Below are positions 1-64,000 of a stretch of 64,000 nt of DNA, piece by piece. This stretch comes from Janthinobacterium sp. 61 (lineage in GTDB: Bacteria > Pseudomonadota > Gammaproteobacteria > Burkholderiales > Burkholderiaceae_D): NCBI RefSeq assembly GCF_002846335.1, contig NZ_PJMQ01000001.1, positions 5,890,001 to 5,954,000 of the forward strand, written 5' to 3'. The position numbers were made by a program, and so were the translations under genes. The notes beneath the pieces were generated by a model. The model did not search any database and was not told the DNA's origin. It saw only the letters and a program-made list of their open reading frames with translations. Within the stretch, counting starts at the first letter, position 1; each line of letters begins with the position of its first letter.

Positions 1-1
1 T

Positions 2-751
2 GGCTTTGTCAGCAATCGCAACCAACTCATTGGCTTCATAAAGCGTAACGGTGTGAACGTGGACAAGGTAGGCACCGACTTCATAACCGTGCGACTACCT
101 GGCGCACAGAAAAACACCCGCTTGAAGGGGCCACTGTTTGCCAAGGACAGCGATTATGCAGCAATCGTTGCCGATCATCACCAAGCCAAGATCCCGAGGT
201 TTCTGTCCCCTTCTGAAGCCCAAGAACAGAAGGACAAGCTCGTAGCAGGAATCGAGGCCAGAACAGCTTTCAATCAGCGTCGCTACCTCACTCCCAAACC
301 TGGTGCGAATCGCAATAGAGCCACTGCCAAGAGCTCGCAACCACGTCCTGATACCAAGGACAAGCAAGTCAAGGAACATCAACCTGGCAAGGACAGCGCC
401 GGCACTTTGGACAAGCACCTAGTCACATTGAAGGAACAAGCAGATCCTGCCACGACTGGTCCGCAGGCGAACCTTCCACACCGAGTAGCACGCCGCAACG
501 ACGATAAGGAGCAGGCCAGCACGTTACCTTCAGTCATGGGTTCGGCTCTTGGTGGATTGGAAGCGCAGATAGGCAGCATGTCCATGCAGTACCACAGCCT
601 GCTTCTTATGCTGGCAAGCGCAAAGGGGCCAAGAGCTTTCAAGCTCAAGTCCCAGATTATGATCATAGAACAAAAACTGGCAGCATTAAATCTTGAGCTT
701 GAGAAAAAGAAATTACAACTCATCATAGATCCACAAGTCAAGCCAATATAA
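2..751 (+). CDS. C-terminal part of a relaxase/mobilisation-like protein (partial)
   Basis: The reading frame is open from the first bases of the window, so this is the 3' part of a longer gene; the GTG at 53 is not a convincing start. The first residues contain a pattern (GVNVDKVGTDFITVRLPG, then TRLKGPLFAKD) that resembles the segment after the nuclease core in MOB-type relaxases, where a 'dyitv...RLKG.iy' pattern is common. The middle is a Lys/Gln/Pro-rich linker and the last 60 residues form a probable coiled coil ending in a Lys-rich helix. A relaxase would nick the transfer origin of the element. The catalytic His and Tyr motifs would be upstream and are not visible, so the family call is tentative. 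Confidence 0.45.
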   Translation, partial: GFVSNRNQLIGFIKRNGVNVDKVGTDFITVRLPGAQKNTRLKGPLFAKDSDYAAIVADHHQAKIPRFLSPSEAQEQKDKLVAGIEARTAFNQRRYLTPKPGANRNRATAKSSQPRPDTKDKQVKEHQPGKDSAGTLDKHLVTLKEQADPATTGPQANLPHRVARRNDDKEQASTLPSVMGSALGGLEAQIGSMSMQYHSLLLMLASAKGPRAFKLKSQIMIIEQKLAALNLELEKKKLQLIIDPQVKPI

Positions 752-775
752 AAAAGCACCAAAAGGTGCTTTTTT
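751..775. terminator. Bidirectional rho-independent terminator
   Basis: The stem AAAAAGCACC / GGTGCTTTTT with an AAAA loop gives a U tract in both directions. It sits between the end of the relaxase-like gene and the end of the convergent secreted-protein gene, so it probably serves both. Confidence 0.8.
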
Positions 776-786
776 AATCAATCAGT

Positions 787-1431
787 TCATTTTCCTACAC
801 TACAAGACTCGGAATAGTTTCCATGAGGTTGTCCTTGACTATCATAGCCTTGACAAACCCATATATGTCTAGTTTCATCATCTGCCACATCAACGAATCT
901 TCCAAGTGCGCAACTATTTTTTGCCGGGCCACAATGACCGTAGATTACAGATACGGTTGGTAGCTCTGCTGGTTTTTCCTCCACAGGCTGATACTGAGGA
1001 ATGTCTTGCGTGACGCTAGGGACTATAGCTGGAACAGGAGTATCTTTTTTGGCACTGCAAGATTCTGAGTAGTTGCCATGAGGCTGACCTTGTTCGTTAT
1101 ACCCCTGGCAAACCCATATATGCCTGGTGGCATCATCTGCAACGTCAACAAATTTACCAGTCGCGCAACTATTCGATACCGGGCCACAGTGACCATAGAT
1201 TGCAGTCTGCTGTTGTACAAACTTATTGCCATATTGCTGCTGTGCTATGTTGTTGTTTTGGTTGCATATGTTCTCATACAACCCCAAAAATGGCTGAGTA
1301 GTAGGTTTTGGCTTAGAGCAAAGTTCAAAAGGATTTGATACTGCGCTGTTGTAGATCCCAGATATTGAGGCACCATTTTGAGCCCAAGCACAACTCATCA
1401 AACAACCCAATACTAGTAATATTTTTTTCAT
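787..1431 (-). CDS. Secreted protein with two 47-residue Cys-rich repeats
   Basis: 214 residues with a clear signal peptide (MKKILLVLGCLMSCAWA, cleavage likely after residue 17), so it is exported. Residues 79-125 and 164-210 are two near-identical modules that start YGHCGP and end HGNYSESC. Each has four cysteines (82, 89, 108 and 125 in the first copy) and a central FVDVADD..TRHIWVCQGY core. The even number of cysteines suggests disulfide-bonded domains. A Pro-rich linker joins the modules. The gene ends at the shared terminator at 751-775 and has an ATG start with a GGGAGAUAAG-type ribosome site. I do not recognise the family. A role as a periplasmic or surface cargo protein of the element is inferred from location only. 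Confidence 0.75.
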   Translation of the reverse strand: MKKILLVLGCLMSCAWAQNGASISGIYNSAVSNPFELCSKPKPTTQPFLGLYENICNQNNNIAQQQYGNKFVQQQTAIYGHCGPVSNSCATGKFVDVADDATRHIWVCQGYNEQGQPHGNYSESCSAKKDTPVPAIVPSVTQDIPQYQPVEEKPAELPTVSVIYGHCGPAKNSCALGRFVDVADDETRHIWVCQGYDSQGQPHGNYSESCSVGK

Positions 1432-1525
1432 CTTATCTCCCTGTTATTTTTTCTACCATTAATATACAAGGAATTTTTAATAAATCAAATTTGCCATTAC
1501 TCAGTTAAATTCATATGATTTTAAC

Positions 1526-1553
1526 TTGACAGTAATCTGACTCCTGCTATATG
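1526..1553 (+). promoter_or_regulatory. Sigma-70 promoter of the 1573 gene, with dyad
   Basis: A perfect TTGACA at 1526-1531 lies 16 bases before TATATG at 1548-1553, which is preceded by TGC as in an extended -10. A dyad CTCCTG (1541-1546) with CAGGAG (1562-1567) brackets the -10 and overlaps the Shine-Dalgarno AGGAG, so a repressor could bind here. Confidence 0.6.
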
Positions 1554-1572
1554 TACAAAAACAGGAGAGGTC

Positions 1573-2271
1573 ATGATCAAGAAAAAGAACAATACATATA
1601 AGCACATAAAAGACAACATCACAAAATTAACACTCATTCAGCAGGCAACGAGCATATCACCAGAAACACTAACAGCAATTTTTCTCTCCACTGTCGAAGA
1701 AGAAAATCTTCACATAAGGAAGAAGACTCAAGAGGGATACTGGAATTGGGACTTAGCAGACAAAACAGCTTACAAATACTTCGGAAGGCAGTCAGCAAAA
1801 TATCGCAAGGAAATGCAGTCTAATGATAGCTTTACAGTTATGCTTGAATTTATAAAATCAGCATCCTTGAGCAAAGGATACTTCGGGCATAACTATAACG
1901 AATTAATAGCTCACTATCGAAATGAGGAAGCGAAACTAAAGAAATTTTCACGTAAAGCTTTCATTGAGGCTCACCCAATCACGCCAAGCATGTCACCGAA
2001 AGAGAAGGCATTGAGAAATCAAAGATTGGGAAAAATCTCTGTAGAGCATTGGATAGGTGATATTGTCCATTACGACTACTTCAATCAAGCACCCGGATTC
2101 ATGATGGAGAAAGTAAAAGCCGCCATTGACGCCATTAAATTGTATGTAACGAATCTTCTCAATGACAAGCAATTAGACATCGATCTCATGAAGCTAACAA
2201 CCAACCAAAGGCTCGAAATTAAACTACAACCTAAACCACAGGTAGCGAAGAAGAAGGTGATCAAGATATAA
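1573..2271 (+). CDS. Hypothetical protein, Lys-rich, unknown function
   Basis: 232 residues, strongly basic (Lys-rich N-terminal and C-terminal tails), mostly helical in appearance, with no signal peptide and no membrane segment. Residues about 55-75 hold aromatic-rich text (GYWNWDLADKTAYKYFG). The start is supported by a strong AGGAG site 6 bases upstream and by a good promoter. Low GC and codon use differ from the eps and housekeeping genes and match the rest of the element. It stands alone on the plus strand, converging on the defence operon. I do not recognise the family. A nucleic-acid-binding or accessory role is possible from its charge, but this is a guess. Confidence 0.65.
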   Translation: MIKKKNNTYKHIKDNITKLTLIQQATSISPETLTAIFLSTVEEENLHIRKKTQEGYWNWDLADKTAYKYFGRQSAKYRKEMQSNDSFTVMLEFIKSASLSKGYFGHNYNELIAHYRNEEAKLKKFSRKAFIEAHPITPSMSPKEKALRNQRLGKISVEHWIGDIVHYDYFNQAPGFMMEKVKAAIDAIKLYVTNLLNDKQLDIDLMKLTTNQRLEIKLQPKPQVAKKKVIKI

Positions 2272-2315
2272 GCATTCACCACCTGGTAAAAATCCACTTA
2301 TCCCAGTCAGAAAAT

Positions 2316-2371
2316 GCCGGTAGGCCAGAACGCCGCGACGTTCTTCTAAGCTATGAGGTCCGAGGACCGGC
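2316..2371. repeat. GC-rich nested inverted repeats between convergent genes
   Basis: An outer pair GCCGGT (2316-2321) and ACCGGC (2366-2371) encloses GAACG/CGTTC (2328-2332, 2339-2343) and overlaps a hairpin GGTCC-GA-GGACC (2357-2368). The block is GC-rich inside an AT-rich gap (2272-2396). It has no T tract, so it is not a standard terminator. It may be a recombination scar, a protein-binding site or a terminator of another type. Confidence 0.45.
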
Positions 2372-2396
2372 AACAGCCAAGGCGTCAGAAGTCAGC

Positions 2397-3026
2397 TCAA
2401 GTCCGCATTGATTGCATTGCGTTGAGAAGGTCCATCGGATCAGGTGGGTTAGTTCTAGCAAAGAATTCAGTACCAACAAGAATTGGTTGATATTGAATGT
2501 TGTATCTTGCGTTGAACTCAGCCGCTCTTCCAATTAATATCATGTCATTAAAGTGTTGAGGTGCTTTATAGTGTTTTACCAATCTTGGAGGAAGTGCCGC
2601 ATCAACAATGGTGTCACCACCCAAGGATACCCATGCATGAACATTCTGTGCTCCTTCTAAGCTTTCTGTAGAGAGAACTTCTGCTTGCAAGCTCTCCAAC
2701 GTCACTTCAAATTCGTCAGTGGTATTAATGATGACGTTTCCGAGAATGATGTTGGCTTCAATACCACGGCTATTAAGCATTGCAAAAATATTTGTAGATA
2801 AGGTCTGGCAAGAATTTCCCCAATAGCCAGGAACCGCCATATTCAATATCCCCGACAGACGACCTAGCAACTCAGATGTAGCACGCAAAACATCATCTTG
2901 AATCTGAGCTTCCACAGCAATCAGAGGAGGGCGTGTAAAACCTAACTTCCTTGACTGAAAAAAAGCTTCGGCAAGTTTATCAATGTAGATTTCAGAATAA
3001 TTATCAACCATACTGCCATCTTTCAT
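2397..3026 (-). CDS. Transglutaminase-like (papain-fold) protein in defence operon
   Basis: 209 residues. A candidate catalytic triad is visible in the order typical of transglutaminase-like proteins: Cys73 in GNSCQTLSTNIFAML at the start of a helix, His130 in NVHAWVSL, and Asp142 in TIVDAAL. These folds act as cysteine proteases, amidases, acyltransferases or crosslinkers. The protein has no signal peptide, so it should be cytosolic. It is the last gene of the minus-strand operon, 43 bases after the PIN/NYN gene. No good Shine-Dalgarno is seen before the ATG at 3026; the Met at residue 6 is an alternative start. If it belongs to the defence module it could be an effector or regulator that modifies a protein. 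Family placement rests on the triad pattern only. Confidence 0.6.
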   Translation of the reverse strand: MKDGSMVDNYSEIYIDKLAEAFFQSRKLGFTRPPLIAVEAQIQDDVLRATSELLGRLSGILNMAVPGYWGNSCQTLSTNIFAMLNSRGIEANIILGNVIINTTDEFEVTLESLQAEVLSTESLEGAQNVHAWVSLGGDTIVDAALPPRLVKHYKAPQHFNDMILIGRAAEFNARYNIQYQPILVGTEFFARTNPPDPMDLLNAMQSMRT

Positions 3027-3069
3027 ATTTTAAAAATAAATAGATTTTTTATCGCATCTAATTAAATGT

Positions 3070-3732
3070 CTATGTCGCGTAACGAGCTATGCAGCCCCCA
3101 CACATCCACTCACCGTCATCATAAATCCCCCCAGTCATATCGGTATGCTGGTTGCACCACCCACACTCATGAGAAGCATGAGTATCCTCAGACTTAACTC
3201 GTTTTGGCTCTGTATAGCCCACTTGGTTGGACGGCAACAGCTTCGGATCTGGTGGTGTAGCGAACCTGCCGCAGTTGCTACACCAATGACCACCGTGGTG
3301 CTCAATCGTGCTGGCCTTCTTGCAATGAGGACAGACAACCTGGTCATGCACAACCACCACCACCATATTGGGGCTTACGAGCTCTGCAATGCTCTCCACT
3401 CGCTTGCAAATCATGCCGTTGGTGTTTAGGTGCTTCAGCAGAGGGTCGAATCCTTTGTCGCCACTGAGCACGAAGCACTGGGTATCAGGAGCTGTTTCAA
3501 ACGTCCTACCCAACTCAAAGGCTATGTGGAAGTCCAAGGCATTCTTGCCGCTACCTGATATTTTCAGGAAGTCCACACGGCTGAACCTATGGATCGTTGC
3601 TGGCTTCTTGGCAGCTTTTGGAGGGTTCTGATTGGCGCCGACGAAAATGATGGCCCTGAAGCTCTCATCGAGGAAAGACAAGTCAACCTTTTGCTTGTTC
3701 TCAAGGTCAACCAACAGCAGCTTTTTTGTCAT
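3070..3732 (-). CDS. PIN/NYN-like nuclease with two C-terminal zinc ribbons
   Basis: 220 residues. The N-terminal half has the layout of a PIN/NYN RNase: Asp9 and Glu11 in LLLVDLEN at the end of strand 1, Asp67 in ALDFHIAFELGR, and Asp92/Asp96 in VLSGDKGFDPLLKHL. These acidic residues would bind the metal for RNA cleavage. Two Cys4 ribbons follow: C134-x2-C137...C151-x2-C154, and C190-x2-C193...C211-x2-C214. It starts 8 bases after the helicase stop codon, with an AGGTACTG ribosome site, so it is co-transcribed and probably translationally coupled. In a defence setting an RNase of this type could be the toxic effector. It could also be an independent RNA-processing protein. Confidence 0.7.
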   Translation of the reverse strand: MTKKLLLVDLENKQKVDLSFLDESFRAIIFVGANQNPPKAAKKPATIHRFSRVDFLKISGSGKNALDFHIAFELGRTFETAPDTQCFVLSGDKGFDPLLKHLNTNGMICKRVESIAELVSPNMVVVVVHDQVVCPHCKKASTIEHHGGHWCSNCGRFATPPDPKLLPSNQVGYTEPKRVKSEDTHASHECGWCNQHTDMTGGIYDDGEWMCGGCIARYAT

Positions 3733-3740
3733 TACAGTAC

Positions 3741-5174
3741 CTATCTCGCTGGCAAATGCCTGCTTGTCCCTATAATAGTAAGTGACTTGGAGCCTCGAGT
3801 CATTGCGACATACAAATCTTTAGCATCAAGTGCATCCGCATCCAAAATAACCGCATGATCGTATTCCAAGCCTTTTACCAGCAACGTAGTACCGATTAGC
3901 TTTCTATGGCTAATAGGCCGTCCTGTGTGCCGCATGTCTCGCTGGTAGAGAATTGCAGAATCCGACAAAGTTTTGGCATCGCCGTCAATATGAATTTTCA
4001 AAACACTGAGGAAACGATACAACAGATCACGACGATAGGCAGAGGTTTCTGGATTGTCCTTAAGAGCGAGGAAGAAGGACTTAAGATGGATGATTTGCGG
4101 ATTGTTAAGGTATGCATTTGCTGCCTGCAGGACCAAAGGATATTTGGTGCCCTTGTTTTGATTCGCAACTTCCCCCCGCTTGGTACCAGCAGTCAAAGTA
4201 TCTGCTACTCCAGTGAAGCATTTTTTTGCAAACTCTAATGTTAGCAGAAAGCACTCTTGGTGGTTTTTCGCAGCGTCAAGCTTCTTGAAGAATGCATGAA
4301 GCTCCTTGCCTTCAACCTCTTCAATGGAAGAAAATCGGCCTGCCATAGTTCTGGCCAGAAGATGCGTTTTATTCTTTGACTGCTGATCTCCGCCATGTAG
4401 AGCAATCACACTCTCGTCATGGCCTAACAGGCCGCACAACGATGAATACTGTTTTGAAGAGAGATATTCTGAGTCAGTGTAAACACGCTTCACAGAAGGT
4501 GGAAGACCGTGCAGCAGATCAATTTTCTGGCCTTGCTCCAGAGTCGCCCTGGCCGCCTTCAACCAAGCCCCTAATTCTGGCTGTCTAGCATTTTCCCAAC
4601 GCCAAGGGGTTTCTAACTGCCCTAAACAGTCAAAGTGGGGATAAATACTGACGTCCCAATCAACAGGCTTGCCTCCGTCAAAGTCAAAGATAGCTTGCAT
4701 GGGATCACCCAAGACGCGGCATGGCAGGACCTCGGCTAACGCACACACAAGCGTGTGTTGGAGATCTGAACAGTCTTGGTATTCGTCCACATAGACGCCG
4801 GCATAACTGCATACGATAATGTGACGGATGAACGCCTTGGTAAGCAAACCTGAACAGGATTCATAAAGCTTGTTCCACTGCTTACTTGTTGGGTTGTCCA
4901 CCTTCCAACCTGACCCCTTGGGATAGGCCAAGCACAATCGCAACGACCAGCTTGCTATTGTGTCAACTTGATACAGCGATGCGGGCACCTTCAAAGCCGC
5001 CATCTTGGCCTTGATTGAATTCACACCCGCAAACGTGTGAGTCAGGATGAGCTGCCTTTGTTTGGCAGTTTTGACAGACATGGCAATCAGATGGGTCTTG
5101 CCGTATCCAGCAGGGGCAATTACATATCCCTTGGTAGTGCAGTTGGCAAGCGTGATTGCCAGTTCGTCAGACAT
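3741..5174 (-). CDS. gajB: UvrD/Rep-like helicase, GajB-like subunit of a Gabija-type system
   Basis: 477 residues from the ATG at 5174, close to the usual size of GajB (about 490). Superfamily 1 motifs are visible: Walker A APAGYGKT (20-27), Walker B DEYQD (130-134), motif III GDPMQAIFDF (156-165), and motifs V/VI near the end (LLVKGLEYDHAVILDA, LYVAMTRGSKSLTIIG). The start codon overlaps the end of the upstream nuclease gene by 8 bases (ATGTCTGA), a layout that couples translation. An in-frame ATG at 5201 would add nine residues but lies deeper in the upstream gene. In Gabija, GajB joins GajA and helps it sense or degrade phage DNA. Function here is inferred from motifs and gene order. Confidence 0.75.
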   Translation of the reverse strand: MSDELAITLANCTTKGYVIAPAGYGKTHLIAMSVKTAKQRQLILTHTFAGVNSIKAKMAALKVPASLYQVDTIASWSLRLCLAYPKGSGWKVDNPTSKQWNKLYESCSGLLTKAFIRHIIVCSYAGVYVDEYQDCSDLQHTLVCALAEVLPCRVLGDPMQAIFDFDGGKPVDWDVSIYPHFDCLGQLETPWRWENARQPELGAWLKAARATLEQGQKIDLLHGLPPSVKRVYTDSEYLSSKQYSSLCGLLGHDESVIALHGGDQQSKNKTHLLARTMAGRFSSIEEVEGKELHAFFKKLDAAKNHQECFLLTLEFAKKCFTGVADTLTAGTKRGEVANQNKGTKYPLVLQAANAYLNNPQIIHLKSFFLALKDNPETSAYRRDLLYRFLSVLKIHIDGDAKTLSDSAILYQRDMRHTGRPISHRKLIGTTLLVKGLEYDHAVILDADALDAKDLYVAMTRGSKSLTIIGTSRHLPAR

Positions 5175-6870
5175 TGGATGCCCATTTCCACAGCAGGGCA
5201 AGCTTCAAAGCCGTGTCCTTTTTTGAAAAATCAGGATTTGCGAACGCTGGGCTTACGGTTGAAAACCACTTATCGCCTCGCGTAATATCTTTGAACCAGT
5301 TACAGTCTTTCGCCGCAAGGCCGATGGCTGCTCGTATTTTTGGAGTATCTACCCAAATATCCATGTCTTTATCCAAGTCCTCCTTGAACTTTGAATGAAT
5401 TTGATTATGGGTTGGATAAGCAAGTTCTTGAGCAAGCTTCACACTAGCAAGGACGCTGGCCCACGGCAAATCATTGAAGAGCCGCTGCTCCAACGAAAGC
5501 TTGTCGTCCCAGACATACACAGGCACACCGAGTTTTTCCAATTCAGCTTTGTCGGCAGGAGAAAATTGATCATCTGCATCGGCGTCAGCAAAAACACACG
5601 CTTGGTAGCAGAGGGAGTGGAAGGCTTTCGCCATTGCCTTGACCTTGCTGCCGCCCCCGGCATTGAGAAGGGCGATACCATGATAAGAAAAGGGATCACC
5701 ACCCATCCCCACCTGGTAGTCGTCAAAGCCTCTGAGAAATCCAACTTCGGTGGCACCTTCACAAACGACAACTTTCTTAGCCAAGAACGCTTCAGCGCTT
5801 GAACGAATTTTTCCTTGGACTTCGTGTTCTTTTAAACTGTCGCTTGAGGCAGAAATAATTTTTACAACACCGGCCTTACTATGGACGACATAAAGCTCAC
5901 TTATAGTGAGTTCACGCAGCACTACAGGCGAGTGCGTCGTCAGGAAATATTGACCCCGCTTGTCTTCCCGCACATGTTTGATGAGGCGAGAAATTCGGTG
6001 CGGCTCTAAGCCAAATTCAACCTCATCAAACAGAGTGATATGGCCTTCGTCCAAACCTACTTGTTGAATGCCGCACAGGAGCATACGCCGAGAACCCAAC
6101 CCCAACTGACGCAGTGGGATGTCACCGTCATGCAGCGCCAAGCCGCCCACCTTCAGGTTGATGGAACTCAAATCTAGATGGGCTTGGTAGGAGGTGATGA
6201 CCGGCACGCCCAAGAGTTTGGCAATCTTTTGCGACTTCTCGGCAGCCGCGTCAAAGTTCTTCAGCGTCACCAAGCGGTCGACGTCCAGCGACGTGCGGGC
6301 AGTTCTGGAGGCCGTAGCCAAGAGCTCGTTCAAGCTTTGGGCTTCGGTTAGTTTTGCCAGAGCAGTGCCAGTGGCCCACGATAGCTGTCTCTCACTGTAA
6401 GCACCGATCAGCCCGACACTGACCTTGTTGCGATCTGCCTGCTTAAACGGCACACCTTCAGGAGTCCGATCTGTAAAGATAACCCACTTCGGCTCCAATT
6501 CTTTTCCGACAGTCATGCGAACTGTGAGGACTGCCTCAAGGTGATCATCCTCTTCATCAAAGAGCTCCTGAGTTACCTTATCCCATCCTCGTTGATGATT
6601 GCCATATTTTTGCACTGAGCAGAATTCGGGTATCAAGTCACCAAAGGTCACTTCAATGACAATGCCATCCTCAACCTTGCACTGGTGGAAATCTGCGTCA
6701 GTAAAAGTGGGATTCCATTGAGGGTAGAAGGCATAGCGAATGGCTTCCAATATGGTGGACTTGGAAGAGTCTCCCTTGCCAATCAAGCAGAAAATATCGG
6801 CTTGCGGCAAATTCCATTCAAGTTCTTTAACTCCGCGAAAGTTCTTGATAGTTATTCTTCTGATTTTCAC
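5167..6870 (-). CDS. gajA: OLD-family ATPase/TOPRIM nuclease, GajA-like
   Basis: 567 residues, close to GajA (about 580). The N-terminal half is an ABC-type ATPase: P-loop GKGDSSKST (31-39), signature-like LRQLGLGSRR (253-262), Walker B ITLFDE (278-283) and the His switch TTHSPVV (His313). The C-terminal half is a TOPRIM nuclease domain with Glu371 in VVVCEGATE and the acidic cluster FADADADD (427-434). In Gabija, GajA cuts DNA at specific sites when nucleotide levels drop during phage infection. The P-loop has Ser where Gly is usual (SKST instead of GKST); this GDSSKST form seems a family variant, not an error, since the frame and all other motifs are intact. It is the first gene of the four-gene operon. 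Confidence 0.75.
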   Translation of the reverse strand: MKIRRITIKNFRGVKELEWNLPQADIFCLIGKGDSSKSTILEAIRYAFYPQWNPTFTDADFHQCKVEDGIVIEVTFGDLIPEFCSVQKYGNHQRGWDKVTQELFDEEDDHLEAVLTVRMTVGKELEPKWVIFTDRTPEGVPFKQADRNKVSVGLIGAYSERQLSWATGTALAKLTEAQSLNELLATASRTARTSLDVDRLVTLKNFDAAAEKSQKIAKLLGVPVITSYQAHLDLSSINLKVGGLALHDGDIPLRQLGLGSRRMLLCGIQQVGLDEGHITLFDEVEFGLEPHRISRLIKHVREDKRGQYFLTTHSPVVLRELTISELYVVHSKAGVVKIISASSDSLKEHEVQGKIRSSAEAFLAKKVVVCEGATEVGFLRGFDDYQVGMGGDPFSYHGIALLNAGGGSKVKAMAKAFHSLCYQACVFADADADDQFSPADKAELEKLGVPVYVWDDKLSLEQRLFNDLPWASVLASVKLAQELAYPTHNQIHSKFKEDLDKDMDIWVDTPKIRAAIGLAAKDCNWFKDITRGDKWFSTVSPAFANPDFSKKDTALKLALLWKWASNV

Positions 6871-7120
6871 GCAGAAAATTCCTCAATTTATCAAAGTTTC
6901 AAGAGGAACGGCCACGACCGCTCCTAAGCCACACAATCCAAGCAAACTGCCAATTCTCATACGACAGAAAATTTAGCAATCTTCTCAAACTGTTCAGAAG
7001 GAGTGTCAAGCACTCCCAGTCTCACGACAATCACGGCTGCGGGAACATAGTCAGCAACCTCTTCTGCCCGGCTATCGGTCCATTAGCTACGACAAACCCC
7101 TTATCACTTCGGTCTACGCA
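6871..7120. other. Gap between gajA-like gene and integrase, with a hairpin
   Basis: No gene is seen. The gap should hold the promoter of the minus-strand defence operon and the end of the integrase transcript. A perfect hairpin GGAGTG-TCAAG-CACTCC lies at 7000-7016 without a T tract. On the minus strand this includes TTGACA (7009-7004), but I find no convincing -10 at the right distance. It could be an operator for the defence operon. Confidence 0.4.
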
Positions 7121-8278
7121 TTAGCTCTCATTTGCCCAAAGCTTCGCTCCGATGTCACTATGCCTCAATGTGGCATATCGTTTCAAGGTGCTCAACTCAA
7201 TATGTCCAGAAATTTTGCTAATTTCAATATCAGTAAGATTTGTATTGACAAAATACCAACTTACAGCGCAGTGTCTCAGATCATGAATTTTGAAGTTGGT
7301 GACTTTTCCATTTTTGCAAATCACCTTGAATCTGCCAGAAAGGACGGAGCTACTAGCCCAATAATTCCCAAAGACCAAAGATTGGCCTGGCTTCTTCAAC
7401 TTCATGAGCCGGTCTTTAATGAAGTGGTAAAACTCTGGTCTAAGTGGAACCTTCCTATCTTCTGCATTCTTCTTGTCAGCGATTTTAGTATTTTCTTTTG
7501 GAACGAAGATGTATGAATGGCTTGGGTCTTTACCATTTAAGTGAATTTCATCCCACCTAAGAAGAAGGCTTTCTCCAGCACGCATACACGAATAGTATTG
7601 CCACAGAAGAAGACACTTCCATTCTTCTTGCTTGACATACATTTTATCTGTTGCATCCAACAATCTATCCAACTCACCAGCTTCCAGAATCCTGTCGCGT
7701 GGAATCCATGCTTTAGGTGGGGAATTCTCATCAAAAGGCTTACGGTCAAATGTATAGTCATGATGCTTGGCATGCCACATCAATGATGTCTTGATGGCGT
7801 AATAGAGCTTTCTGATAGTGCTTTCGCTGTATGTTTTTTGCACCAACTGACCAGTCTTCTCATCTACCACTTTACGGCCATCGTACAGAGGATGAGACTT
7901 CTTTTTAGTTGCTTGATCTGGAACCTTCTGTTCCAGCTTGGTCTTAAGATAAAGTGCGAAAGTGCCTGCCTTGAAGTTGCCAAGTGGCACACTTCCAATC
8001 TCAAGTTTGAGCTTTTGAAGGTCATAACGTTTGCCATCTGCGACAGTGTTATGCTTTAGATACTCAGTGAAAATCTGAGCTAAGGTGAGCTTTTTGATTT
8101 TGGTGATGTCGACGGACTCACCACGGTCAATCTTGGACTTGACGTCACGAATGAATTTTTCAGCTTCTTTTTTGGTTTTGCAAGTCTTGCTAACAGCAAC
8201 GCCAGCTTCGCGCACTCGCACCAAGAACGAGACATCCCCATTCACACCAACTCGTTCAGTGATCAACTTACCTGCCAT
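7121..8278 (-). CDS. int: Tyrosine recombinase (phage-type integrase) of the element
   Basis: 385 residues. The N-terminal arm-binding and SAM-like core-binding parts are followed by the catalytic domain. Catalytic motifs are visible: Arg in CMRAGESLLLRWDEI, HDLRHCAVSW (His-x-x-Arg), GHIELSTLKRYATL with the second His and the Tyr nucleophile. I chose ATG 8278 because AGGAGAGGCTAGG precedes it; a longer start at 8332 would run through the repeat cluster at 8301-8330. It catalyses site-specific integration and excision at the tRNA-Arg site next to it, and reads inward from that end as usual for such elements. Confidence 0.9.
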   Translation of the reverse strand: MAGKLITERVGVNGDVSFLVRVREAGVAVSKTCKTKKEAEKFIRDVKSKIDRGESVDITKIKKLTLAQIFTEYLKHNTVADGKRYDLQKLKLEIGSVPLGNFKAGTFALYLKTKLEQKVPDQATKKKSHPLYDGRKVVDEKTGQLVQKTYSESTIRKLYYAIKTSLMWHAKHHDYTFDRKPFDENSPPKAWIPRDRILEAGELDRLLDATDKMYVKQEEWKCLLLWQYYSCMRAGESLLLRWDEIHLNGKDPSHSYIFVPKENTKIADKKNAEDRKVPLRPEFYHFIKDRLMKLKKPGQSLVFGNYWASSSVLSGRFKVICKNGKVTNFKIHDLRHCAVSWYFVNTNLTDIEISKISGHIELSTLKRYATLRHSDIGAKLWANES

Positions 8279-8300
8279 CCTAGCCTCTCCTATGTACGGT

Positions 8301-8330
8301 CCAAGTTGGAACTTGGAACAAATTTGGAAC
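8301..8330. repeat. Palindrome and TTGGAAC iterons upstream of int
   Basis: TTGGAAC occurs three times (8306-8312, 8313-8319, 8324-8330), and CCAAGTT-GG-AACTTGG (8301-8316) is a perfect palindrome that overlaps the first two copies. The block lies between the integrase start and the attachment site, where arm-type sites or binding sites of an excisionase or repressor are expected. Confidence 0.6.
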
Positions 8331-8405
8331 ATTTTGGCTAGAATAGCGTACCTACCTCATATAAGTATATGTAATTAAAGAGATTTTTTTGCTTATTAGT
8401 GTTCC

Positions 8406-8449
8406 CTCCTAAGACTTAAATGCAGGTTCGATTCCTGCTGGCGACACCA
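8406..8449 (+). other. Attachment site: 3' fragment of tRNA-Arg(CCU)
   Basis: The bases read as the 3' part of a tRNA: anticodon loop CTCCTAA (8406-8412) with anticodon CCT, 3' anticodon stem GACTT, T arm GCAGG-TTCGATT-CCTGC (8422-8438), acceptor strand TGGCGAC (8439-8445), discriminator A and CCA (8447-8449). The bases just upstream do not pair with GACTT and no 5' half of a tRNA precedes, so this is not an intact tRNA gene. The identity breaks at the anticodon loop, a common crossover point for tyrosine recombinases. Confidence 0.8.
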
Positions 8450-8620
8450 CATTCCACGCAGCGCGCGTCGGCGGCCCGAGTCCCTGCGGGCGAAAGTTAC
8501 TGGTCGATGGCGATTGAAGTCCGAGTTATCGGTACAATGCGTGCTTCATTCATCTAATCGGCGGCTGTTTTGTACACCACGCGGTGTGCAGGGAACGGCG
8601 CCCGAGCACTCTTACTCATT

Positions 8621-10513
8621 ATGGCTGTCATTTCTCTTTCATCGGCGCAACTTGCGTTCGGTCACGTCGCGCTGCTCGATCACGCGGAATTTTCACTGGA
8701 AACCACGGAGCGGGTCGGCTTGATCGGTCGCAACGGCACGGGTAAATCGTCGCTCTTGAAGGTTATTTCGGGCAAGTTCAAGCTCGATGACGGCTTGTTG
8801 GTGATGCAGCAAGGCATCAAGATCGCCTATGTGGAGCAGGAGCCGCAATTCGACCCGGACATGTCCGTGTTCGACGCCGTCGCCTCCGGCATGGGCGAAT
8901 CGCAGGCCTGGCTGAAGGAATATGACGCATTGACGGGCCAGTTTGGCCAAGGCAATGACGACGAATTGATGGAGCGCATGCACGACATCCAGGTGAAACT
9001 CGATGCGGCCGATGCATGGAGCTTGCCGAACAAGGTGGAAACCGTGCTCGACCGTTTGAACCTGACGGGCGACATGCTGATGAAAACCCTGTCGGGCGGG
9101 ATGCAAAAGCGCGTGGCGCTGGCGCGCGCGCTGGTGTCGGCGCCCGATGTGCTGTTGCTCGATGAGCCCACCAACCATCTGGACTTCAGTTCCATCCTGT
9201 GGCTGGAAGGCTTGCTGCGCGACTTCAAGGGCAGCGTACTGTTCATTACCCATGACCGCTCCTTCCTCGACAACGTTGCCACGCGCATTATCGAGCTCGA
9301 CCGCGGCCGTTTGCTGTCGTATCCGGGCAACTTCACGGCTTACCAGACGCGCAAGGCGGAGCAGCTGGAAATCGAAGAAGTGGAAAACGCCAAGTTCGAC
9401 AAGTTCCTGGCGCAGGAAGAAGTGTGGATACGCAAGGGCGTCAAGGCGCGACGCGTGCGTGACGAAGGCCGCGTGCGCCGCCTGGAAGCGCTGCGCCTGA
9501 CGCGCAATGCGCGCCGTGACCAGCAGGGCCAGGTAAAACTGGACGTGTCGGCAGGCGAACGCTCGGGCAAGATCGTGGCGGACCTGGAAAACGTCTCGAA
9601 GATCTACGGCGACAAGGTCATTGTCAAGGATTTCAGCGCCACCATCTTGCGCGGCGACAAGGTCGGCCTGATCGGCGCCAACGGCGCCGGCAAGACCACC
9701 TTGCTGAAGATGATCCTGGGCCAGGAAGAGTCGGACACGGGCACTATTCGCCTGGGTACCAAGCTGCAAGTGGCGTATTTCGACCAGATGCGTACGCAGC
9801 TGAACGAAGAAGCGAACTTGATGGAAACTATCGCGCCGGGCAGCGACTGGGTCGAGATCAATGGCCAGCGCCGTCACGTGATGACCTATTTGAACGACTT
9901 CCTGTTTGCGCCGGAACGCGCCCGTTCGCCCGTCAAGTCGCTATCCGGTGGCGAGCGCAACCGTTTGCTGCTGGCGCGCCTGTTCGCCAAGCCGGCCAAC
10001 GTTCTGGTGCTCGATGAACCGACCAATGACCTGGATATCGATACCCTGGAATTGCTGGAAGAGTTGCTGGAAGAGTACACGGGCACCGTCTTCCTGGTCA
10101 GCCATGACCGCACTTTCCTCGACAACGTGGTCACGCAGGTGATCGTCGCCGAAGGCGAGGGCAAGTGGCGTGAATTCGTCGGCGGCTACACGGACTGGGA
10201 GCGCGTGCGCACCTTGCCGATCGCCACGGCGCCAGCCAGCAAGCCGGCCGTGAAGGTCGAGGCTGCCGCACCGGCCGCCAAGCAGAAAAAGCTCAGCTAC
10301 AAGGAACAGCGCGAGCTGGAAGAATTGCCCAAGCTGATTGCCAAGCTGGAAGACGAGCAATCGGTGCTGGCCGCCGAGCTGTCGCATCCGGACTTCTACA
10401 AGAAGACGCCAGCCGAAGGCAAGCGCTTGAACGCCCGCGTGGCCGAAATCGAAGGCGAATTGCTGGAAGCGTTGGAAAAATGGGAGCAGATCGAGGCGCG
10501 CGCCAACGGTTGA
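8621..10513 (+). CDS. uup: ABC-F ATPase Uup
   Basis: 630 residues from ATG 8621 (MAVISLSSAQLAFGHVALL); longer starts run into non-conserved sequence. Two ABC ATPase domains are in tandem, each with a P-loop (GRNGTGKSSLLK; GANGAGKTTLLK), a signature (LSGGMQKRVALARAL; LSGGERNRLLLARL) and Walker B (VLLLDEPTNHLD; VLVLDEPTNDLD). No membrane segments are present. The C-terminal basic coiled coil after about residue 555 is the mark of Uup rather than EttA. Uup proteins act at the ribosome and influence transposon excision and branched DNA. It is the first core gene after the attachment site. Confidence 0.92.
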   Translation: MAVISLSSAQLAFGHVALLDHAEFSLETTERVGLIGRNGTGKSSLLKVISGKFKLDDGLLVMQQGIKIAYVEQEPQFDPDMSVFDAVASGMGESQAWLKEYDALTGQFGQGNDDELMERMHDIQVKLDAADAWSLPNKVETVLDRLNLTGDMLMKTLSGGMQKRVALARALVSAPDVLLLDEPTNHLDFSSILWLEGLLRDFKGSVLFITHDRSFLDNVATRIIELDRGRLLSYPGNFTAYQTRKAEQLEIEEVENAKFDKFLAQEEVWIRKGVKARRVRDEGRVRRLEALRLTRNARRDQQGQVKLDVSAGERSGKIVADLENVSKIYGDKVIVKDFSATILRGDKVGLIGANGAGKTTLLKMILGQEESDTGTIRLGTKLQVAYFDQMRTQLNEEANLMETIAPGSDWVEINGQRRHVMTYLNDFLFAPERARSPVKSLSGGERNRLLLARLFAKPANVLVLDEPTNDLDIDTLELLEELLEEYTGTVFLVSHDRTFLDNVVTQVIVAEGEGKWREFVGGYTDWERVRTLPIATAPASKPAVKVEAAAPAAKQKKLSYKEQRELEELPKLIAKLEDEQSVLAAELSHPDFYKKTPAEGKRLNARVAEIEGELLEALEKWEQIEARANG

Positions 10514-10576
10514 TGCTTTTTTGTATACCTTGTTGTAATTAAGCCAGGATATTTGCCACGGCAACGATACGGCTTG

Positions 10577-10596
10577 ATATAATTATATAATTATAT
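10577..10596. repeat. 20-bp perfect AT palindrome
   Basis: The bases ATATAATTAT-ATAATTATAT form a perfect 20-bp palindrome made only of A and T, within a GC-rich region, 80 bases before the CAAX protease gene. It could be a regulator-binding site for the eps locus or an AT-rich promoter part. No GC-rich terminator is seen after uup. Confidence 0.5.
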
Positions 10597-10676
10597 TTAT
10601 TACATCGGGGTATGCATGTTTGTCATGAAAAACACGCGCTCCGGACCATCGCGTCCGGCGCGTGGCTCCACCTCCG

Positions 10677-11351
10677 ATGCGCGGCAAGATGTTTGACCGC
10701 GCCGCCTTGCCCCGGGTAGCGCCATTCCTGGCCTATCTCTCCTTCATTTTCATTGCCGACATGCTCGGTCGACTGGGCGTTGCCGCGCAGGATTTGCGCT
10801 GGCTGTATGCCGTCAAGATCGGCGTCGTGCTGGGCATGTTGTTGTACTGGCGCCGCAGTTATTCGGAATTGATGTGGACGCCGCTGGGCGCGCGTGCCAT
10901 TCTCGGGGCGCTGGTCGCGGGTGTTGTTGTTTTTCTGTTGTGGATCAATCTCGACGCCCACTGGATGCGCATTGGCAATCCCGATGGCTACGATCCGCGC
11001 AACGATGGCCGTATCGAGTGGAGCCTGGTGCTGCTGCGTATCGCCGGTGCCGCGCTGGTGGTGCCCGTGATGGAGGAGTTGTTCTGGCGCTCCTTCCTGT
11101 TGCGCTGGATCGACAAGCAGGATTTTTTGCGGGCTGATCCCCGCCTCGCCAGCGCCAAGGCCTTCGTCATCAGCGTGTTGCTGTTTGGCTTTGAACATAA
11201 TTTATGGCTGGCCGGCATCGTGGCCGGTGCTGCATATAGTTTGTTGTACATGCGTAGCCAGTCCCTGTGGTCGCCTATCCTCGCGCATGGCGTGACGAAC
11301 GGCGTGCTGGGGCTCTGGATTATTTCTGGTGGGCATTGGATTTACTGGTAG
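10677..11351 (+). CDS. Exosortase-associated CAAX/CPBP-type membrane protease
   Basis: About 224 residues, with roughly six hydrophobic segments. The three CPBP motifs are visible: EELFWR (Glu133, Glu134, Arg138), FGFEH (His174) and HGVTN (His204, Asn208). Proteins of this subfamily (TIGR03008-type) occur next to exosortase/eps loci; their substrate is not known, though a role in maturation of locus proteins is likely. ATG 10677 is chosen; GTG 10662 and ATG 10689 are possible. It is followed within 41 bases by epsL and reads in the same direction, so it heads the eps cluster. Confidence 0.85.
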   Translation: MRGKMFDRAALPRVAPFLAYLSFIFIADMLGRLGVAAQDLRWLYAVKIGVVLGMLLYWRRSYSELMWTPLGARAILGALVAGVVVFLLWINLDAHWMRIGNPDGYDPRNDGRIEWSLVLLRIAGAALVVPVMEELFWRSFLLRWIDKQDFLRADPRLASAKAFVISVLLFGFEHNLWLAGIVAGAAYSLLYMRSQSLWSPILAHGVTNGVLGLWIISGGHWIYW

Positions 11352-11391
11352 TATTGCCTATCAACTGTGTGATCTTTCGAAGATAAAATCC

Positions 11392-12630
11392 ATGTTGAAT
11401 TCCTTGCGTAAAAAAGCCGTTGCCGTTGCCATCTCGGCAAGCCCATGCCTGCACGGCGCAATCTTTCTGGCCAGCACCTTTGCCAGTGGCGCCGCGCTGG
11501 CCGATATCAGCGACACTATCAAGCCTTTCGTTGCCGCGACGTACTCGTACGATGACAACCTGATGCGCTTGCCGGATGTGGTGCCGGGTTTTTCCGGCCC
11601 CCGCTCGGACACGTCGAAGATGCTGCAGGCGGGCTTCCTGTTCAACCGTCCCATCGGCCGCCAGATACTGACGGGCCAGGCCAAGTGGTCGAAGGTGAGC
11701 TTCAACCGCTTCAGCCAGTTCGACTACGATGGCAAGGATTACCTGGCCGACCTGGAGTGGCACATCGCCAACCACCTCGAAGGCCATGTGGGCGCCAGTT
11801 ATTCGCAGAGCCTGACGCCGTTCAACGATTTTCAGAGCACTTTGCGCAATTTGCGCACGGAGCGCCAAGAATACCTGAATGGCGCCTGGCGCTTCCACCC
11901 CAGCTGGCGCGTGCGCGGCGGCCTGTCGCGCAACCGTTATTCGTACGACTTGCCCTCGCAGGCTTTTTCCAACTGGACGGAAGACGCGACGGAATTTGGC
12001 GTCGACTACCTGGCGCCCAGCAATAGCCGCATCGGCCTGCAGTTACGTCACTTGAACGGCAACTATCCGAACCGCAATGCGTTCGATACCAGCATTTACG
12101 GTAATGGCTATACCCAGGACGAGATCAAGGCAAACGTGTATTGGGAGCTCAGCGGCATCACGCAGATGGAGTTTCTGGGCGGCTGGGTGCGCCACCGTAA
12201 CAGCTTGCTGTCCGGGCACGATGCCAGCGGCACGAATGGCCGGCTGAGCGTGTACTGGAAGCCTTTGGGCAAGGTCAATTTCACGGGCGTCGTCTGGCGC
12301 GAATTTGGTTCGGTCGACAATTCGCTGGTAACGAGCAGCCTGAACACTGGCGCCAGCGTGGGCACCACGTGGGCGGCCACGTCGAAGGTGAGCGTCGATG
12401 CGCAGCTGCGCCAGGAACGGCGCGATTTCTCTGCCGTCAGCGGCCTGGTGCTGCCTGGTGACGGCCGCGACACCACCCGTACCGCCTCGCTTGGCGCCAC
12501 GTATGCGCCACATCCGAAAGTCCAGCTTGGCGTACGCCTGTTCCACGAGCGGCGCGATGGCGTCGCCATCGTCGATAGCGGCGGCTATCGTGCCAAGGGT
12601 ATTTCCTTCAATGGCAGCGTACAGTTTTAA
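11392..12630 (+). CDS. epsL: EpsL, outer-membrane beta-barrel of the eps system
   Basis: 412 residues from ATG 11392, with a signal peptide ending near ASGAALA. The mature part is rich in alternating aromatic/polar strands and ends in SFNGSVQF, a C-terminal Phe typical of outer-membrane barrels. It matches the EpsL family of XrtB/PEP-CTERM polysaccharide loci (TIGR03014-type), thought to assist passage or anchoring of the polymer at the outer membrane. It is followed 8 bases later by epsB. Confidence 0.85.
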   Translation: MLNSLRKKAVAVAISASPCLHGAIFLASTFASGAALADISDTIKPFVAATYSYDDNLMRLPDVVPGFSGPRSDTSKMLQAGFLFNRPIGRQILTGQAKWSKVSFNRFSQFDYDGKDYLADLEWHIANHLEGHVGASYSQSLTPFNDFQSTLRNLRTERQEYLNGAWRFHPSWRVRGGLSRNRYSYDLPSQAFSNWTEDATEFGVDYLAPSNSRIGLQLRHLNGNYPNRNAFDTSIYGNGYTQDEIKANVYWELSGITQMEFLGGWVRHRNSLLSGHDASGTNGRLSVYWKPLGKVNFTGVVWREFGSVDNSLVTSSLNTGASVGTTWAATSKVSVDAQLRQERRDFSAVSGLVLPGDGRDTTRTASLGATYAPHPKVQLGVRLFHERRDGVAIVDSGGYRAKGISFNGSVQF

Positions 12631-12638
12631 AGATCAAC

Positions 12639-14021
12639 ATGACTGTCAATGATATACCTCTGATCTCGTTTTTTCAGCGCGTCCTCGATCCGATGATCAT
12701 CATGGGCCTGCTGTATCTGCTGACGCTCATGTCCGGCGCGCCGTTTACCGGCTATACGCTGGTGTTGATGATACTCGCCGTCTTCATTGCGTCGACGGTG
12801 TTCCATCACGTCGATCCTTACCGTACCTGGCGCAGCGGGCGCATGTTGGCCTATGCGCGCGATATTCTGGTGGCCTGGACGATCACCGCGCTCATTCTGA
12901 CCTTCCTCGGCTCGGCCACGGGCCTCACTTATCACTTTGATACGCAGGTGGTACTGGCCTGGTTTATCCTCACGCCATTTGTGTTGCTGGCAGGGCACTT
13001 GGCGGGGCGCAAGTTCAGCCTGCGTCCTGATGGTGAAAGCGAAGTGCGCTCGGTGGTCATTATCGGAGCCAATGACGCCAGCCTGAAGTTTGCCACCATC
13101 ATCGAGCGCAATCCGAATCTCTTCATGAGCGTGCGCGGCTTTTTCGACGATCGAACGGATGACCGATGGCCTGAGAGGATGCGCGAGCCCATGCTGGGTA
13201 AAATGAGTGATATAGCCGCCTATGTGCGCGAACATAATATCAAGATGATATTCATCAGCCAGCCGATTTCGGCCCAGCCGCGCATCCGCAAGATGCTCGA
13301 TGAGCTCGAAGATACGACGGCGTCCGTGTACTTCTTGCCCGATATTTATATTTTCGATCTGATGCAGGCGCGTTTCGACAACGTGGGCGGCATGCCCGTG
13401 ATCGCCATCCGCGAATCGCCGTTCACGGGCTTTAACAGCATGGTCAAGCGCAGTAGCGATATCGTGCTGGGTCTATTGATCCAGATTATGTTACTGCCCG
13501 TGATGCTGGTCATCGCCATCGCCGTCAAGTTGACTTCGAAGGGGCCCGTGATTTTCCGCCAGCGCCGTTATGGCCTGTATGGCGAGGAGATTATTGTGTA
13601 TAAATTTCGCTCAATGACCGTTAGCGAGGATGGCGACAAGGTGGTGCAGGCCACCAGGAATGACCAGCGCCTGACCCCCATTGGCGCTTTTCTGCGCAAG
13701 AGTTCGCTTGATGAATTGCCGCAGTTTATCAACGTGCTGCAAGGGCGTATGAGTATTGTCGGGCCGCGTCCGCATGCGGTAGCGCACAACGAACAGTACC
13801 GCAAGTTGATCAAAGGCTACATGTTGCGCCACAAAGTCAAACCTGGCATCACTGGATGGGCGCAAGTCAATGGCTTGCGCGGTGAGACGGAGACCCTGGA
13901 CAAAATGGAGGCACGCATTCATTTTGACCTCGATTACTTGCGTAGCTGGTCGTTATGGCTCGATTTGTGGATCATCATGCGGACCGTGAAGGTGGTGCTG
14001 AAACGCGATAATGCACATTGA
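12639..14021 (+). CDS. epsB: Undecaprenyl-phosphate sugar phosphotransferase EpsB
   Basis: 460 residues: four N-terminal membrane segments (about 10-115), a Rossmann-like CoA-binding domain (about 135-255) and the C-terminal bacterial sugar transferase domain that starts KRSSDIVLGL and contains IVYKFRSM, RKSSLDELPQFINVL, SIVGPRPHA and KPGITGWAQVNG. It transfers a sugar-1-phosphate, probably glucose-1-phosphate, to undecaprenyl phosphate, which starts each repeat unit on the cytoplasmic side. The ATG lies 8 bases after epsL. The sugar specificity cannot be read from sequence. Confidence 0.93.
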   Translation: MTVNDIPLISFFQRVLDPMIIMGLLYLLTLMSGAPFTGYTLVLMILAVFIASTVFHHVDPYRTWRSGRMLAYARDILVAWTITALILTFLGSATGLTYHFDTQVVLAWFILTPFVLLAGHLAGRKFSLRPDGESEVRSVVIIGANDASLKFATIIERNPNLFMSVRGFFDDRTDDRWPERMREPMLGKMSDIAAYVREHNIKMIFISQPISAQPRIRKMLDELEDTTASVYFLPDIYIFDLMQARFDNVGGMPVIAIRESPFTGFNSMVKRSSDIVLGLLIQIMLLPVMLVIAIAVKLTSKGPVIFRQRRYGLYGEEIIVYKFRSMTVSEDGDKVVQATRNDQRLTPIGAFLRKSSLDELPQFINVLQGRMSIVGPRPHAVAHNEQYRKLIKGYMLRHKVKPGITGWAQVNGLRGETETLDKMEARIHFDLDYLRSWSLWLDLWIIMRTVKVVLKRDNAH

Positions 14022-14529
14022 CAGGCAGGCGGAGGGGGAGGGATTTATTTTGCGCTCAGTCAATACGCGATAAAATATGCGCACACAGGTCATCCTCGGG
14101 ATTACCTGTAGCCCCCGCCTCTGACCTAGTGCCTATGCCTGTTATGGGTTCGCGTCTTGTGCCGACCCTTCCTTGCCTGCATCCACTGCAGGCTACCCGC
14201 GTATCAGCTGCGTCTGAGCAAGATCTATTGCGTACACAGAAGGCTATTGCTTAAAAATATTGCACTTTGGGAAGTGGTCCATTCGGGGGAACTTTGTCGA
14301 CAAGTCGACACCAGAAACAGTTGTATTAAAACCTTCTTCGTAGATTTTTAAGCAAATGATTTCCCATTTCCTTGTATTTTGTGTATGATATTTTATTATA
14401 TTGATAATTGTTTGCATCAGATCACTAATTTCTGAAGATGCGTGTTGTTTTAGGCAATGCTCCATGTCGGTAGGATATTGCTTTTTGGTAATTAATTGCG
14501 TTTTTGGAAGCTAAATCGAAGGAGTAATT
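14022..14529. other. 508-bp gap upstream of epsD
   Basis: No convincing gene. The first 230 bases are GC-rich; the rest (about 14300-14520) is AT-rich. A GTCGAC-AA-GTCGAC motif lies near 14297-14310. A sigma-54 type site was looked for and none with correct spacing was found. The gap probably carries a separate promoter for epsD onward and leader sequence. Confidence 0.4.
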
Positions 14530-15522
14530 TTGAATCATTTTCACAACTCTGGTTTGACACTCCGCAGATCAGTCGCCAATACGCGATGGTCGGGTGTTGC
14601 ATTGGTCCTATTGGTCGCTGTCGGATTGTCTGCCTGTGGCGGCAAGGAAAAAAGAGTCGGCCAAGCATTGGCGAGCGTCAATGGTGAGGAAATTACGGTA
14701 TTGCAACTGAATGACGAGTTGCAGCATGCCAATGTACCCGCAGTTCAGCAAGAGACGGCCAGCAAGCAATTGCTGGAGTCGTTGATCGACCGCCAGTTAT
14801 TACAAAATGAGGCCGTCAAAGACAAAATCGACCGTGACCCCAAAGTGGTACAAGCAATTGAGCGTGCCAAGGCCTTGATCATTGCCCAGGCCTACATGCA
14901 AAAACGCATCGGTGCGATTGCCAAGCCGACAGCGGCCGAGGTGGAAGAGTACTTTAACAAGAATCCGCAGTACTTTAGCCAGCGCAAGCAGTTTGATATG
15001 CGTCAACTGCTCATCGCCACGGCGGACATGAATGATGATCTGAAGGCGGCGATGGATCGTGCGAAGTCGCTGGAAGAAGTGGCGGCATGGTTGGACGCCC
15101 ATCATGTCAAGTTTGGCCGGATGCAACTGTCGCGTACCAGTGCCGATCTCGCGCCTGAATTGAGCGCCAAGCTGGCATCTATGCCGGCAGGTCAGCTGTT
15201 CATCGTCCGCGAAGGTGAGCGTACCTTATTGATTTCCCTGGCCGATATCAAGGATAGCCCGGTGGTGCTGGCGCAAGCGACGCCGCAGATCGAACAATTC
15301 CTCTTCAATAAGAAGAACAAGGATGCCGCGCAAGCCGAGCTGAAACGCTTGCGCGCCAGCGCCAAGATCGAATACCTGAACAAGACCGAGAAGTCAGCAT
15401 CCGCATCCGCATCCGCGGCAGGCGTTTCAGTGCCGGTGCCGGCACCGCCCGTCGCTGCACCACCGGCGCCGTCGGCTGATAATGGCGAGGTGAATGCGCG
15501 CGCCGGGCTTGGTTTGAAGTAA
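14530..15522 (+). CDS. epsD: EpsD, SurA/PpiC-like peptidyl-prolyl isomerase lipoprotein
   Basis: 330 residues from TTG 14530, set by an AAGGAG site 6 bases upstream. A lipobox LSAC (Cys at about 36) predicts a lipoprotein. A SurA-N-like helical region (VNGEEITVLQLNDELQ, LLESLIDRQLLQNEAV) is followed by a degenerate parvulin-type domain. The C-terminus is a Ser/Ala then Pro/Ala-rich tail, encoded partly by a short GCATCC repeat. EpsD proteins are thought to aid folding of periplasmic parts of the export machine. First gene of the epsDEFG-xrtB-epsI run. Confidence 0.85.
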   Translation: MNHFHNSGLTLRRSVANTRWSGVALVLLVAVGLSACGGKEKRVGQALASVNGEEITVLQLNDELQHANVPAVQQETASKQLLESLIDRQLLQNEAVKDKIDRDPKVVQAIERAKALIIAQAYMQKRIGAIAKPTAAEVEEYFNKNPQYFSQRKQFDMRQLLIATADMNDDLKAAMDRAKSLEEVAAWLDAHHVKFGRMQLSRTSADLAPELSAKLASMPAGQLFIVREGERTLLISLADIKDSPVVLAQATPQIEQFLFNKKNKDAAQAELKRLRASAKIEYLNKTEKSASASASAAGVSVPVPAPPVAAPPAPSADNGEVNARAGLGLK

Positions 15523-15576
15523 GTGCAGGCAGGTATTTTGGGGTACAACAGAGTTTTTAAAAGGATAGAGCAAATC

Positions 15577-16365
15577 ATGAAACGACTTGCAATGTGGATA
15601 GCAGCTGCACTGATGGCCTGCAGCGTTGGTATGGCAGGTGCCGCCGAGGTATTGCTCGGTGCTGGTGATGTGCTGAAGATTTCCGTGTATGGCAGTCCTG
15701 ATCTTGGCCTGGAAACACGTGTCAGCGAGGCCGGTAACATAACATTCCCCCTGGTAGGGGCAGTAGCTGTGGGAGGCTTGTCTGTTGCTGCGGCAGAGAA
15801 AAAGCTTGGCCAGGCGCTCGAAAGTGGCGGTTTTTTACGCAAGGCTCAAGTTAATATCATTGTGACTGCATTGCAGAGCCAGCAAGTGTCCGTGCTGGGT
15901 CAGGTAAATCGGCCTGGTCGCTATCCGATCGAGGGCAAGCGTAGCCTGCTCGATATTCTGGCCATGGCTGGCGGCCAAGGTCCTGACGCCGGAGATGTGG
16001 TTAGCCTGATACGCAAGCGCGCTGACACCACCACCAAAGAGACTGTTGACATCGTCGACATGATGCGCAGTGCAGATCTGGCCCGCGACTTTGACTTGGC
16101 TGGCAACGATATCCTGTATGTCGAACGTGCGCCACGTTTTTATATTTATGGCGAAGTGCAGCGTCCGGGTGCATTCCGCCTGGAGCGCTCGATGACTGTG
16201 TTGCAAGCCCTGTCCGTTGGCGGAGGTTTGACGCAGCGCGGTACGGAGCGTGGCGTGCGCATCAAGCGCCGCGATGCTGCAGGTGTCATGCAAGTGCTCG
16301 ATGCCAAGCATGACGACGTCATCCAGGTCGATGATGTCGTGTATGTCAAAGAAAGCTTGTTTTAA
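15577..16365 (+). CDS. epsE: EpsE, Wza-like polysaccharide export protein
   Basis: 262 residues from ATG 15577 with an AAGGATAG site. A signal sequence is present; the Cys15 in ALMAC could be a lipobox of weak type. The poly-export domain spans about 25-105 (GAGDVLKISVYGSPDL) and two SLBB domains follow (VSVLGQVNRPGRYPI; FYIYGEVQRPGAFRL). By homology it forms the outer-membrane export pore or its periplasmic part. It lies 54 bases after epsD and 60 before epsF. Confidence 0.92.
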   Translation: MKRLAMWIAAALMACSVGMAGAAEVLLGAGDVLKISVYGSPDLGLETRVSEAGNITFPLVGAVAVGGLSVAAAEKKLGQALESGGFLRKAQVNIIVTALQSQQVSVLGQVNRPGRYPIEGKRSLLDILAMAGGQGPDAGDVVSLIRKRADTTTKETVDIVDMMRSADLARDFDLAGNDILYVERAPRFYIYGEVQRPGAFRLERSMTVLQALSVGGGLTQRGTERGVRIKRRDAAGVMQVLDAKHDDVIQVDDVVYVKESLF

Positions 16366-16425
16366 GCTGCATAGTTCCGGCGCGCCGGCCTGACTGGCTT
16401 TGTTTTACTGATATGAGAGTTAATT

Positions 16426-17835
16426 ATGAATTTCCACCAGTTTTTGCTCGTCTTGTTTGTCCGCAAACGAATCTTGCTATTCACTTTGCTCATCACAGTC
16501 GGGGCGACGGTGGTGGTGAGCCTCATGCTGCCCAAGACCTATAAGGGTACGGCGTCCGTGTTGATCAGCTACAAGGGCGTCGATCCAGTGACCGGACTGG
16601 CATTGCCTATGCAGTTGTTGCCGGGCTATATGTCGACGCAAATCGACATTATCAGCAGCAAGAACGTGGCGCTGAAGGTCGTCGATCAGCTGCGGCTGGC
16701 GGAAAGTCCCGCCGTCATTGCCCAGTTCAATGAGGTGACTGAAGGCCAGGGCACCGTGCGCGACTGGCTGGCGGATCTGTTGCTGTCCAAGCTGGAAATC
16801 GTGCCGTCGCGCGAAAGCAGCGTGGTCGATATCAGCTTCAAGGGCAACGACCCGCAGTTTGTCGCGGCCATCGCCAATGCTTTTGCTGATGAGTACCAAA
16901 AAACCAGTACTCAGCTGAAAGTCGATCCATTGAAAAAGGTGGCCGTGTATTTCAATGAGCAAACGAAACTGTTGCGTGACAGCCTGGAAGCGGCGCAAAG
17001 CCGCTTGTCGAAGTACCAGCAAGAGCACGGTATTGTCAGCGTGGATAACCGCCTCGACGTGGAATCGAACCGCTTGAACGATCTATCCGCTCAATTGGTC
17101 GCCGCGCAAGGCCTGTCGATGGAGGCGTCGTCGCGCCAGCGCATGGCCGAAGGCAATGCGGGCTCTGAGTCGCCCGATGTGGCGTCGAACCCGCTGGTCC
17201 AGAACTTGAAGCTGAGCCTGGCAACGTCTGAATCGAGGCTTGCCGAGATGGGGCAGCGACTGGGACGCAATCATCCTCAATACGAAAGCCTGCGCGCCGA
17301 GGTCGAACGCATGCGCAGCGAACTGGCTGACAGCACGCGCGTGACGTCAAATTCGGTCAGCAAGAACGCCGGCATCATGCAGCAGCGCGAAGGCTCGGTG
17401 CGCGCCGCGTTGACGGCACAAAAAAACAAGGTGCTTGAGTTGAACCGTACCCGTGACGAAATGGGCGTGATGCAAAAAGATGTGGAAAGCGCCCAACGCG
17501 CCTTCGATATCGCTTCGCAGCGCTTCTCGCAGACCAGTATCGAGGGCAAGTCTGAACAATCCGATATATTCCTGCTCAACCCTGCCGTTGCACCGATCAA
17601 GCCTGCTGGCCCAAAGGTCATGTTGAATACGCTGCTGGCCCTGTTCCTGGGCGGCTTGCTCGGTGTGGGCTTTTCCTTGCTGGCGGAAATGCTGGACCGC
17701 CGCGTGCGTTCGGAAGCTGACCTGAGCGAATTGTTGCAATTGCCTGTGCTCGGTTCGATCGACTGGAGTGCGCCGACACGTCCGCGCCTGAACCGATTTA
17801 AATCGTTGTTGCCGCGCAGTTTGCGTTTTAATTAA
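16426..17835 (+). CDS. epsF: EpsF, Wzz-type chain-length determinant
   Basis: 469 residues. Two membrane segments flank a large periplasmic coiled-coil region: the first at about 15-37 and the second at about 405-430 (TLLALFLGGLLGVGFSLLAE), before a basic cytosolic tail. Wzz/GNVR features are present, including a Pro-rich approach to the second segment (AVAPIKPAGPKVMLN). It controls polymer length and bridges inner-membrane synthesis to EpsE. It has its own start 60 bases after epsE and is followed by epsG at 22 bases. Confidence 0.92.
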   Translation: MNFHQFLLVLFVRKRILLFTLLITVGATVVVSLMLPKTYKGTASVLISYKGVDPVTGLALPMQLLPGYMSTQIDIISSKNVALKVVDQLRLAESPAVIAQFNEVTEGQGTVRDWLADLLLSKLEIVPSRESSVVDISFKGNDPQFVAAIANAFADEYQKTSTQLKVDPLKKVAVYFNEQTKLLRDSLEAAQSRLSKYQQEHGIVSVDNRLDVESNRLNDLSAQLVAAQGLSMEASSRQRMAEGNAGSESPDVASNPLVQNLKLSLATSESRLAEMGQRLGRNHPQYESLRAEVERMRSELADSTRVTSNSVSKNAGIMQQREGSVRAALTAQKNKVLELNRTRDEMGVMQKDVESAQRAFDIASQRFSQTSIEGKSEQSDIFLLNPAVAPIKPAGPKVMLNTLLALFLGGLLGVGFSLLAEMLDRRVRSEADLSELLQLPVLGSIDWSAPTRPRLNRFKSLLPRSLRFN

Positions 17836-17857
17836 GTAATTAAGTATTGGGGATAAT

Positions 17858-18730
17858 ATGAATCCAGCATTGCAACCGCTAGTATCTGCGACGCCGCGGA
17901 CTGCCGACTCAAGCATCGGTGCACTTTTGCTTTCCTTGGGCAAGATCACGCCTGAAAGTGCCGAACGTGTCCTGCGCATGCAAAAGGAGTTGGGCATACG
18001 CTTCGGCGAGGCCGCCCAGCGTCTTGGGCTGGTGACTGAGGCGGATATCCAGCAAGTCCTGGCGCGCCAGTTTGATTATCCCTATCTGCAGCAGGGAGAG
18101 GGCAAGTATTCCGACAAGCTGATCGCTGCCTACCAGCCTTTCAGCCCGCAGGTGGAAACCTTGCGCGCCATCCGCAGCCAGCTGATGTTGCGCTGGATGG
18201 CGCTGGGTCGAAAATCTCTGGTGGTGGTCGGTGTCAATGATGGTGACGGCACCAGCTTGTTTGCTGCCAACCTGGCCGTGGTATTTTCCCAGTTGGGCGA
18301 ACAGACGCTGCTGGTCGATGCAAACTTGCGTAATCCCAGCCAGCACGAGATTTTCGGCATGGAAGGCCGCCAGGGCTTGTCGGACATCCTGGCCGGTCGG
18401 GCCGAACGCGATGTGATTACGCGCATCGAATCGTTTGTCGACCTGTCCGTGCTGGGCGCTGGCACCTTGCCGCCGAATCCGCAGGAACTGTTGAGCCGCC
18501 CGGCATTTTCCACCTTGCGCACCGAGCTCGAAGCGACGTATGACGTCGTGCTGTATGACTCGGCGGCATTCTCGCTCGGTTCCGATGCGTTGGCCCTGGC
18601 CGCGCGCACCGGTGGCGTACTGCTGGTGGCACGCAAGAATCACACTCCGGTCGCCGACATCAATGCCATGACTGAACAGATGCTGCATAGCGGCGCGCAA
18701 GTAATCGGCTCGGTACTGGTAGACTTCTGA
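17858..18730 (+). CDS. epsG: EpsG, BY-kinase-like ATPase with degenerate P-loop
   Basis: 290 residues. An N-terminal helical region (about 20-75) resembles the GspE/MshE N-terminal domain, and a BY-kinase/ParA-like fold follows (ETLRAIRSQLMLRW, LLVDANLRNP as Walker A', LYDSAAFSLGSDALAL). The P-loop reads GVNDGDGTS (125-133), without the usual Lys, and there is no C-terminal tyrosine cluster. It may therefore be a non-catalytic or atypical partner of EpsF. The stop TGA shares one base with the xrtB start, so the two are coupled. Confidence 0.87.
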   Translation: MNPALQPLVSATPRTADSSIGALLLSLGKITPESAERVLRMQKELGIRFGEAAQRLGLVTEADIQQVLARQFDYPYLQQGEGKYSDKLIAAYQPFSPQVETLRAIRSQLMLRWMALGRKSLVVVGVNDGDGTSLFAANLAVVFSQLGEQTLLVDANLRNPSQHEIFGMEGRQGLSDILAGRAERDVITRIESFVDLSVLGAGTLPPNPQELLSRPAFSTLRTELEATYDVVLYDSAAFSLGSDALALAARTGGVLLVARKNHTPVADINAMTEQMLHSGAQVIGSVLVDF

Positions 18731-19626
18731 TGAGTACGAGCACTCGACCTGACCTGGGGAGTAGCCTGCAAGGCCGCGATTTGCTGCTTGAATGGCTGCC
18801 TATCGTGGTCGGATTCGCAGTGCTGTATGTGCCATCGTTTTACGGCTTGTTTACCGGCATTTGGATGACCGAGGAACAGGCGCACGGTCCCATTATTCTG
18901 CTGCTCGCGTTCTGGCTCATCTGGCGCCAGCGCGAACGGATATTGGCCGTCGCGCAATTTAACCGTGCCCCACTGTTGGGCTGGGTGCTGTTCGTCGCCG
19001 GGCTTCTGATTTACATTGTTGGCCGTTCCCAGCAGATTCTTGCCTTCGAGATTGGCTCCTTTGTCATGCTCACGGCTGCCATCCTGGTGCTCAAGCTGGG
19101 CGTGGAGGCGCTGCGTGTGGCCTGGTTTCCGTTCTTCTTCATGTTGTTCATGATTCCGCTGCCAAGCTCGGTCGTCAGTGCGCTGACCTTGCCAATGAAG
19201 ATGGCTGTCTCGTATGTGTGTGAGCATATCCTGTACTGGTTCGGCTATCCGATAGCACGCACTGGCGTGATTTTGCAGATCGGCCAGTATCAGCTTCTGG
19301 TAGCCGACGCTTGTGCTGGTCTGCAAACGCTGCTGACGCTGGAAGCGCTTGGCCTGTTCTATCTGAATCTGGTGCGTCATACCTCGGCTATCCGCAATAT
19401 AGGCCTGGCGATCCTGATTATTCCTATTTCCTTTACCGCAAACGTGATGCGCGTGGTCACATTGACGTTGGTCACTTATTATTTCGGCGATGCCGCAGGA
19501 CAGGGTTTCCTGCATGGTTTTGCGGGGATGGTGCTATTCATTAGCGCGCTGGTGTTGATTTTGAGCCTGGACTCCTTGCTGCAGTGGCTGGCACGGTTGT
19601 GGCATGCCCGAAAGGTGGCTTCATGA
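18730..19626 (+). CDS. xrtB: Exosortase B (EpsH-type transpeptidase)
   Basis: 298 residues with about eight membrane segments. The exosortase triad is visible: Cys195 in VADACAGLQTLLT, Arg241 in FTANVMRVVTL and His262 in GQGFLHGFAGM. Exosortases cut PEP-CTERM tails and attach the proteins to the cell surface, often with polysaccharide. The position between epsG and epsI and the N-terminal sequence fit the XrtB subtype. PEP-CTERM proteins at 42834 and 44686 are plausible substrates, although other exosortases may exist outside the window. Confidence 0.9.
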   Translation: MSTSTRPDLGSSLQGRDLLLEWLPIVVGFAVLYVPSFYGLFTGIWMTEEQAHGPIILLLAFWLIWRQRERILAVAQFNRAPLLGWVLFVAGLLIYIVGRSQQILAFEIGSFVMLTAAILVLKLGVEALRVAWFPFFFMLFMIPLPSSVVSALTLPMKMAVSYVCEHILYWFGYPIARTGVILQIGQYQLLVADACAGLQTLLTLEALGLFYLNLVRHTSAIRNIGLAILIIPISFTANVMRVVTLTLVTYYFGDAAGQGFLHGFAGMVLFISALVLILSLDSLLQWLARLWHARKVAS

Positions 19627-20306
19627 AAAAGAGTACGATGATCAGCTGGTCCATGGCGGCCATGATGCTGGTCGGCGCCTTGTGTACCAAAGCGGTCACG
19701 CCCACGATGCGCCTGGCCGATACGCGTGCGCGGGTCATCCTTAGTACGGCGATTCCGGCCAAGTTTGGCGATTGGCAGGAAGATACGACCCAGATCGCTG
19801 CGGTGATCAACCCCACCACGCTCGCAGAACTCAATAAAATTTATGCCGAAACCTTGTCGCGCACGTATGTGAACTCGCAGGGCGAGCGCATCATGCTGTC
19901 GATCGCCTACGGTACCGACCAGCGCGACGATCTGTCCGTGCATTTCCCGGAGGGCTGCTATGGCGGACAGGGTTTTGCGGTAGGCGAGACGACCCAGATA
20001 TCGCTGCCTACCAAGGCAGGTGCGATATCCGCGTCCCGCATGGTCGCCACACTCAATAGCCGTATTGAGCCGATCACGTATTGGGTCGTCGTTGGCGACC
20101 AGGCGGTCCCCACTTTGTGGGCAGTCAAGAAGGCCAAGCTGGCGTATGCCATGCGGGGCCTGATTCCCGACGCAACTCTGATGCGGGTATCGAGTATCGG
20201 CGGCGATACAGAAGAGGGTTATCGTTTGCAGCAGGCGTTTGTTGAACAGTTGCTGCAGGCCATGCCTGCGAACTTGCGCCAGCACTTTGCCGGCACCGCG
20301 CTGTAG
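19623..20306 (+). CDS. epsI: EpsI, exosortase-associated protein
   Basis: 227 residues from ATG 19623, which overlaps the xrtB stop by 4 bases (ATGA). One N-terminal membrane segment or signal is followed by a periplasmic domain of the EpsI type (DUF3485), with the hallmark HFPEGCYGGQGF region. In many exosortase systems this domain is fused to the enzyme or encoded next to it, so it likely works with XrtB. The exact role is unknown. Confidence 0.88.
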   Translation: MKKSTMISWSMAAMMLVGALCTKAVTPTMRLADTRARVILSTAIPAKFGDWQEDTTQIAAVINPTTLAELNKIYAETLSRTYVNSQGERIMLSIAYGTDQRDDLSVHFPEGCYGGQGFAVGETTQISLPTKAGAISASRMVATLNSRIEPITYWVVVGDQAVPTLWAVKKAKLAYAMRGLIPDATLMRVSSIGGDTEEGYRLQQAFVEQLLQAMPANLRQHFAGTAL

Positions 20307-20367
20307 CCGGTGCTCTGACAGCGTTTCACCTTTTGAGCCCGGCGTCCACGCCGTGCATGGAATATAT

Positions 20368-21966
20368 ATGAGTTTTTTCCCCCAGAAACTGCGTTTGAAC
20401 GCCACCCCTGCGCAAGCCGTACGGGCCAGGCCAGGCAAGGCCAAACAGGGCATGCCTGGCCTGAGCGCCTTTTTGCTGATTCTTGGAGGATTGGCGACGG
20501 CGCTCGTGCTTGGCATGGTTATCGCTCTTGGGGAGATACAGCTGACCGTTGTACTGACCGGCGCGCTGATCTTCATACCGATCCTGCTGCTGGTGAGCAC
20601 GAAAAAATTGATGCCTATCCTTTTCTTCGCTGTGTTTTTCATCTCAGGCGCTGTCCAGTTTTTTTTCGAGATGCGTTTGGCAACATGGATGGCCAGCGGG
20701 CTGAGCGCCCTGTTTTTTGCCCGGGCCATTCTCGAGGCGAGCTTGTCGAACCGCTTGGGGAGCGATCATTTGGGCGCCCACTCCCAGGGCGCGACGCGCG
20801 TCATTGTCGCCGTGTGGATATATTTGGCATTTTATGCCTTCAGTATTTTTCTCGGTCACGCCACGACTGGGCAGTTGATTTCCACCCTGCGTTTCTGCTT
20901 GCCAATGTTTGGCGTGCTGTTTGCCATGTACTGGTTCGAATGGTCCGACAAACGCTTGCTGCTCTTGTGGTCGATGGTGGTTGTCATTGCGTTTATGCAA
21001 CTTCCGCTGGTCGTATATCAGCACTTCTTCATGATAAGCAGCCTGGGCTGGGATAGTGTCGTCGGTTCTTTCGGTGCGAATATGAGTCCGGTACTGGTTC
21101 TATTTACCGTCGCAGCCATGCTGTATATGCTGGCGCGCTGGGTACGCGGTATCAGCCCCCTGTGGCAGGTGGTGTTCGTCTTTGTGATTGGCCTGGCGAT
21201 CATTCTGCTGGGAGAGGTCAAGGCGGTTTTCCTGTGGCTGCCTTTGGGGGTCTTCTGGATCTTGCGTCGCAGGGTCATGAAAAATATCATGGCGTTCATT
21301 GTTTTTGTGGCGCTGATGTCGGTGATCAGTTCGGGCATCTTCATGACCTACCACGCCCTGTATTGGGGCGAGGGCACCAAGACTGAAACAACCGAAGACA
21401 AGGTGAATACCTTGGGCGCCTATGCGGTCGACCCCAATAACATTAATTACGTCACCGGTGAAGTCAGCCGTGCTGCGACACTGGCGTTTTGGTACAACGA
21501 TCCCGCACTCACCATTCAGGAGCGCCTGATCGGCTCCGGACCTGGCGCCAGCGCGGTCAGCCCGACTGTTGGACGCGGTGTAGTCGCGGCCCGTTACCGC
21601 ACCCTGCAGATTGGCTCCACCGGTATGGCGACGCTGCTGTGGGACGTCGGGATACTTGGAACTTTGGCGTACTTATCCATTTTTGTGCTCGGAATTCGCC
21701 TGGGCATTCGTTATGTGGCGCGTAGCGGGGAGAGCGCCGAACGCTTGGCAATGGCGGACACGAGTACCGTCATGCTGATGCTATTCGTGAGTACGCTGGT
21801 GTATAACCGCACCCTGATAGACGAACCTGCAATGCAATTGGTGTGCTATTTCTGCCTGGGCTGCATCGTGCAGTTTGTACGTTTTGGCCAGCCTGCGAAC
21901 CCCGTGGACAAGGCCGCTGAAACCCTGCCTGATAAGGGCAAGAATTTACGCGAAGTCATTGCGTAA
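20368..21966 (+). CDS. Wzy/O-antigen-ligase-like membrane protein
   Basis: 532 residues from ATG 20368. A basic N-terminal tail of about 30 residues is followed by roughly 12 membrane segments and a large periplasmic loop (about 330-415) before the last segments, the layout of Wzy polymerases and WaaL ligases. Its place between epsI and a flippase suggests the polymerase that joins repeat units. Sequence alone does not separate polymerase from ligase. It ends directly at the start of the flippase gene (no gap). Confidence 0.75.
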   Translation: MSFFPQKLRLNATPAQAVRARPGKAKQGMPGLSAFLLILGGLATALVLGMVIALGEIQLTVVLTGALIFIPILLLVSTKKLMPILFFAVFFISGAVQFFFEMRLATWMASGLSALFFARAILEASLSNRLGSDHLGAHSQGATRVIVAVWIYLAFYAFSIFLGHATTGQLISTLRFCLPMFGVLFAMYWFEWSDKRLLLLWSMVVVIAFMQLPLVVYQHFFMISSLGWDSVVGSFGANMSPVLVLFTVAAMLYMLARWVRGISPLWQVVFVFVIGLAIILLGEVKAVFLWLPLGVFWILRRRVMKNIMAFIVFVALMSVISSGIFMTYHALYWGEGTKTETTEDKVNTLGAYAVDPNNINYVTGEVSRAATLAFWYNDPALTIQERLIGSGPGASAVSPTVGRGVVAARYRTLQIGSTGMATLLWDVGILGTLAYLSIFVLGIRLGIRYVARSGESAERLAMADTSTVMLMLFVSTLVYNRTLIDEPAMQLVCYFCLGCIVQFVRFGQPANPVDKAAETLPDKGKNLREVIA

Positions 21967-23235
21967 ATGAGTACCGCAAACAAGGCATTTGGCAATCTGG
22001 TCAAAAATAGCTCGATGATGTTCTTGCTGAATGTGGCGGGCGCAGGTGTGAGTGTGCTGACCATACCGGTGATGCTGGCTATTGCGGGCGTGGAGGCGTA
22101 TGGCCATCTGGTGCTGGTGCAGTCGATTGCCTTGACGGTATTTACCATCTGTGGCTTCCAGTATTGGCAAGGCATGTTGGTAGCGCTGCCGGGCCACAAC
22201 ATCGAGGCCGCATTATTGCGCGGCGCTGTCATCAAAAGCGCCCGCTATGAATTGCTGGCGATGCTGGCCGTGGTGCTGGTGGCCTGCGGCTTGGCCCTCT
22301 CGCCATTGCCTCAAGTTAAGGATTTTTCCGGCTTAAATCTGTTGTTGCTGTCCCTGGCGGCAGTCTTTCCCGTGATCGGCACGCACAATGCCTATTTCAG
22401 GCTGGTCAATCAATACAATGTGCTGATGTATGCCGGTTTTCTGACCAATCTGTTCAAGCTGATTGTACTGTTTGCCGTGTCGCACTATCACCCCACCTTG
22501 TCGAGCATGGTACTGGCGTATACGGTGCCGGAAGTGCTACGTTGCCTGGTCCTGTTCTTCCTGATTTTCCGCAGCAGATGTGGGATCGAAGGAGCACTAC
22601 CGGAGACTGAGCTGCGTCAGGGGCGCCTGATGGAAGCGGGCAAGTGGAGTACCTTGCAGGCAATCTGCGACCTGCCCGTGGCGCAGCTTGATCGTATCAT
22701 CATTGGTTTCGCCTTACCTGGGGCCAACCTCGGAGTCTTCAGTATTTTAAAGCGCATCTATTCCCTGGTGAATCTGGCCACGGCACCATTTTATTCTGCC
22801 TCGATTCCTGCGTTTGCCGAACTCGTTAATGCTGGCGATTTGAGGGGGGCATTCAGCTTGTGGATCAAGACGATGAAGATGTTGTTTTGCGTGACGTCAG
22901 TGGCCGGTATCCTGTGTTATGTGAGTCAATTCCTCTGGATGCCGAGACTCTTCCCCGTGCTGCAAGATTATTTGCCGGAATTTACCGTTGTTCTTTTGAC
23001 CGCTGTCATCGCCGGTACTTTCGTGACCACGCATTCGTTTTACTGGGCGCTCGGGAAATTGCGGGAAACGACGATCATTGCTGTGGCGACAAATATATTT
23101 TATTTGCTGAAATTGTGGCTGCTGACTGTGTATTTCGGATTATTTGGTGCGGTACTTGCCTTTCTTATCCATGTCATATTTGTAGCCGCTGTCATAATCG
23201 TCTTGCTGAAAAAAATTCCCTTGAGGTATAAATGA
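21967..23235 (+). CDS. Wzx-type polysaccharide flippase (MOP superfamily)
   Basis: 422 residues with about 12 membrane segments and the N-terminal pattern of oligosaccharide flippases (NLVKNSSMMFLLNVAGAGV, TIPVMLAIAGVEAYGHLVL). It would move lipid-linked repeat units to the periplasm for the polymerase. It begins the base after the previous stop and its end overlaps the next gene by 4 bases, so all three form one transcript. Confidence 0.83.
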   Translation: MSTANKAFGNLVKNSSMMFLLNVAGAGVSVLTIPVMLAIAGVEAYGHLVLVQSIALTVFTICGFQYWQGMLVALPGHNIEAALLRGAVIKSARYELLAMLAVVLVACGLALSPLPQVKDFSGLNLLLLSLAAVFPVIGTHNAYFRLVNQYNVLMYAGFLTNLFKLIVLFAVSHYHPTLSSMVLAYTVPEVLRCLVLFFLIFRSRCGIEGALPETELRQGRLMEAGKWSTLQAICDLPVAQLDRIIIGFALPGANLGVFSILKRIYSLVNLATAPFYSASIPAFAELVNAGDLRGAFSLWIKTMKMLFCVTSVAGILCYVSQFLWMPRLFPVLQDYLPEFTVVLLTAVIAGTFVTTHSFYWALGKLRETTIIAVATNIFYLLKLWLLTVYFGLFGAVLAFLIHVIFVAAVIIVLLKKIPLRYK

Positions 23236-23978
23236 TTCCTAAAGTTATACACTACTGCTGGTTTGGCCGGGGCGAAATGAGTACCTTGCATCGCCGCTGT
23301 ATTGAGTCCTGGAAGAAATATTGTCCAGAATATGAGTTGAAATTATGGAATGAGGATAATGCCGACATTGACAATGATTATTGTCGGGAGGCGATTATTC
23401 AAAAGAAGTGGGCCTTCGTTGCGGACTGGGTACGTTTCGATGTGCTGTCCAAGCATGGTGGCATCTACCTTGATACTGACCTGGAGTTGATTACGTCGCT
23501 CGATTCCGTGCTGGGTTTGCGTGGTTGCGTGATGGCACGCGAAACGCTCGAGGATGTGGGCCAGGGCTACGGTGCTGGATTTTTGGCGTGCGAAGCAGGC
23601 AATCCTGTGATGGCGACGGCCTGCAGCCTGATTTTACGCGAACTGGTGGCGCGGCGCCTATTCGCTACTTCGCCTATGGTGCTGAAGAGAGCGGTGGAGT
23701 TGGATCGCGGCGGGAACAGCACGCAACTTGATCCAGTTACCTTCTACCCATTTAATCCATATGATCGTAGCAATCCGCGTAACGCAAAGCAATTGATGTA
23801 TAGCGATATTACCCCGCAGACTATTGGCATCCATCATTACGGACTGTCGGGATCTTGGTTCAATAGCCGCATCAAGCGGCTGATGTTCAAAATTCTTAAA
23901 GGATCAGTGTTGCAGCGCCGTTGGGATATTTCCTTTACACCGTTCGAGAGCGACAGCCGTATCGCCGATGTTGGCTGA
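23232..23978 (+). CDS. GT32-like glycosyltransferase with DXD motif
   Basis: 248 residues. The N-terminus IPKVIHYCWFGRGEM and the central ADWVRFDVLSKHGGIYLDTD are typical of the DXD-containing sugar transferases (Gly_transf_sug, GT32-like), with the metal-binding DTD at about 77-79. It adds a sugar to the lipid-linked unit in the cytosol. Donor and acceptor are unknown. It is the last gene of the tightly packed run that begins at epsD; a decayed region follows. Confidence 0.85.
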   Translation: MIPKVIHYCWFGRGEMSTLHRRCIESWKKYCPEYELKLWNEDNADIDNDYCREAIIQKKWAFVADWVRFDVLSKHGGIYLDTDLELITSLDSVLGLRGCVMARETLEDVGQGYGAGFLACEAGNPVMATACSLILRELVARRLFATSPMVLKRAVELDRGGNSTQLDPVTFYPFNPYDRSNPRNAKQLMYSDITPQTIGIHHYGLSGSWFNSRIKRLMFKILKGSVLQRRWDISFTPFESDSRIADVG

Positions 23979-25086
23979 TGTCCCTGACAATGTTTACGTT
24001 TCTGGCAGCGCTAGTATCATGCAGAACGGTGCCATTTCGGGAAAGACGTGGTGAGCACATAACGTTGCGGGTCCTGAGGAAGCATCTGCTATGGCTTGGT
24101 GAATAATCACCCTAATCCAGACTGGAAGAGCCTGGCAGTTGACAGGCAAGCGCTCTTCCATCTTCGTGAATCCAGACTTCCATTGCCAACAATTCCGTCG
24201 AGTACGCCAATCTGGCTGAATGTCCTGCGCAGCCTCGGCGGCTCAGGCCCTTGTTGTTGGACATGCCAATGAGCGGCTTCTGATTATGTAGTCACAATCT
24301 GCTTGTCAGGGCTGTTGCATATGTGCGGCTCTGATGCTTCTCTAGCCCCTATAAGGCTGTCATCCTGTGATGTCATGAGTGGCTGTCTGATCGGTGCCAC
24401 GCTTATTGATGCCATGCTAGCAATATGTTACTATTATTGCAAATACCCCATCGACACAGTGACTCAACCATGTATCGTCGTTCTTCCCGCTTTACGGATG
24501 ATCGCCTTGCTCTAAGTGCTGGCCGTCCATTACAGCGATGGCGCATCTTTGCTGGCCAGCCGTGCACTTTTCTTTCCTGAATGGTGGAGCAGCATGAAGC
24601 CGGATTCTATCAGGACATTTGTATGGAATGGTTTTTTTGCAGTCTCATTAATTTTTCATGGCCAAAAATGTTCCAGTGATACATTTTTAATTTTTCAATT
24701 TCCTGGCTGCTTATGGTCTTTGGTTGTATTTAGCGCATCTTTCATTGATTTTCTTTATCCTGAGTTTTGATCAGGCATTTGTGCCACAGCCCGTTCGAAT
24801 TGATGCGGCAATTCATTGCATGCTGTATTTATTAGCTGTTGTTGCTGCTTCAATTCTGTTGTGGGCAGCAAGTGAATGACATGCGGCGGCGGTGAGGAAT
24901 TTTTTGTTTGCGAGGCTGATCAATTTACGAATGGCCTGATGGTTGAATGTATATTTGCATTGGATTTTGCCCTGGTGTCAAGTTCTTCACGAAAAACGCC
25001 AAGGGTGTTTTGTATTGAATTTCTGCTTGATCGTATCAGGATTTCCAAATGTGGATAAGTTAAATGTCGATATGTTGTGAGGAAAA
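23979..25086. other. 1.1-kb region with no intact gene, probably decayed
   Basis: All frames are broken into pieces under about 85 codons. Some pieces look like worn coding sequence: one at about 24104-24280 has no stop for nearly 60 codons, and one near 24785-24870 encodes a hydrophobic stretch (MLYLLAVVAASILLWAASE) like a membrane segment. GC falls toward the right side. I cannot name the original genes. The most likely reading is remains of former polysaccharide genes. Confidence 0.5.
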
Positions 25087-25776
25087 ATGTTACCCATTAT
25101 AGTTTTCATCTCTCGCGTAAGTATATTCCGGAAATTTTATGCGCGCGTAAAGTCCTTGGTTTGGAAGGTCAAATTTCCAGCATTGGATGTGGTTGCTGAT
25201 TTTGAGAATATTCTCTTTATCGCTCACCCTGATGACGATGTTATTTTCTTTTATAACTATATCAAGGAACATAAGCCGTTTGTAGTATGCCTGACCAATG
25301 GCGATAATTTGGCGCGCCGCACGGAGTTTATTTTTGCAATGAGAGCATTTGGAGTAAAGGGCATCATTCATGATTTTAAAGATGTTTTTAATGAGTCCTT
25401 GCCGGAATCCGAATTGGAATATGTAATCTCTCACTATTTGTCGTTGAAGACCTGGCGTACCGTTGCTACGCATAATGCTGAAGGCGAATACGGACATAGC
25501 CACCACATGCAAATTTCGCACTGCGTCAGGAAGTTAGTTGATTTCTCATCTTCAGTTCTGTTGATGCCGCCTGTCTTGAAAGAGTTGGAAACGCCAAAAT
25601 TTCTCGCAAAAAATATCAATGCGAAAATAAGTTTTCTGGAAGAATTTTATGCGACGCAAGCCCATGGCATATTAAATTGCGGGCCTGTTTATCGCCGTTG
25701 GGTGGATTTCGAAGGCCTGGTGCGGCAATGGCCTATTTGTGATATTAAGCAAGATGTGCAAGTTGGACAACGCTGA
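25087..25776 (+). CDS. PIG-L/LmbE family deacetylase
   Basis: 229 residues. The zinc site of PIG-L enzymes is visible: AHPDDDVIFF at about 45-54 and the later GEYGHSHHMQ. Such enzymes remove the N-acetyl group from GlcNAc-containing lipids or glycans, so it may deacetylate a sugar of the polymer. No signal peptide is evident, though the first 20 residues are hydrophobic. A GAGGAAAA site precedes the ATG. Low GC relative to eps genes and flanking decayed DNA suggest recent arrival. Confidence 0.8.
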   Translation: MLPIIVFISRVSIFRKFYARVKSLVWKVKFPALDVVADFENILFIAHPDDDVIFFYNYIKEHKPFVVCLTNGDNLARRTEFIFAMRAFGVKGIIHDFKDVFNESLPESELEYVISHYLSLKTWRTVATHNAEGEYGHSHHMQISHCVRKLVDFSSSVLLMPPVLKELETPKFLAKNINAKISFLEEFYATQAHGILNCGPVYRRWVDFEGLVRQWPICDIKQDVQVGQR

Positions 25777-26457
25777 TGAAGAATTATGGCGGGAAATACC
25801 ACGATGATGGAGCTGCAGATTAATTTGCCACTATTCACCGTGTGCCTCAGTCTAAGACGATTGCAATATCCTCACATCTCGCCTTCAGCCGTGCGGAAAT
25901 GTATTCAACCTCGAATATTCTGGTTGAACCCAAGGTCTTGTTTTTAAATATTCAAAGATGCTGCAATTGAATGCCGGGAATTGTTCCATAGTTTATGGGG
26001 GCGGTATGGCACTGCGTTTTGTGCTGTATCTGCTGGCGATTGATATATGTCAGCTCTGTGGGGGGGGGCGGCAGTCGTATGCAACACCTTTAGTTTTTTT
26101 GCATTTGAAAAATTGATAAATTTTCCTGCGGGTATCTGAATTATATTTTAACAATATATTGAAATTAAATCATTTTTTCAGTGGAGTTATTCAGGTTTTC
26201 AGTAATGAAATTTGATGAATTATGAGAAATATTTCCAGTATGAATATTGTTTTCAGGTTCATTAATTTGCTTGAAATGTTATGTTTTTTGCAGCTTGAAT
26301 GATTGTATTTATATATTGTAATTGGTGTGCTTGGAGAAGATTTTTTTTGGGCTTTATTATTGGTTTTATGGCTGTTTGTTGACTTCTGGTAACGCAATTT
26401 CTTTATATCAGGTGTATAGTTGTGAAAAGGAAGTACGAGGAGTGATATTTAAGTACA
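25777..26457. other. AT-rich gap with a G9 tract
   Basis: No convincing gene. The region becomes very AT-rich after 26080. A small frame at 26006-26116 (about 36 codons, MALRFVLYLLAIDI...) has a run of nine G at 26060-26068 inside it and may be a remnant. The right part holds the promoter of the next gene. Confidence 0.5.
26379..26407 (+). promoter_or_regulatory. Sigma-70 promoter of the secreted heparinase-like gene
   Basis: TTGACT (26379-26384) and TTTATA (26402-26407) are separated by 17 bases, in AT-rich DNA about 160 bases before the ATG at 26566. This suggests that the gene is transcribed independently of the upstream eps run. Confidence 0.5.
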
Positions 26458-26565
26458 GTGCATAAGAATGAAACACTGTATTTTTTATACGGCAGCCCGG
26501 CAAGCTTGATGAGGTTGCTGTGTCACTCCCGCTTATGTCCGATTATTCTACTGCTGGAGCCAATA

Positions 26566-28824
26566 ATGATTCACAAGAAGTCTTTTTTTTCCGTCGGTCT
26601 TGCGTTGACGATGAGTGTATGTTCCGGGCCGGGCAGGGCAGACTGGGCAGAATCGACAGATTTATCCGTCGTGCGACCAGCGCCTGCGGATCGCCAGATA
26701 CAAGCGCAGAACCCGCCAGCCTTTGCGTGGTCGCGCTATCCCAGCGCAACCAAGCCTCCTTCTTACACGCTGGAAGTGCAAAAAAATGGCGCGACGGTCG
26801 CAACGTTTACGTCGACCAGTAACGTTTACTTGCCTTCAAAGGCTTTTGCTGCCGGTGAGTACACCTGGCGGGTGCGGCCCAGCACCAAGGTTGACTGGTC
26901 GACGCCGCGCAGCTTTACGATCGACAGTTCGTCGCAGTTGTTTGAAGTGCCGGAAGCGGGGACGATCAAGGCCAGGATTCTGGCGCATGCGCGTCCGCGC
27001 CAGCAGGCCAGCACTTTTCTGCCTAGGTCCAAATGGACGCAAGCCATGATTACAGCACGTGGCCCGGCCCTGACTCGGCTGAGTTCGTACGTGAGCAGCC
27101 AGATTGTTGGCCAGCAATACGCGTTGGCAGCTCCCTCGGATGCAAAATGGCCGTTGACCTCGACCATGCCGTCGGCGACGCGGACTTTATACATTAACCA
27201 AATTTCACAGTCTGTGGGCGATATCAGCAATCAGGCGCTTGGTGCGGCGGTGCTGTATCGGATCACAGGCGAGTCGAAGTATCTGCAGGAAGCGCTGACC
27301 CGAGGCGACCAACTGGCGGCGCTCAGTCCCGCTGGCATGACGAGCTATGTCAATCACGATATCGGATCGAACACCATTACAATGGCATTGGCGAAGACTG
27401 CGGATTTGCTCTTCGCCGAATTGGCGAAGGATGGAGCACGCAAGGCCCGCTGGATGGCGTCGATCAATGCGCGCTTTGGAGCGCTGTACGCCGATCTTTC
27501 CAGCGACGATGGTCGTCTCGACTACCAGCCGTATGATTCCCACGGTACGGAGGCACGAGGTTTTCTGGCTCTGGTCTCGACCTTGACGATGGGTGATATC
27601 CCTGCTGCTGATAAATGGTTCGATTTCTCCTTCCGTCCCTATGTTAATTCCATCAGTGTCTGGAGCGGCCCGGAAGGCGGCTTTTCCAATGGCACTGCCT
27701 ACGGCATGTACAGCGCGGACAATATGTTGCAAATGTGGCAGCCGATGGCCGAAATCACAGGCGTGAATATCTTCGATAAACCCTGGGCTGCCGGATTTTC
27801 ACGCTACCTGATGCAGTTCGTGCCGCCAGGAGCGCCCGGCCATGTGTTTGGCGATGCGCACGAGGAGGATATGTATAACTTTGTGCTGAAAGGTTTTTCG
27901 TCGCGCATCAAGTCGGCCAATGCCGCATGGTATGCCAAGAATATACCAGGCGACGAAGATGATTTGACATTGTTGCAAGCGCCATACCCGCTGCCGGTCC
28001 AGACGGTTACCGACGCGCCGCTTCCTCCAGCAAATGCCGCCTTGTATCCGAGTATCGGCTGGGTCGCCATGCACAGCAATTTGTCCGACCTCAAGCGCAC
28101 CTCGGTGTATTTCAAGTCCAGTCCCTACGGTTCCTATAATCATAGCCACGGGGACCAGAATTCGATTGTGATCGATAGCGGTGGACGCCGTTTGTTGATT
28201 GAATCGGGTTACCAGGACTATTTCTATTCGCCGCTGGGTCTGTCATGGTATCGCCAGACCAAGGCTAAAAACGCCATCACTTTCAATAATGGCGTTGGGC
28301 AAATCATCGATCAAAATACGCAGAATCTGGCCATGAATGGCAAGATCACGGCGTTTTCCACGACGCCAACACTGGACTATGCCGCCGGCGATGCGACGCC
28401 TGCCTATGGTGGCGCACTGAGTTCGGCCGTGCGCAAGGTATGGTATGTGCGCGGACAGGATGCGGTGGTCGTGGTCGACAAGCTGAGCGCGCCGACGGCG
28501 CTGTCGTTTGAATGGAATCTGCATGCGGGTGGGCCGATTCTCAAGGAGAGTTCGACTGCTGTGAAGATTAGCAAAGTCGACCGCACGCTGTGTATCAGCT
28601 CCCTGGGCACTGAAAGTAATGGCTATCAAGTCCGCTCAGGACCGCCGCCAAAGCAGGGGACGACGGAAGACCATGGGGCATTCGTCAAGTCGGTGAAGGC
28701 GAAGTCTGCCGAATTTATCGTATTGCTTGACGTGGGATGCAAGCGCCCCAAGACGACGCTTACGTCGACACAGACGGGCAGGGTTCTGAAGGTGGGAGCG
28801 CAGACGATCACGATACCGAACTAA
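26566..28824 (+). CDS. Secreted heparinase II/III-type polysaccharide lyase
   Basis: 752 residues from ATG 26566, set by a GGAG site and a signal peptide (MIHKKSFFSVGLALTMSVCS...GRA). A fibronectin-like N-terminal part (about 40-140, DUF4962-like) leads to an alpha/alpha toroid (about 150-480) and a heparinase II/III C-terminal beta domain with YNHSHGDQNSIVIDSGGRRL at its start. Related enzymes cleave uronic-acid polymers such as alginate or heparin by beta-elimination. In this locus it may trim or release the cell's own polymer. A long frame extends upstream to 26458 but lacks a ribosome site. Confidence 0.82.
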   Translation: MIHKKSFFSVGLALTMSVCSGPGRADWAESTDLSVVRPAPADRQIQAQNPPAFAWSRYPSATKPPSYTLEVQKNGATVATFTSTSNVYLPSKAFAAGEYTWRVRPSTKVDWSTPRSFTIDSSSQLFEVPEAGTIKARILAHARPRQQASTFLPRSKWTQAMITARGPALTRLSSYVSSQIVGQQYALAAPSDAKWPLTSTMPSATRTLYINQISQSVGDISNQALGAAVLYRITGESKYLQEALTRGDQLAALSPAGMTSYVNHDIGSNTITMALAKTADLLFAELAKDGARKARWMASINARFGALYADLSSDDGRLDYQPYDSHGTEARGFLALVSTLTMGDIPAADKWFDFSFRPYVNSISVWSGPEGGFSNGTAYGMYSADNMLQMWQPMAEITGVNIFDKPWAAGFSRYLMQFVPPGAPGHVFGDAHEEDMYNFVLKGFSSRIKSANAAWYAKNIPGDEDDLTLLQAPYPLPVQTVTDAPLPPANAALYPSIGWVAMHSNLSDLKRTSVYFKSSPYGSYNHSHGDQNSIVIDSGGRRLLIESGYQDYFYSPLGLSWYRQTKAKNAITFNNGVGQIIDQNTQNLAMNGKITAFSTTPTLDYAAGDATPAYGGALSSAVRKVWYVRGQDAVVVVDKLSAPTALSFEWNLHAGGPILKESSTAVKISKVDRTLCISSLGTESNGYQVRSGPPPKQGTTEDHGAFVKSVKAKSAEFIVLLDVGCKRPKTTLTSTQTGRVLKVGAQTITIPN

Positions 28825-28871
28825 AGAAGTGACGTTCACACAGGCACTGTCATGCAGTGCCTGGCTTGATT

Positions 28872-28898
28872 AGCCTGCGGCGTGCCGCAGGCTTTTTT
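28872..28898 (+). terminator. Rho-independent terminator after the heparinase-like gene
   Basis: AGCCTGCGGC-GT-GCCGCAGGCT followed by a run of T. A perfect 10-bp stem 47 bases after the stop codon at 28824. Confidence 0.85.
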
Positions 28899-28899
28899 C

Positions 28900-29903
28900 A
28901 ATCTGACAACAGAAACCGCTCGATTTCTTCCCCCGGCTGCTGCCACGCTCGAGTGCTGCTTGGCCTGGCGAATCTGGTTGCTGAGCTTGGTCCTGAAATC
29001 AGCGTCTTGCAAGGCACGCAGCAGCGCGCTGTGCATGGCGCAGGCGTCGCTGCGTGGGACGAATCCTCCGTTATCGCGACTCAGGGTGGCTACGATCGCC
29101 TCATCGCATATCGCAATCAGCGCTCTACGTTGCGCAGCACGCGCAGAAGCACGCTTTGGCCGCAGGCCTCCCCTTGACTCTTGAAGTGCATGGCAAGGAC
29201 CCGACTGTGCACCGGCAGTGCTTCAAATTTTCCTTCAGCAATATCCCGGTACACCATGGCATGGGGGTAACTGCAGCATCAATCTGCTTGTACGCTGAGG
29301 CGACGATGCGGTTTGGCGCATCGATATCGCGCGTCGCCCTCAATCACAGTGCATCGTCGCGATTGGAATAGCCACCGCTGACAATAAAGCCATCACCGCC
29401 CATGTCCGCCGCATCTGCCCGGCCATCGGGCGCCTGGCGCCACCGAAGGAAATGCACGGCTGTCGTATCCATGCCGACGTCGTCGAGCAGATTCCGGACT
29501 TCGCCTTGAGAAAAGGCGATAAACCCCATGGGTAGCGTCGCCAATGGCCGGTCCGGTTGCAATACGGCGCAGCCCGCTGCCCATGGATGAAGCTAGCCAT
29601 GACCAGTAACTTGTTGGGACGAGGCAACATTCTGAAGCGTATCATGGCAAGTATCGGCAGCGATTGCCAGTCGAACACCAGGATGCGGTCGCTGGGCGTC
29701 CAGGGGCCGCACGCTCGCAGCAATGGTGGGGAGAACATGGACTTCAGAATGCATTTCTTGCTATGTATCCCTGCAGCGGCGTTTGCCGGCCCAACGATGC
29801 TCACTTGCGCTGGCGCAAATGATTGACTCCATCGCGATAGTTGCCAGCTTGCGACAACAAAATATGCATCATCGACGCCTCGCCAAAAAAATGCAATTAT
29901 CAC
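28900..29903 (-). pseudogene. Frameshifted GT4-type glycosyltransferase remnant
   Basis: Read on the minus strand, successive frames give a degraded glycosyltransferase. About 29900-29560 encodes VFDWQSLPILAMIRFRMLP then KLLVMASFIHGQRA. A shifted frame (29562-29344) gives FSQGEVRNLLDDVGMDTTA and DGFIVSGGYSNRD. Another (29343-29125) gives PNRIVASAYKQIDAAVTP. The last (29036-28900) gives AMHSALLRALQDADFRTKL, like the C-terminal helix of GT4 enzymes. At least three frameshifts or stops are needed, so it is not functional. It lies opposite to the surrounding eps genes. Confidence 0.7.
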
Positions 29904-30053
29904 ATTAACTACATCCCGAGCGACATATGCACGTAAAAAGATGTTATCAAGATAATTTTTTGCCGAATGGTGATATATTCTGCAAGTTTTTTCCGTCGTA
30001 GTGAGCCGTATTCGGCCTCTATTTGCATTTTTCGGCTATTTTTCTGATCGACT

Positions 30054-31265
30054 ATGTTCCTAAAAATTCTGCAGTTCGTGCCCGAGACCTTGCCCACTTT
30101 CCGCGCCGATGTCAGCGTGTTGTTTGGCAAGTATCTGCCCCGCCACCAAGTACTGTGCGATGTGGTCGGCAAGGCGTCTCCCGATGCCCCCGACCTGCAA
30201 GGCTTCCGCTCGGTGCGTCGACCAGCTTACCAGCGTAGCCGGGTGCGTCGTGAGCTGGCCTATTTGTGGCTGAGCCTGAAAGCCTTGCTGGAAGCGAAAC
30301 GGGGAGAGTGTGATGCCATCCAGGTGCGCGATATGGTACCGCTGGGCTGGCTGGCCATGCTGATCGCCCGATGCAAGGGCATTCCCTTCTATTATTGGGT
30401 GTCGTACCTGATGAGCGAAGGGCGCATTGAGCGGGCGCAGGAACAATTGCAGCGCGGCGCAGGCTGGCGTAGCCGGCTGGTGCTATGGAAGGGGCAGCTG
30501 GAGCAGGCCTTGTTGTACAAGGTGGTCTTGCCGCGCGCGCAACACGTTTTCGTGCAAAGTGACGCCATGCTGGCGGTGCTGCAGGCGAAGGGTATTGCAG
30601 GACAGCGCATGACAGCGGTGCCGATGGGCGTTGATATGGAGCTGCTCGGCAAGTCCCAGCCTCAGCCGCTCCGGCCGGAAGGCTGGGAGGATGTGCCCCT
30701 GATTGCCTATCTCGGTACGCTGGACAAGTCGCGCCAGCTGGAGCGGGTGATCGACGCGCTGGCGATCATGCGCGCAACTTCACCGACGGCTTGCCTGCTG
30801 TTGATAGGCAATTCGCCGACGCCACACGATGAAGTCATGCTGCTCGAGTATGTGCGTCAATTAGGACTGGCCGAGGCCGTGCGTATCACGGGCTGGCTGC
30901 CATCGGCGCAGGCGTGGGAATTGCTGGTTGCCGCCGATGCAGCCGTGTCATTCATCCCCCGCGGGCCGCTGTACGACGTCAGTTCGCCCACCAAGCTGCT
31001 CGAGTACCTGGCGCTTGGCATGCCAGCCGTGGGGAATGACACGCCAGACCAAGTACATGTACTGGAAAGTAGCGGCGCCGGCTGGCTGACCGCCAGCGAC
31101 CCCGCTGCGCTGGCGCAGGCACTCAATGAAATCCTGGGCGATCCTGCTGCCGCGCGCAAACGGGCCGCCACGGGGCCAGCGTTTATCGAAGCGCAGCGCA
31201 GCTACCGCGAACTGGCTGCCATGCTGGCCAAGCGCTACCGTACCTTGTTGTCCGCGCTTCCCTGA
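30054..31265 (+). CDS. GT4 family glycosyltransferase
   Basis: 403 residues. GT-B fold features: N-terminal acceptor domain, then a donor domain starting near PLIAYLGTLDKSRQLERVIDAL and ending with the typical SPTKLLEYLALGMPAVGND region, where Glu binds the nucleotide sugar. It would add a sugar to the repeat unit in the cytosol. The gene starts a second run of eps genes after the decayed region. Sugar specificity is unknown. Confidence 0.87.
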   Translation: MFLKILQFVPETLPTFRADVSVLFGKYLPRHQVLCDVVGKASPDAPDLQGFRSVRRPAYQRSRVRRELAYLWLSLKALLEAKRGECDAIQVRDMVPLGWLAMLIARCKGIPFYYWVSYLMSEGRIERAQEQLQRGAGWRSRLVLWKGQLEQALLYKVVLPRAQHVFVQSDAMLAVLQAKGIAGQRMTAVPMGVDMELLGKSQPQPLRPEGWEDVPLIAYLGTLDKSRQLERVIDALAIMRATSPTACLLLIGNSPTPHDEVMLLEYVRQLGLAEAVRITGWLPSAQAWELLVAADAAVSFIPRGPLYDVSSPTKLLEYLALGMPAVGNDTPDQVHVLESSGAGWLTASDPAALAQALNEILGDPAAARKRAATGPAFIEAQRSYRELAAMLAKRYRTLLSALP

Positions 31266-31400
31266 CGGCGCTAGCACAGTTGCGGGGGAGGTTGTTATGT
31301 CATGGGCGCAGTAGAGTCATTAAACAACAATAAAACTATTTTGGAAAAATGTCGTGTTTTTGCCAACCTTGTTGCTAAGAAATAAACTATACTCCCGGAT

Positions 31401-32492
31401 ATGACTACTATCATGTTGCTCGGTCCTTCCCTGGGTGCCGTCAGTGGGGTGAGCACTCACTTGAATCAGCTGTTGCAGTCAGCGTTACCGCGTGAGTTTC
31501 GCTTCGTGCTTTTTCAAGTCGGTAGCGAGGGCAGGGGGGAATCGCTGCCAGGCAAAGTGTGGCGCCTCTTGCTTAGCCCTGTCCTGTTTCTCATCGCCTT
31601 GTTGCGTGAGCGTCCGGCGATCGTGCATTTGAATACGTCGATGGAGCCCAAGAGCTATTGGCGCGATGTCGTGTATCTGGCAATTGCCAAGCTGATGCGT
31701 AAAAGGGTTGTTTATCAGGTGCATGGCGGCGCCTTGCCGCAAGAGTTTTTCGGTGGCCGGCATCTGTTGACGGGCCTGCTGCGGCGCGTCCTGCGCCTGC
31801 CCGATGCGGTGGTGCTACTGGCGCAGTGCGAATTGCGCGGCTATCGCAGCTTCGATGCAACCCTGGCGCTGGAGGTGATTCCGAACGCCATCGATGCGGG
31901 TCTGGACGCGGGTGCCAAGCCGCTTGCGCCGCAGCGCCCGTTGTCTCTGGTGTACGTGGGCCGCCTGGTGGACAGCAAGGGGCTGTTTGAACTGATCGAG
32001 GCGATGCAGTTGGTGCGCGGTGCCGGCGTGGCGGCGAGCCTGTCGCTGGTTGGCAGCGGTCCGGACGAGGCGGCACTGCGCGAGCGGGTGGCGGCCTTGG
32101 GCTTGGAGGACACAGTGACTTTCCTGGGACAAAAATTTGGTGCGGAGAAAGACGCGGCGTGGCGCAATGCCGACCTGTTCGCCTTTCCCACGTATCACGA
32201 GGGTTTGCCGTATGCATTGCTCGAAAGCATGGCGGCGCGTACGCCGGCGCTGCTTTGCCCCGTGGGCGCGATTCCCGATGTGGTGCAGGATGGCATACAT
32301 GGCGTATTCGTGCCGCCGCGCGATCCGCAGGCGCTAGCCGATGCCATCGTGCGCCTCGATGGCGACCGCGCCTTGTTGCAGCGCATGGGACAGGCGTGTC
32401 GCGAGCGCATCGAGAGCCACTATACGGTCGAGCGGCTGGCGCAGGATTTCCGCCGCGTCTACAGCGCGTTGCTGGCGTCGCCAGCGCTCTAG
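31401..32492 (+). CDS. GT4 family glycosyltransferase
   Basis: 363 residues with a glycine-rich N-terminal LLGPSLGAVSGVSTHLNQLL and a donor domain LSLVYVGRLVDSKGLFELIEAM, ending in the FAFPTYHEGLPYALLESMA motif with the EX7E-type glutamates. Probably transfers a sugar to the lipid-linked unit. 135 bases separate it from the previous gene and 29 from the next, so it is likely in the same transcript as the amidotransferase gene that follows. Confidence 0.88.
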   Translation: MTTIMLLGPSLGAVSGVSTHLNQLLQSALPREFRFVLFQVGSEGRGESLPGKVWRLLLSPVLFLIALLRERPAIVHLNTSMEPKSYWRDVVYLAIAKLMRKRVVYQVHGGALPQEFFGGRHLLTGLLRRVLRLPDAVVLLAQCELRGYRSFDATLALEVIPNAIDAGLDAGAKPLAPQRPLSLVYVGRLVDSKGLFELIEAMQLVRGAGVAASLSLVGSGPDEAALRERVAALGLEDTVTFLGQKFGAEKDAAWRNADLFAFPTYHEGLPYALLESMAARTPALLCPVGAIPDVVQDGIHGVFVPPRDPQALADAIVRLDGDRALLQRMGQACRERIESHYTVERLAQDFRRVYSALLASPAL

Positions 32493-32521
32493 TCGGTCCC
32501 CTATTTTTTAAGCGAGCCATT

Positions 32522-34390
32522 ATGTGCGGTATTGCCGGTTTGATTTTCCCTTCGTCCGTCGCCGGCATGCCGGCTGCGCTCGACGCCATGGGGCGCGCCA
32601 TCGCGCACCGCGGCCCCGATGACACGGGCGTGCTGCTGGCCAATAGCGCCGATGGTGCTTGGCAGCTGGGCTTGTTGCACCGGCGCCTGTCCATCATCGA
32701 TATCGCCACGGGGCACCAGCCGCTGGGCAATGAAGATGGTGATGTACAAATCATCTTCAATGGTGAAATCTATAACTTCCAGCCTCTGCGCGACGAGCTG
32801 ATCGCGTTGGGCCACCATTTCCGCACGGCTTCCGACACGGAAACCATCGTGCATGCCTACGTGCAATGGGGCGAGGAGTGCGTACAGCACTTCCGCGGCA
32901 TGTTTGCTTTTGCCATCTGGGATGCGCGCCATGAGCGTTTGTTCATGGCGCGCGACCCCTTCGGCAAGAAACCCCTGTTTCTGTGGCAGCACGAAGGCAA
33001 GCTGGCTTTCGGCTCGGAAATCAAGGCCCTGCTGGCCTTGCCGGACGTGGCGCCGCAGGCTGACCAGGCCGCCATCTGGGATTATTTTGCCTACCGCTAC
33101 GTGCCGGGCCCGGCTACTTTATTCCAGGGTATCCGCAAGCTGGCGCCCGGTTCCACGGCGACATGGGAAAACGGCGTGCTGCGCGAGCGCGTGTATTACA
33201 CGCCGCCCGACAGCCGGCCCCGCTTGGCGGCGCCGTTGCCGGCCGACCCCGTCGCCACCTTCCTCGACAAGCTCGATGAATCGGTGCGCATCCGCATGAT
33301 TTCCGACGTGCCTTTCGGCGCTTTCTTGTCCGGCGGCATCGACTCGTCTGCCGTGGTGGCGCTGATGTCGCGCCATGCGGGCGTGCCCGTGAAAACCTTT
33401 TCCGTCGGTTTCAAGGAGGGCGGCTTCAGCGAACTGGCGTATGCAGCCGATATCGCCCGCCAATTTTCCACGGAACACCATGAGCTGGAAGTGTCCGTCG
33501 ACCAGGTCATCGCCTTGCTGCCCGACCTCGTGCGTTTCCGCGACGCCCCCGTGGCCGAGCCGTCCGACATTCCCATCTACCTGCTGGCGAAAGAATCGCG
33601 CAAGACGGTCAAGATGGTCTTGACGGGGGAAGGCTCCGATGAAATCCTCGGCGGCTACCCCAAACACGTGTACGAGCGCTATGCGGGCAATTATCAGATG
33701 CTGCCGGGCTTGCTGCGCCACGGCCTGATCGAGCCGGCCATCGGCGCCTTGCCCTACCGTTTCCGGCGCGCCAAGACGGCCATCGTCAACCTGGGCCTGG
33801 AAGCGTTCGACGAACGCATGCCGCGCTGGTTCGGCATGATGTCCGACCAGGAACGCGCGCGCCTGGTGGCCATGCCGGCGCCGTCGCGCCAGCGCGACCC
33901 CTCGCTGGGCTGTGGCAGCGCCGGCAACAGCGCCTTGCGCCGCATCCTGTGCTTCGACCAGCTGAGCTGGCTGCCCGACAATCTGCTCGAGCGGGGCGAC
34001 CGCATGACTATGGCGGCCTCGCTGGAAGCGCGCATGCCCTTCATGGACCACGAACTGGCCGCGTATGTATCGAGCCTGCCGGACGAGTACCGCGTGCGCG
34101 GCCGCACCACCAAGTGGATCTTGCGCGAAGCCATGAAACAGCTGCTGCCGCAAGCCATCCTGGAACGGCCGAAAGTGGGCTTCCGCGTGCCCGTCAACGA
34201 ATGGTTCCGCGGGCCCATGAAGGATTATCTGTACGAGCACCTGACGGGCGCCGAGTCGCGCACGCGCCACTACTACCATGCGCAAGCACTGCAGCAGGTG
34301 CTGGCTGAACACGTGGCTGGGCGGCAAAACCACGAGAAGCTGCTGTGGAGCTTGCTCACCCTGGAAATCTGGCATCGCCAGTATTTGTGA
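32522..34390 (+). CDS. asnB: Asparagine-synthetase-like glutamine amidotransferase
   Basis: 622 residues from ATG 32522, which gives the needed N-terminal Cys2 (MCGIAGLIF); longer starts would block the nucleophile. The class II glutaminase domain (IAHRGPDDTG, IIFNGEIYNF) is followed by a synthase domain with the PP-loop SGGIDSSAVVAL. Members in exosortase/eps loci (TIGR03108-type) are thought to amidate a sugar acid rather than make free asparagine. With the AlgD-like enzyme nearby, a uronamide is a reasonable product. It is 7 bases before the next gene. Confidence 0.88.
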   Translation: MCGIAGLIFPSSVAGMPAALDAMGRAIAHRGPDDTGVLLANSADGAWQLGLLHRRLSIIDIATGHQPLGNEDGDVQIIFNGEIYNFQPLRDELIALGHHFRTASDTETIVHAYVQWGEECVQHFRGMFAFAIWDARHERLFMARDPFGKKPLFLWQHEGKLAFGSEIKALLALPDVAPQADQAAIWDYFAYRYVPGPATLFQGIRKLAPGSTATWENGVLRERVYYTPPDSRPRLAAPLPADPVATFLDKLDESVRIRMISDVPFGAFLSGGIDSSAVVALMSRHAGVPVKTFSVGFKEGGFSELAYAADIARQFSTEHHELEVSVDQVIALLPDLVRFRDAPVAEPSDIPIYLLAKESRKTVKMVLTGEGSDEILGGYPKHVYERYAGNYQMLPGLLRHGLIEPAIGALPYRFRRAKTAIVNLGLEAFDERMPRWFGMMSDQERARLVAMPAPSRQRDPSLGCGSAGNSALRRILCFDQLSWLPDNLLERGDRMTMAASLEARMPFMDHELAAYVSSLPDEYRVRGRTTKWILREAMKQLLPQAILERPKVGFRVPVNEWFRGPMKDYLYEHLTGAESRTRHYYHAQALQQVLAEHVAGRQNHEKLLWSLLTLEIWHRQYL

Positions 34391-34397
34391 GAGGCCC

Positions 34398-36413
34398 ATG
34401 CTGAGCAATCTGTCCTGGAAACTGAACCGCTTGCGCGCCATGGGGGCGCCCGAGGTGGCGCACCGCGTGCGCGATGCGGTGCAGCAACGGCTGCAGGCGC
34501 GTGGTTACGGCCTGGCGCTGGCGCCGCCACCCGCTGTGCGCCAGCGTTTCGGCGCGCCATGGCTGGGACTGCCCATTGATGCGGCGCCGCACCAGGCGGC
34601 CGCCGAACGCATCCTGGCGGGCCGCTTCGACGTCTTTGCCTTGCGCGATGCGGACCTGGGTTTCCCTCCGCAATGGAACCGCGATCCGAAGACGGGCACC
34701 GTGGTGCCGCTGGGCTTTGGCAAGACACTCAATTACCGCGATGAAGCGGTGGTGGGTGACATCAAATGCCTGTGGGAACCGAACCGCCACCTGGCCGTGG
34801 CCGACCTGGCGATGGCGTATCGACTGGGCGGCGACCTGCGCCATGCGCGCGGGGCGCAAGCCTTGCTCGAATCGTGGTGGCAGCAGTGTCCGTATCCGCT
34901 GGGGCCGAACTGGAGCAGCGCGCTGGAACTGGCCTTGCGCCTGGTCAGCTGGTCGCATGCGTGGCACTTGCTAGGTGGCATCAACAGCCCCCTATTTGAG
35001 GGCGCGCAAGGGCAGGCGTTCCTGCAGCGCTGGCTCGACAGCATCTACCAGCATTGCCACTTCATCGCCGGCCACTTTTCGCGTCACTCATCGGCCAACA
35101 ACCACTTGTTTGGTGAATTGACGGGCTTGCATATCGCCGCGCTCACATGGCCTTGCTGGCCGGAAAGTGCCGGCTGGCTGACGCAAACGGAACGCGAACT
35201 GGAAGCGCAGGCGCTCAAGCAAAACGGCGCGGATGGTGTGAACCGCGAGCAAGCTATTTATTACCAGCACACGGTGGCCGACGAAATGCTGCTGTGCGTG
35301 CTGGCGGGCCGCGCGAATGGCCGGCCCCGCTCCGCCGCTTTCCTGCAACGCCTGGAAGCCATGCTGGAATTTATCGCCGCCATGACGAACGTGGCGGGCG
35401 AGGTGCCGATGATCGGCGACGCAGACGACGCGCTGCTGGCGCACTGGGACAAATCCCCTGGCGCCAATCCCTACACCTCGCTGCTGGCCAGCGGCGCGGC
35501 CCTGTTCGGTCGCGCCGATTTCAAGGCCAAGGCACGCACCTTCGACGAGAAAAGCGCCTGGCTGCTGGGCGCTGCAGGCAGCCAGGCGTTTGACGCCTTG
35601 CCGGACGTTGCGCCCGAAACCTTGCCGCGCGCTTTCCCCGATGGCGGCTATTACGTGATGGGTGCGCGTTTCGATACGCCAGGTGAGGTGCGCCTGACCG
35701 CTGATGCCGGTCCGCTGGGCTACCTGGGCATTGCCGCACACGGCCACGCCGATGCGCTGGCGCTGACCTTATCTGTGGCGGGCCAGGCGGTGCTGGTCGA
35801 CCCGGGCACCTATGCCTACCACACGCAAAAACAGTGGCGCGACTATTTCCGCGGCACCAGCGCGCACAACACCGTGCGCATCGATGGCCGCGACCAGTCC
35901 GAGTCGGGCGGCAACTTCCTGTGGCTGCGCAAGGCCCAGGCCCAGTGCCTGGCGTGGCGTGACGATGCCGACGGGCAATTCTGGAGCGCCAGCCATGACG
36001 GCTACCTGGGCTTGAAAGATGCTGTGCTGCATCGGCGCGAGGTGCGCGTGGCGCCCGGCGCCGCGCTGATCGTGGTCGATGACGTGCTCGAATGCCAGGG
36101 GGCGCATGAGGTGGAGCAGTTCTGGCACTTCGATCCCCGCTGCCGCTTGCAGCTGGACGGTCATGTGCTGCGCGTGGCGGGTGACGCTTTCTCGCTGGAA
36201 ATGCATTTGCCGCCCTTGCCGGATGCCTCCGTGCAACTGGTGTGTGGCCGCGACGATCCGCCGCTGGGCTGGATTTCGCGCCGTTTTGATGAAAAGCAGG
36301 CTGCACCTGTGCTGGTTTGGCGCGGGCGGCTGCAAGGCACGGCCACCTTGCGCACGGAGTTTCACCTGAGTTTGGCTACCCCTGATCTGTCAGAAAATAC
36401 GAGGAAAACATGA
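34398..36413 (+). CDS. Heparinase II/III family protein
   Basis: 671 residues from ATG 34398, without a clear signal peptide. The N-terminal alpha/alpha toroid (about 90-400; NHLFGELTGLHIAAL, REQAIYYQHTVADEM) and C-terminal beta domain (YLGIAAHGHADALALTLSV, FRGTSAHNTVRIDGRDQSE) are those of heparinase II/III-like lyases common in polysaccharide clusters. The His and Tyr candidates of the catalytic site are present. Its end overlaps the next start by 4 bases (ATGA). It may process the uronate polymer, although a cytosolic location would be odd for a lyase. Confidence 0.82.
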   Translation: MLSNLSWKLNRLRAMGAPEVAHRVRDAVQQRLQARGYGLALAPPPAVRQRFGAPWLGLPIDAAPHQAAAERILAGRFDVFALRDADLGFPPQWNRDPKTGTVVPLGFGKTLNYRDEAVVGDIKCLWEPNRHLAVADLAMAYRLGGDLRHARGAQALLESWWQQCPYPLGPNWSSALELALRLVSWSHAWHLLGGINSPLFEGAQGQAFLQRWLDSIYQHCHFIAGHFSRHSSANNHLFGELTGLHIAALTWPCWPESAGWLTQTERELEAQALKQNGADGVNREQAIYYQHTVADEMLLCVLAGRANGRPRSAAFLQRLEAMLEFIAAMTNVAGEVPMIGDADDALLAHWDKSPGANPYTSLLASGAALFGRADFKAKARTFDEKSAWLLGAAGSQAFDALPDVAPETLPRAFPDGGYYVMGARFDTPGEVRLTADAGPLGYLGIAAHGHADALALTLSVAGQAVLVDPGTYAYHTQKQWRDYFRGTSAHNTVRIDGRDQSESGGNFLWLRKAQAQCLAWRDDADGQFWSASHDGYLGLKDAVLHRREVRVAPGAALIVVDDVLECQGAHEVEQFWHFDPRCRLQLDGHVLRVAGDAFSLEMHLPPLPDASVQLVCGRDDPPLGWISRRFDEKQAAPVLVWRGRLQGTATLRTEFHLSLATPDLSENTRKT

Positions 36414-37720
36414 AAATTAGCATATTTGGTTTGGGTTATGTGGGTGCCGTCTCGGCTGGTTGTCTGGCAACGGATGGACACGAAGTGATCGGCGTTGATC
36501 CGAACAGGACCAAGGTGGAGCTGATTAACCAGGGCACCACGCCCATCATTGAAAAAGACATCGGCGAGATGATCGCCGCCACCGTGAAGAGCGGCCATTT
36601 ACGGGCCACCTTCGACGTGCGCGACGCCGTCTTCGGCTCGGACATGTCGCTCATCTGCGTGGGCACGCCGTCGCAGCTCAATGGCAACCTGGACCTGAGC
36701 CACGTGCGCAAGGTGTGCCAGGAAATCGGCGCCGCCATCCGTGAAAAAGACAGCTTCCACGTCGTTGTGGCGCGCTCGACCATGTTGCCCGGCTCCATGC
36801 GCTCGCTGGTGATCCCGACCCTGGAAGCGGCCTCCGGCAAGGTGGCTGGCGTCGATTTCGGCGTGTGCAACAATCCGGAATTCCTGCGTGAAGGCACGGC
36901 CGTCTACGATTACTACAATCCGCCGAAGACGGTTATCGGCGAGTCCGATGAAAAGGCCGGCGCGCTGCTGGTGCAGCTGTATGAAAAGATGGACGCGCCG
37001 CTGGTGCGCACGGATGTGGAAACGGCCGAGATGGTCAAGTACACGGACAACACCTGGCACGCCGTCAAAGTGGCGTTCGCCAATGAAATCGGCAATATCT
37101 GCAAGGCTGTCGGCATCGATGGCCACACGGTGATGGAAATCTTCTGCCAGGATACCAAGCTGAACCTGTCGCCGTACTACATGAAGCCGGGCTTTGCCTT
37201 CGGCGGCTCGTGCCTGCCCAAAGACGTGCGCGCACTGACCTACAAGGCGCGCAGCCTGGACCTCGATTTGCCCTTGCTCAATTCCATCCTGCCATCGAAC
37301 CAGAAGCAAGTGGAAAAGGGCATCAAGATGATCGTCGACAAGGGCGCGCGCAAAGTGGGTATCCTGGGCTTTTCGTTCAAGGCCGGTACGGACGACTTGC
37401 GCGAGTCGCCGCTGGTCGATGTCATCGAGTATCTGCTGGGCAAGGGCTACGAGCTGAAGCTGTACGACAAGAATGTCAACCTGGCCGCCTTGACGGGCGC
37501 CAACCAGGATTACATCCTGAACATGATCCCGCACATTTCCAAGCTGATGGTGGACAACATGCAGGACGTGCTCGATTTTGCCGACACCATCGTCATCGGC
37601 AATGGCGCGGCCGAATTCAAGACCGTACCAAACAGCCTGCGGCCGCACCAGCACATCGTCGACCTGGTGCGTATCAGCAAAGAACAAAGTGGAGAACAGT
37701 ATGACGGCATCTGCTGGTAA
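36410..37720 (+). CDS. algD: GDP-mannose 6-dehydrogenase, AlgD-like
   Basis: 436 residues, the same length as AlgD of Pseudomonas. N-terminal NAD-binding site GLGYVGAVSAGCLA, the NPEFLREGTAVYDY region, and the catalytic Cys268 in FAFGGSCLPKDVRALTYKA are all present, and the whole sequence is closer to AlgD than to UDP-glucose dehydrogenases. It oxidises GDP-mannose to GDP-mannuronic acid in two NAD steps. GDP-mannose would come from the ManC-type enzyme at 39252. Coupled to the gene before by ATGA; the next gene starts within its last 20 bases. Confidence 0.88.
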   Translation: MKISIFGLGYVGAVSAGCLATDGHEVIGVDPNRTKVELINQGTTPIIEKDIGEMIAATVKSGHLRATFDVRDAVFGSDMSLICVGTPSQLNGNLDLSHVRKVCQEIGAAIREKDSFHVVVARSTMLPGSMRSLVIPTLEAASGKVAGVDFGVCNNPEFLREGTAVYDYYNPPKTVIGESDEKAGALLVQLYEKMDAPLVRTDVETAEMVKYTDNTWHAVKVAFANEIGNICKAVGIDGHTVMEIFCQDTKLNLSPYYMKPGFAFGGSCLPKDVRALTYKARSLDLDLPLLNSILPSNQKQVEKGIKMIVDKGARKVGILGFSFKAGTDDLRESPLVDVIEYLLGKGYELKLYDKNVNLAALTGANQDYILNMIPHISKLMVDNMQDVLDFADTIVIGNGAAEFKTVPNSLRPHQHIVDLVRISKEQSGEQYDGICW

Positions 37721-38969
37721 AACCGTGGGCATGGGAGCCCAGCCGAGGCGGGTGCTGATCCTGGTGGAAAACCTGCCTTCGCCATTCGACCGGCGCGTGT
37801 GGCAGGAGGCGACCACCCTGCATGCGAACGGCTATGAAGTGTCGATTATCTGCCCGACGGGCAAGGGCTATGAAGCGCGCTACGAAGCCATCGACGGCAT
37901 CCATATCTACCGCTACAACCTGCCGCTGGAGGCGGAAGGGGCCAAGGGTTACCTGGTGGAATATTCACTGGCCCTGTTCCATACCTTCCGCCTGGCATGG
38001 AAAGTCCATTTTGCCCGTGGTTTCGACGTGGTTCACGCCTGTAATCCGCCTGATTTGCTGTTCCTCATCGGCGGCTTCTTCAAGTTGACGATGGGCAAGC
38101 GTTTCCTGTTCGACCACCATGACATCAACCCCGAGCTGTACGAAGCCAAGTTCGGCCGGCGCGATTTCTTTTACAAGCTGATGGTGCTGTTCGAGCGCTG
38201 GTCGTTCCAGAGCGCCGACGTGTCGATCGCCACCAACGAGTCGTACAAGAAGATAGCCATCGAGCGGGGCGGTATGAAGCCCGAGGATGTCTACGTGGTG
38301 CGCAGCGGACCCAAGCTGGACCGCTTGCGCGTGCTGCCGCCCGTGCCAGCACTGAAGAAGGGCCGCAGCTACCTGGTCGGCTACGTGGGCGTGATGGGCG
38401 CGCAGGAAGGCATCGATCTGCTGCTGCAGGCGGCACAATACATCGTGCAGACCTTGAAGCGCGAGGATGTGCAGTTCGGCCTGGTGGGCGGCGGCACCTC
38501 GCTGGAACAGATGAAGCAGATGGCGCAGGACCTGGGCATTGCCGACTACGTGACGTTTACGGGGCGCGTGCCGGATCAGCAATTGCTGGAAATGCTCAAC
38601 ACCTCGGACGTGTGCGTGAACCCGGACGTGGCCAACGACATGAACGACAAGTCGACCATGAACAAGATCATGGAATACATGGCCCTGGGCAAACCGATCG
38701 TGCAGTTTGATCTGGTCGAAGGCAAGGTTTCCGCACAGCAGGCATCCTTGTATGCATTGAAAAATGATCCTGTCGACATGGCGCGCAAGATCGTCGAATT
38801 GCTGGACGACCCCGCCCGCCGCGAGCAGATGGGGGCGTTCGGCCGCCATCGCGTGGTCAACGAGCTGGAGTGGGAATACGAAGCGCCCAAGCTGCTGGCC
38901 GCGTATGCGCGCCTGTTTCCCGCTGCCGCGCCTGCCGCTTCGGTGACCTTGAGCAAGGACGGCCGCTGA
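37701..38969 (+). CDS. GT4 family glycosyltransferase (WbuB-like)
   Basis: 422 residues from ATG 37701, which has a GGAGAACAGT site inside the end of the dehydrogenase gene (20-base overlap). The N-terminus VLILVENLPSPFDRRVWQEA is typical of the WbuB-like GT4 group. The donor domain (YLVGYVGVMGAQEGIDLLL) and NKIMEYMALGKPIVQFD carry the nucleotide-sugar-binding Glu. It probably uses the GDP-mannuronate or a related donor made next door, but this is inference. Confidence 0.88.
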   Translation: MTASAGKTVGMGAQPRRVLILVENLPSPFDRRVWQEATTLHANGYEVSIICPTGKGYEARYEAIDGIHIYRYNLPLEAEGAKGYLVEYSLALFHTFRLAWKVHFARGFDVVHACNPPDLLFLIGGFFKLTMGKRFLFDHHDINPELYEAKFGRRDFFYKLMVLFERWSFQSADVSIATNESYKKIAIERGGMKPEDVYVVRSGPKLDRLRVLPPVPALKKGRSYLVGYVGVMGAQEGIDLLLQAAQYIVQTLKREDVQFGLVGGGTSLEQMKQMAQDLGIADYVTFTGRVPDQQLLEMLNTSDVCVNPDVANDMNDKSTMNKIMEYMALGKPIVQFDLVEGKVSAQQASLYALKNDPVDMARKIVELLDDPARREQMGAFGRHRVVNELEWEYEAPKLLAAYARLFPAAAPAASVTLSKDGR

Positions 38970-38975
38970 GTGTGT

Positions 38976-38993
38976 CGCCTGGCCAGCCAGGCG
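38976..38993. terminator. Perfect hairpin without T tract
   Basis: CGCCTGGC-CA-GCCAGGCG lies 7 bases after the glycosyltransferase stop. No T run follows, so termination may be partial or depend on Rho. Confidence 0.4.
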
Positions 38994-39018
38994 CAACCCT
39001 GATGGAGCATGTTCGACC

Positions 39019-39231
39019 GTGACAGCAATGATATTGGCGGCAGGCCAGGGCACGCGCGTGCAGCCTGGCGTGGTACTTGATGAAAGGATCGCCTTCAAGG
39101 ATTATAGTGTCGACCGTGCCGGCCAGATGCTGCATGTTTCCCAGTATGAGACTGAGGCCTGGGGTAATGCACGCGACCCCCGTAGCTTGCGCTGCGCTGC
39201 AACCCCGCCGGCCCTGTATGCTGCCCAATAA
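39019..39231 (+). pseudogene. Truncated nucleotidyltransferase 5' end
   Basis: From GTG 39019 the frame reads TAMILAAGQGTRVQP, the N-terminal nucleotide-binding motif of sugar-1-phosphate nucleotidyltransferases of the GlmU/MurU/GDP-mannose type. After about 15 residues the similarity stops and the frame ends at 39231. The motif differs from that of ManC (VILSGGSGTRLWP), so it is not a copy of the next gene. Probably a remnant left by a deletion. Confidence 0.6.
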
Positions 39232-39251
39232 ACTGTTTTTGAAATGACACC

Positions 39252-40712
39252 ATGAAAATTTATCCAGTCATCCTGTCCGGCGGTTCGGGCACCCGTCTCT
39301 GGCCGCTGTCGCGCGCCGTGCTGCCCAAGCAGTTGTTGCCGCTGGTAACGGACAAGACCATGTTGCAGGAAACGGCGCTGCGCGTGCTCGGCCTGCCCAA
39401 CCGCCGTGCCGGTGATAGCGGACTGGCCGATATCGACGTCATGCCGCCGCTGGTGGTGTGCGGCAATGAGCACCGCTTCATGGTGGCCGAGCAGCTGCGC
39501 GAGATCGGCTTGCCGCCGCTGGGCATCCTGCTTGAGCCCGTGGGGCGCAACACGGCGCCAGCCGTCGCCGTGGCTGCGCACTTTCTGCTGGCCATCGACC
39601 CACAGGCGCTGATGCTGGTCTTGCCGGCCGACCATGTCATTACCGATGTTGCCGCGTTTCACCAGGCCATCGCCCAGGCTGCTCTGCTGGCGGCCGATGG
39701 CGCGCTGGCCACCTTTGGCATCGTGCCGACGGCGCCGGAAACGGGCTATGGCTACATCCGTAGCGGCGCGCCCGTGAGTCCGGGGGCCGTGGGCTGCAAG
39801 GTCGAGCGCTTCGTGGAAAAGCCGGACCTGGCCACGGCGCAGTCGTTCCTTGCCGCCGGTAATTATTTCTGGAATAGCGGCATGTTCATGTTCCGCGCCG
39901 AACGCTATCTGGGCGAGCTGGGGCAATTTCAGCCGGCCATGCTGGCCGCCAGCGAGGCGGCCGTGCGCGATGGCTATCGTGACCTCGATTTCTGCCGCCT
40001 GGAAGAGAAAGCCTTCGCCGCCTGCCCATCCGATTCTATCGACTATGCCGTCATGGAGCATACGGCGCATGCCGTGGTGCTGCCGGCCGCCATCGGCTGG
40101 AGTGATGTCGGTTCCTGGTCGGCCCTGTGGGAAGTGCAGCAGAAGCAGAGTGACGCCAACGGCAACGTGGTGCGCGGCGACGTATATCTCGATGGCGTCA
40201 GCAATTGCCTGGTGCGCGCCGAGCGCCGCATGGTGGCCGTGCTCGGCGTGCAGGACTTGATTGTGGTGGAAACGGACGACGCCGTCCTGGTGGCGCACAA
40301 GGACCAGGTGCAGCGCGTGAAACAGGTGGTCGATCACTTGAAGCAGGCAGGGCGCAGCGAGCATGTGCAGCACCGCAAGGTGTACCGCCCGTGGGGCAGC
40401 TATGAAGGCATCGATATCGGCGAACGCTTCCAGGTCAAGCGCATCACGGTCAGTCCTGGTGGCAAGCTGTCGCTGCAGATGCACCATCACCGTGCCGAAC
40501 ACTGGGTGGTGGTCAGCGGCACGGCGCAAGTCACGTGCGGCGAGAAGGTGACCTTGTTGACGGAAAACGAATCGACGTATATCCCCATTGGCATGACGCA
40601 CAGGCTGGAAAACCCGGGCAAGCTGCCCTTGCACCTGATCGAGGTGCAGTCTGGCAGTTACCTGGGAGAGGACGATATCGTGCGCCTGGAGGATGTGTAT
40701 CGGCGTGTCTGA
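39252..40712 (+). CDS. manC: Mannose-1-phosphate guanylyltransferase/mannose-6-phosphate isomerase
   Basis: 486 residues, the usual size of bifunctional ManC/AlgA. The nucleotidyltransferase domain has GGSGTRLWPLSR (11-22) and FVEKPDLATA; the C-terminal cupin isomerase domain has YRPWGSYEGIDIG and QMHHHRAEHWVVVSG with the metal-binding His residues. It makes GDP-mannose from mannose-1-phosphate and interconverts fructose-6-phosphate and mannose-6-phosphate. It supplies the AlgD-like dehydrogenase. It ends 25 bases from the convergent acetyltransferase gene, with no clear terminator. Confidence 0.93.
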   Translation: MKIYPVILSGGSGTRLWPLSRAVLPKQLLPLVTDKTMLQETALRVLGLPNRRAGDSGLADIDVMPPLVVCGNEHRFMVAEQLREIGLPPLGILLEPVGRNTAPAVAVAAHFLLAIDPQALMLVLPADHVITDVAAFHQAIAQAALLAADGALATFGIVPTAPETGYGYIRSGAPVSPGAVGCKVERFVEKPDLATAQSFLAAGNYFWNSGMFMFRAERYLGELGQFQPAMLAASEAAVRDGYRDLDFCRLEEKAFAACPSDSIDYAVMEHTAHAVVLPAAIGWSDVGSWSALWEVQQKQSDANGNVVRGDVYLDGVSNCLVRAERRMVAVLGVQDLIVVETDDAVLVAHKDQVQRVKQVVDHLKQAGRSEHVQHRKVYRPWGSYEGIDIGERFQVKRITVSPGGKLSLQMHHHRAEHWVVVSGTAQVTCGEKVTLLTENESTYIPIGMTHRLENPGKLPLHLIEVQSGSYLGEDDIVRLEDVYRRV

Positions 40713-40737
40713 TGGGCGCCTGGGGCTGTGCGGTGCA

Positions 40738-41325
40738 CTACTCGTCAAGTGGAGCCGGATGCATGACGTCGGGAATGCAGTCGCTCTTGATGATTGCCCC
40801 AGGGTTTCCTGCAACGATGGAGTACGGGGGGATGTTCTCGCTGACGACGGCGCCGCCCGCAATGCGGCTGCCGCGCCCTATAGTGATGCCGCCCGTTATG
40901 ATCGCATGCGGACCGACCCATACTTCATCTTCCAGTGTCGGGTAGCCCGTAATGCGCTGTCCATCTGCGCTGATGCGGTCACGCCGCCCCAGCGTTACGC
41001 CATGAAATAATGTCACATTTCGGCCAATGACTGCGTCAGGACTCATGACCATTCCCCAGCCATGCGTCAGGGCAAAACCGGCCCCAATTTTTGTTTGCCA
41101 AGGGAAATCCACGCCGGCCATCGAGGAAGCGCATCGATGCAGCAGCTTGCATGCTGGCAGCAGCAACTTCCCCGGGCCTTTGGCATTGCGCGCTGCCTGG
41201 CATAGCCGGGCCGTTGCCACCACGCGGAATGTGCGACTGCGTATCGCAGCCTGCAGCGTCAATAGCGCGCTGCTGCGGCCAAATTGACGATAGGTATCTG
41301 CCCGTAATTCCATCCATGCTGACAT
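40738..41325 (-). CDS. Serine O-acetyltransferase-like hexapeptide acyltransferase
   Basis: 195 residues from ATG 41325 (MSAWMELRADTYRQFG); an upstream ATG at 41370 would add a non-conserved tail. The left-handed beta-helix repeats carry GVDFPWQTKIGAGFALTHGWGMV..., NVTLFHGVTLG and EDEVWVGPHAIITGGITIGRGSRIAGGAVV. The group includes CysE and polysaccharide O-acetyltransferases such as WcaB. Being next to the eps cluster, it more likely acetylates a sugar than serine. It reads toward manC. Confidence 0.78.
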   Translation of the reverse strand: MSAWMELRADTYRQFGRSSALLTLQAAIRSRTFRVVATARLCQAARNAKGPGKLLLPACKLLHRCASSMAGVDFPWQTKIGAGFALTHGWGMVMSPDAVIGRNVTLFHGVTLGRRDRISADGQRITGYPTLEDEVWVGPHAIITGGITIGRGSRIAGGAVVSENIPPYSIVAGNPGAIIKSDCIPDVMHPAPLDE

Positions 41326-41752
41326 GTGCGCCCCAGTACAATAAAAGATTGTTTGATATGATTTTAGCAATTATAACCGTATCCATATTGTTGTGCTCAA
41401 CGAATAGTATTTCTAACTTATCAAGAAATGATGCCACAAGGAAATTGATAATTAAGAATAATGCAGCATAAAAAATTGATTTATGCATTCCCATGTCTGA
41501 TTTGATAAGATGAATTTAGGTGGGGGCGTTGTTATCCGCAATCCCATTTGCTGGGATCTCATGAAGAAACATACTTGATCGATACATGCACAGTCAGACA
41601 ACGGGGGCATAGGGAAAAAACCTGGGGTTACCCGTCTTGACGTGGACAGCGCTTTGTTCCGCCTGTCGATTGCATGGGACTATAATCATTTGGCACAGCT
41701 GGCGGCTGCCACATGGCGGCTTCGATACTACCTCATCGGGCGAGATTCACCA
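41326..41752. other. Gap between divergent acetyltransferase and TIGR03790 genes
   Basis: No gene is supported. The region 41350-41510 is AT-rich and probably holds the acetyltransferase promoter. A perfect TATAAT at 41681-41686 points to a promoter for the plus-strand gene, though no good -35 is seen at 17 bases. Confidence 0.4.
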
Positions 41753-42775
41753 TTGCGTAACTTTTTCTGTTTTTCGCTGGCGCTGGTCGCCGGTATCGCG
41801 TACGCCGATGCGCCGCCTGCGGCGCCACGATTGCAGCCGTCGCAACTGGCCATCGTCATCAACGATGCCGAGCCGAATAGTATCGAAGTGGGGGAATATT
41901 ACCGCCAGGCCCATACCATCCCTGTGGCGAACGTTGTGCATGTGAATATCCCCAACCGTCCGCGCAATCTCAGCGCAGATCAGTTCGCGCAATTGAAGGA
42001 GCGCATCGACGCGCAGCTGAAACCCGAGATCCAGGCCGTGCTGATGGTGTGGAGCGCCCCATATGCCGTCGAATGCAATGCCATCACGTCCGCCTTCACC
42101 TTGGGCTATGACGGGGATCAATGTGCGAAGACCTGCGGCCCGGGCAAGCCCAGCGCGTATTTCAACAGCGAGGTGGGCCAGCCCTACAAGCAGCTGGGCA
42201 TGCGCTTGTCGATGCTCTTGCCTGTCGATTTCGTGGACGAAGCCAAGGCCGTGGTGGATCGCGGCAAGGTCATCGGCTTTTCCGTGCCGGCCGCCAGCGC
42301 CTATTACCTGACGACCAGCGATGCGGCACGCAACAGCCGTGCCGCTTTCTTTCCGCCGGCCGGCGTCGTGCTCCAGCGCAAGCTGACCATCAAGAACCTC
42401 AAGGCGGACAGCCTGGAAGGGGCGAAAGACATCATGGTGTACCAGACGGGGATGGCCAAGGTGGCCAAGCTGGAGACCCTGCATTTCCTGCCCGGCGCCC
42501 TGGCCGACCACCTGACCTCGTATGGCGGTGACTTGCAAGGCAGTAGCCAGATGAGCAGCCAGCGCTGGCTGGAGGCGGGTGCGACGGCCAGCTATGGCAC
42601 CGTCAGCGAACCGTGCAACTATTGGCAGAAGTTTCCCAATCCGACCGTGCTGTTGCGCCGCTACCTGTCCGGCAGCACGGCACTGGAAGCGTACTGGGGC
42701 AGCGTGCTGTGGCCAGCCCAGGGCCTGTTCATCGGCGACCCGCTCGCCGCCCCGTATGCGCGCTTCCGGCGTTGA
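41753..42775 (+). CDS. TIGR03790-type exported protein
   Basis: About 340 residues from TTG 41753, which leaves a short signal peptide (LRNFFCFSLALVAGIAYADA). A GTG at 41642 would start upstream of the TATAAT at 41681, so it is less likely. Conserved features include QLAIVINDAEPNSIEVGEYY near the N-terminus, several cysteines around residue 115-125, and the C-terminal LWPAQGLFIGDP. The family is found mainly in genomes with exosortase/PEP-CTERM systems and has no proven function. It is followed by a terminator and a convergent PEP-CTERM gene. Confidence 0.75.
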   Translation: MRNFFCFSLALVAGIAYADAPPAAPRLQPSQLAIVINDAEPNSIEVGEYYRQAHTIPVANVVHVNIPNRPRNLSADQFAQLKERIDAQLKPEIQAVLMVWSAPYAVECNAITSAFTLGYDGDQCAKTCGPGKPSAYFNSEVGQPYKQLGMRLSMLLPVDFVDEAKAVVDRGKVIGFSVPAASAYYLTTSDAARNSRAAFFPPAGVVLQRKLTIKNLKADSLEGAKDIMVYQTGMAKVAKLETLHFLPGALADHLTSYGGDLQGSSQMSSQRWLEAGATASYGTVSEPCNYWQKFPNPTVLLRRYLSGSTALEAYWGSVLWPAQGLFIGDPLAAPYARFRR

Positions 42776-42789
42776 AGCCTGATTCTTTC

Positions 42790-42816
42790 AGGCAATAAAA
42801 AAGGCCCTTGCGGGCC
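42790..42816. terminator. Terminator between convergent genes
   Basis: GGCCC-TTGC-GGGCC (42803-42816) with six A on the left side, which read as a U tract for the minus-strand PEP-CTERM gene. On the plus strand the tail is TCTTTC, weaker, so it may act in both directions. Confidence 0.75.
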
Positions 42817-42833
42817 TCTTTCATCTTGCTGCG

Positions 42834-43577
42834 TTATTTGCTCTTGCGGCGGCGCGCCAGGGCGACGAGGCCCAGTCCTGCCAGCAGCATGGCATAGGTT
42901 TCCGGTTCCGGCACGGCTGGAATGTCCGGCGTCACGGCAGGAATGTTCGGCGTCACGGGAATGACGCTGCCGCCCGTGAAGCCGCCACCGGAGCCGCCAC
43001 TGCCAACACCACCGCCAGTGACAGGCAAGCCTTCGCCGAGCGACGACGAGAAGATCAGTGGAGTGTCGTCGACACTGCGGGCCGGGTTGTACGAACGGCC
43101 CGGGCCGCGGTATCCGGCGGCGTCATCGAAGGGACGGTTTTCTTCGGCGGCGCCGAAATCGCGCGTGGCAACACGATAGTTACGGTCGCTGCTGGCGAGC
43201 GCCAGGCGCGGCTCGCTGACGTCAGCATCGGCTGGCAACTGGCGCGTAGCCAGGCCGTGCGTTTTGTCGGTCGATTGAACTTTGCGGAATTCCTGGTCGG
43301 ACATGCCGCCTTCAAATTCCGGTGTCTTGTTGAGGCCGTCGCTGATGCGATTGCCGAAGCCAATGAAGCCGTTGGCCAGGCTGCAGGCGCTGTAAGTGCC
43401 GTCCAGATTGGCATCTTTCGCCTTGCCATTCGCCGATTGCGTGCTGGCCTGGCAATTTTTTTCATTCTTTTGCGCAGGCGCGGCCGTCTGCGCCTGGGCG
43501 CTGGCGCCGAACAGCATCAAGGCTGCGGCCAGCAGCAAGGGGCGGGATGAGGCTGGCGTGAAAATTGGTGTTGGCAT
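42834..43577 (-). CDS. PEP-CTERM protein with Gly/Pro-rich stalk
   Basis: 247 residues from ATG 43577, after a GAGAGATC site. A signal peptide ends at ASAQAQ. The mature part has two to three Cys and a low-complexity Gly/Ser segment (GGGVGSGGSGGGFTGGS), then a VTPNIPAVTPDIPAVPEP stalk. The C-terminal sorting tag has the PEP motif, a hydrophobic helix (TYAMLLAGLGLVALA) and RRRKSK. It should be an exosortase client, anchored in the envelope or linked to polymer. The N-domain is of unknown fold. Confidence 0.85.
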   Translation of the reverse strand: MPTPIFTPASSRPLLLAAALMLFGASAQAQTAAPAQKNEKNCQASTQSANGKAKDANLDGTYSACSLANGFIGFGNRISDGLNKTPEFEGGMSDQEFRKVQSTDKTHGLATRQLPADADVSEPRLALASSDRNYRVATRDFGAAEENRPFDDAAGYRGPGRSYNPARSVDDTPLIFSSSLGEGLPVTGGGVGSGGSGGGFTGGSVIPVTPNIPAVTPDIPAVPEPETYAMLLAGLGLVALARRRKSK

Positions 43578-44600
43578 GATCGATCTCTCAAAAAGCATGG
43601 AAGGGTGCGTCGTTTGACGCGTGTATCCACATGCGATTGTTGCCTCTCCCTTCCAGGCTACTGTTGCGAGCAAGGTTGGGAGTGCGTTTCAAGGTCAGGC
43701 ATGGATGGGGCCTGCACCACTGGGTCTGCTAGTGCCGCTTAATGTCTTGTCAGTAACTAAACTTATTTGTTTGAATTATATCATGTTGTCCTGCCGTGCA
43801 CGCGCCGGGATTGCTTTGTAAAGTATGGCGTTGCTGAAATGATACTGTCGGAAAGCAGCCGCCTGCCTGGATTCTGTTTGATCACAGCTGCGTTGGGCTT
43901 GTTGAAATGCTATCGCTGACATGTTCTTCTATATCGGGCGAGACTCGCGCGACGAGGGGCAAGGCACAGATCATCGCAGTAGGGCCAGCGCGACCAGTGT
44001 TTCGCCACGGACACGTCATCATGCGGTATGAGGTGCGCGCGCTTGCCACGAACCAGGCAGGCGCAGCTTGGACCCGGTGCCCTGGCAGGCTTCGGCAAAA
44101 CGGGACACCACATGGCTGACCATGAAGGCGCTGACGATTTTTCCGCGCACCGTGTCGATGCGCTGCTGGTAGTCGAGGTGGCGCGACAAGGCACTGCTGC
44201 CCTCGGCCTCCGTGACGATGCCGCTGTATGACGGGGAAACAGTTCGCCATGCTCTGCCGGTGCGGCGGAAAAGGGCCTGCCTTCGCGCAAGCCCTTTAAC
44301 AGGCGCGCGAGCCCGCTGCGGGGAGACAGCGCAGCTTCCTTTTCCAGCAAGACTTCCGGCGCCTATGCCTGTAGCGCCAGCGCCTGAACCCGCGTCGCCC
44401 GAGGTGGCGGGGGCCGCAGGAAGAGGCTGGCGCGCAGCAGGCCCCCCCCCGATCTGCTGTAACTATAAGTCAATGTGGAGCGATACGGAGAGAACTATTT
44501 TCTTTGGGAAATCCCTATATGCCCGCAACCATTTCGCATGGGAAATACTTATTTTAAATGAAATTAAGATAAAATATTTGCAATTAATCTAATGCTTTTA
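43578..44600. other. Gap of about 1 kb with a possible decayed gene
   Basis: On the minus strand at about 44400-43900 several frames look coding in short pieces, such as EKEAALSPRSGLARLLKGLR and, in another frame, GKIVSAFMVSHVVSRFAEAC. They would join only with frameshifts, so a decayed gene is possible; I cannot name it. A run of nine C lies at 44442-44450. The right part (after 44480) is AT-rich and leads into the next promoter. Confidence 0.4.
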
Positions 44601-44609
44601 TGCTACTAT
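44601..44609 (+). promoter_or_regulatory. Extended -10 promoter of the PEP-CTERM gene
   Basis: TGCTACTAT (44601-44609) is an extended -10 element. A TTGCAA at 44578-44583 is 20 bases upstream, too far for a good -35. The start codon is 77 bases downstream. Confidence 0.4.
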
Positions 44610-44685
44610 TCCGCTTGGTACTTTCGGTACTAAAACGATGGCTGGCACCACTTGGCGGCCATAAATTACTTTTAAGGGCTAAATT

Positions 44686-45183
44686 ATGAAATTGAAATTT
44701 ATCGCGGCAGGCATTCTGGCTGCAGCATCGTTCAGCGCGTCGGCGGCCACCTACAATCTGGGTATCCTGGATCCAAGCGGTTTTGATACCCGGGCATCCA
44801 TCACCACCAATTTCGCTGCCAATACGGTGATCGACGATTTGTGGACCTTTAAACTGCTGACGCCATCGTCGGCGTCTTTCGGTGCATTGCAAACGTTTTC
44901 CGTTCCCGAAGGCGCGATCAGCAACTTCGCCGCAACACTGGTGGGCTATGGCGACCTGACCTGGGCATCGGTAGCCGGCATTCAAAGCCTGAGCTGGGCG
45001 GGGCCGTTGGCGGCTGGCAGCTATGAGGTGCGTGTTTCGGGCTTGACCGGTTTGCAGAACGGCCAATATGTGGGCACGGTGTCCGCCTTGCCCGTACCGG
45101 AACCGGAAACCTACGGCATGCTGCTGGGTGGCCTGGCGCTGGTTGGCTTTGCGGCACGCCGCCGCGCCCGCAAAGCCGTTTGA
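44686..45183 (+). CDS. Small PEP-CTERM protein
   Basis: 165 residues with a signal peptide (MKLKFIAAGILAAASFSASA), a beta-rich domain of about 110 residues without Cys, and a sorting tag: VPEPETYGMLLGGLALVGF then AARRRARKAV. It is a typical small surface protein sorted by an exosortase. The domain resembles FxDxA-like small PEP-CTERM proteins in size, but I do not assign it. It ends at a strong terminator shared with murJ. Confidence 0.85.
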   Translation: MKLKFIAAGILAAASFSASAATYNLGILDPSGFDTRASITTNFAANTVIDDLWTFKLLTPSSASFGALQTFSVPEGAISNFAATLVGYGDLTWASVAGIQSLSWAGPLAAGSYEVRVSGLTGLQNGQYVGTVSALPVPEPETYGMLLGGLALVGFAARRRARKAV

Positions 45184-45205
45184 TTTTTCCCCGGCTAGCA
45201 TGACA

Positions 45206-45230
45206 AAACCCGCCGAGGCGGGTTTTTTTT
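45206..45230. terminator. Bidirectional terminator between PEP-CTERM gene and murJ
   Basis: AAACCCGCC-GA-GGCGGGTTT with eight T on the plus side and a short A run on the other. It ends the PEP-CTERM gene and may also end the murJ transcript. Confidence 0.85.
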
Positions 45231-45274
45231 GTTTCTACAACATGCGTGATGGTGACAACGTCCCAGGCATGTTG

Positions 45275-46822
45275 TCAGGCGTGGCGCTTGAAGTCGCGGA
45301 AGCGGAATCCCACGAGGAACAGGGTGGCAAAGTAAGCCACGCCGCACAGGCTCACCAGCAAGGCCAGGGCACCGGCCCGCAACAGTGGATGGGCTTGCAT
45401 AGTGATCCAGTCGATGCGCAGTGCGCCGAAGGCGGCCACGCCGCCCATGACGATGAGCGCCGGCAGCAGGCGCAGGAAGAACTTGGTCCAACCAGGTTTG
45501 GGCGTGTAGATGCCGCGCTTGCGCAAGCCCCAATAGAGAAAAGTGGCGTTCAGGCAGGCGCCCAGGCCGATCGACAGTGCCAGGCCGGCCACCGCGATGT
45601 AGGGCACGAACAGCAAATTCATCAGCTGCGTGGCGATCAGCACGCCGATGGCGATTTTCACGGGCGTGCGGATGTCCTGGCGCGCATAGAATGCGGGCGC
45701 CAGGGTTTTCACGAGGATGATGCCGATCAGGCCCAGGCTGTAGGCCACCAGCGGTTCCGTCGACATGGTCACGGATTCGGCCGTAAATTTACCGTAGTGG
45801 AAGAGGGTGGCGATCAGCGGCGTGGCCAGGGTTGCCATGCCGACGGCGGCCGGCAATGCCAACAGGAAAGTCAGGCGCAAGCCCCAGTCCAGCAGGGCCG
45901 AGTATTCCGTCTTGTCGCCATCCACGTTTGCCTTCGACAGGCTGGGCAGCAAGATGGTGCCCAGGGCCACGCCCAGCATGGCGGTGGGAAACTCCATCAA
46001 GCGGTCCGCATACGACAGCCAGGAAATGCTGCCTTCGGCCAGTCGCGACGCGATGCTGGTATTGATCATCAGGCTGATCTGCGCTGCCGAGACGGCGAAC
46101 ACGGCCGGCCCCATCTTCTTCAGCACGCGGCGCACGCCGCCGTCGGACAGGCCGATGGCGGGATTGATCGACAGGCGCGGCAGCATGCCGATCTTGATCA
46201 GGGCAGGAATCTGGATGGCCACCTGCAGCAAGCCGCCGGCGAACACGGCAATTGCCATGGCGTAGATCGGCTGTTTCAGGTAAGGGGCGAGGAAGAGCGA
46301 GGCGGCGATGAATGATAAATTGAGCAACACTGGTGTGAAGGCAGGAATCTTGAATTCGCGCCAGGTATTCAAAATGCCGCCAGCCAGGGCTACGAAGGAC
46401 ATACAAGTAATATAAGGGAACATCAGCCGCGTCATCCACACGGCCGCGTCGAAGGCGCCGGGGTCCTTGGTCAGGCCCGTGGCGATCGCATACACGAACC
46501 ACGGCGCGCCGACGATGCCGATGAGGGATACGAGCAGGGTTGCCCAGACGAGGGTGGTGGCTACATGGTCGGCCAATTGCTTGCTCGCTTCCTGGCCATG
46601 CTGGTTCTTGTATTCCGACAAGATTGGCACGAAAGCTTGCGAGAACGCACCCTCGGCAAACAAGCGGCGCAACAGGTTGGGGATGCGGAAGGCAACAATG
46701 AAGGCGTCCGTGTAGGCGCCGGCGCCAAAGGCGCGCGCGAACAGGCTTTCACGTAATAATCCGGTTACACGGGACAGCATGGTCATGCTGGAGATGGCGG
46801 CGAGGGTTTTAAGCAAGTTCAT
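45275..46822 (-). CDS. murJ: Lipid II flippase MurJ
   Basis: 515 residues with about 14 membrane segments. The N-terminal MLSRVTGLLRESLFARAFG with conserved Arg residues and the LFAEGAFSQAFVPILSEY motif are those of MurJ/MviN. It flips lipid II across the inner membrane for peptidoglycan synthesis. Its ATG at 46822 is preceded by CCCCC with no Shine-Dalgarno, and a TATAAT (46836-46831 on the minus strand) lies only 8 bases before it, so a leaderless mRNA is possible. It is divergent from rpsT, a common arrangement in beta-proteobacteria. Confidence 0.95.
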   Translation of the reverse strand: MNLLKTLAAISSMTMLSRVTGLLRESLFARAFGAGAYTDAFIVAFRIPNLLRRLFAEGAFSQAFVPILSEYKNQHGQEASKQLADHVATTLVWATLLVSLIGIVGAPWFVYAIATGLTKDPGAFDAAVWMTRLMFPYITCMSFVALAGGILNTWREFKIPAFTPVLLNLSFIAASLFLAPYLKQPIYAMAIAVFAGGLLQVAIQIPALIKIGMLPRLSINPAIGLSDGGVRRVLKKMGPAVFAVSAAQISLMINTSIASRLAEGSISWLSYADRLMEFPTAMLGVALGTILLPSLSKANVDGDKTEYSALLDWGLRLTFLLALPAAVGMATLATPLIATLFHYGKFTAESVTMSTEPLVAYSLGLIGIILVKTLAPAFYARQDIRTPVKIAIGVLIATQLMNLLFVPYIAVAGLALSIGLGACLNATFLYWGLRKRGIYTPKPGWTKFFLRLLPALIVMGGVAAFGALRIDWITMQAHPLLRAGALALLVSLCGVAYFATLFLVGFRFRDFKRHA

Positions 46823-46944
46823 GGGGGCAGATTATAGCCGCCCGCTGTACCGTTAAACGCTTAAAATATGGTAACAAACGCTGCGGATTCGCCCTTGTCA
46901 GGCCCATTTCCAGGTGTTTTTGGCGTCACACACGGTTTTTTGAT

Positions 46945-46973
46945 TTGCCCCCGCTTGAAAATATCGCTATAAT
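46945..46973 (+). promoter_or_regulatory. Promoter of rpsT
   Basis: TTGCCC (46945-46950), 17 bases, then a perfect TATAAT (46968-46973). The predicted transcript has a leader of about 140 bases before the rpsT start. Confidence 0.65.
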
Positions 46974-47002
46974 CGAAGGCTGTACAGAATTCTGTTACGC
47001 AG

Positions 47003-47086
47003 ACACTAATGTTTGACAGGCACTGGTTTGGCACACATGGTTCGGCAGACGCACAGAACGCACCGGTTGGCAAACACTAATGTTTG
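47003..47086 (+). repeat. Repeated element in the rpsT leader
   Basis: ACACTAATGTTTG occurs at 47003-47015 and 47074-47086. The second copy is within a hairpin CAAACA-CTAA-TGTTTG. Both lie in the leader between the promoter and the rpsT start, so they could take part in the known autoregulation of S20 synthesis. Confidence 0.5.
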
Positions 47087-47119
47087 CAAACGCACTTTGA
47101 CCCTGTTTTAGGAAATTCC

Positions 47120-47386
47120 ATGGCAAATACCGCACAAGCGCGCAAACGCGCTCGTCAAGCAGTTAAGCAAAACGCACACAATTCGTCCCAACGTTCGACC
47201 TTGCGCACGGCTATCAAAGCTGCTCGCAAAGCGATCCAGGGCGGCGACAAGGCAGCAGCTGCTGCAATCTTCCAAGCATCCGTGTCGACCATCGACCGTA
47301 TCGCTGACAAGAAGATCATCCACAAAAACAAGGCAGCTCGCCATAAGAGCCGTCTGGCAGCTGCTTTGAAAGCACTGTCCGCTTAA
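47120..47386 (+). CDS. rpsT: 30S ribosomal protein S20
   Basis: 88 residues from ATG 47120 after an AGGAAATT site. The sequence is rich in Lys, Arg and Ala ([20 protein letters not shown], ending [10 protein letters not shown]) and is typical of S20. It binds 16S rRNA early in assembly of the small subunit. A longer frame begins at 47084 but lacks the conserved [13 protein letters not shown] start. A terminator follows at 47456. Confidence 0.97.
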
Positions 47387-47455
47387 TATTCACCAGCAGG
47401 CAAGCCACCACGGTGGCCTTGCCTGTGCCGGCACGCTGGCACTGGTTGAAAAGCA

Positions 47456-47487
47456 AAAACCCGCAGATTTATTCTGGCGGGTTTTTT
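47456..47487 (+). terminator. rpsT terminator
   Basis: AAAACCCGCAGA-TTTAT-TCTGGCGGGTTTT with one bulged G, then more T. It lies 70 bases after the rpsT stop codon. Confidence 0.85.
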
Positions 47488-47558
47488 CGCGTTTTTCATT
47501 TTTTATTCGCTTGTTTTTGCGGCCCTGTCCGCGCTGGACAGCGGCCGGCCGCCACGGT

Positions 47559-48011
47559 CTAGCGCGCTGCGGGCAGGTTGCCGATGCTCATGCCCGGCTT
47601 GATGTTCTTTTGCTTGAACCAGCCCAAATGCATTTCCAGCGCATAGCGCACGGGCACGGTCCTGGTCGAACAATGGCTGTCGAGCGTGTACGCTTGCATG
47701 TCTTCGATGTTGACGATCTTGCCACCGGCATCGATAAAGGCCACGGACAGGGGCAGCGGCGTGTTTTTCATCCACATGCATTGCGTCGATGGGTTACCGA
47801 AGACGAACAGCATGCCCGCATTGGCTGGCAACTTTTCGCGGTACATCAAGCCTTGTTCGCGTTGCTCTTCCGTGGCGGCCACTTCCGCGTGGATTAAATG
47901 CATGCCGGCCGAGAGCTGCAAGCTCTTGCCTTGTGGCGCTTGTGCTTGCGCAATGCTGGCGCAAGCCATCAGGGCGGTGGAAAGGCTGAGGCGGCGAAGG
48001 GATGTTTTCAT
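47559..48011 (-). CDS. DUF192 family exported protein
   Basis: 150 residues with a signal peptide ending at ASIAQAQA. The DUF192 hallmarks are present: EQREQGLMYREKLPANAGMLF, CMWMKNTPLPLSVAFI and the C-terminal ALEMHLGWFKQKNI. The family is widespread and exported, with no settled function. It reads on the same strand as the small repeat protein and rluE, with gaps of 100-130 bases. Confidence 0.88.
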   Translation of the reverse strand: MKTSLRRLSLSTALMACASIAQAQAPQGKSLQLSAGMHLIHAEVAATEEQREQGLMYREKLPANAGMLFVFGNPSTQCMWMKNTPLPLSVAFIDAGGKIVNIEDMQAYTLDSHCSTRTVPVRYALEMHLGWFKQKNIKPGMSIGNLPAAR

Positions 48012-48142
48012 GGCGCGGGACGGTGGCAGCGAAGCGGCGATTAAGCCATGCTGGCGGCCGCCTGGTCAAGCATGCTGCCTGGCGGCGCCGAAAGCGTGGG
48101 GTTACAGCAACATGGTTGCTGCCGTCATCCCGGTGACTGCGC

Positions 48143-48448
48143 CTATTTCACGGGCTTGCCTGCTTCAGCGGCAGGCTGCTTCGTCTTGCGCGGCTGGGGA
48201 ATCAGGCGCGGTGCATCGGTTGCGGCCGAGGCCTTGGTCCGCGCCGCATCTGTCGCCGCCGATGCGTTGATCGAGGCTGCTGCCGGCTTGAGGGCATCGG
48301 TGGCGGCCGAGGCATGGCTGGCAGCCGATGCAGGTGGCGGCTTGACGGCATCGGTAGCAGCGGAAGCGTGCACCTGGGCGCCCGATTGGGCCAGTGCGGC
48401 GCCGGCAAGCAGGGAGGCGGTCAGTGCCAGTATTGCTTTTGTCATCAT
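48143..48448 (-). CDS. Small exported protein with ASAATDA repeats
   Basis: 101 residues. A signal peptide ends at AGAALAQ. The mature part is Ala-rich and contains four copies of a (N/H/K)ASAATDA unit, separated by short Lys/Pro segments, and ends in a basic Lys/Pro tail. It is probably disordered. I do not recognise a family. The ATG (with a second Met) follows a GGAAAG site. Confidence 0.65.
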   Translation of the reverse strand: MMTKAILALTASLLAGAALAQSGAQVHASAATDAVKPPPASAASHASAATDALKPAAASINASAATDAARTKASAATDAPRLIPQPRKTKQPAAEAGKPVK

Positions 48449-48555
48449 CTTTCCTTTTTCGTCATGTGAAGGTGAGATGATTTTAATGCATTATCTAAAA
48501 ATAAATAGTGCTTATTGGCAAAATTCAGTGCTGACGCCGTTTTTTCTTGTCCTGC

Positions 48556-49119
48556 TCACGTTTTTCCAATGTTCTCGGCCGGCACTTCACACCATTCGCC
48601 GGGCAGCAGAGGGTGGCTGGCCAGCGAGAACGGGCCGATGGCGCTGCGCACCAGGCGCAGGGTGGGCAGGCCGACGGCAGCCGTCATGCGCCGCACTTGC
48701 CGGTTTTTTCCTTCCTTTAAAGTTATCGCCAGCCATGAGGTCGGCTTGTCGGCGCGCGCGCGGATGGGCGGGTTGCGTGGCCACAGCCAGTCCGGCTCGG
48801 CGATACGCACGGCCTTGCAAGGCTTGGTAGTGAAATCGCCCAGGTCCAGTGGCGCCTGCAGGCGCGCCAGGCTGGCGGCGTCGGGCACACCATCGACCTG
48901 CACCAGGTAGGTTTTCGCTTCCTTGCGGTCGGGGTGGCTGATCTCGTGTTGCAGTCGGCCGTCGTCCGTCAGCAGCAGCAAGCCTTCGCTGTCGGCGTCG
49001 AGCCGGCCGGCCGGGTAGATGCCGGGAATGGTCAAATGGTCGGCCAGGGTGAGGCGGCCGTCCTGCGGCGAAAACTGGCACAAGACCTGGAATGGTTTAT
49101 TGAAGAGGATGAGTGGCAT
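48556..49119 (-). CDS. rluE: 23S rRNA pseudouridine synthase RluE
   Basis: 187 residues from ATG 49119 (MPLILFNKPFQVLCQF); an upstream start adds 17 non-conserved residues. The catalytic Asp lies in GRLDADSEGLLLLTDDG, and KEGKNRQVRRMTAAVG is the conserved C-terminal motif. The short length, lacking an S4 domain, fits RluE (23S U2457) rather than RluB. It is divergent from icd. Confidence 0.88.
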   Translation of the reverse strand: MPLILFNKPFQVLCQFSPQDGRLTLADHLTIPGIYPAGRLDADSEGLLLLTDDGRLQHEISHPDRKEAKTYLVQVDGVPDAASLARLQAPLDLGDFTTKPCKAVRIAEPDWLWPRNPPIRARADKPTSWLAITLKEGKNRQVRRMTAAVGLPTLRLVRSAIGPFSLASHPLLPGEWCEVPAENIGKT

Positions 49120-49428
49120 GCTGATAGATGAATTGATGCAAACGATGGTGACCGCTGATTGGCGCCGCAAAAGCGTGGCGCCCTGTAAGATACTGGTGCA
49201 TAATGTGAAACGCTAGTCTTATGTCTTATAGAAGACTTGAGTCAGTGTGGCGATAAGGTTCTTTGGCGCAGCATTCTGCATGGCGATGCGGATGGCCCTG
49301 CTGTTCCTTCCCTGCTAAAGTGCGTTGTTGCCGCCATGTTCGGACTTGTTTTTGTAAACTCTGCAACCGCAGAGCGCGTCGCCGGCCTGTGTTGCCCGCC
49401 AGCGGTGTATCCCACTTCGGAGATCACG

Positions 49429-50682
49429 ATGTATCAACATATCACTGTACCTGCTGACGGCCAAAAAATCACCGTCAACGCCGATTTTTCGCTGAATGTA
49501 CCAGATAATCCCATCGTTCCCTTCATTGAAGGCGATGGCACGGGCATCGATATCAGCCCGGTCATGATCAAGGTGATCGACGCTGCCGTGGCCAAGGCCT
49601 ATGGCGGCGCGCGCAAGATCAGCTGGATGGAAATCTATGCGGGCGAGAAATCGACGAATGTGTACGGTCCCGATGTGTGGCTGCCGGAAGAAACGTTGGC
49701 CGTACTGAAAGATTACGTCGTCTCCATCAAGGGGCCGCTGACCACGCCCGTCGGTGGCGGCATCCGCTCGCTGAACGTGGCCCTGCGCCAGCAGCTCGAT
49801 TTGTACGTCTGCCTGCGTCCCGTGCGTTACTTCACGGGCGTGCCATCGCCCGTGAAAGAGCCGGAAAAGACGGACATGGTAATTTTCCGCGAAAACTCGG
49901 AAGACATCTACGCGGGCATCGAATACCAGCAAGGCTCGCCCGAAGCCAAGAAATTGATGGATTTCCTGATCAATGAAATGGGCGTGACCAAGATCCGCTT
50001 CCCGGCCACGTCGGGCCTGGGCATCAAGCCCGTGTCCATTGAAGGCACGGAGCGCCTGGTGCGCAAGGCCATCCAGTACGCAATCGACAATGACAAGCCA
50101 TCCGTGACGATCGTGCACAAAGGCAACATCATGAAGTACACGGAAGGCGGCTTCCGCGACTGGGCGTATGCGCTGGCGCAAAAGGAATTCGGCGCCGAAC
50201 TGATCGATGGTGGTCCATGGTGCAAGTTCAAGAATCCGAAGACGGGCCGCGATATCATCGTCAAGGATTCCATCGCTGACGCGTTCCTGCAACAAATCCT
50301 GCTGCGTCCGGCCGAATACAGCGTCATCGCCACCTTGAATTTGAACGGCGATTACATTTCCGACGCGCTGGCGGCGCAAGTGGGCGGCATCGGCATCGCG
50401 CCGGGTGCCAACCTGTCCGACTCCGTCGCCATGTTTGAAGCGACGCATGGCACGGCGCCAAAGTATGCGGGCAAGGATTACGTGAACCCCGGTTCCCTGA
50501 TCCTGTCGGCGGAAATGATGCTACGTCACATGGGCTGGCTGGAAGCGGCCGACCTGATCATTTCGTCGATGCAAAAGTCGATCGCCTCGAAGCGCGTCAC
50601 CTACGATTTCGCCCGCCTGATGGAAGGCGCGACGCAAGTATCGTGCTCCGGTTTCGGCCAGGTGATGATCGAGCATATGTAA
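49429..50682 (+). CDS. icd: Isocitrate dehydrogenase (NADP)
   Basis: 417 residues from ATG 49429 ([16 protein letters not shown]). It is the E. coli type: substrate and phosphorylation site [13 protein letters not shown] (Ser114), [15 protein letters not shown], and NADP/metal residues in [12 protein letters not shown] and [15 protein letters not shown]. It converts isocitrate to 2-oxoglutarate in the TCA cycle. The Ser suggests control by an IDH kinase (AceK). The frame is open upstream to 49237 but that part is not conserved. Confidence 0.97.
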
Positions 50683-50726
50683 CTGGAGGGGCGGGGCAGG
50701 GTGCAGCGCACCCTGCGGACGAAAAA

Positions 50727-50752
50727 AAACCCCGTCAGGAGACGGGGTTTTT
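50727..50752. terminator. Bidirectional terminator between icd and csp
   Basis: AAACCCCGTC-AGGA-GACGGGGTTT with A and T runs on both sides. It ends both convergent transcripts. Confidence 0.9.
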
Positions 50753-50774
50753 CACATCTGAGGGCCGGCGATGC

Positions 50775-50978
50775 TTAGGCTGCTTGGATGTTGGAAGCTT
50801 GCTTGCCTTTAGGGCCTTGCGTGACTTCGAATTGAACTTTTTGACCTTCTTTGAGGGTCTTGAAACCGTTCATGTTGATTGCGGAGAAGTGAGCAAACAA
50901 ATCTTCGCCGCCGTCATCTGGAGTGATGAAGCCAAAACCTTTGGAATCATTGAACCACTTAACTGTACCTGTTGCCAT
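50775..50978 (-). CDS. Cold shock protein (CspA family)
   Basis: 67 residues from ATG 50978. RNP1 KGFGFI and RNP2 DLFAHF are visible in a single cold-shock domain. It binds RNA or single-stranded DNA as a chaperone. The gap of 320 bases upstream allows a long leader as in many csp genes. Paralogues are usual, so no specific csp letter is given. Confidence 0.95.
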
Positions 50979-51299
50979 AAAAAGAACTTTCAAAATTAAA
51001 ACAAATCACACGAGCCATAAAAGCAAGAAGCTTCTTGCCCCCTCCTCGACGTCTCACTTCTTATCAAGCTGTACATTACTGCAACAGTCGATACAGCATT
51101 GTTGGCGGAATAAATAATGAAGTCAAGCGCTTTTCCATCGATATTGCCAAATTCTTCACGGCAACCAAAAAAGCAACTCTTGATTTTGACAGCAAGGTCG
51201 CCATCTGCGCACTATTAAGAAAACGCGTAAGATTGAAAACAATTGGAAAGGCGTAGATATTGCGCATGACAACCACTGTGAAAGCATTAGAATAAGCGT
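50979..51299. promoter_or_regulatory. Divergent control region of csp and clpSA
   Basis: No gene is supported. For clpS a TTGACA at 51186-51191 with CACTAT 18 bases later is a possible promoter. The AT-rich left part probably forms the csp leader and promoter. Confidence 0.35.
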
Positions 51300-51602
51300 A
51301 TGGCAACCAAGCACGACACAGAAACCCTGCTGGAGCGGCAAGTGCTGAAGCCGCCACCGCTCTACCAGGTGGCCTTGCTCAATGACGACTACACCCCGAT
51401 GGAATTTGTGGTGGCCATCATTCAGGAGTATTTCAACAAGGACCGTGAAACGGCGACGCAAATCATGCTCAGTGTTCATCGCTACGGCAAAGGAGTGTGC
51501 GGCGTGTTCTCTAAAGATATAGCGTGTACCAAAGTGGAGTTCGTTTTAACGCATGCGCGCAAGGCGGGGCACCCCCTGCAGTGCGTGATGGAGGAAGTAT
51601 GA
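51300..51602 (+). CDS. clpS: ClpS adaptor
   Basis: 100 residues. The conserved core [21 protein letters not shown] and [18 protein letters not shown] holds the N-degron pocket (the Asn-Asp-Asp and a His in MLSVHRYG). It delivers N-end-rule substrates to ClpAP. The stop codon overlaps the clpA start (ATGA), so the two are made together. Confidence 0.96.
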
Positions 51603-53899
51603 TTGCGCAGGAATTAGAAGTAAGTTTGCACATGGCGTTTGTCGAAGCTCGGCAGGCACGGCACGAATTCATCACGGTTGAGCATTTACTGCTGGCACTG
51701 CTGGACAATCCCTCCGCTGCAGAGGTGTTGCGTGCCTGCGCGGTCAATATAGAGGACCTGCGCAAGACCCTCACCAATTTCATCGGCGATAACACGCCGA
51801 CCGTGCCTGGCACGGGCGAAGTCGACACCCAGCCGACGCTTGGTTTCCAGCGCGTGATCCAGCGCGCCATCATGCACGTCCAGTCCGCTTCGAATGGCAA
51901 GAAGGAGGTCACGGGCGCCAATGTGCTGGTGGCCATCTTCGGCGAAAAGGATTCGCATGCGGTCTACTACCTGCACCAGCAGGGAGTGACGCGCCTGGAT
52001 GTGGTCAATTTCATTTCGCACGGCGTGCGCAAGGACCAGTCGACGGAAAGCGCGAAAGCCTCCGAAGGCGTGGAAGAAGCGCCCGTCGATGGCCAGCCGA
52101 AGGAAAGCCCGCTCGACCAGTTCACGCAAAACCTGAACAAGGCCGCTGCCGAAGGCAAGATCGACCCCCTGATCGGGCGCGAGGAAGAAGTCGACCGCGT
52201 GATCCAGATCCTGTGCCGCCGCCGCAAGAACAATCCCTTGCTGGTCGGCGAGGCGGGCGTGGGCAAGACGGCCATCGCCGAAGGGCTGGCTTACCGCATC
52301 ACGCAAAGCGATGTGCCGGAAATCCTGCAGAATGCCGTCGTGTATTCGCTGGATATGGGCGCCTTGCTGGCAGGTACCAAATATCGCGGTGACTTCGAAC
52401 AGCGCCTGAAAGCCGTGCTGAAGCAATTGAAGGATAATCCGAACGGCATCCTGTTCATCGACGAAATCCACACCATCATCGGTGCGGGCTCGGCTTCGGG
52501 CGGCACGCTGGACGCCTCCAATCTGCTGAAACCGGCATTGGCGAATGGCCAGCTGAAATGCATCGGCGCGACCACGTACACGGAGTTCCGCGGCGTGTTT
52601 GAGAAAGATCATGCCTTGAGCCGCCGTTTCCAGAAGGTGGACGTCAACGAGCCGACCGTCGAGCAAACCGTGCAGATCCTGCGCGGCTTGAAATCGCGTT
52701 TCGAAGAGCACCATGGCGTGAAATACTCGGCCTCGGCCCTGTCGACGGCGGCCGAACTGGCGGCGCGTTTCATCAATGATCGCCATCTGCCCGACAAGGC
52801 GATCGACGTCATCGATGAAGCGGGCGCGGCACAGCGCATTCTGCCGAAGTCGAAGCAAAAGAAAACCATCGGCAAGGCCGAGATCGAGGACATCATTGCC
52901 AAGATCGCGCGCATTCCGCCGCAAACGGTCAACCAGGACGACCGCAGCAAGCTGCAGACGATTGACCGCGATTTGCGCAACGTGGTGTTTGGGCAAGATC
53001 CCGCCATCGACGCGCTGGCGTCCGCCATCAAGATGGCGCGTGCTGGCCTGGGCAAGACGGACAAGCCGATCGGCTCCTTCCTGTTCTCCGGTCCTACCGG
53101 TGTCGGCAAGACCGAGGTGGCCAAGCAACTGGCCTTCATCCTCGGCATCGAGCTGATCCGTTTCGACATGTCGGAATACATGGAACGCCACGCGGTCAGC
53201 CGTTTGATCGGCGCGCCACCGGGCTATGTTGGTTTCGACCAGGGCGGTTTGCTGACGGAAGCGATCACCAAGAAGCCGCATGCAGTCTTGCTGCTCGATG
53301 AAATTGAGAAAGCCCATCCGGACATTTTCAATATCCTGCTGCAAGTGATGGATCATGGCACCTTGACGGATAACAATGGCCGCAAAGCCGATTTCCGTAA
53401 CGTGATCATCATCATGACGACGAATGCGGGTGCGGAAAGCTTGCAGAAAGCCTCGATCGGTTTCACCAATTCCAAGCAGGCAGGCGACGAGATGGCCGAC
53501 ATCAAGCGCATGTTCACGCCGGAATTCCGCAACCGTATTGACGCGACCATCAGCTTCCGCGCGCTGGACCAGGAAATCATCCTGCGCGTGGTCGACAAGT
53601 TCCTGATGCAGCTGGAAGAACAGTTGCACGAGAAAAAGGTTGAAGCCGTGTTTACCGAGAAGCTGCGTGCTTTCCTTGGCAAGAAAGGCTTCGATCCTTT
53701 GATGGGCGCGCGGCCGATGGCACGCCTGATCCAGGATCTGATCCGCAAGGCCCTGGCTGACGAACTGTTGTTCGGCCGCCTGGTCACGGGCGGACGGGTC
53801 ACGGTCGACCTCGACGACAAGGACCAGGTCTTGCTGGAATTCCCGGAACCGCCAGACGCGGCGCCGACAGCTGCACCGGAAACGGTGGAAGTGGAATAA
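51599..53899 (+). CDS. clpA: ATP-dependent Clp protease ATPase subunit ClpA
   Basis: 766 residues from ATG 51599. A Clp-N domain (1-145) is followed by two AAA+ modules ([30 protein letters not shown]). There is no ClpB middle coiled coil. The IGF loop that contacts ClpP is visible in [11 protein letters not shown]. It unfolds substrates for ClpP with the help of ClpS. The C-terminal tail is Pro/Ala-rich. Confidence 0.97.
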
Positions 53900-53924
53900 G
53901 CGCAGCCTGGCTGCTTTCAAAAAG

Positions 53925-53957
53925 AACCCGCCCACGCAAGTGGCGCGGGTTTTTTTA
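53925..53957 (+). terminator. clpA terminator
   Basis: AACCCGC-CCAC-GCAA-GTGG-c-GCGGGTT followed by T runs, 25 bases after the clpA stop. Confidence 0.85.
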
Positions 53958-54106
53958 CGTGCATACCATCAGTCAAGGAAAGTGTTGTTAAAATAACCTT
54001 GTTTAAAAATAGGTATTGCTTTTGCACAAGCTATGCAAGAATCAGGATCCCGGTGTCGGCCATGCCCCGCATCGTTTCGTGTCCCTGGCTCTTGAAAGAC
54101 TGCTCA

Positions 54107-57100
54107 ATGAAAATTTCCCGCACTCTCGCTTCCCTCCTGTTTTCCGCCGGCCTGCTGGGCAACGCCGCCGCTGCCGCCGCTCCTGCCGGCAGCTATTTCC
54201 GCTTCCCCGCCGTGCGCGGCGACACCGTCGTCTTCACGGCTGAAGGAGATTTGTGGAAAAGCAGTGTGCGTGGTGGCGCAGCGCAGCGTTTGACCACGCA
54301 TCCTGGCTATGAAACGAACGCGGCTATTTCGCGCGACGGCCTGTGGCTGGCGTTTTCCGCCGCCTATGAAGGGGCACAGGAAGCGTATGTGATGCCGCTG
54401 GCCGGCGGCTTGCCGCGCCGCATTTCCTTTGACAATGGCGGCGTGCTGGTGCTTGGCTGGACGGCGCAGGGCGAGGTACTGGTCAGCACGCAAAACACGG
54501 ATGGTCCCGCCTCGCGCCGCATCGTCGCCGCCATCGATCCCGTGAAACAGACGCGCCGCGTGTTTCCCGTGGCCGACGCCAACGACGCCGTGCTCGACGA
54601 CGCGGGCAAGACCCTGTTCTTCACGCGTTTCGGCCTGGCCATGACCAACGACAATGTGCGCAACTACCGGGGCGGCGCGCATGCCACCCTGTGGCGCTAT
54701 GATCTGGGCGGCAAGGGCGAAGCTGTGCGCATGCATACGGAGCCTGCCGTGTTGGCGGGTAACAACAAGCGCCCAATGTGGTGGCAGGGCCGTGTCTACT
54801 ATATTAGCGACGCGGGCGGCAGCGACAATTTATGGAGCATGCTGCCCGACGGCTCCGACCGCCGCGCCCTGACGTTCCACACGCAGTGGGACGTGCGCAA
54901 CGCCGCGCTGGGCGATGGCAAGGTCGTCTACCAGCTGGGCGCCGATTTGCACGTGCTGGACCTGAACGTTCCTGCAACAGGCGCTTCGCAGCCGCTGGCC
55001 ATCAGTCTCGTGTCCGATTTCGATCAGCAGCGCGCACGCCAGATCCGCTCGCCACTCGATACCTTGAGCAATGTCCAGGTGTCGGGCAAGGATGAGCGCA
55101 TCATTCTCACTGCAAGGGGCCGCGTCAGCATCGCCGGCACGGGCAGCCTGCGCCGCGTCGATATCGCCATTCCCGAAGGGGCGAGGGCGCGCGATGCCGT
55201 CTTTTCCAGCGACGAGAAATCCGTCTTCGCCATCGTCGACACGAGCGGGGAAAACGAAATCTGGAAGTACGCCGCCGATGGCTCGGGCAAGGGCGAGCAG
55301 CTGACGACGCAGGGCGATAATCACCGTTGGAAACTGTATCCATCACCGGACGGACGCTGGCTGGCGCACACGGATAAAAAAGGCCGCTTCTGGCTGCTGG
55401 ACCTGGCAACGAAGGGCAACCAGTTGATCGATGACGCAGGCAAGGCGGGCGTGGACAAGCACGACGAAGTGCAATGGTCACCCGACAGCCGCAATCTGGC
55501 CATCGTGCGCGTGGCCAGCAACGAGCAGCGCGAGCAGATCGGCTTGTACAACCTGGCATCGAAGCAGCTGCAATTCGTCACCAGCGACCGCTATACGTCC
55601 GGTTCGCCCGTGTTTTCGCCCGATGGGCGCTGGCTGTATTTCCTGTCGGCGCGTAATTTCCAGCTGGCCAACGGTTCGCCATGGGGCGACCGCAACATGG
55701 GCCCCGTGTTCGACAAGCGCATCGGCGTGTATGCGCTGGCGCTGCAGCCGGGCAACCGGTTCCCGTTCCAGCCCGACGATGAGCTGAGTCGCCCGGGCGT
55801 CAAGCCGGCCGAGACGGACGATGAAAAGGCGGCCGAACAGGCGGCAGAAAAGGCCCTGGAGAAGGCGGGTGGCAAGACGGCCGTGAAGAAAGCACCAACC
55901 GCGCTGCCGGCCATCGTCAGCCAGGGTCTGGCCGAGCGCCTGTATGAAGTGCCGCTGGCGGCGGGCAACTACAGCGCGCTGGCCGCCGATGACAAGCGCC
56001 TGTATTTCCTTGAGCGCGACAGCGGCGAGAACAAGTCCAGCCTGAAGACCCTCGCCATCGGCAATACCGGCTCCAAGCCGGAACTGCTGGTGGCCAATGT
56101 GCGTGAATTCGACCTGGCGTCGGATAAGAAACACCTGTATTACAGGACGGCGGCGGCCACCGGGCCAGGAGAGATGCTGGTGATCGAGGCGGGCGCCAAG
56201 CTGCCGGCCGACCTGTCGAAGGCAAAAGTCAAAGTCGACGACTGGACGTTTGTGTCGAATCCGCGCCTGGAGTGGAAGCAGATGTTCAACGACGCCTGGC
56301 GCTTGCACCGCGACTTCCTGTACGACGCGAAGATGCGCGGCGTGAACTGGAAGGCCGCGCGCGACAAGTATGCGCCGCTGGTCGAGCGGGTCACGGACCG
56401 GGCCGAGCTCAATGACGTGCTGGGCATGATGGTGGCCGAAGTGGGCGCCCTGCATTCGCAGATCCGTCCCGGCGAATTGCGCCGCACGGAACAGGAAGGC
56501 ACGCCGGCGGGCCTGGGCGCCGTGCTGACGCGTACCAGCGACGGCTATCAGGTCGAGCATGTCTACCGCAGCGAAGCGGAGCTGCCTTCGGCGCGCGCGC
56601 CCCTGTCGCGGCCCGACGTGGATGTGAAGGCGGGCGACGTGATCACGTCCGTCAATGGCAAGGATGTGCTGGCCGCGCGCGACATCAGCGACCTGCTGCT
56701 GAACCAGGCCGACAAGCAGGTGCTGTTGCAGGTCAAACGGAATAATGGCAAGGGGGGCGCGCCGCGCGCCGTCATCGTCACGCCCGTCAACATGGCGAAA
56801 CAGACGGCGCTGCGCTATGGCGACTGGGAGCTGAGCCGCGCCGAGCAGGTCGCTGCTGCCTCGCAGGGGCGCATCGGCTACCTGCATCTGCGCGCCATGG
56901 GGGCGAACGATATCGCCTCGTTCGCGCGCGATTTTTATGCCAATATCAACCGCGAAGGCCTGATCATCGATGTGCGGCGCAACAACGGCGGCAACATCGA
57001 CAGCTGGATCATCGAAAAACTGCTGCGCAAGGCCTGGGCTTACTGGGCGCCGCCGGGCGTGCAGCCGTCGTCGAACATGCAGAATACCTTCCGCGGCCAC

Positions 57101-57469
57101 CTGGTGGTGCTGGTTGATGAACTGACCTACTCGGATGGCGAGACCTTCGCCGCCGGCATCAAGGCCCTGGGCCTGGCGCCGCTGGTGGGCAAGCGCACGG
57201 CCGGCGCGGGCGTCTGGCTCAGCGACAATACGCGCCTGCTGGATAACGGCATGGCGCGCGTGGCGGAAAATGGCCAGTTCGGCATCGATGGCCAGTGGCT
57301 GATCGAAGGCGTGGGCGTGGTGCCGGATGTGGAGGTGGAGAACCCGCCGCACGCCACCTTTCATGGTGCCGACCGCCAGCTGGAAGTGGCGCTCGACATG
57401 CTTGCGAAAAAGCTCAAGGAACAGCCGCGTCCCGCCTTCCAGGCGCAGCCGATACCCGCGCTGAAGTAA
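54107..57469 (+). CDS. Exported tricorn-type S41 peptidase
   Basis: 1120 residues from ATG 54107 with a signal peptide (MKISRTLASLLFSAGLLGNA). Beta-propeller repeats of WD40/TolB type cover about 30-620 (ITTHPGYET.., SPDGRWLAHTDK, SPDGRWLYFLS). A Glu/Ala/Lys linker, a PDZ domain (about 840-920) and an S41 protease domain follow, with the nucleophile Ser in YSDGETFAAGIKALG and a His in GALHSQIRP. It resembles archaeal tricorn protease but is exported, so it probably degrades peptides in the periplasm. It converges on the lytTR gene with only 4 bases between. Confidence 0.85.
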   Translation: MKISRTLASLLFSAGLLGNAAAAAAPAGSYFRFPAVRGDTVVFTAEGDLWKSSVRGGAAQRLTTHPGYETNAAISRDGLWLAFSAAYEGAQEAYVMPLAGGLPRRISFDNGGVLVLGWTAQGEVLVSTQNTDGPASRRIVAAIDPVKQTRRVFPVADANDAVLDDAGKTLFFTRFGLAMTNDNVRNYRGGAHATLWRYDLGGKGEAVRMHTEPAVLAGNNKRPMWWQGRVYYISDAGGSDNLWSMLPDGSDRRALTFHTQWDVRNAALGDGKVVYQLGADLHVLDLNVPATGASQPLAISLVSDFDQQRARQIRSPLDTLSNVQVSGKDERIILTARGRVSIAGTGSLRRVDIAIPEGARARDAVFSSDEKSVFAIVDTSGENEIWKYAADGSGKGEQLTTQGDNHRWKLYPSPDGRWLAHTDKKGRFWLLDLATKGNQLIDDAGKAGVDKHDEVQWSPDSRNLAIVRVASNEQREQIGLYNLASKQLQFVTSDRYTSGSPVFSPDGRWLYFLSARNFQLANGSPWGDRNMGPVFDKRIGVYALALQPGNRFPFQPDDELSRPGVKPAETDDEKAAEQAAEKALEKAGGKTAVKKAPTALPAIVSQGLAERLYEVPLAAGNYSALAADDKRLYFLERDSGENKSSLKTLAIGNTGSKPELLVANVREFDLASDKKHLYYRTAAATGPGEMLVIEAGAKLPADLSKAKVKVDDWTFVSNPRLEWKQMFNDAWRLHRDFLYDAKMRGVNWKAARDKYAPLVERVTDRAELNDVLGMMVAEVGALHSQIRPGELRRTEQEGTPAGLGAVLTRTSDGYQVEHVYRSEAELPSARAPLSRPDVDVKAGDVITSVNGKDVLAARDISDLLLNQADKQVLLQVKRNNGKGGAPRAVIVTPVNMAKQTALRYGDWELSRAEQVAAASQGRIGYLHLRAMGANDIASFARDFYANINREGLIIDVRRNNGGNIDSWIIEKLLRKAWAYWAPPGVQPSSNMQNTFRGHLVVLVDELTYSDGETFAAGIKALGLAPLVGKRTAGAGVWLSDNTRLLDNGMARVAENGQFGIDGQWLIEGVGVVPDVEVENPPHATFHGADRQLEVALDMLAKKLKEQPRPAFQAQPIPALK

Positions 57470-57473
57470 GGGG

Positions 57474-58193
57474 TTACAGGCCGGTGACGGCCTTGAACTG
57501 CTGCGCGCGGCGGCGCGACACTTCGATCAGGCTGCCGTCCAGCAGGCGCAGCTCGAGACCATCGGCCGCATTCTGCGCGAGTTGTGCGACCTGCGCCAGG
57601 TTGACGATCTGGCGCCGGTTGGCGCGCAAGAACAGGGTGGAATCGAGCTTCTCTTCCAGCTGGTTCAGGGAGCGCAGCATCAGCGGCTGCTGCGTGCCGA
57701 AATGCACGCGCGTGTAGTTACCTTCCGATTCCAGCAGGCGGATATCGTCAAACGCCACAAACCAGCAGCGTTCCCCATCCTTGATGAATACCTTGCGCGG
57801 CGCGGGCGACGGTGCCGCCCGCACCCTCGCGCCGACCTTCGCCAGCGCCGTCGCCAGGCGCGCCGCCTGCACGGGTTTTTGCAGGTAGTCGAGGGCGCTC
57901 ACGTCAAACGCCTGCAGCGCGTACTGGTCGAAGGCCGTGCAAAAGATGACGTCGGGAGCATCATCCAACGCGGCCAGCAGGTCGAAACCGGAGCCGCCCG
58001 GCATTTGCACGTCGAGCAGCAGCAGGTCGGGCCGCAGCTTGTCGATCTGCGCGACGGCGTCGGCCGCGCTGGCCGCCTCGCCGACGATCTCCACAGCACT
58101 TTGCTGAACATGCGGCGCGAGCAGGCGACGCAGTTCGGCGCGCGCCAGGCGCTCGTCATCGACCAGCAGTACCTTGAGCGGTTGACCGTTCAT
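57474..58193 (-). CDS. LytTR-type response regulator
   Basis: 239 residues. A receiver domain has the acidic pair in LLVDDERLAR and the phosphorylation Asp61 in LLLLDVQMPGGSG, with Lys in YLQKP. The LytTR DNA-binding domain spans about 130-235 (FVAFDDIRLLESEGNYTRVH, LRANRRQIVNLAQV). It works with the kinase next door; the kinase stop overlaps its start by 4 bases. Confidence 0.93.
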   Translation of the reverse strand: MNGQPLKVLLVDDERLARAELRRLLAPHVQQSAVEIVGEAASAADAVAQIDKLRPDLLLLDVQMPGGSGFDLLAALDDAPDVIFCTAFDQYALQAFDVSALDYLQKPVQAARLATALAKVGARVRAAPSPAPRKVFIKDGERCWFVAFDDIRLLESEGNYTRVHFGTQQPLMLRSLNQLEEKLDSTLFLRANRRQIVNLAQVAQLAQNAADGLELRLLDGSLIEVSRRRAQQFKAVTGL

Positions 58194-59248
58194 GCTTGCT
58201 CCGGCAGAAGAATGGTGGCGTATACCCAGCCCGCCTGTTCGCGCAGTTCCAGGCTGGAGCGCTCGCCGCAGGCCAGCTGCAAGCGTTGTCGCGCATTGCG
58301 CAAGCCGATGCAGGTGGAGTTGCCTGGCTCGCGCAAGGCGCCCGTGTTGGCCACATCGATCTGCAGCATGGTGGTGCCGTCGGCAGGACTGGAATGCCGC
58401 GCTGCAATGCGGATGTCGCCGCCATCGGCGCTTGTTTCGACGCCATACTTGACGGCGTTTTCCACCAGTGTTTGCAGGGCCATGGGCGGCACGCGCACGT
58501 GATCGATGCCGGGGGCGATGTCGAAGCTGACGCGCAGGCGTTCCTCGAAGCGACTCTGTTCGATCGCCAGGTAGGCGCGCACGGCGTCCAGTTCGGCCGC
58601 CAGCGGCACGGTCGCGTGCTGGCTGGACTGCAGCGCGTGGCGCATCAGGTTGGCCAACTGGTCGATCATGCGCGCGGCTGCCTCGCGGTCTTCGAACATC
58701 AGCGCGCGCACGCTATTGAGGCTGTTGAAGAAAAAATGCGGATTGATTTGCGCCTGCAGGGCGCGCAACTGGGCATCCTTGGCCAGTACTTCCAGGCGCA
58801 GCGCCTCGGCCTCGAAGCGGCTGGCGCGGCGCAGCGACAGCGCGGTGAAGTAAAACACCGTCCAGGTCAGGAATACCCCGAACCAGAACAGCAACGCGCC
58901 GGGCAGCCAGGCGATGCCGCGGATGGTGTCCGGCGGATACATGACGTGGAAGGCGGCCGTCACGCTGGCCGTCTGGATGGCGGCCAGCACGATCAGCGAC
59001 GGCACGATGCGTTTCCAGCGCAAGCCGTTCGCCGCCCAGCCGTGCCGGCGCAGCACGCCATGCCACAGGTGCGACAGCAGCAACCCGCCCAGGGAACCCC
59101 AGCTGGCAATCGTCACGACGATGCGCAGCTGCGTGGAGCCGCCATACACGCTATTGAACAAGGTGAGTGCGCCCCAGCCGGCCAGCTGGAAGGTCCAGTA
59201 CCAGTTGATCCTGGCCAGCAGTGGCGGCCGGTGCAAGGGCGCGTTCAC
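58190..59248 (-). CDS. LytS-type sensor histidine kinase
   Basis: 352 residues. About four membrane segments (20-135) precede a His_kinase domain whose His171 lies in LQAQINPHFFFNSLNSVRAL, then an ATPase domain (LVENAVKYGVET, GLRNARQRLQLACG). It should phosphorylate the LytTR regulator. The signal is not predictable. The gene begins 3 bases after the hydrolase stop, so the three genes form an operon. Confidence 0.92.
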   Translation of the reverse strand: MNAPLHRPPLLARINWYWTFQLAGWGALTLFNSVYGGSTQLRIVVTIASWGSLGGLLLSHLWHGVLRRHGWAANGLRWKRIVPSLIVLAAIQTASVTAAFHVMYPPDTIRGIAWLPGALLFWFGVFLTWTVFYFTALSLRRASRFEAEALRLEVLAKDAQLRALQAQINPHFFFNSLNSVRALMFEDREAAARMIDQLANLMRHALQSSQHATVPLAAELDAVRAYLAIEQSRFEERLRVSFDIAPGIDHVRVPPMALQTLVENAVKYGVETSADGGDIRIAARHSSPADGTTMLQIDVANTGALREPGNSTCIGLRNARQRLQLACGERSSLELREQAGWVYATILLPEQA

Positions 59249-59251
59249 GGC

Positions 59252-60124
59252 CTAGTCCAGGAACTGTTCGATGCGCGCATACATCCAGTCCGGCTGGTCG
59301 TACATGATGAAGTGGCGCGCAGTGTCGGCGAGCGTGACTTTTACGCCAGGCAGTTGAGCATACTGTTGCTGGAAGGTCGCTTCGATGGCGGCGCGCGGCG
59401 CATAGTCCTTGTAGGCGATCCAGGTGCCCAGCACCAGCGTGGGCGAGGAAATACGCGCCACGTCCTGGCGCAGGTCGCTGGCCAGCAGGGTGCCCATGGC
59501 CTTGATCACCGTTTCGCGGTCCGAACGCTGGCCCCAGCCGAAGATGCGTTCCACGTCGACCGGCGCGCTGGCCATGCCTGTGACGGTGCGGCGCTGGCTG
59601 GCGCTGGAACTGGCCGCATCCTGCGCGCGCATGGCCGCTTGCATCTGTGTTGACATGGCTTGCAATTGCTGCGGCGTGATGGACGGCAGTTGCGTCGCTC
59701 CCAGCGCCGGCAGCGAGTCGACGATCACCAGCTTGCCTGTTTGTGCCGGATGGTCGATAGCCATTTTCAGGGCCAGGAAGCCGCCCAGGCTATGCCCGAT
59801 GATGGCTGGCTGGCCCAGTTTTTGGGTGCCGATGTAGTCGGCCAGCTCTTGCTCGGCCTGCGCCAGCAAGTCGCCCGCGATGGGTGCCACGCCGGCAAAG
59901 CCGGCCAGTGTCAGCACGTGGCATTGGCGTGCGGCTTGCGGGCCGCACAGGCGCGCCACCGTGCCTTGCCAGACTTCGCCCGAGGACGCCAGGCCGGGAA
60001 TCAGGATGAGGGGGCGGCCTTGTCCGGTGACGTCGACCGTGAAGGCCTTGGGTGCGGCGGCCTGGCTGGCACCCGCCAGCAGCACGGTGGTGAGCAAGAT
60101 GCATGTTTGCAGTGTTCGTTTCAT
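59252..60124 (-). CDS. Exported alpha/beta hydrolase
   Basis: 290 residues from ATG 60124 with a signal peptide (MKRTLQTCILLTTVLLAGASQA). The nucleophile elbow GHSLGG has Ser112; the oxyanion region is LILIPGLASSGEVW and the terminal His is in DTARHFIMYDQPDW. It probably hydrolyses an ester in the periplasm. It is the first gene of the operon with the LytS/LytR pair, which suggests a link between the sensed signal and its substrate or product. Confidence 0.85.
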   Translation of the reverse strand: MKRTLQTCILLTTVLLAGASQAAAPKAFTVDVTGQGRPLILIPGLASSGEVWQGTVARLCGPQAARQCHVLTLAGFAGVAPIAGDLLAQAEQELADYIGTQKLGQPAIIGHSLGGFLALKMAIDHPAQTGKLVIVDSLPALGATQLPSITPQQLQAMSTQMQAAMRAQDAASSSASQRRTVTGMASAPVDVERIFGWGQRSDRETVIKAMGTLLASDLRQDVARISSPTLVLGTWIAYKDYAPRAAIEATFQQQYAQLPGVKVTLADTARHFIMYDQPDWMYARIEQFLD

Positions 60125-60214
60125 GGGGTACTCCTCCTTGACGGCCATGCTAGCGGCGCAGGCAAGCGGCCGCCAGTGCCGCGGGATGAGCGGCAGCAGG
60201 GAGGGATGAGTGGT

Positions 60215-61141
60215 TCAGAGCCACACATCCTGATCCTGGCGGTGATCCGGAAAATAGGTCAGGTACTGAACCATGCGCGGCGCCGGGCCGCGGTTGGGCG
60301 TGGCGCAATGGGGCAGGGCCTGGTGCCAGATGATGAAATCACCGGCCATGCCTTCGACGGGCACGGGCCGCAAGTCTTCGATGGCCCATTCGCGCGGCTG
60401 GCGCCCCGGCGGCACTTGCCGCAGCCAGTTGGCCATGTGCCGCTGGAAGCCGGGCACGCAGTGAAAGGCGCCGTGCTGCGCGGGACAGTCGCTCAGGTAC
60501 AGCATGCCTTGCAGCTTGAAGGGAATCGGCTGTTGCAGGCTGACGTCCCAGTGCAGGGCGCTGCCAAGGAAGCGGTGCTGCGGCGTTTCCGGCGGATTGA
60601 AGCTCACCTTGTCGATGCTGGCGTAGATGCCGGCGCCGGCGCCGTATAGCTGCTGATAGGCGTGGCGTATGTGCGCGCTGTGGCGGTTTTCCTCGAGGGC
60701 AGGATGGTCGGAAAACTGCAGCATCAGGCCCCGTTTGCCCGGGTGCGGCTGGTACCACGATGCCGCATCATCCGGGCTGGCGCCCAGATAGTCCCAGATG
60801 GCCGCCTGGACGGCGGCGCAGTGCGCGCGCGGCACGACGCCGCGCAGCACCAGATAGCCGTGCTCCTCGAAATGGCGCAGCTCGGCGGCGGACAGCACGT
60901 CCTGATGGGGACTGGCGGCGTGTGCCGGGCGTGGGCGCGTGCGCGCGGCGATCCAGTCTGTGTAGGCCTGCAGGGTCGGTCGTTGCTGATACAGGAAGTG
61001 CAGCGTGTCTTCCATCGAAATGCCGCGCGCGTACAGGGCCTTGATATCCAGGTGGTCGCGCGCCAGTGCGCCGCTGCCGGTGGCGCCGCCGTGTCCCGTG
61101 CAGCGCTGCCATAAATCGTGCAGGTGAGGCCAGTCGTCCAT
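60215..61141 (-). CDS. Phytanoyl-CoA dioxygenase (PhyH) family protein
   Basis: 308 residues from ATG 61141. The iron site of the family is visible: His-x-Asp in ALHWDVSL and the distal His with Arg near DFIIWHQALPHCATPNRGP and RMVQYLTYF. Such enzymes hydroxylate small molecules with 2-oxoglutarate and Fe(II). It follows the PrpR-type regulator by 25 bases, so the two may be co-transcribed. The substrate is unknown. Confidence 0.83.
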   Translation of the reverse strand: MDDWPHLHDLWQRCTGHGGATGSGALARDHLDIKALYARGISMEDTLHFLYQQRPTLQAYTDWIAARTRPRPAHAASPHQDVLSAAELRHFEEHGYLVLRGVVPRAHCAAVQAAIWDYLGASPDDAASWYQPHPGKRGLMLQFSDHPALEENRHSAHIRHAYQQLYGAGAGIYASIDKVSFNPPETPQHRFLGSALHWDVSLQQPIPFKLQGMLYLSDCPAQHGAFHCVPGFQRHMANWLRQVPPGRQPREWAIEDLRPVPVEGMAGDFIIWHQALPHCATPNRGPAPRMVQYLTYFPDHRQDQDVWL

Positions 61142-61166
61142 GGTGTTTTGGGTAGGGTTGAAAAAA

Positions 61167-62792
61167 TCAGCCGGCGCGCAGGCGGCGCCACAGGGTGGTG
61201 CGGCTGATGCCCAGGTAGCTTGCGGCCGCATCGCGGCGCCCGCCGAAGCGCGCCAGCACGGCGCTGGCGCTTTCTTCCTCGCGCTGCTGTGCAACGGCGG
61301 CAGCCGGCGCCGGCAAAGCCGTGGCCGGGCTGGCGCCTTGCGCCAACTCCGGCGCCACACCCAGCACGAAGGCGGGCGTGAGCGCCTGCAGCGGTTCGGC
61401 GGCCAGGAACAGCGCCAGGCGCTCGGCCAGGTTGCGCAGTTCGCGCACGTTGCCGGGCCAGTCGTAGCGGCGCAGCAGCGGCGCGCAGGCGACGATTTCC
61501 GCGTGCAGGTTGGGGTGCGGGCGGGCGCCCAGCGCGGCCAGCGCGTTCTTCAGCGACCATTCGGCCAGGCCTGGAATATCGCTGGCACGTTCGCGCAAGG
61601 CGGGCAAATGCAGGCGCAGCACGGCCAGGCGGTAGAACAGGTCGGCGCGGAAGCGTCCTTCGCGAATGCGCTGCTCCAGGTCGCAGTGGGTGGCGCTGAT
61701 GATACGCACATTGATGGCGATGGGCCGCGTGCCGCCCACGCGCACCACTTCGCGCTCTTCCAGCACACGCAGCAAGCGCGTTTGCAGGGGGAGCGGCATT
61801 TCGCCGATTTCATCGAGGAAGAGCGTGCCATGGTTGGCCGCCTCGAACAGGCCCGCATGGCCGCCCCGGCGTGCGCCCGTAAAGGCCCCATCCTCGTGGC
61901 CGAACAGCTCCGATTCGAGCAAGGACTCGGCGATGGCGCCGCAATTGATGGCGATGAAGGGCCGGTTCGCGCCCAGGCTGCGCGGGCTTTCGCGGTGGAT
62001 GGCCTGCGCCACCAGTTCCTTGCCGCTGCCCGTTTCGCCCTGGATCAGCACCGTCGCCGGCGAGCGGGCGTACAGTACCACCGACTGGCGCAGCGTTTCC
62101 ATCGCTTCCGATTCGCCGCGCAAATCGTGCAGGCCATGCCGCGCGCGCAAAGTGTCGGCCACCACAGGGCGCCTCCCGCGGTTCGATTCGATCTGGGTCA
62201 GGCGCGCCAGTTCCAGCGCGTCGTCGAAGGCGCGGCGGATGGCCGTGGCCGAATACACGAAGACGGCGGCCAGTCCCGCCTCCTCGGCCAGGTCGGTGAC
62301 GAGGCCCGCGCCGACGACGGCCTTGACGCCGGCTGCCTTCAGTTCGTTGATCTGCGCGCGCGCATCTTCCTCGGTGGCATAGGTGCGCTGGGCAATCTGG
62401 AAGCCGAAGGTGGCGGCAAATTCGGCCAGTTCCGGCATCGGATCCTGGTAGGTGACCACGCCGATGTCCGGCGAGATGCGCCGCGCGCGCGCCAGCGCCT
62501 GCATCACGTCGTAGCCGCTGGCCTTGGCGATGATGACGGGTACCGACAGCCGGCCTTTCAGGTAGGCACCGTTCGAACCGGCCGCGATGACGGCGTCGCA
62601 GCGCTCGGTGGCCATGCGTTCGCGGATGTGGCGCACGGCGTCGTCGAAGCCCAGGTTGATCGGTTCAATCGTCGCCAGGTCGTCGTATTCGAGCGTGATG
62701 TCGCGGAACAGGTCGAACAAACGCGAGACGGATACGGTCCAGATGACGGGTTTGTCTCGGTGGTCGAGCGGAGGTTGGGGAGGGCGGCGCAT
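61167..62792 (-). CDS. PrpR-type sigma-54-dependent activator
   Basis: 541 residues. An N-terminal PrpR_N sensor domain (about 15-190; [17 protein letters not shown]) precedes an AAA+ domain with [25 protein letters not shown] and [11 protein letters not shown], and a C-terminal Fis-like helix-turn-helix ([16 protein letters not shown]). The GAFTGA loop needed to contact sigma-54 is intact. PrpR usually senses 2-methylcitrate and controls propionate catabolism, but no prp genes are adjacent, so its target may be different. The gene is divergent from the PAS sensor. Confidence 0.88.
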
Positions 62793-62827
62793 GCTTTATT
62801 CTAAACGATTTGTTTCATTTTCTTGCC

Positions 62828-62858
62828 TTGCAACGGCTTTGCAACGGGCGTGTTGCAA
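62828..62858. promoter_or_regulatory. Three TTGCAA boxes between divergent regulators
   Basis: TTGCAA, itself palindromic, occurs at 62828, 62839 and 62853, with the first two followed by CGG. The block lies 36-66 bases upstream of the PrpR-type gene. It may be an operator for that regulator or for the divergent gene. Confidence 0.4.
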
Positions 62859-63003
62859 GTGGTCTGTGGCGTTTCAGATATTGCCAATAAGGAATATGAA
62901 AAAACCGCCGGAAACTGGTTTATGATCTAACAGCACCATGATGCTTGGAAGATTGTTTTACCCAGGCGTATGTTCACTTTGCCTTTAACCATCCATGGCG
63001 TCC

Positions 63004-64000
63004 ATGAACCGAGTGCCGACCAGTCCCGATTTCATCGCCGATGCCTTGCAACTCATCGCCTTGCCCGCCTGCGCCTGCGATGCCTGCGGCATGGTGGTCG
63101 CGGTGAATGGCGCCTTGAATGCCTTGCTGGGCAAGGATGTGTCGGGCCGGCTGCTGGCCGACTGTTTTACGGACGCCTACCGCGCGTCGAGCACCAGCAT
63201 GCTGCGTGGCGCGCTGGGTGCGGCCGGGCGCGAGCGGCACTGGGACAGCAGCCTGGAGGGAATGGGTGCCGCCATCGCCGTGCAGGTATGGGCCAAGCCG
63301 TTGCCGGTGGGCGATGGCTTGCCGGGCGCGACTCTGGTGTTTGCCGACATCAGCGTGCAGCAGCGTGACCAGCAAGCCTTGCGCAAGACCTTGCTGGAGC
63401 AACAGGCCATCCTGGAAAGCGCGGCCGTCGGCATCGTGTTTTCCAGGGGCGGCTTCATCGAGGAGTGCAATATCCGCGCCGCCGAGATGCTCGGCTATGC
63501 GCGCCACCAGTTGACTGGCATGCCGGGCGCGGTGCTGTACCGCTCCGCCGAGCATTGCCGCATCCTGGGGCTGGAAGCGGCGCCGCTGCTCTCCAAGGGC
63601 AAGCCCTACCGCACGGAACTGGAATTGCGGCGCCAGGATGGCTCGCTGTTCTGGAGCCGTCTGCACGGGCGCGCCGTCGATCCCTTGAATACGCATGACG
63701 GTACCGTATGGATTATCGAGGACATCAGCGACCATCGGCGTGATGAAGACCAGTTGCGCCGCGCCATGCTGGAAATGCAGGCCGTGATGGATAACGCGCC
63801 GCTGGCCATCGGTTTTCAGCGCGAGAAAGGCGTGCTGCGCTACAACCGGCGCTTTGCCGAATGCTTCGGCTTTGATGGCGACAGCGGCGTGGGCCTGGCC
63901 GTCGCCGACCTTTACCCGTCGCGCGCGGCTTACGAGAACGTGGTGCGGCAAGCGTCGCCCCTGCTGCGGCGCGGCCAGCCGTTCCAGGGCGAGATGGAAA
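63004..64000 (+). CDS. Multi-PAS sensor protein (partial, runs off the window)
   Basis: The frame from ATG 63004 stays open to the window end (332 codons). An in-frame stop at 62986 limits the start. Three PAS-like segments are visible: about 10-120, 130-245 (ILESAAVGIVFSRGGFIEEC, DGSLFWSRLHG, WIIEDISDHRRDEDQL) and from 255 on (VMDNAPLAIGFQREKGVLRYN). Such N-termini usually lead to a GGDEF/EAL or histidine kinase output domain, which is not in the window. Confidence 0.8.
   Translation, partial: MNRVPTSPDFIADALQLIALPACACDACGMVVAVNGALNALLGKDVSGRLLADCFTDAYRASSTSMLRGALGAAGRERHWDSSLEGMGAAIAVQVWAKPLPVGDGLPGATLVFADISVQQRDQQALRKTLLEQQAILESAAVGIVFSRGGFIEECNIRAAEMLGYARHQLTGMPGAVLYRSAEHCRILGLEAAPLLSKGKPYRTELELRRQDGSLFWSRLHGRAVDPLNTHDGTVWIIEDISDHRRDEDQLRRAMLEMQAVMDNAPLAIGFQREKGVLRYNRRFAECFGFDGDSGVGLAVADLYPSRAAYENVVRQASPLLRRGQPFQGEME

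Follow-up and report, generated by a model that had tools for sequence, protein, structure and literature searches.

A promiscuous, putatively mobile gene for a predicted PIN/NYN RNase behind a Gabija-like pair on an integrative element of Janthinobacterium sp. 61

In the window, the whole stretch of 64,000 nucleotides of Janthinobacterium sp. 61 DNA that was analyzed, a Gabija-like gene pair is followed closely by two further genes. Do these four genes constitute an extended Gabija system, as a preliminary description had proposed for the case that their order is fixed, or did they come together locally? According to the ORF list and the sequence of the window, the minus strand carries all four open reading frames.

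5167..6870, minus strand: GajA-like protein, OLD-type ATPase and TOPRIM nuclease, 567 amino acids, GTG start (PADLOC GajA PDLC04168; Pfam AAA_15/AAA_21 and OLD-like_TOPRIM)
3741..5174, minus strand: GajB-like helicase, UvrD family, SF1, 477 amino acids counted from the ATG (PADLOC GajB PDLC04173; Pfam UvrD-helicase)
3070..3732, minus strand: predicted RNase of the PIN7/NYN type (PIN) with C-terminal, zinc-ribbon-like CxxC pairs, 220 amino acids, apparently a mobile single-ORF cassette
2397..3026, minus strand: transglutaminase/papain-like cysteine enzyme (TGL), predicted, 204-209 amino acids, with Cys73-His130-Asp142 (or Asp138)

The spacings given in the preliminary description were borne out by the sequence. 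The 3' end of gajA (...AATGTCTGA) overlaps by 8 bases with gajB, the ATG of which lies at 5174. A gap of 8 bases separates the end of gajB at 3741 from the PIN start at 3732, and 43 bases lie between the PIN end at 3070 and the TGL start at 3026. The ORF list places the start of gajB at a TTG at 5201, 9 codons upstream of the ATG at 5174. In promoter and terminator scans the real sequence performed no better than shuffles.

The Gabija-like pair was confirmed by full-length PADLOC matches, which cover residues 1-565 of GajA (E 1.4e-202) and residues 19-484 of GajB (E 1.6e-168). Pfam matches of GajA to AAA_15 (E 5e-18) and OLD-like_TOPRIM (E 1.2e-8) were obtained. Like Gabija, the locus encodes a GajA with an OLD/ABC-type ATPase and a C-terminal TOPRIM domain, and the gene of a UvrD-like helicase follows directly downstream. 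In contrast to Gabija as known, the pair resembles the solved chains weakly, with best E values in the PDB of 1.2e-6 for GajA and 7.5e-5 for GajB, and it has extra genes downstream. A further difference concerns the P-loop. The residues which we take to be the Walker B motif, the TOPRIM glutamate (Glu371) and the DxD motif (429/431) of GajA are present, and the presumed Walker A motif reads GKGDSSKST, with Ser in place of Gly. In the alignment 6/6 members of the clade have Ser, Thr or Ala here, versus Gly in 7/7 outgroups. Single-sequence scans found no close relatives of GajA, TGL or PIN in viral contigs. Judged by their sequences, GajA and GajB would form a divergent, ordinary two-gene Gabija-like anti-phage system.

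The pair lies at one end of an integrative element of approximately 40 kb which splits tRNA-Arg(CCT). Further features in the window are the following.

7121..8332, minus strand: tyrosine recombinase (integrase) of the element (Pfam Phage_integrase, E 1.2e-15; 75% identical integrase in locus L022)
8405..8449, plus strand: right attachment site, 45 nt that run from the anticodon loop to the 3' end of the host tRNA-Arg(CCT), core CCTCCTAAG
1..751, plus strand: 3' part of a MobA-like relaxase, 444 amino acids as a whole, start outside the window at L115:17417; the call is weakly supported

The 9-nt core occurs at both ends of the element, within the split tRNA gene. An intact tRNA-Arg(CCT) was found at the corresponding site in all four relatives fetched (L152-L155), and the borders of the element were fixed by this empty site. 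Integrase, attachment sites and empty site together identify an integrative element, and the mobile-element location of the preliminary description holds. A tRNA-Arg at 5858555 was considered as the other copy of the direct repeat at the right end and ruled out by its opposite orientation. The relaxase ORF matched the MbeA-like NCBIfam family at E 5e-5, with 22.5 bits versus a curated cut-off of 500 bits; its relative in L022 is 61% identical and falls just under the Pfam Relaxase cut-off. The GHKL-like protein of the element (L115:12473-14308) was compared with the ORFs of the PIN loci and matched none of them at E ≤ 1e-3. The sister element L022 from Acidovorax adjoins the 3' part of a tRNA-Arg(CCT)-like gene and has the order integrase-PIN-TGL, without GajAB. 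Its integrase (75%), PIN (85%) and TGL (72%) are all related to those of the window element.

The PIN protein matched Pfam PF18475 with E 6.2e-20. Among 38 aligned sequences the acidic residues D9, D67, D92 and D96 are invariant, and of the eight cysteines arranged in CxxC pairs six are invariant and two nearly so. A PIN fold with conserved acidic residues corresponds to the PIN7/NYN type, and the zinc-ribbon-like cysteines described earlier are indeed present. The predicted model is of moderate confidence (pLDDT 69.6, pTM 0.50). Foldseek searches with the PIN and TGL models returned no match with E ≤ 0.001, and a second structure look (VIA) yielded an NYN fold match for the PIN model. Its closest known folds are those of the MARF1 NYN domain, Rae1 (YacP) and VPA0982. 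The PIN and TGL profiles had no match by sequence in the PDB; phage records contained one distant PIN match and none for TGL. PIN is thus a predicted RNase, which would cleave RNA.

The TGL protein of the window genome in the protein collection (P0001) comprises 204 amino acids, which would place its start at 3011. It matched PF13471 with E 0.0014 and 19 bits, under the cut-off of 26, and its relative P0112 carries PF13471 in precomputed annotation. Cys73, His130, Asp138 and Asp142 are invariant in 60/60 aligned sequences, in agreement with the Cys-His-Asp protein described before; from the spacing we read Asp142 as the probable third member of the triad. The AlphaFold model has a pLDDT of 90.2, and its fold matches are weak. 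Within the transglutaminase-like superfamily (Transglut_core3, arylamine NAT, SseI/PMT-type C-terminal domains), for which TGL stays under the Pfam cut-off, protease, transglutaminase and deamidase are candidate activities. The protein collection contains 134 relatives of TGL and 758 of PIN; one of each (P0019 and P0122) is named Delftia lacustris, in both cases with 6,467,029 bases as the longest contig.

Partners of PIN, defined as adjoining or one gene away, were counted in 22 loci. Loci L040-L099 (60 of the 80 loci of one search) and L010-L018 (9 loci of another) were left out, as they match mainly the PIN domain. A defence-type gene stands by PIN in 13 loci, plus one remnant, and 11 of these have partners other than GajB. 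GajB itself is the partner in two loci (the window and L021), and L020 keeps a remnant of it. In four loci the partner belongs to type I restriction, being either a restriction gene or the GIY-YIG gene that goes with it; PIN lies inside the operon in L033, L034 and L036, and L031 has the GIY-YIG gene without HsdM, HsdS and HsdR. Another four loci, L029 among them, have a GHKL ATPase, and one each AbiJ/Abi_C, DzbA and a PLD nuclease. No recognised defence gene adjoins PIN in the other eight: an integrase is the sole partner in L022 and L026, the GHKL gene of L035 is more than 1 kb off, and none was recognised in L027, L028, L030, L032 and L038. PADLOC matches at 1e-10 were obtained for 7/27 genes near PIN. 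From the distal parts of these loci 40 genes were compared, which hit 69 PADLOC families with one member each, at least four distinct genes by their names. The neighbour test gives no clean enrichment of defence genes around PIN.

The boundaries of the cassette were compared in 15 of the 22 loci. Between loci with unshared partners, DNA similarity begins at most 12 nt before the PIN start and ends at most 6 nt after the stop, and no common sequence was visible outside the PIN ORF. Likewise, the identity of 88% between the two PIN copies in the genome of the window is confined to the ORF. Recombination within PIN as the event joining GajAB-PIN and PIN-TGL was rejected, since sliding identity revealed no chimera; the window PIN is closest to L117 along nearly its whole length. 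In ten loci the PIN start lies 4-8 nt past the end of the upstream gene or overlaps it by 4-8 nt. Five of the 22 copies are apparently broken or cut: early stops occur in L020 and L035 and a frame break in L038, the L037 copy consists of residues 1-162 only, and that of L039 has no match before residue 41. Such decay is expected of a dispensable gene. The range of partners and the ORF boundaries suggest that the PIN gene is a promiscuous, separately mobile add-on, an exact single-ORF insert beside several unrelated defence genes.

Such an insert could also be independent, a selfish gene or a solitary defence gene that is expressed by insertion behind any transcribed operon and has no functional tie to GajAB or other neighbours. 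The exact ORF boundaries, the broken copies and the eight loci with an integrase or no adjoining recognised defence gene are in line with this. However, the recognised partner is mostly a defence gene of the nuclease or ATPase type, and the tight junctions in ten loci also speak against it. We consider this explanation possible, if not very likely.

The tight spacing would suit a single dedicated system, with GajAB dependent on PIN and TGL or regulated by them. So would the GajB-PIN junction, which is seen again in L021 and in remnant form in L020. The relatives argue otherwise. PIN and TGL are absent around GajAB in 4/4 close relatives fetched (L141-L144; GajA 50-73% identical; 18-20 kb read) and in 9/9 distant relatives fetched from the order. 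L021 has PIN without TGL, and L022 has PIN-TGL without GajAB. TGL accompanies Gabija in one of the four contexts read (window, L022, L111, L113) and was found in 0/293 other genomes of the family and 0/398 other genomes of the order, although like-drawn samples contained GajA homologues in 13 and 9 other genomes, respectively. The PADLOC authors use as a criterion that extra genes occur more often with the system than as orphans (PMC8565338). Here the reverse applies, with PIN beside GajAB in 3/22 loci including the remnant. In these loci the check on co-occurrence with GajA/GajB, on which the earlier proposal depended, thus speaks against the proposal, and the gene content of the relatives fetched leads us to reject an extended Gabija with four genes in fixed order. 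What stands of the tight coupling is a PIN gene repeatedly set close against different defence genes. The four genes appear to be a local assembly and not a fixed new system; a dedicated system is improbable, and TGL is not a component of Gabija but belongs to the PIN-TGL arrangement of the element family. Still less probable is a PIN RNase that processes the mRNA of its own operon and holds a toxic nuclease low until infection. In its favour, PIN is closely coupled in several operons to the gene upstream; against it, close GajAB relatives do without PIN, and loci with different partners have no visible common sequence beyond the PIN ORF.

Predicted RNases beside defence genes are not new. In BREX operons PIN, HEPN and Schlafen endoRNases are proposed as backup suicidal effectors, and pairs of OLD-ABC ATPases with PIN RNases are mentioned, in PMC12839542. 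The likeness is an RNase gene in or beside a defence operon. In contrast, the PIN genes of the present loci belong to a single PIN7 subfamily with a CxxC-rich tail and are found, as exact ORFs, next to Gabija, type I restriction-modification (RM), GHKL, Abi and DzbA genes, and no BREX genes were among the recognised neighbours, which make up part of each of the 22 loci. Defence genes are also inserted in type I RM operons, as PMC12255303 describes for DarTG2 between hsdS and hsdR in EPEC; PIN is so placed in L033, L034 and L036, but differs in being a single gene which is found outside RM operons too. Backup PIN RNases in defence operons have thus been described before. In the titles and abstracts covered by our literature searches we found no earlier report of the range of partners of this PIN subfamily, or of a Gabija-PIN-transglutaminase operon.

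We favour, as reasonably probable, a primary Gabija-like system carried as cargo, with PIN as a promiscuous RNase plug-in that plausibly serves as backup effector, and TGL outside Gabija. This reading draws on the observed gene content, order, motifs, alternative partners, exact ORF boundaries and element borders. The eight PIN loci that lack an adjoining recognised defence gene, the five damaged copies, the outcome of the neighbour test and the moderate confidence of the PIN model weigh against it. GajAB would have been carried beside the integrase of the element, the PIN gene added behind gajB, near enough for co-translation, and the TGL gene would then follow from the PIN-TGL arrangement of the element family. 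As in known Gabija, the GajA DNA nuclease and the GajB helicase would sense and cut phage DNA. PIN would be co-expressed from the same message and would use its acidic site and zinc-ribbon-like tail for RNA binding and cleavage; its most plausible role is that of a backup (abortive) effector which acts when the primary system is blocked. Next to type I RM, GHKL-ATPase, Abi and other genes it could serve in the same way. Rather speculatively, the PIN/NYN RNase might even be a universal plug-in guard, an exact single-ORF cassette docking to Gabija, type I RM, GHKL ATPase, Abi and DzbA and unleashed when the primary system is engaged or disabled, so that one RNase reads out different sensors.

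The locus warns against taking genes for a new multi-gene defence system on the strength of tight operon spacing alone. If PIN works with several partners, one effector with many primary systems would provide a natural test of what defence operons gain from a second layer. GajAB with and without PIN, and related type I RM operons that differ in the genes embedded in them, offer matched natural pairs from which the contribution of a single added gene could be measured.

Four minus-strand genes lie side by side in the window, at one end of an integrative element:

2397..3026, minus strand: TGL, transglutaminase-like cysteine enzyme
3070..3732, minus strand: PIN, predicted RNase of the PIN7/NYN type
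3741..5174, minus strand: GajB
5167..6870, minus strand: GajA
7121-8332: element integrase
left of the four genes: MobA-like relaxase (weak match)

A GajA homologue (E 1e-40) was found in 13 genomes besides this one among 294 family genomes. The four relatives with at least 50% identity (G1016, G917, G904 and G903, the last with a broken GajA frame) were fetched. GajB adjoined GajA in all of them, and PIN and TGL occurred in none of the 18-20 kb stretches read around each. Among 399 order genomes GajA was present at 35-40% identity in nine besides this one, and these stretches (7-16 kb each) also held neither PIN nor TGL (0/9). Consequently, the fixed four-gene "extended Gabija" of the preliminary description is not upheld: the four genes are real, as is the Gabija-like pair, but they are not a fixed four-gene system.

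The closest plasmid copy of GajA, on J. lividum plasmid p356839 (L110), is 83% identical. Its gajB is interrupted by an IS3-family transposase (L110 7700-9353), and PIN was not found beside it. In the GajA tree the PIN-bearing rows (window and the fetched stretch L021) and this plasmid copy formed one group (support 89/97), placed beside PIN-less relatives. From this grouping PIN looks like a late addition to GajAB, although the interrupted plasmid copy is no guide to an earlier PIN there. The P-loop glycine of GajA (residues 29-39) is replaced by Ser, Thr or Ala in 6/6 clade members and is Gly in 7/7 outgroups aligned; ATP use may differ in this clade.

The four genes occupy the right end of the element, which spans about 40 kb (genome coordinates C1:5858363-5898404). 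In all four same-genus relatives fetched, an intact tRNA-Arg(CCT) occupies the insertion site. Here this gene is split into a 5' piece of 39 nt (5858324-5858362) and a 3' piece of 45 nt (5898405-5898449; window 8405-8449), with the 9-nt core CCTCCTAAG common to both parts at the element ends. Thus, the insertion cuts the anticodon loop, and the host gene is not restored (C1:5858324-5898449). A complete tRNA-Arg(CCT) inside the element (C1:5858555-5858629, minus strand; L116:6555-6629) is, the two halves aside, the only genome match longer than 30 nt and more than 80% identical, and seems to supply the replacement. The GC content is 42-51% for the integrase and the four genes versus about 60% for two flanking host genes.

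We read a small protein left of the four genes as MobC-like. Four element proteins consist of repeated WY-NG-HREDGPA-type units (L115, this genome outside the window: 8208-9557, 11619-12191, 16983-17420), one of which separates the MobC-like gene from the relaxase. A 611-aa ORF of the element (L115:12473-14308) appears GHKL-ATPase-like by eye and matched neither PADLOC nor the PIN-locus ORFs. Window 787-1431 encodes a 214-aa protein with an internal repeat, the two copies being 79% alike over 56 aa.

A sister element was found in Acidovorax sp. SUPP3334 (L022). Its integrase is 75% identical to the window's. Read by eye, the DNA beside it is the 3' portion of a tRNA-Arg(CCT)-like gene that carries CCTCCTAAG too. 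The integrase overlaps PIN; behind PIN stand TGL (72%), a protein of 292 aa and one with a caspase fold (Peptidase_C14), and farther along a relaxase relative (61%). GajAB was not found in these 12 kb. Because PIN-TGL occurs there in the absence of GajAB, TGL accompanies PIN in the element family of the window and L022. On two plasmids TGL stands unaccompanied by GajAB or PIN. It is rare, being found in 0/293 other family genomes and 0/398 other order genomes, although the protein collection holds 134 matches to it. The row of TGL, 292-aa and caspase-fold proteins (L022:2287-4556) is a candidate protease-based defence operon; none of the three matched PADLOC.

PIN relatives were sought in one genome per species across 84,980 species; 135 stretches encoded one and 80 were kept. 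The first 20 (L020-L039, at least 57% identity), the window and L117, a second copy in this genome, gave 22 loci. GajB lies upstream of PIN in the window (8 nt) and L021 (4 nt), and a frameshifted GajB tail is the partner in L020. HsdM-HsdS-GIY-YIG precedes PIN with an 8-nt overlap in L033 and L034; the GIY-YIG gene of these operons is PADLOC PDC-S14. In L036 this operon has an additional gene ahead of PIN, and HsdR lies 12 nt after PIN. L031 has the GIY-YIG gene (8-nt overlap with PIN) and the two downstream genes; HsdM, HsdS and HsdR are all absent. The related type I RM operons (L033, L034, L036) differ between hsdS and hsdR, carrying either GIY-YIG, PIN, a 548-aa and a PLD protein, or GIY-YIG, a 166-aa protein and PIN.

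A GHKL ATPase (HATPase_c_3) overlaps PIN by 4 nt in L025 and L029 and lies one gene (248-250 aa) away in L023 and L037. Its standing as a candidate defence gene comes only from its domain and from weak matches to PADLOC restriction enzymes (E about 1e-11 to 4e-6). Downstream partners are an AbiJ/Abi_C protein at 18 nt (L117), a PLD-domain protein starting 16 nt after PIN by our count (L024) and DzbA at 83 nt by the longest ORF (L039). In total, PIN adjoins a defence-type gene, or is separated from one by a single gene, in 13 of the 22 loci, and a further locus has the Gabija remnant. The remaining eight have an integrase neighbour (L022, L026), a GHKL gene more than 1 kb upstream (L035) or no recognised partner (L027, L028, L030, L032, L038). 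Five PIN copies are apparently broken or cut (L020, L035, L037, L038, L039). The second copy in this genome (92% aa; L117:6982-10049, C1 about 320981-324048) stands with its AbiJ/Abi_C gene directly after a rarA/mgsA gene, and the window's integrase had no match in the 20 kb read there. About 3 kb beyond lies an ORF which we take to be seryl-tRNA synthetase-like.

At 1e-10, PADLOC matched 7 of 27 genes adjacent to PIN (PDC-S14 three times; GajB, REase_I, DzbA and REase_II once each). A set of 40 distal genes taken from these loci gave matches to 69 PADLOC families, one member each; the 25 shown include DpdF, PD-Lambda-1, PsyrT and methyltransferases. This makes a weak test for enrichment of defence genes beside PIN; the PIN loci are islands anyway.

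For 15 of the 22 loci, PIN and as much as 2.5 kb of either flank were compared at the DNA level. In pairs without a common partner the alignment starts at most 12 nt before the PIN start and ends at most 6 nt after its stop. Between the two copies of this genome the ORFs share 88% identity, and both flanks are unlike. The window and L021 have GajA-GajB-PIN in common and no similarity past the PIN stop; the window and L022 have PIN-TGL in common and no similarity before the PIN start, the window's integrase lying outside the compared stretch. The point of interest is the range of partners beside the PIN cassette.
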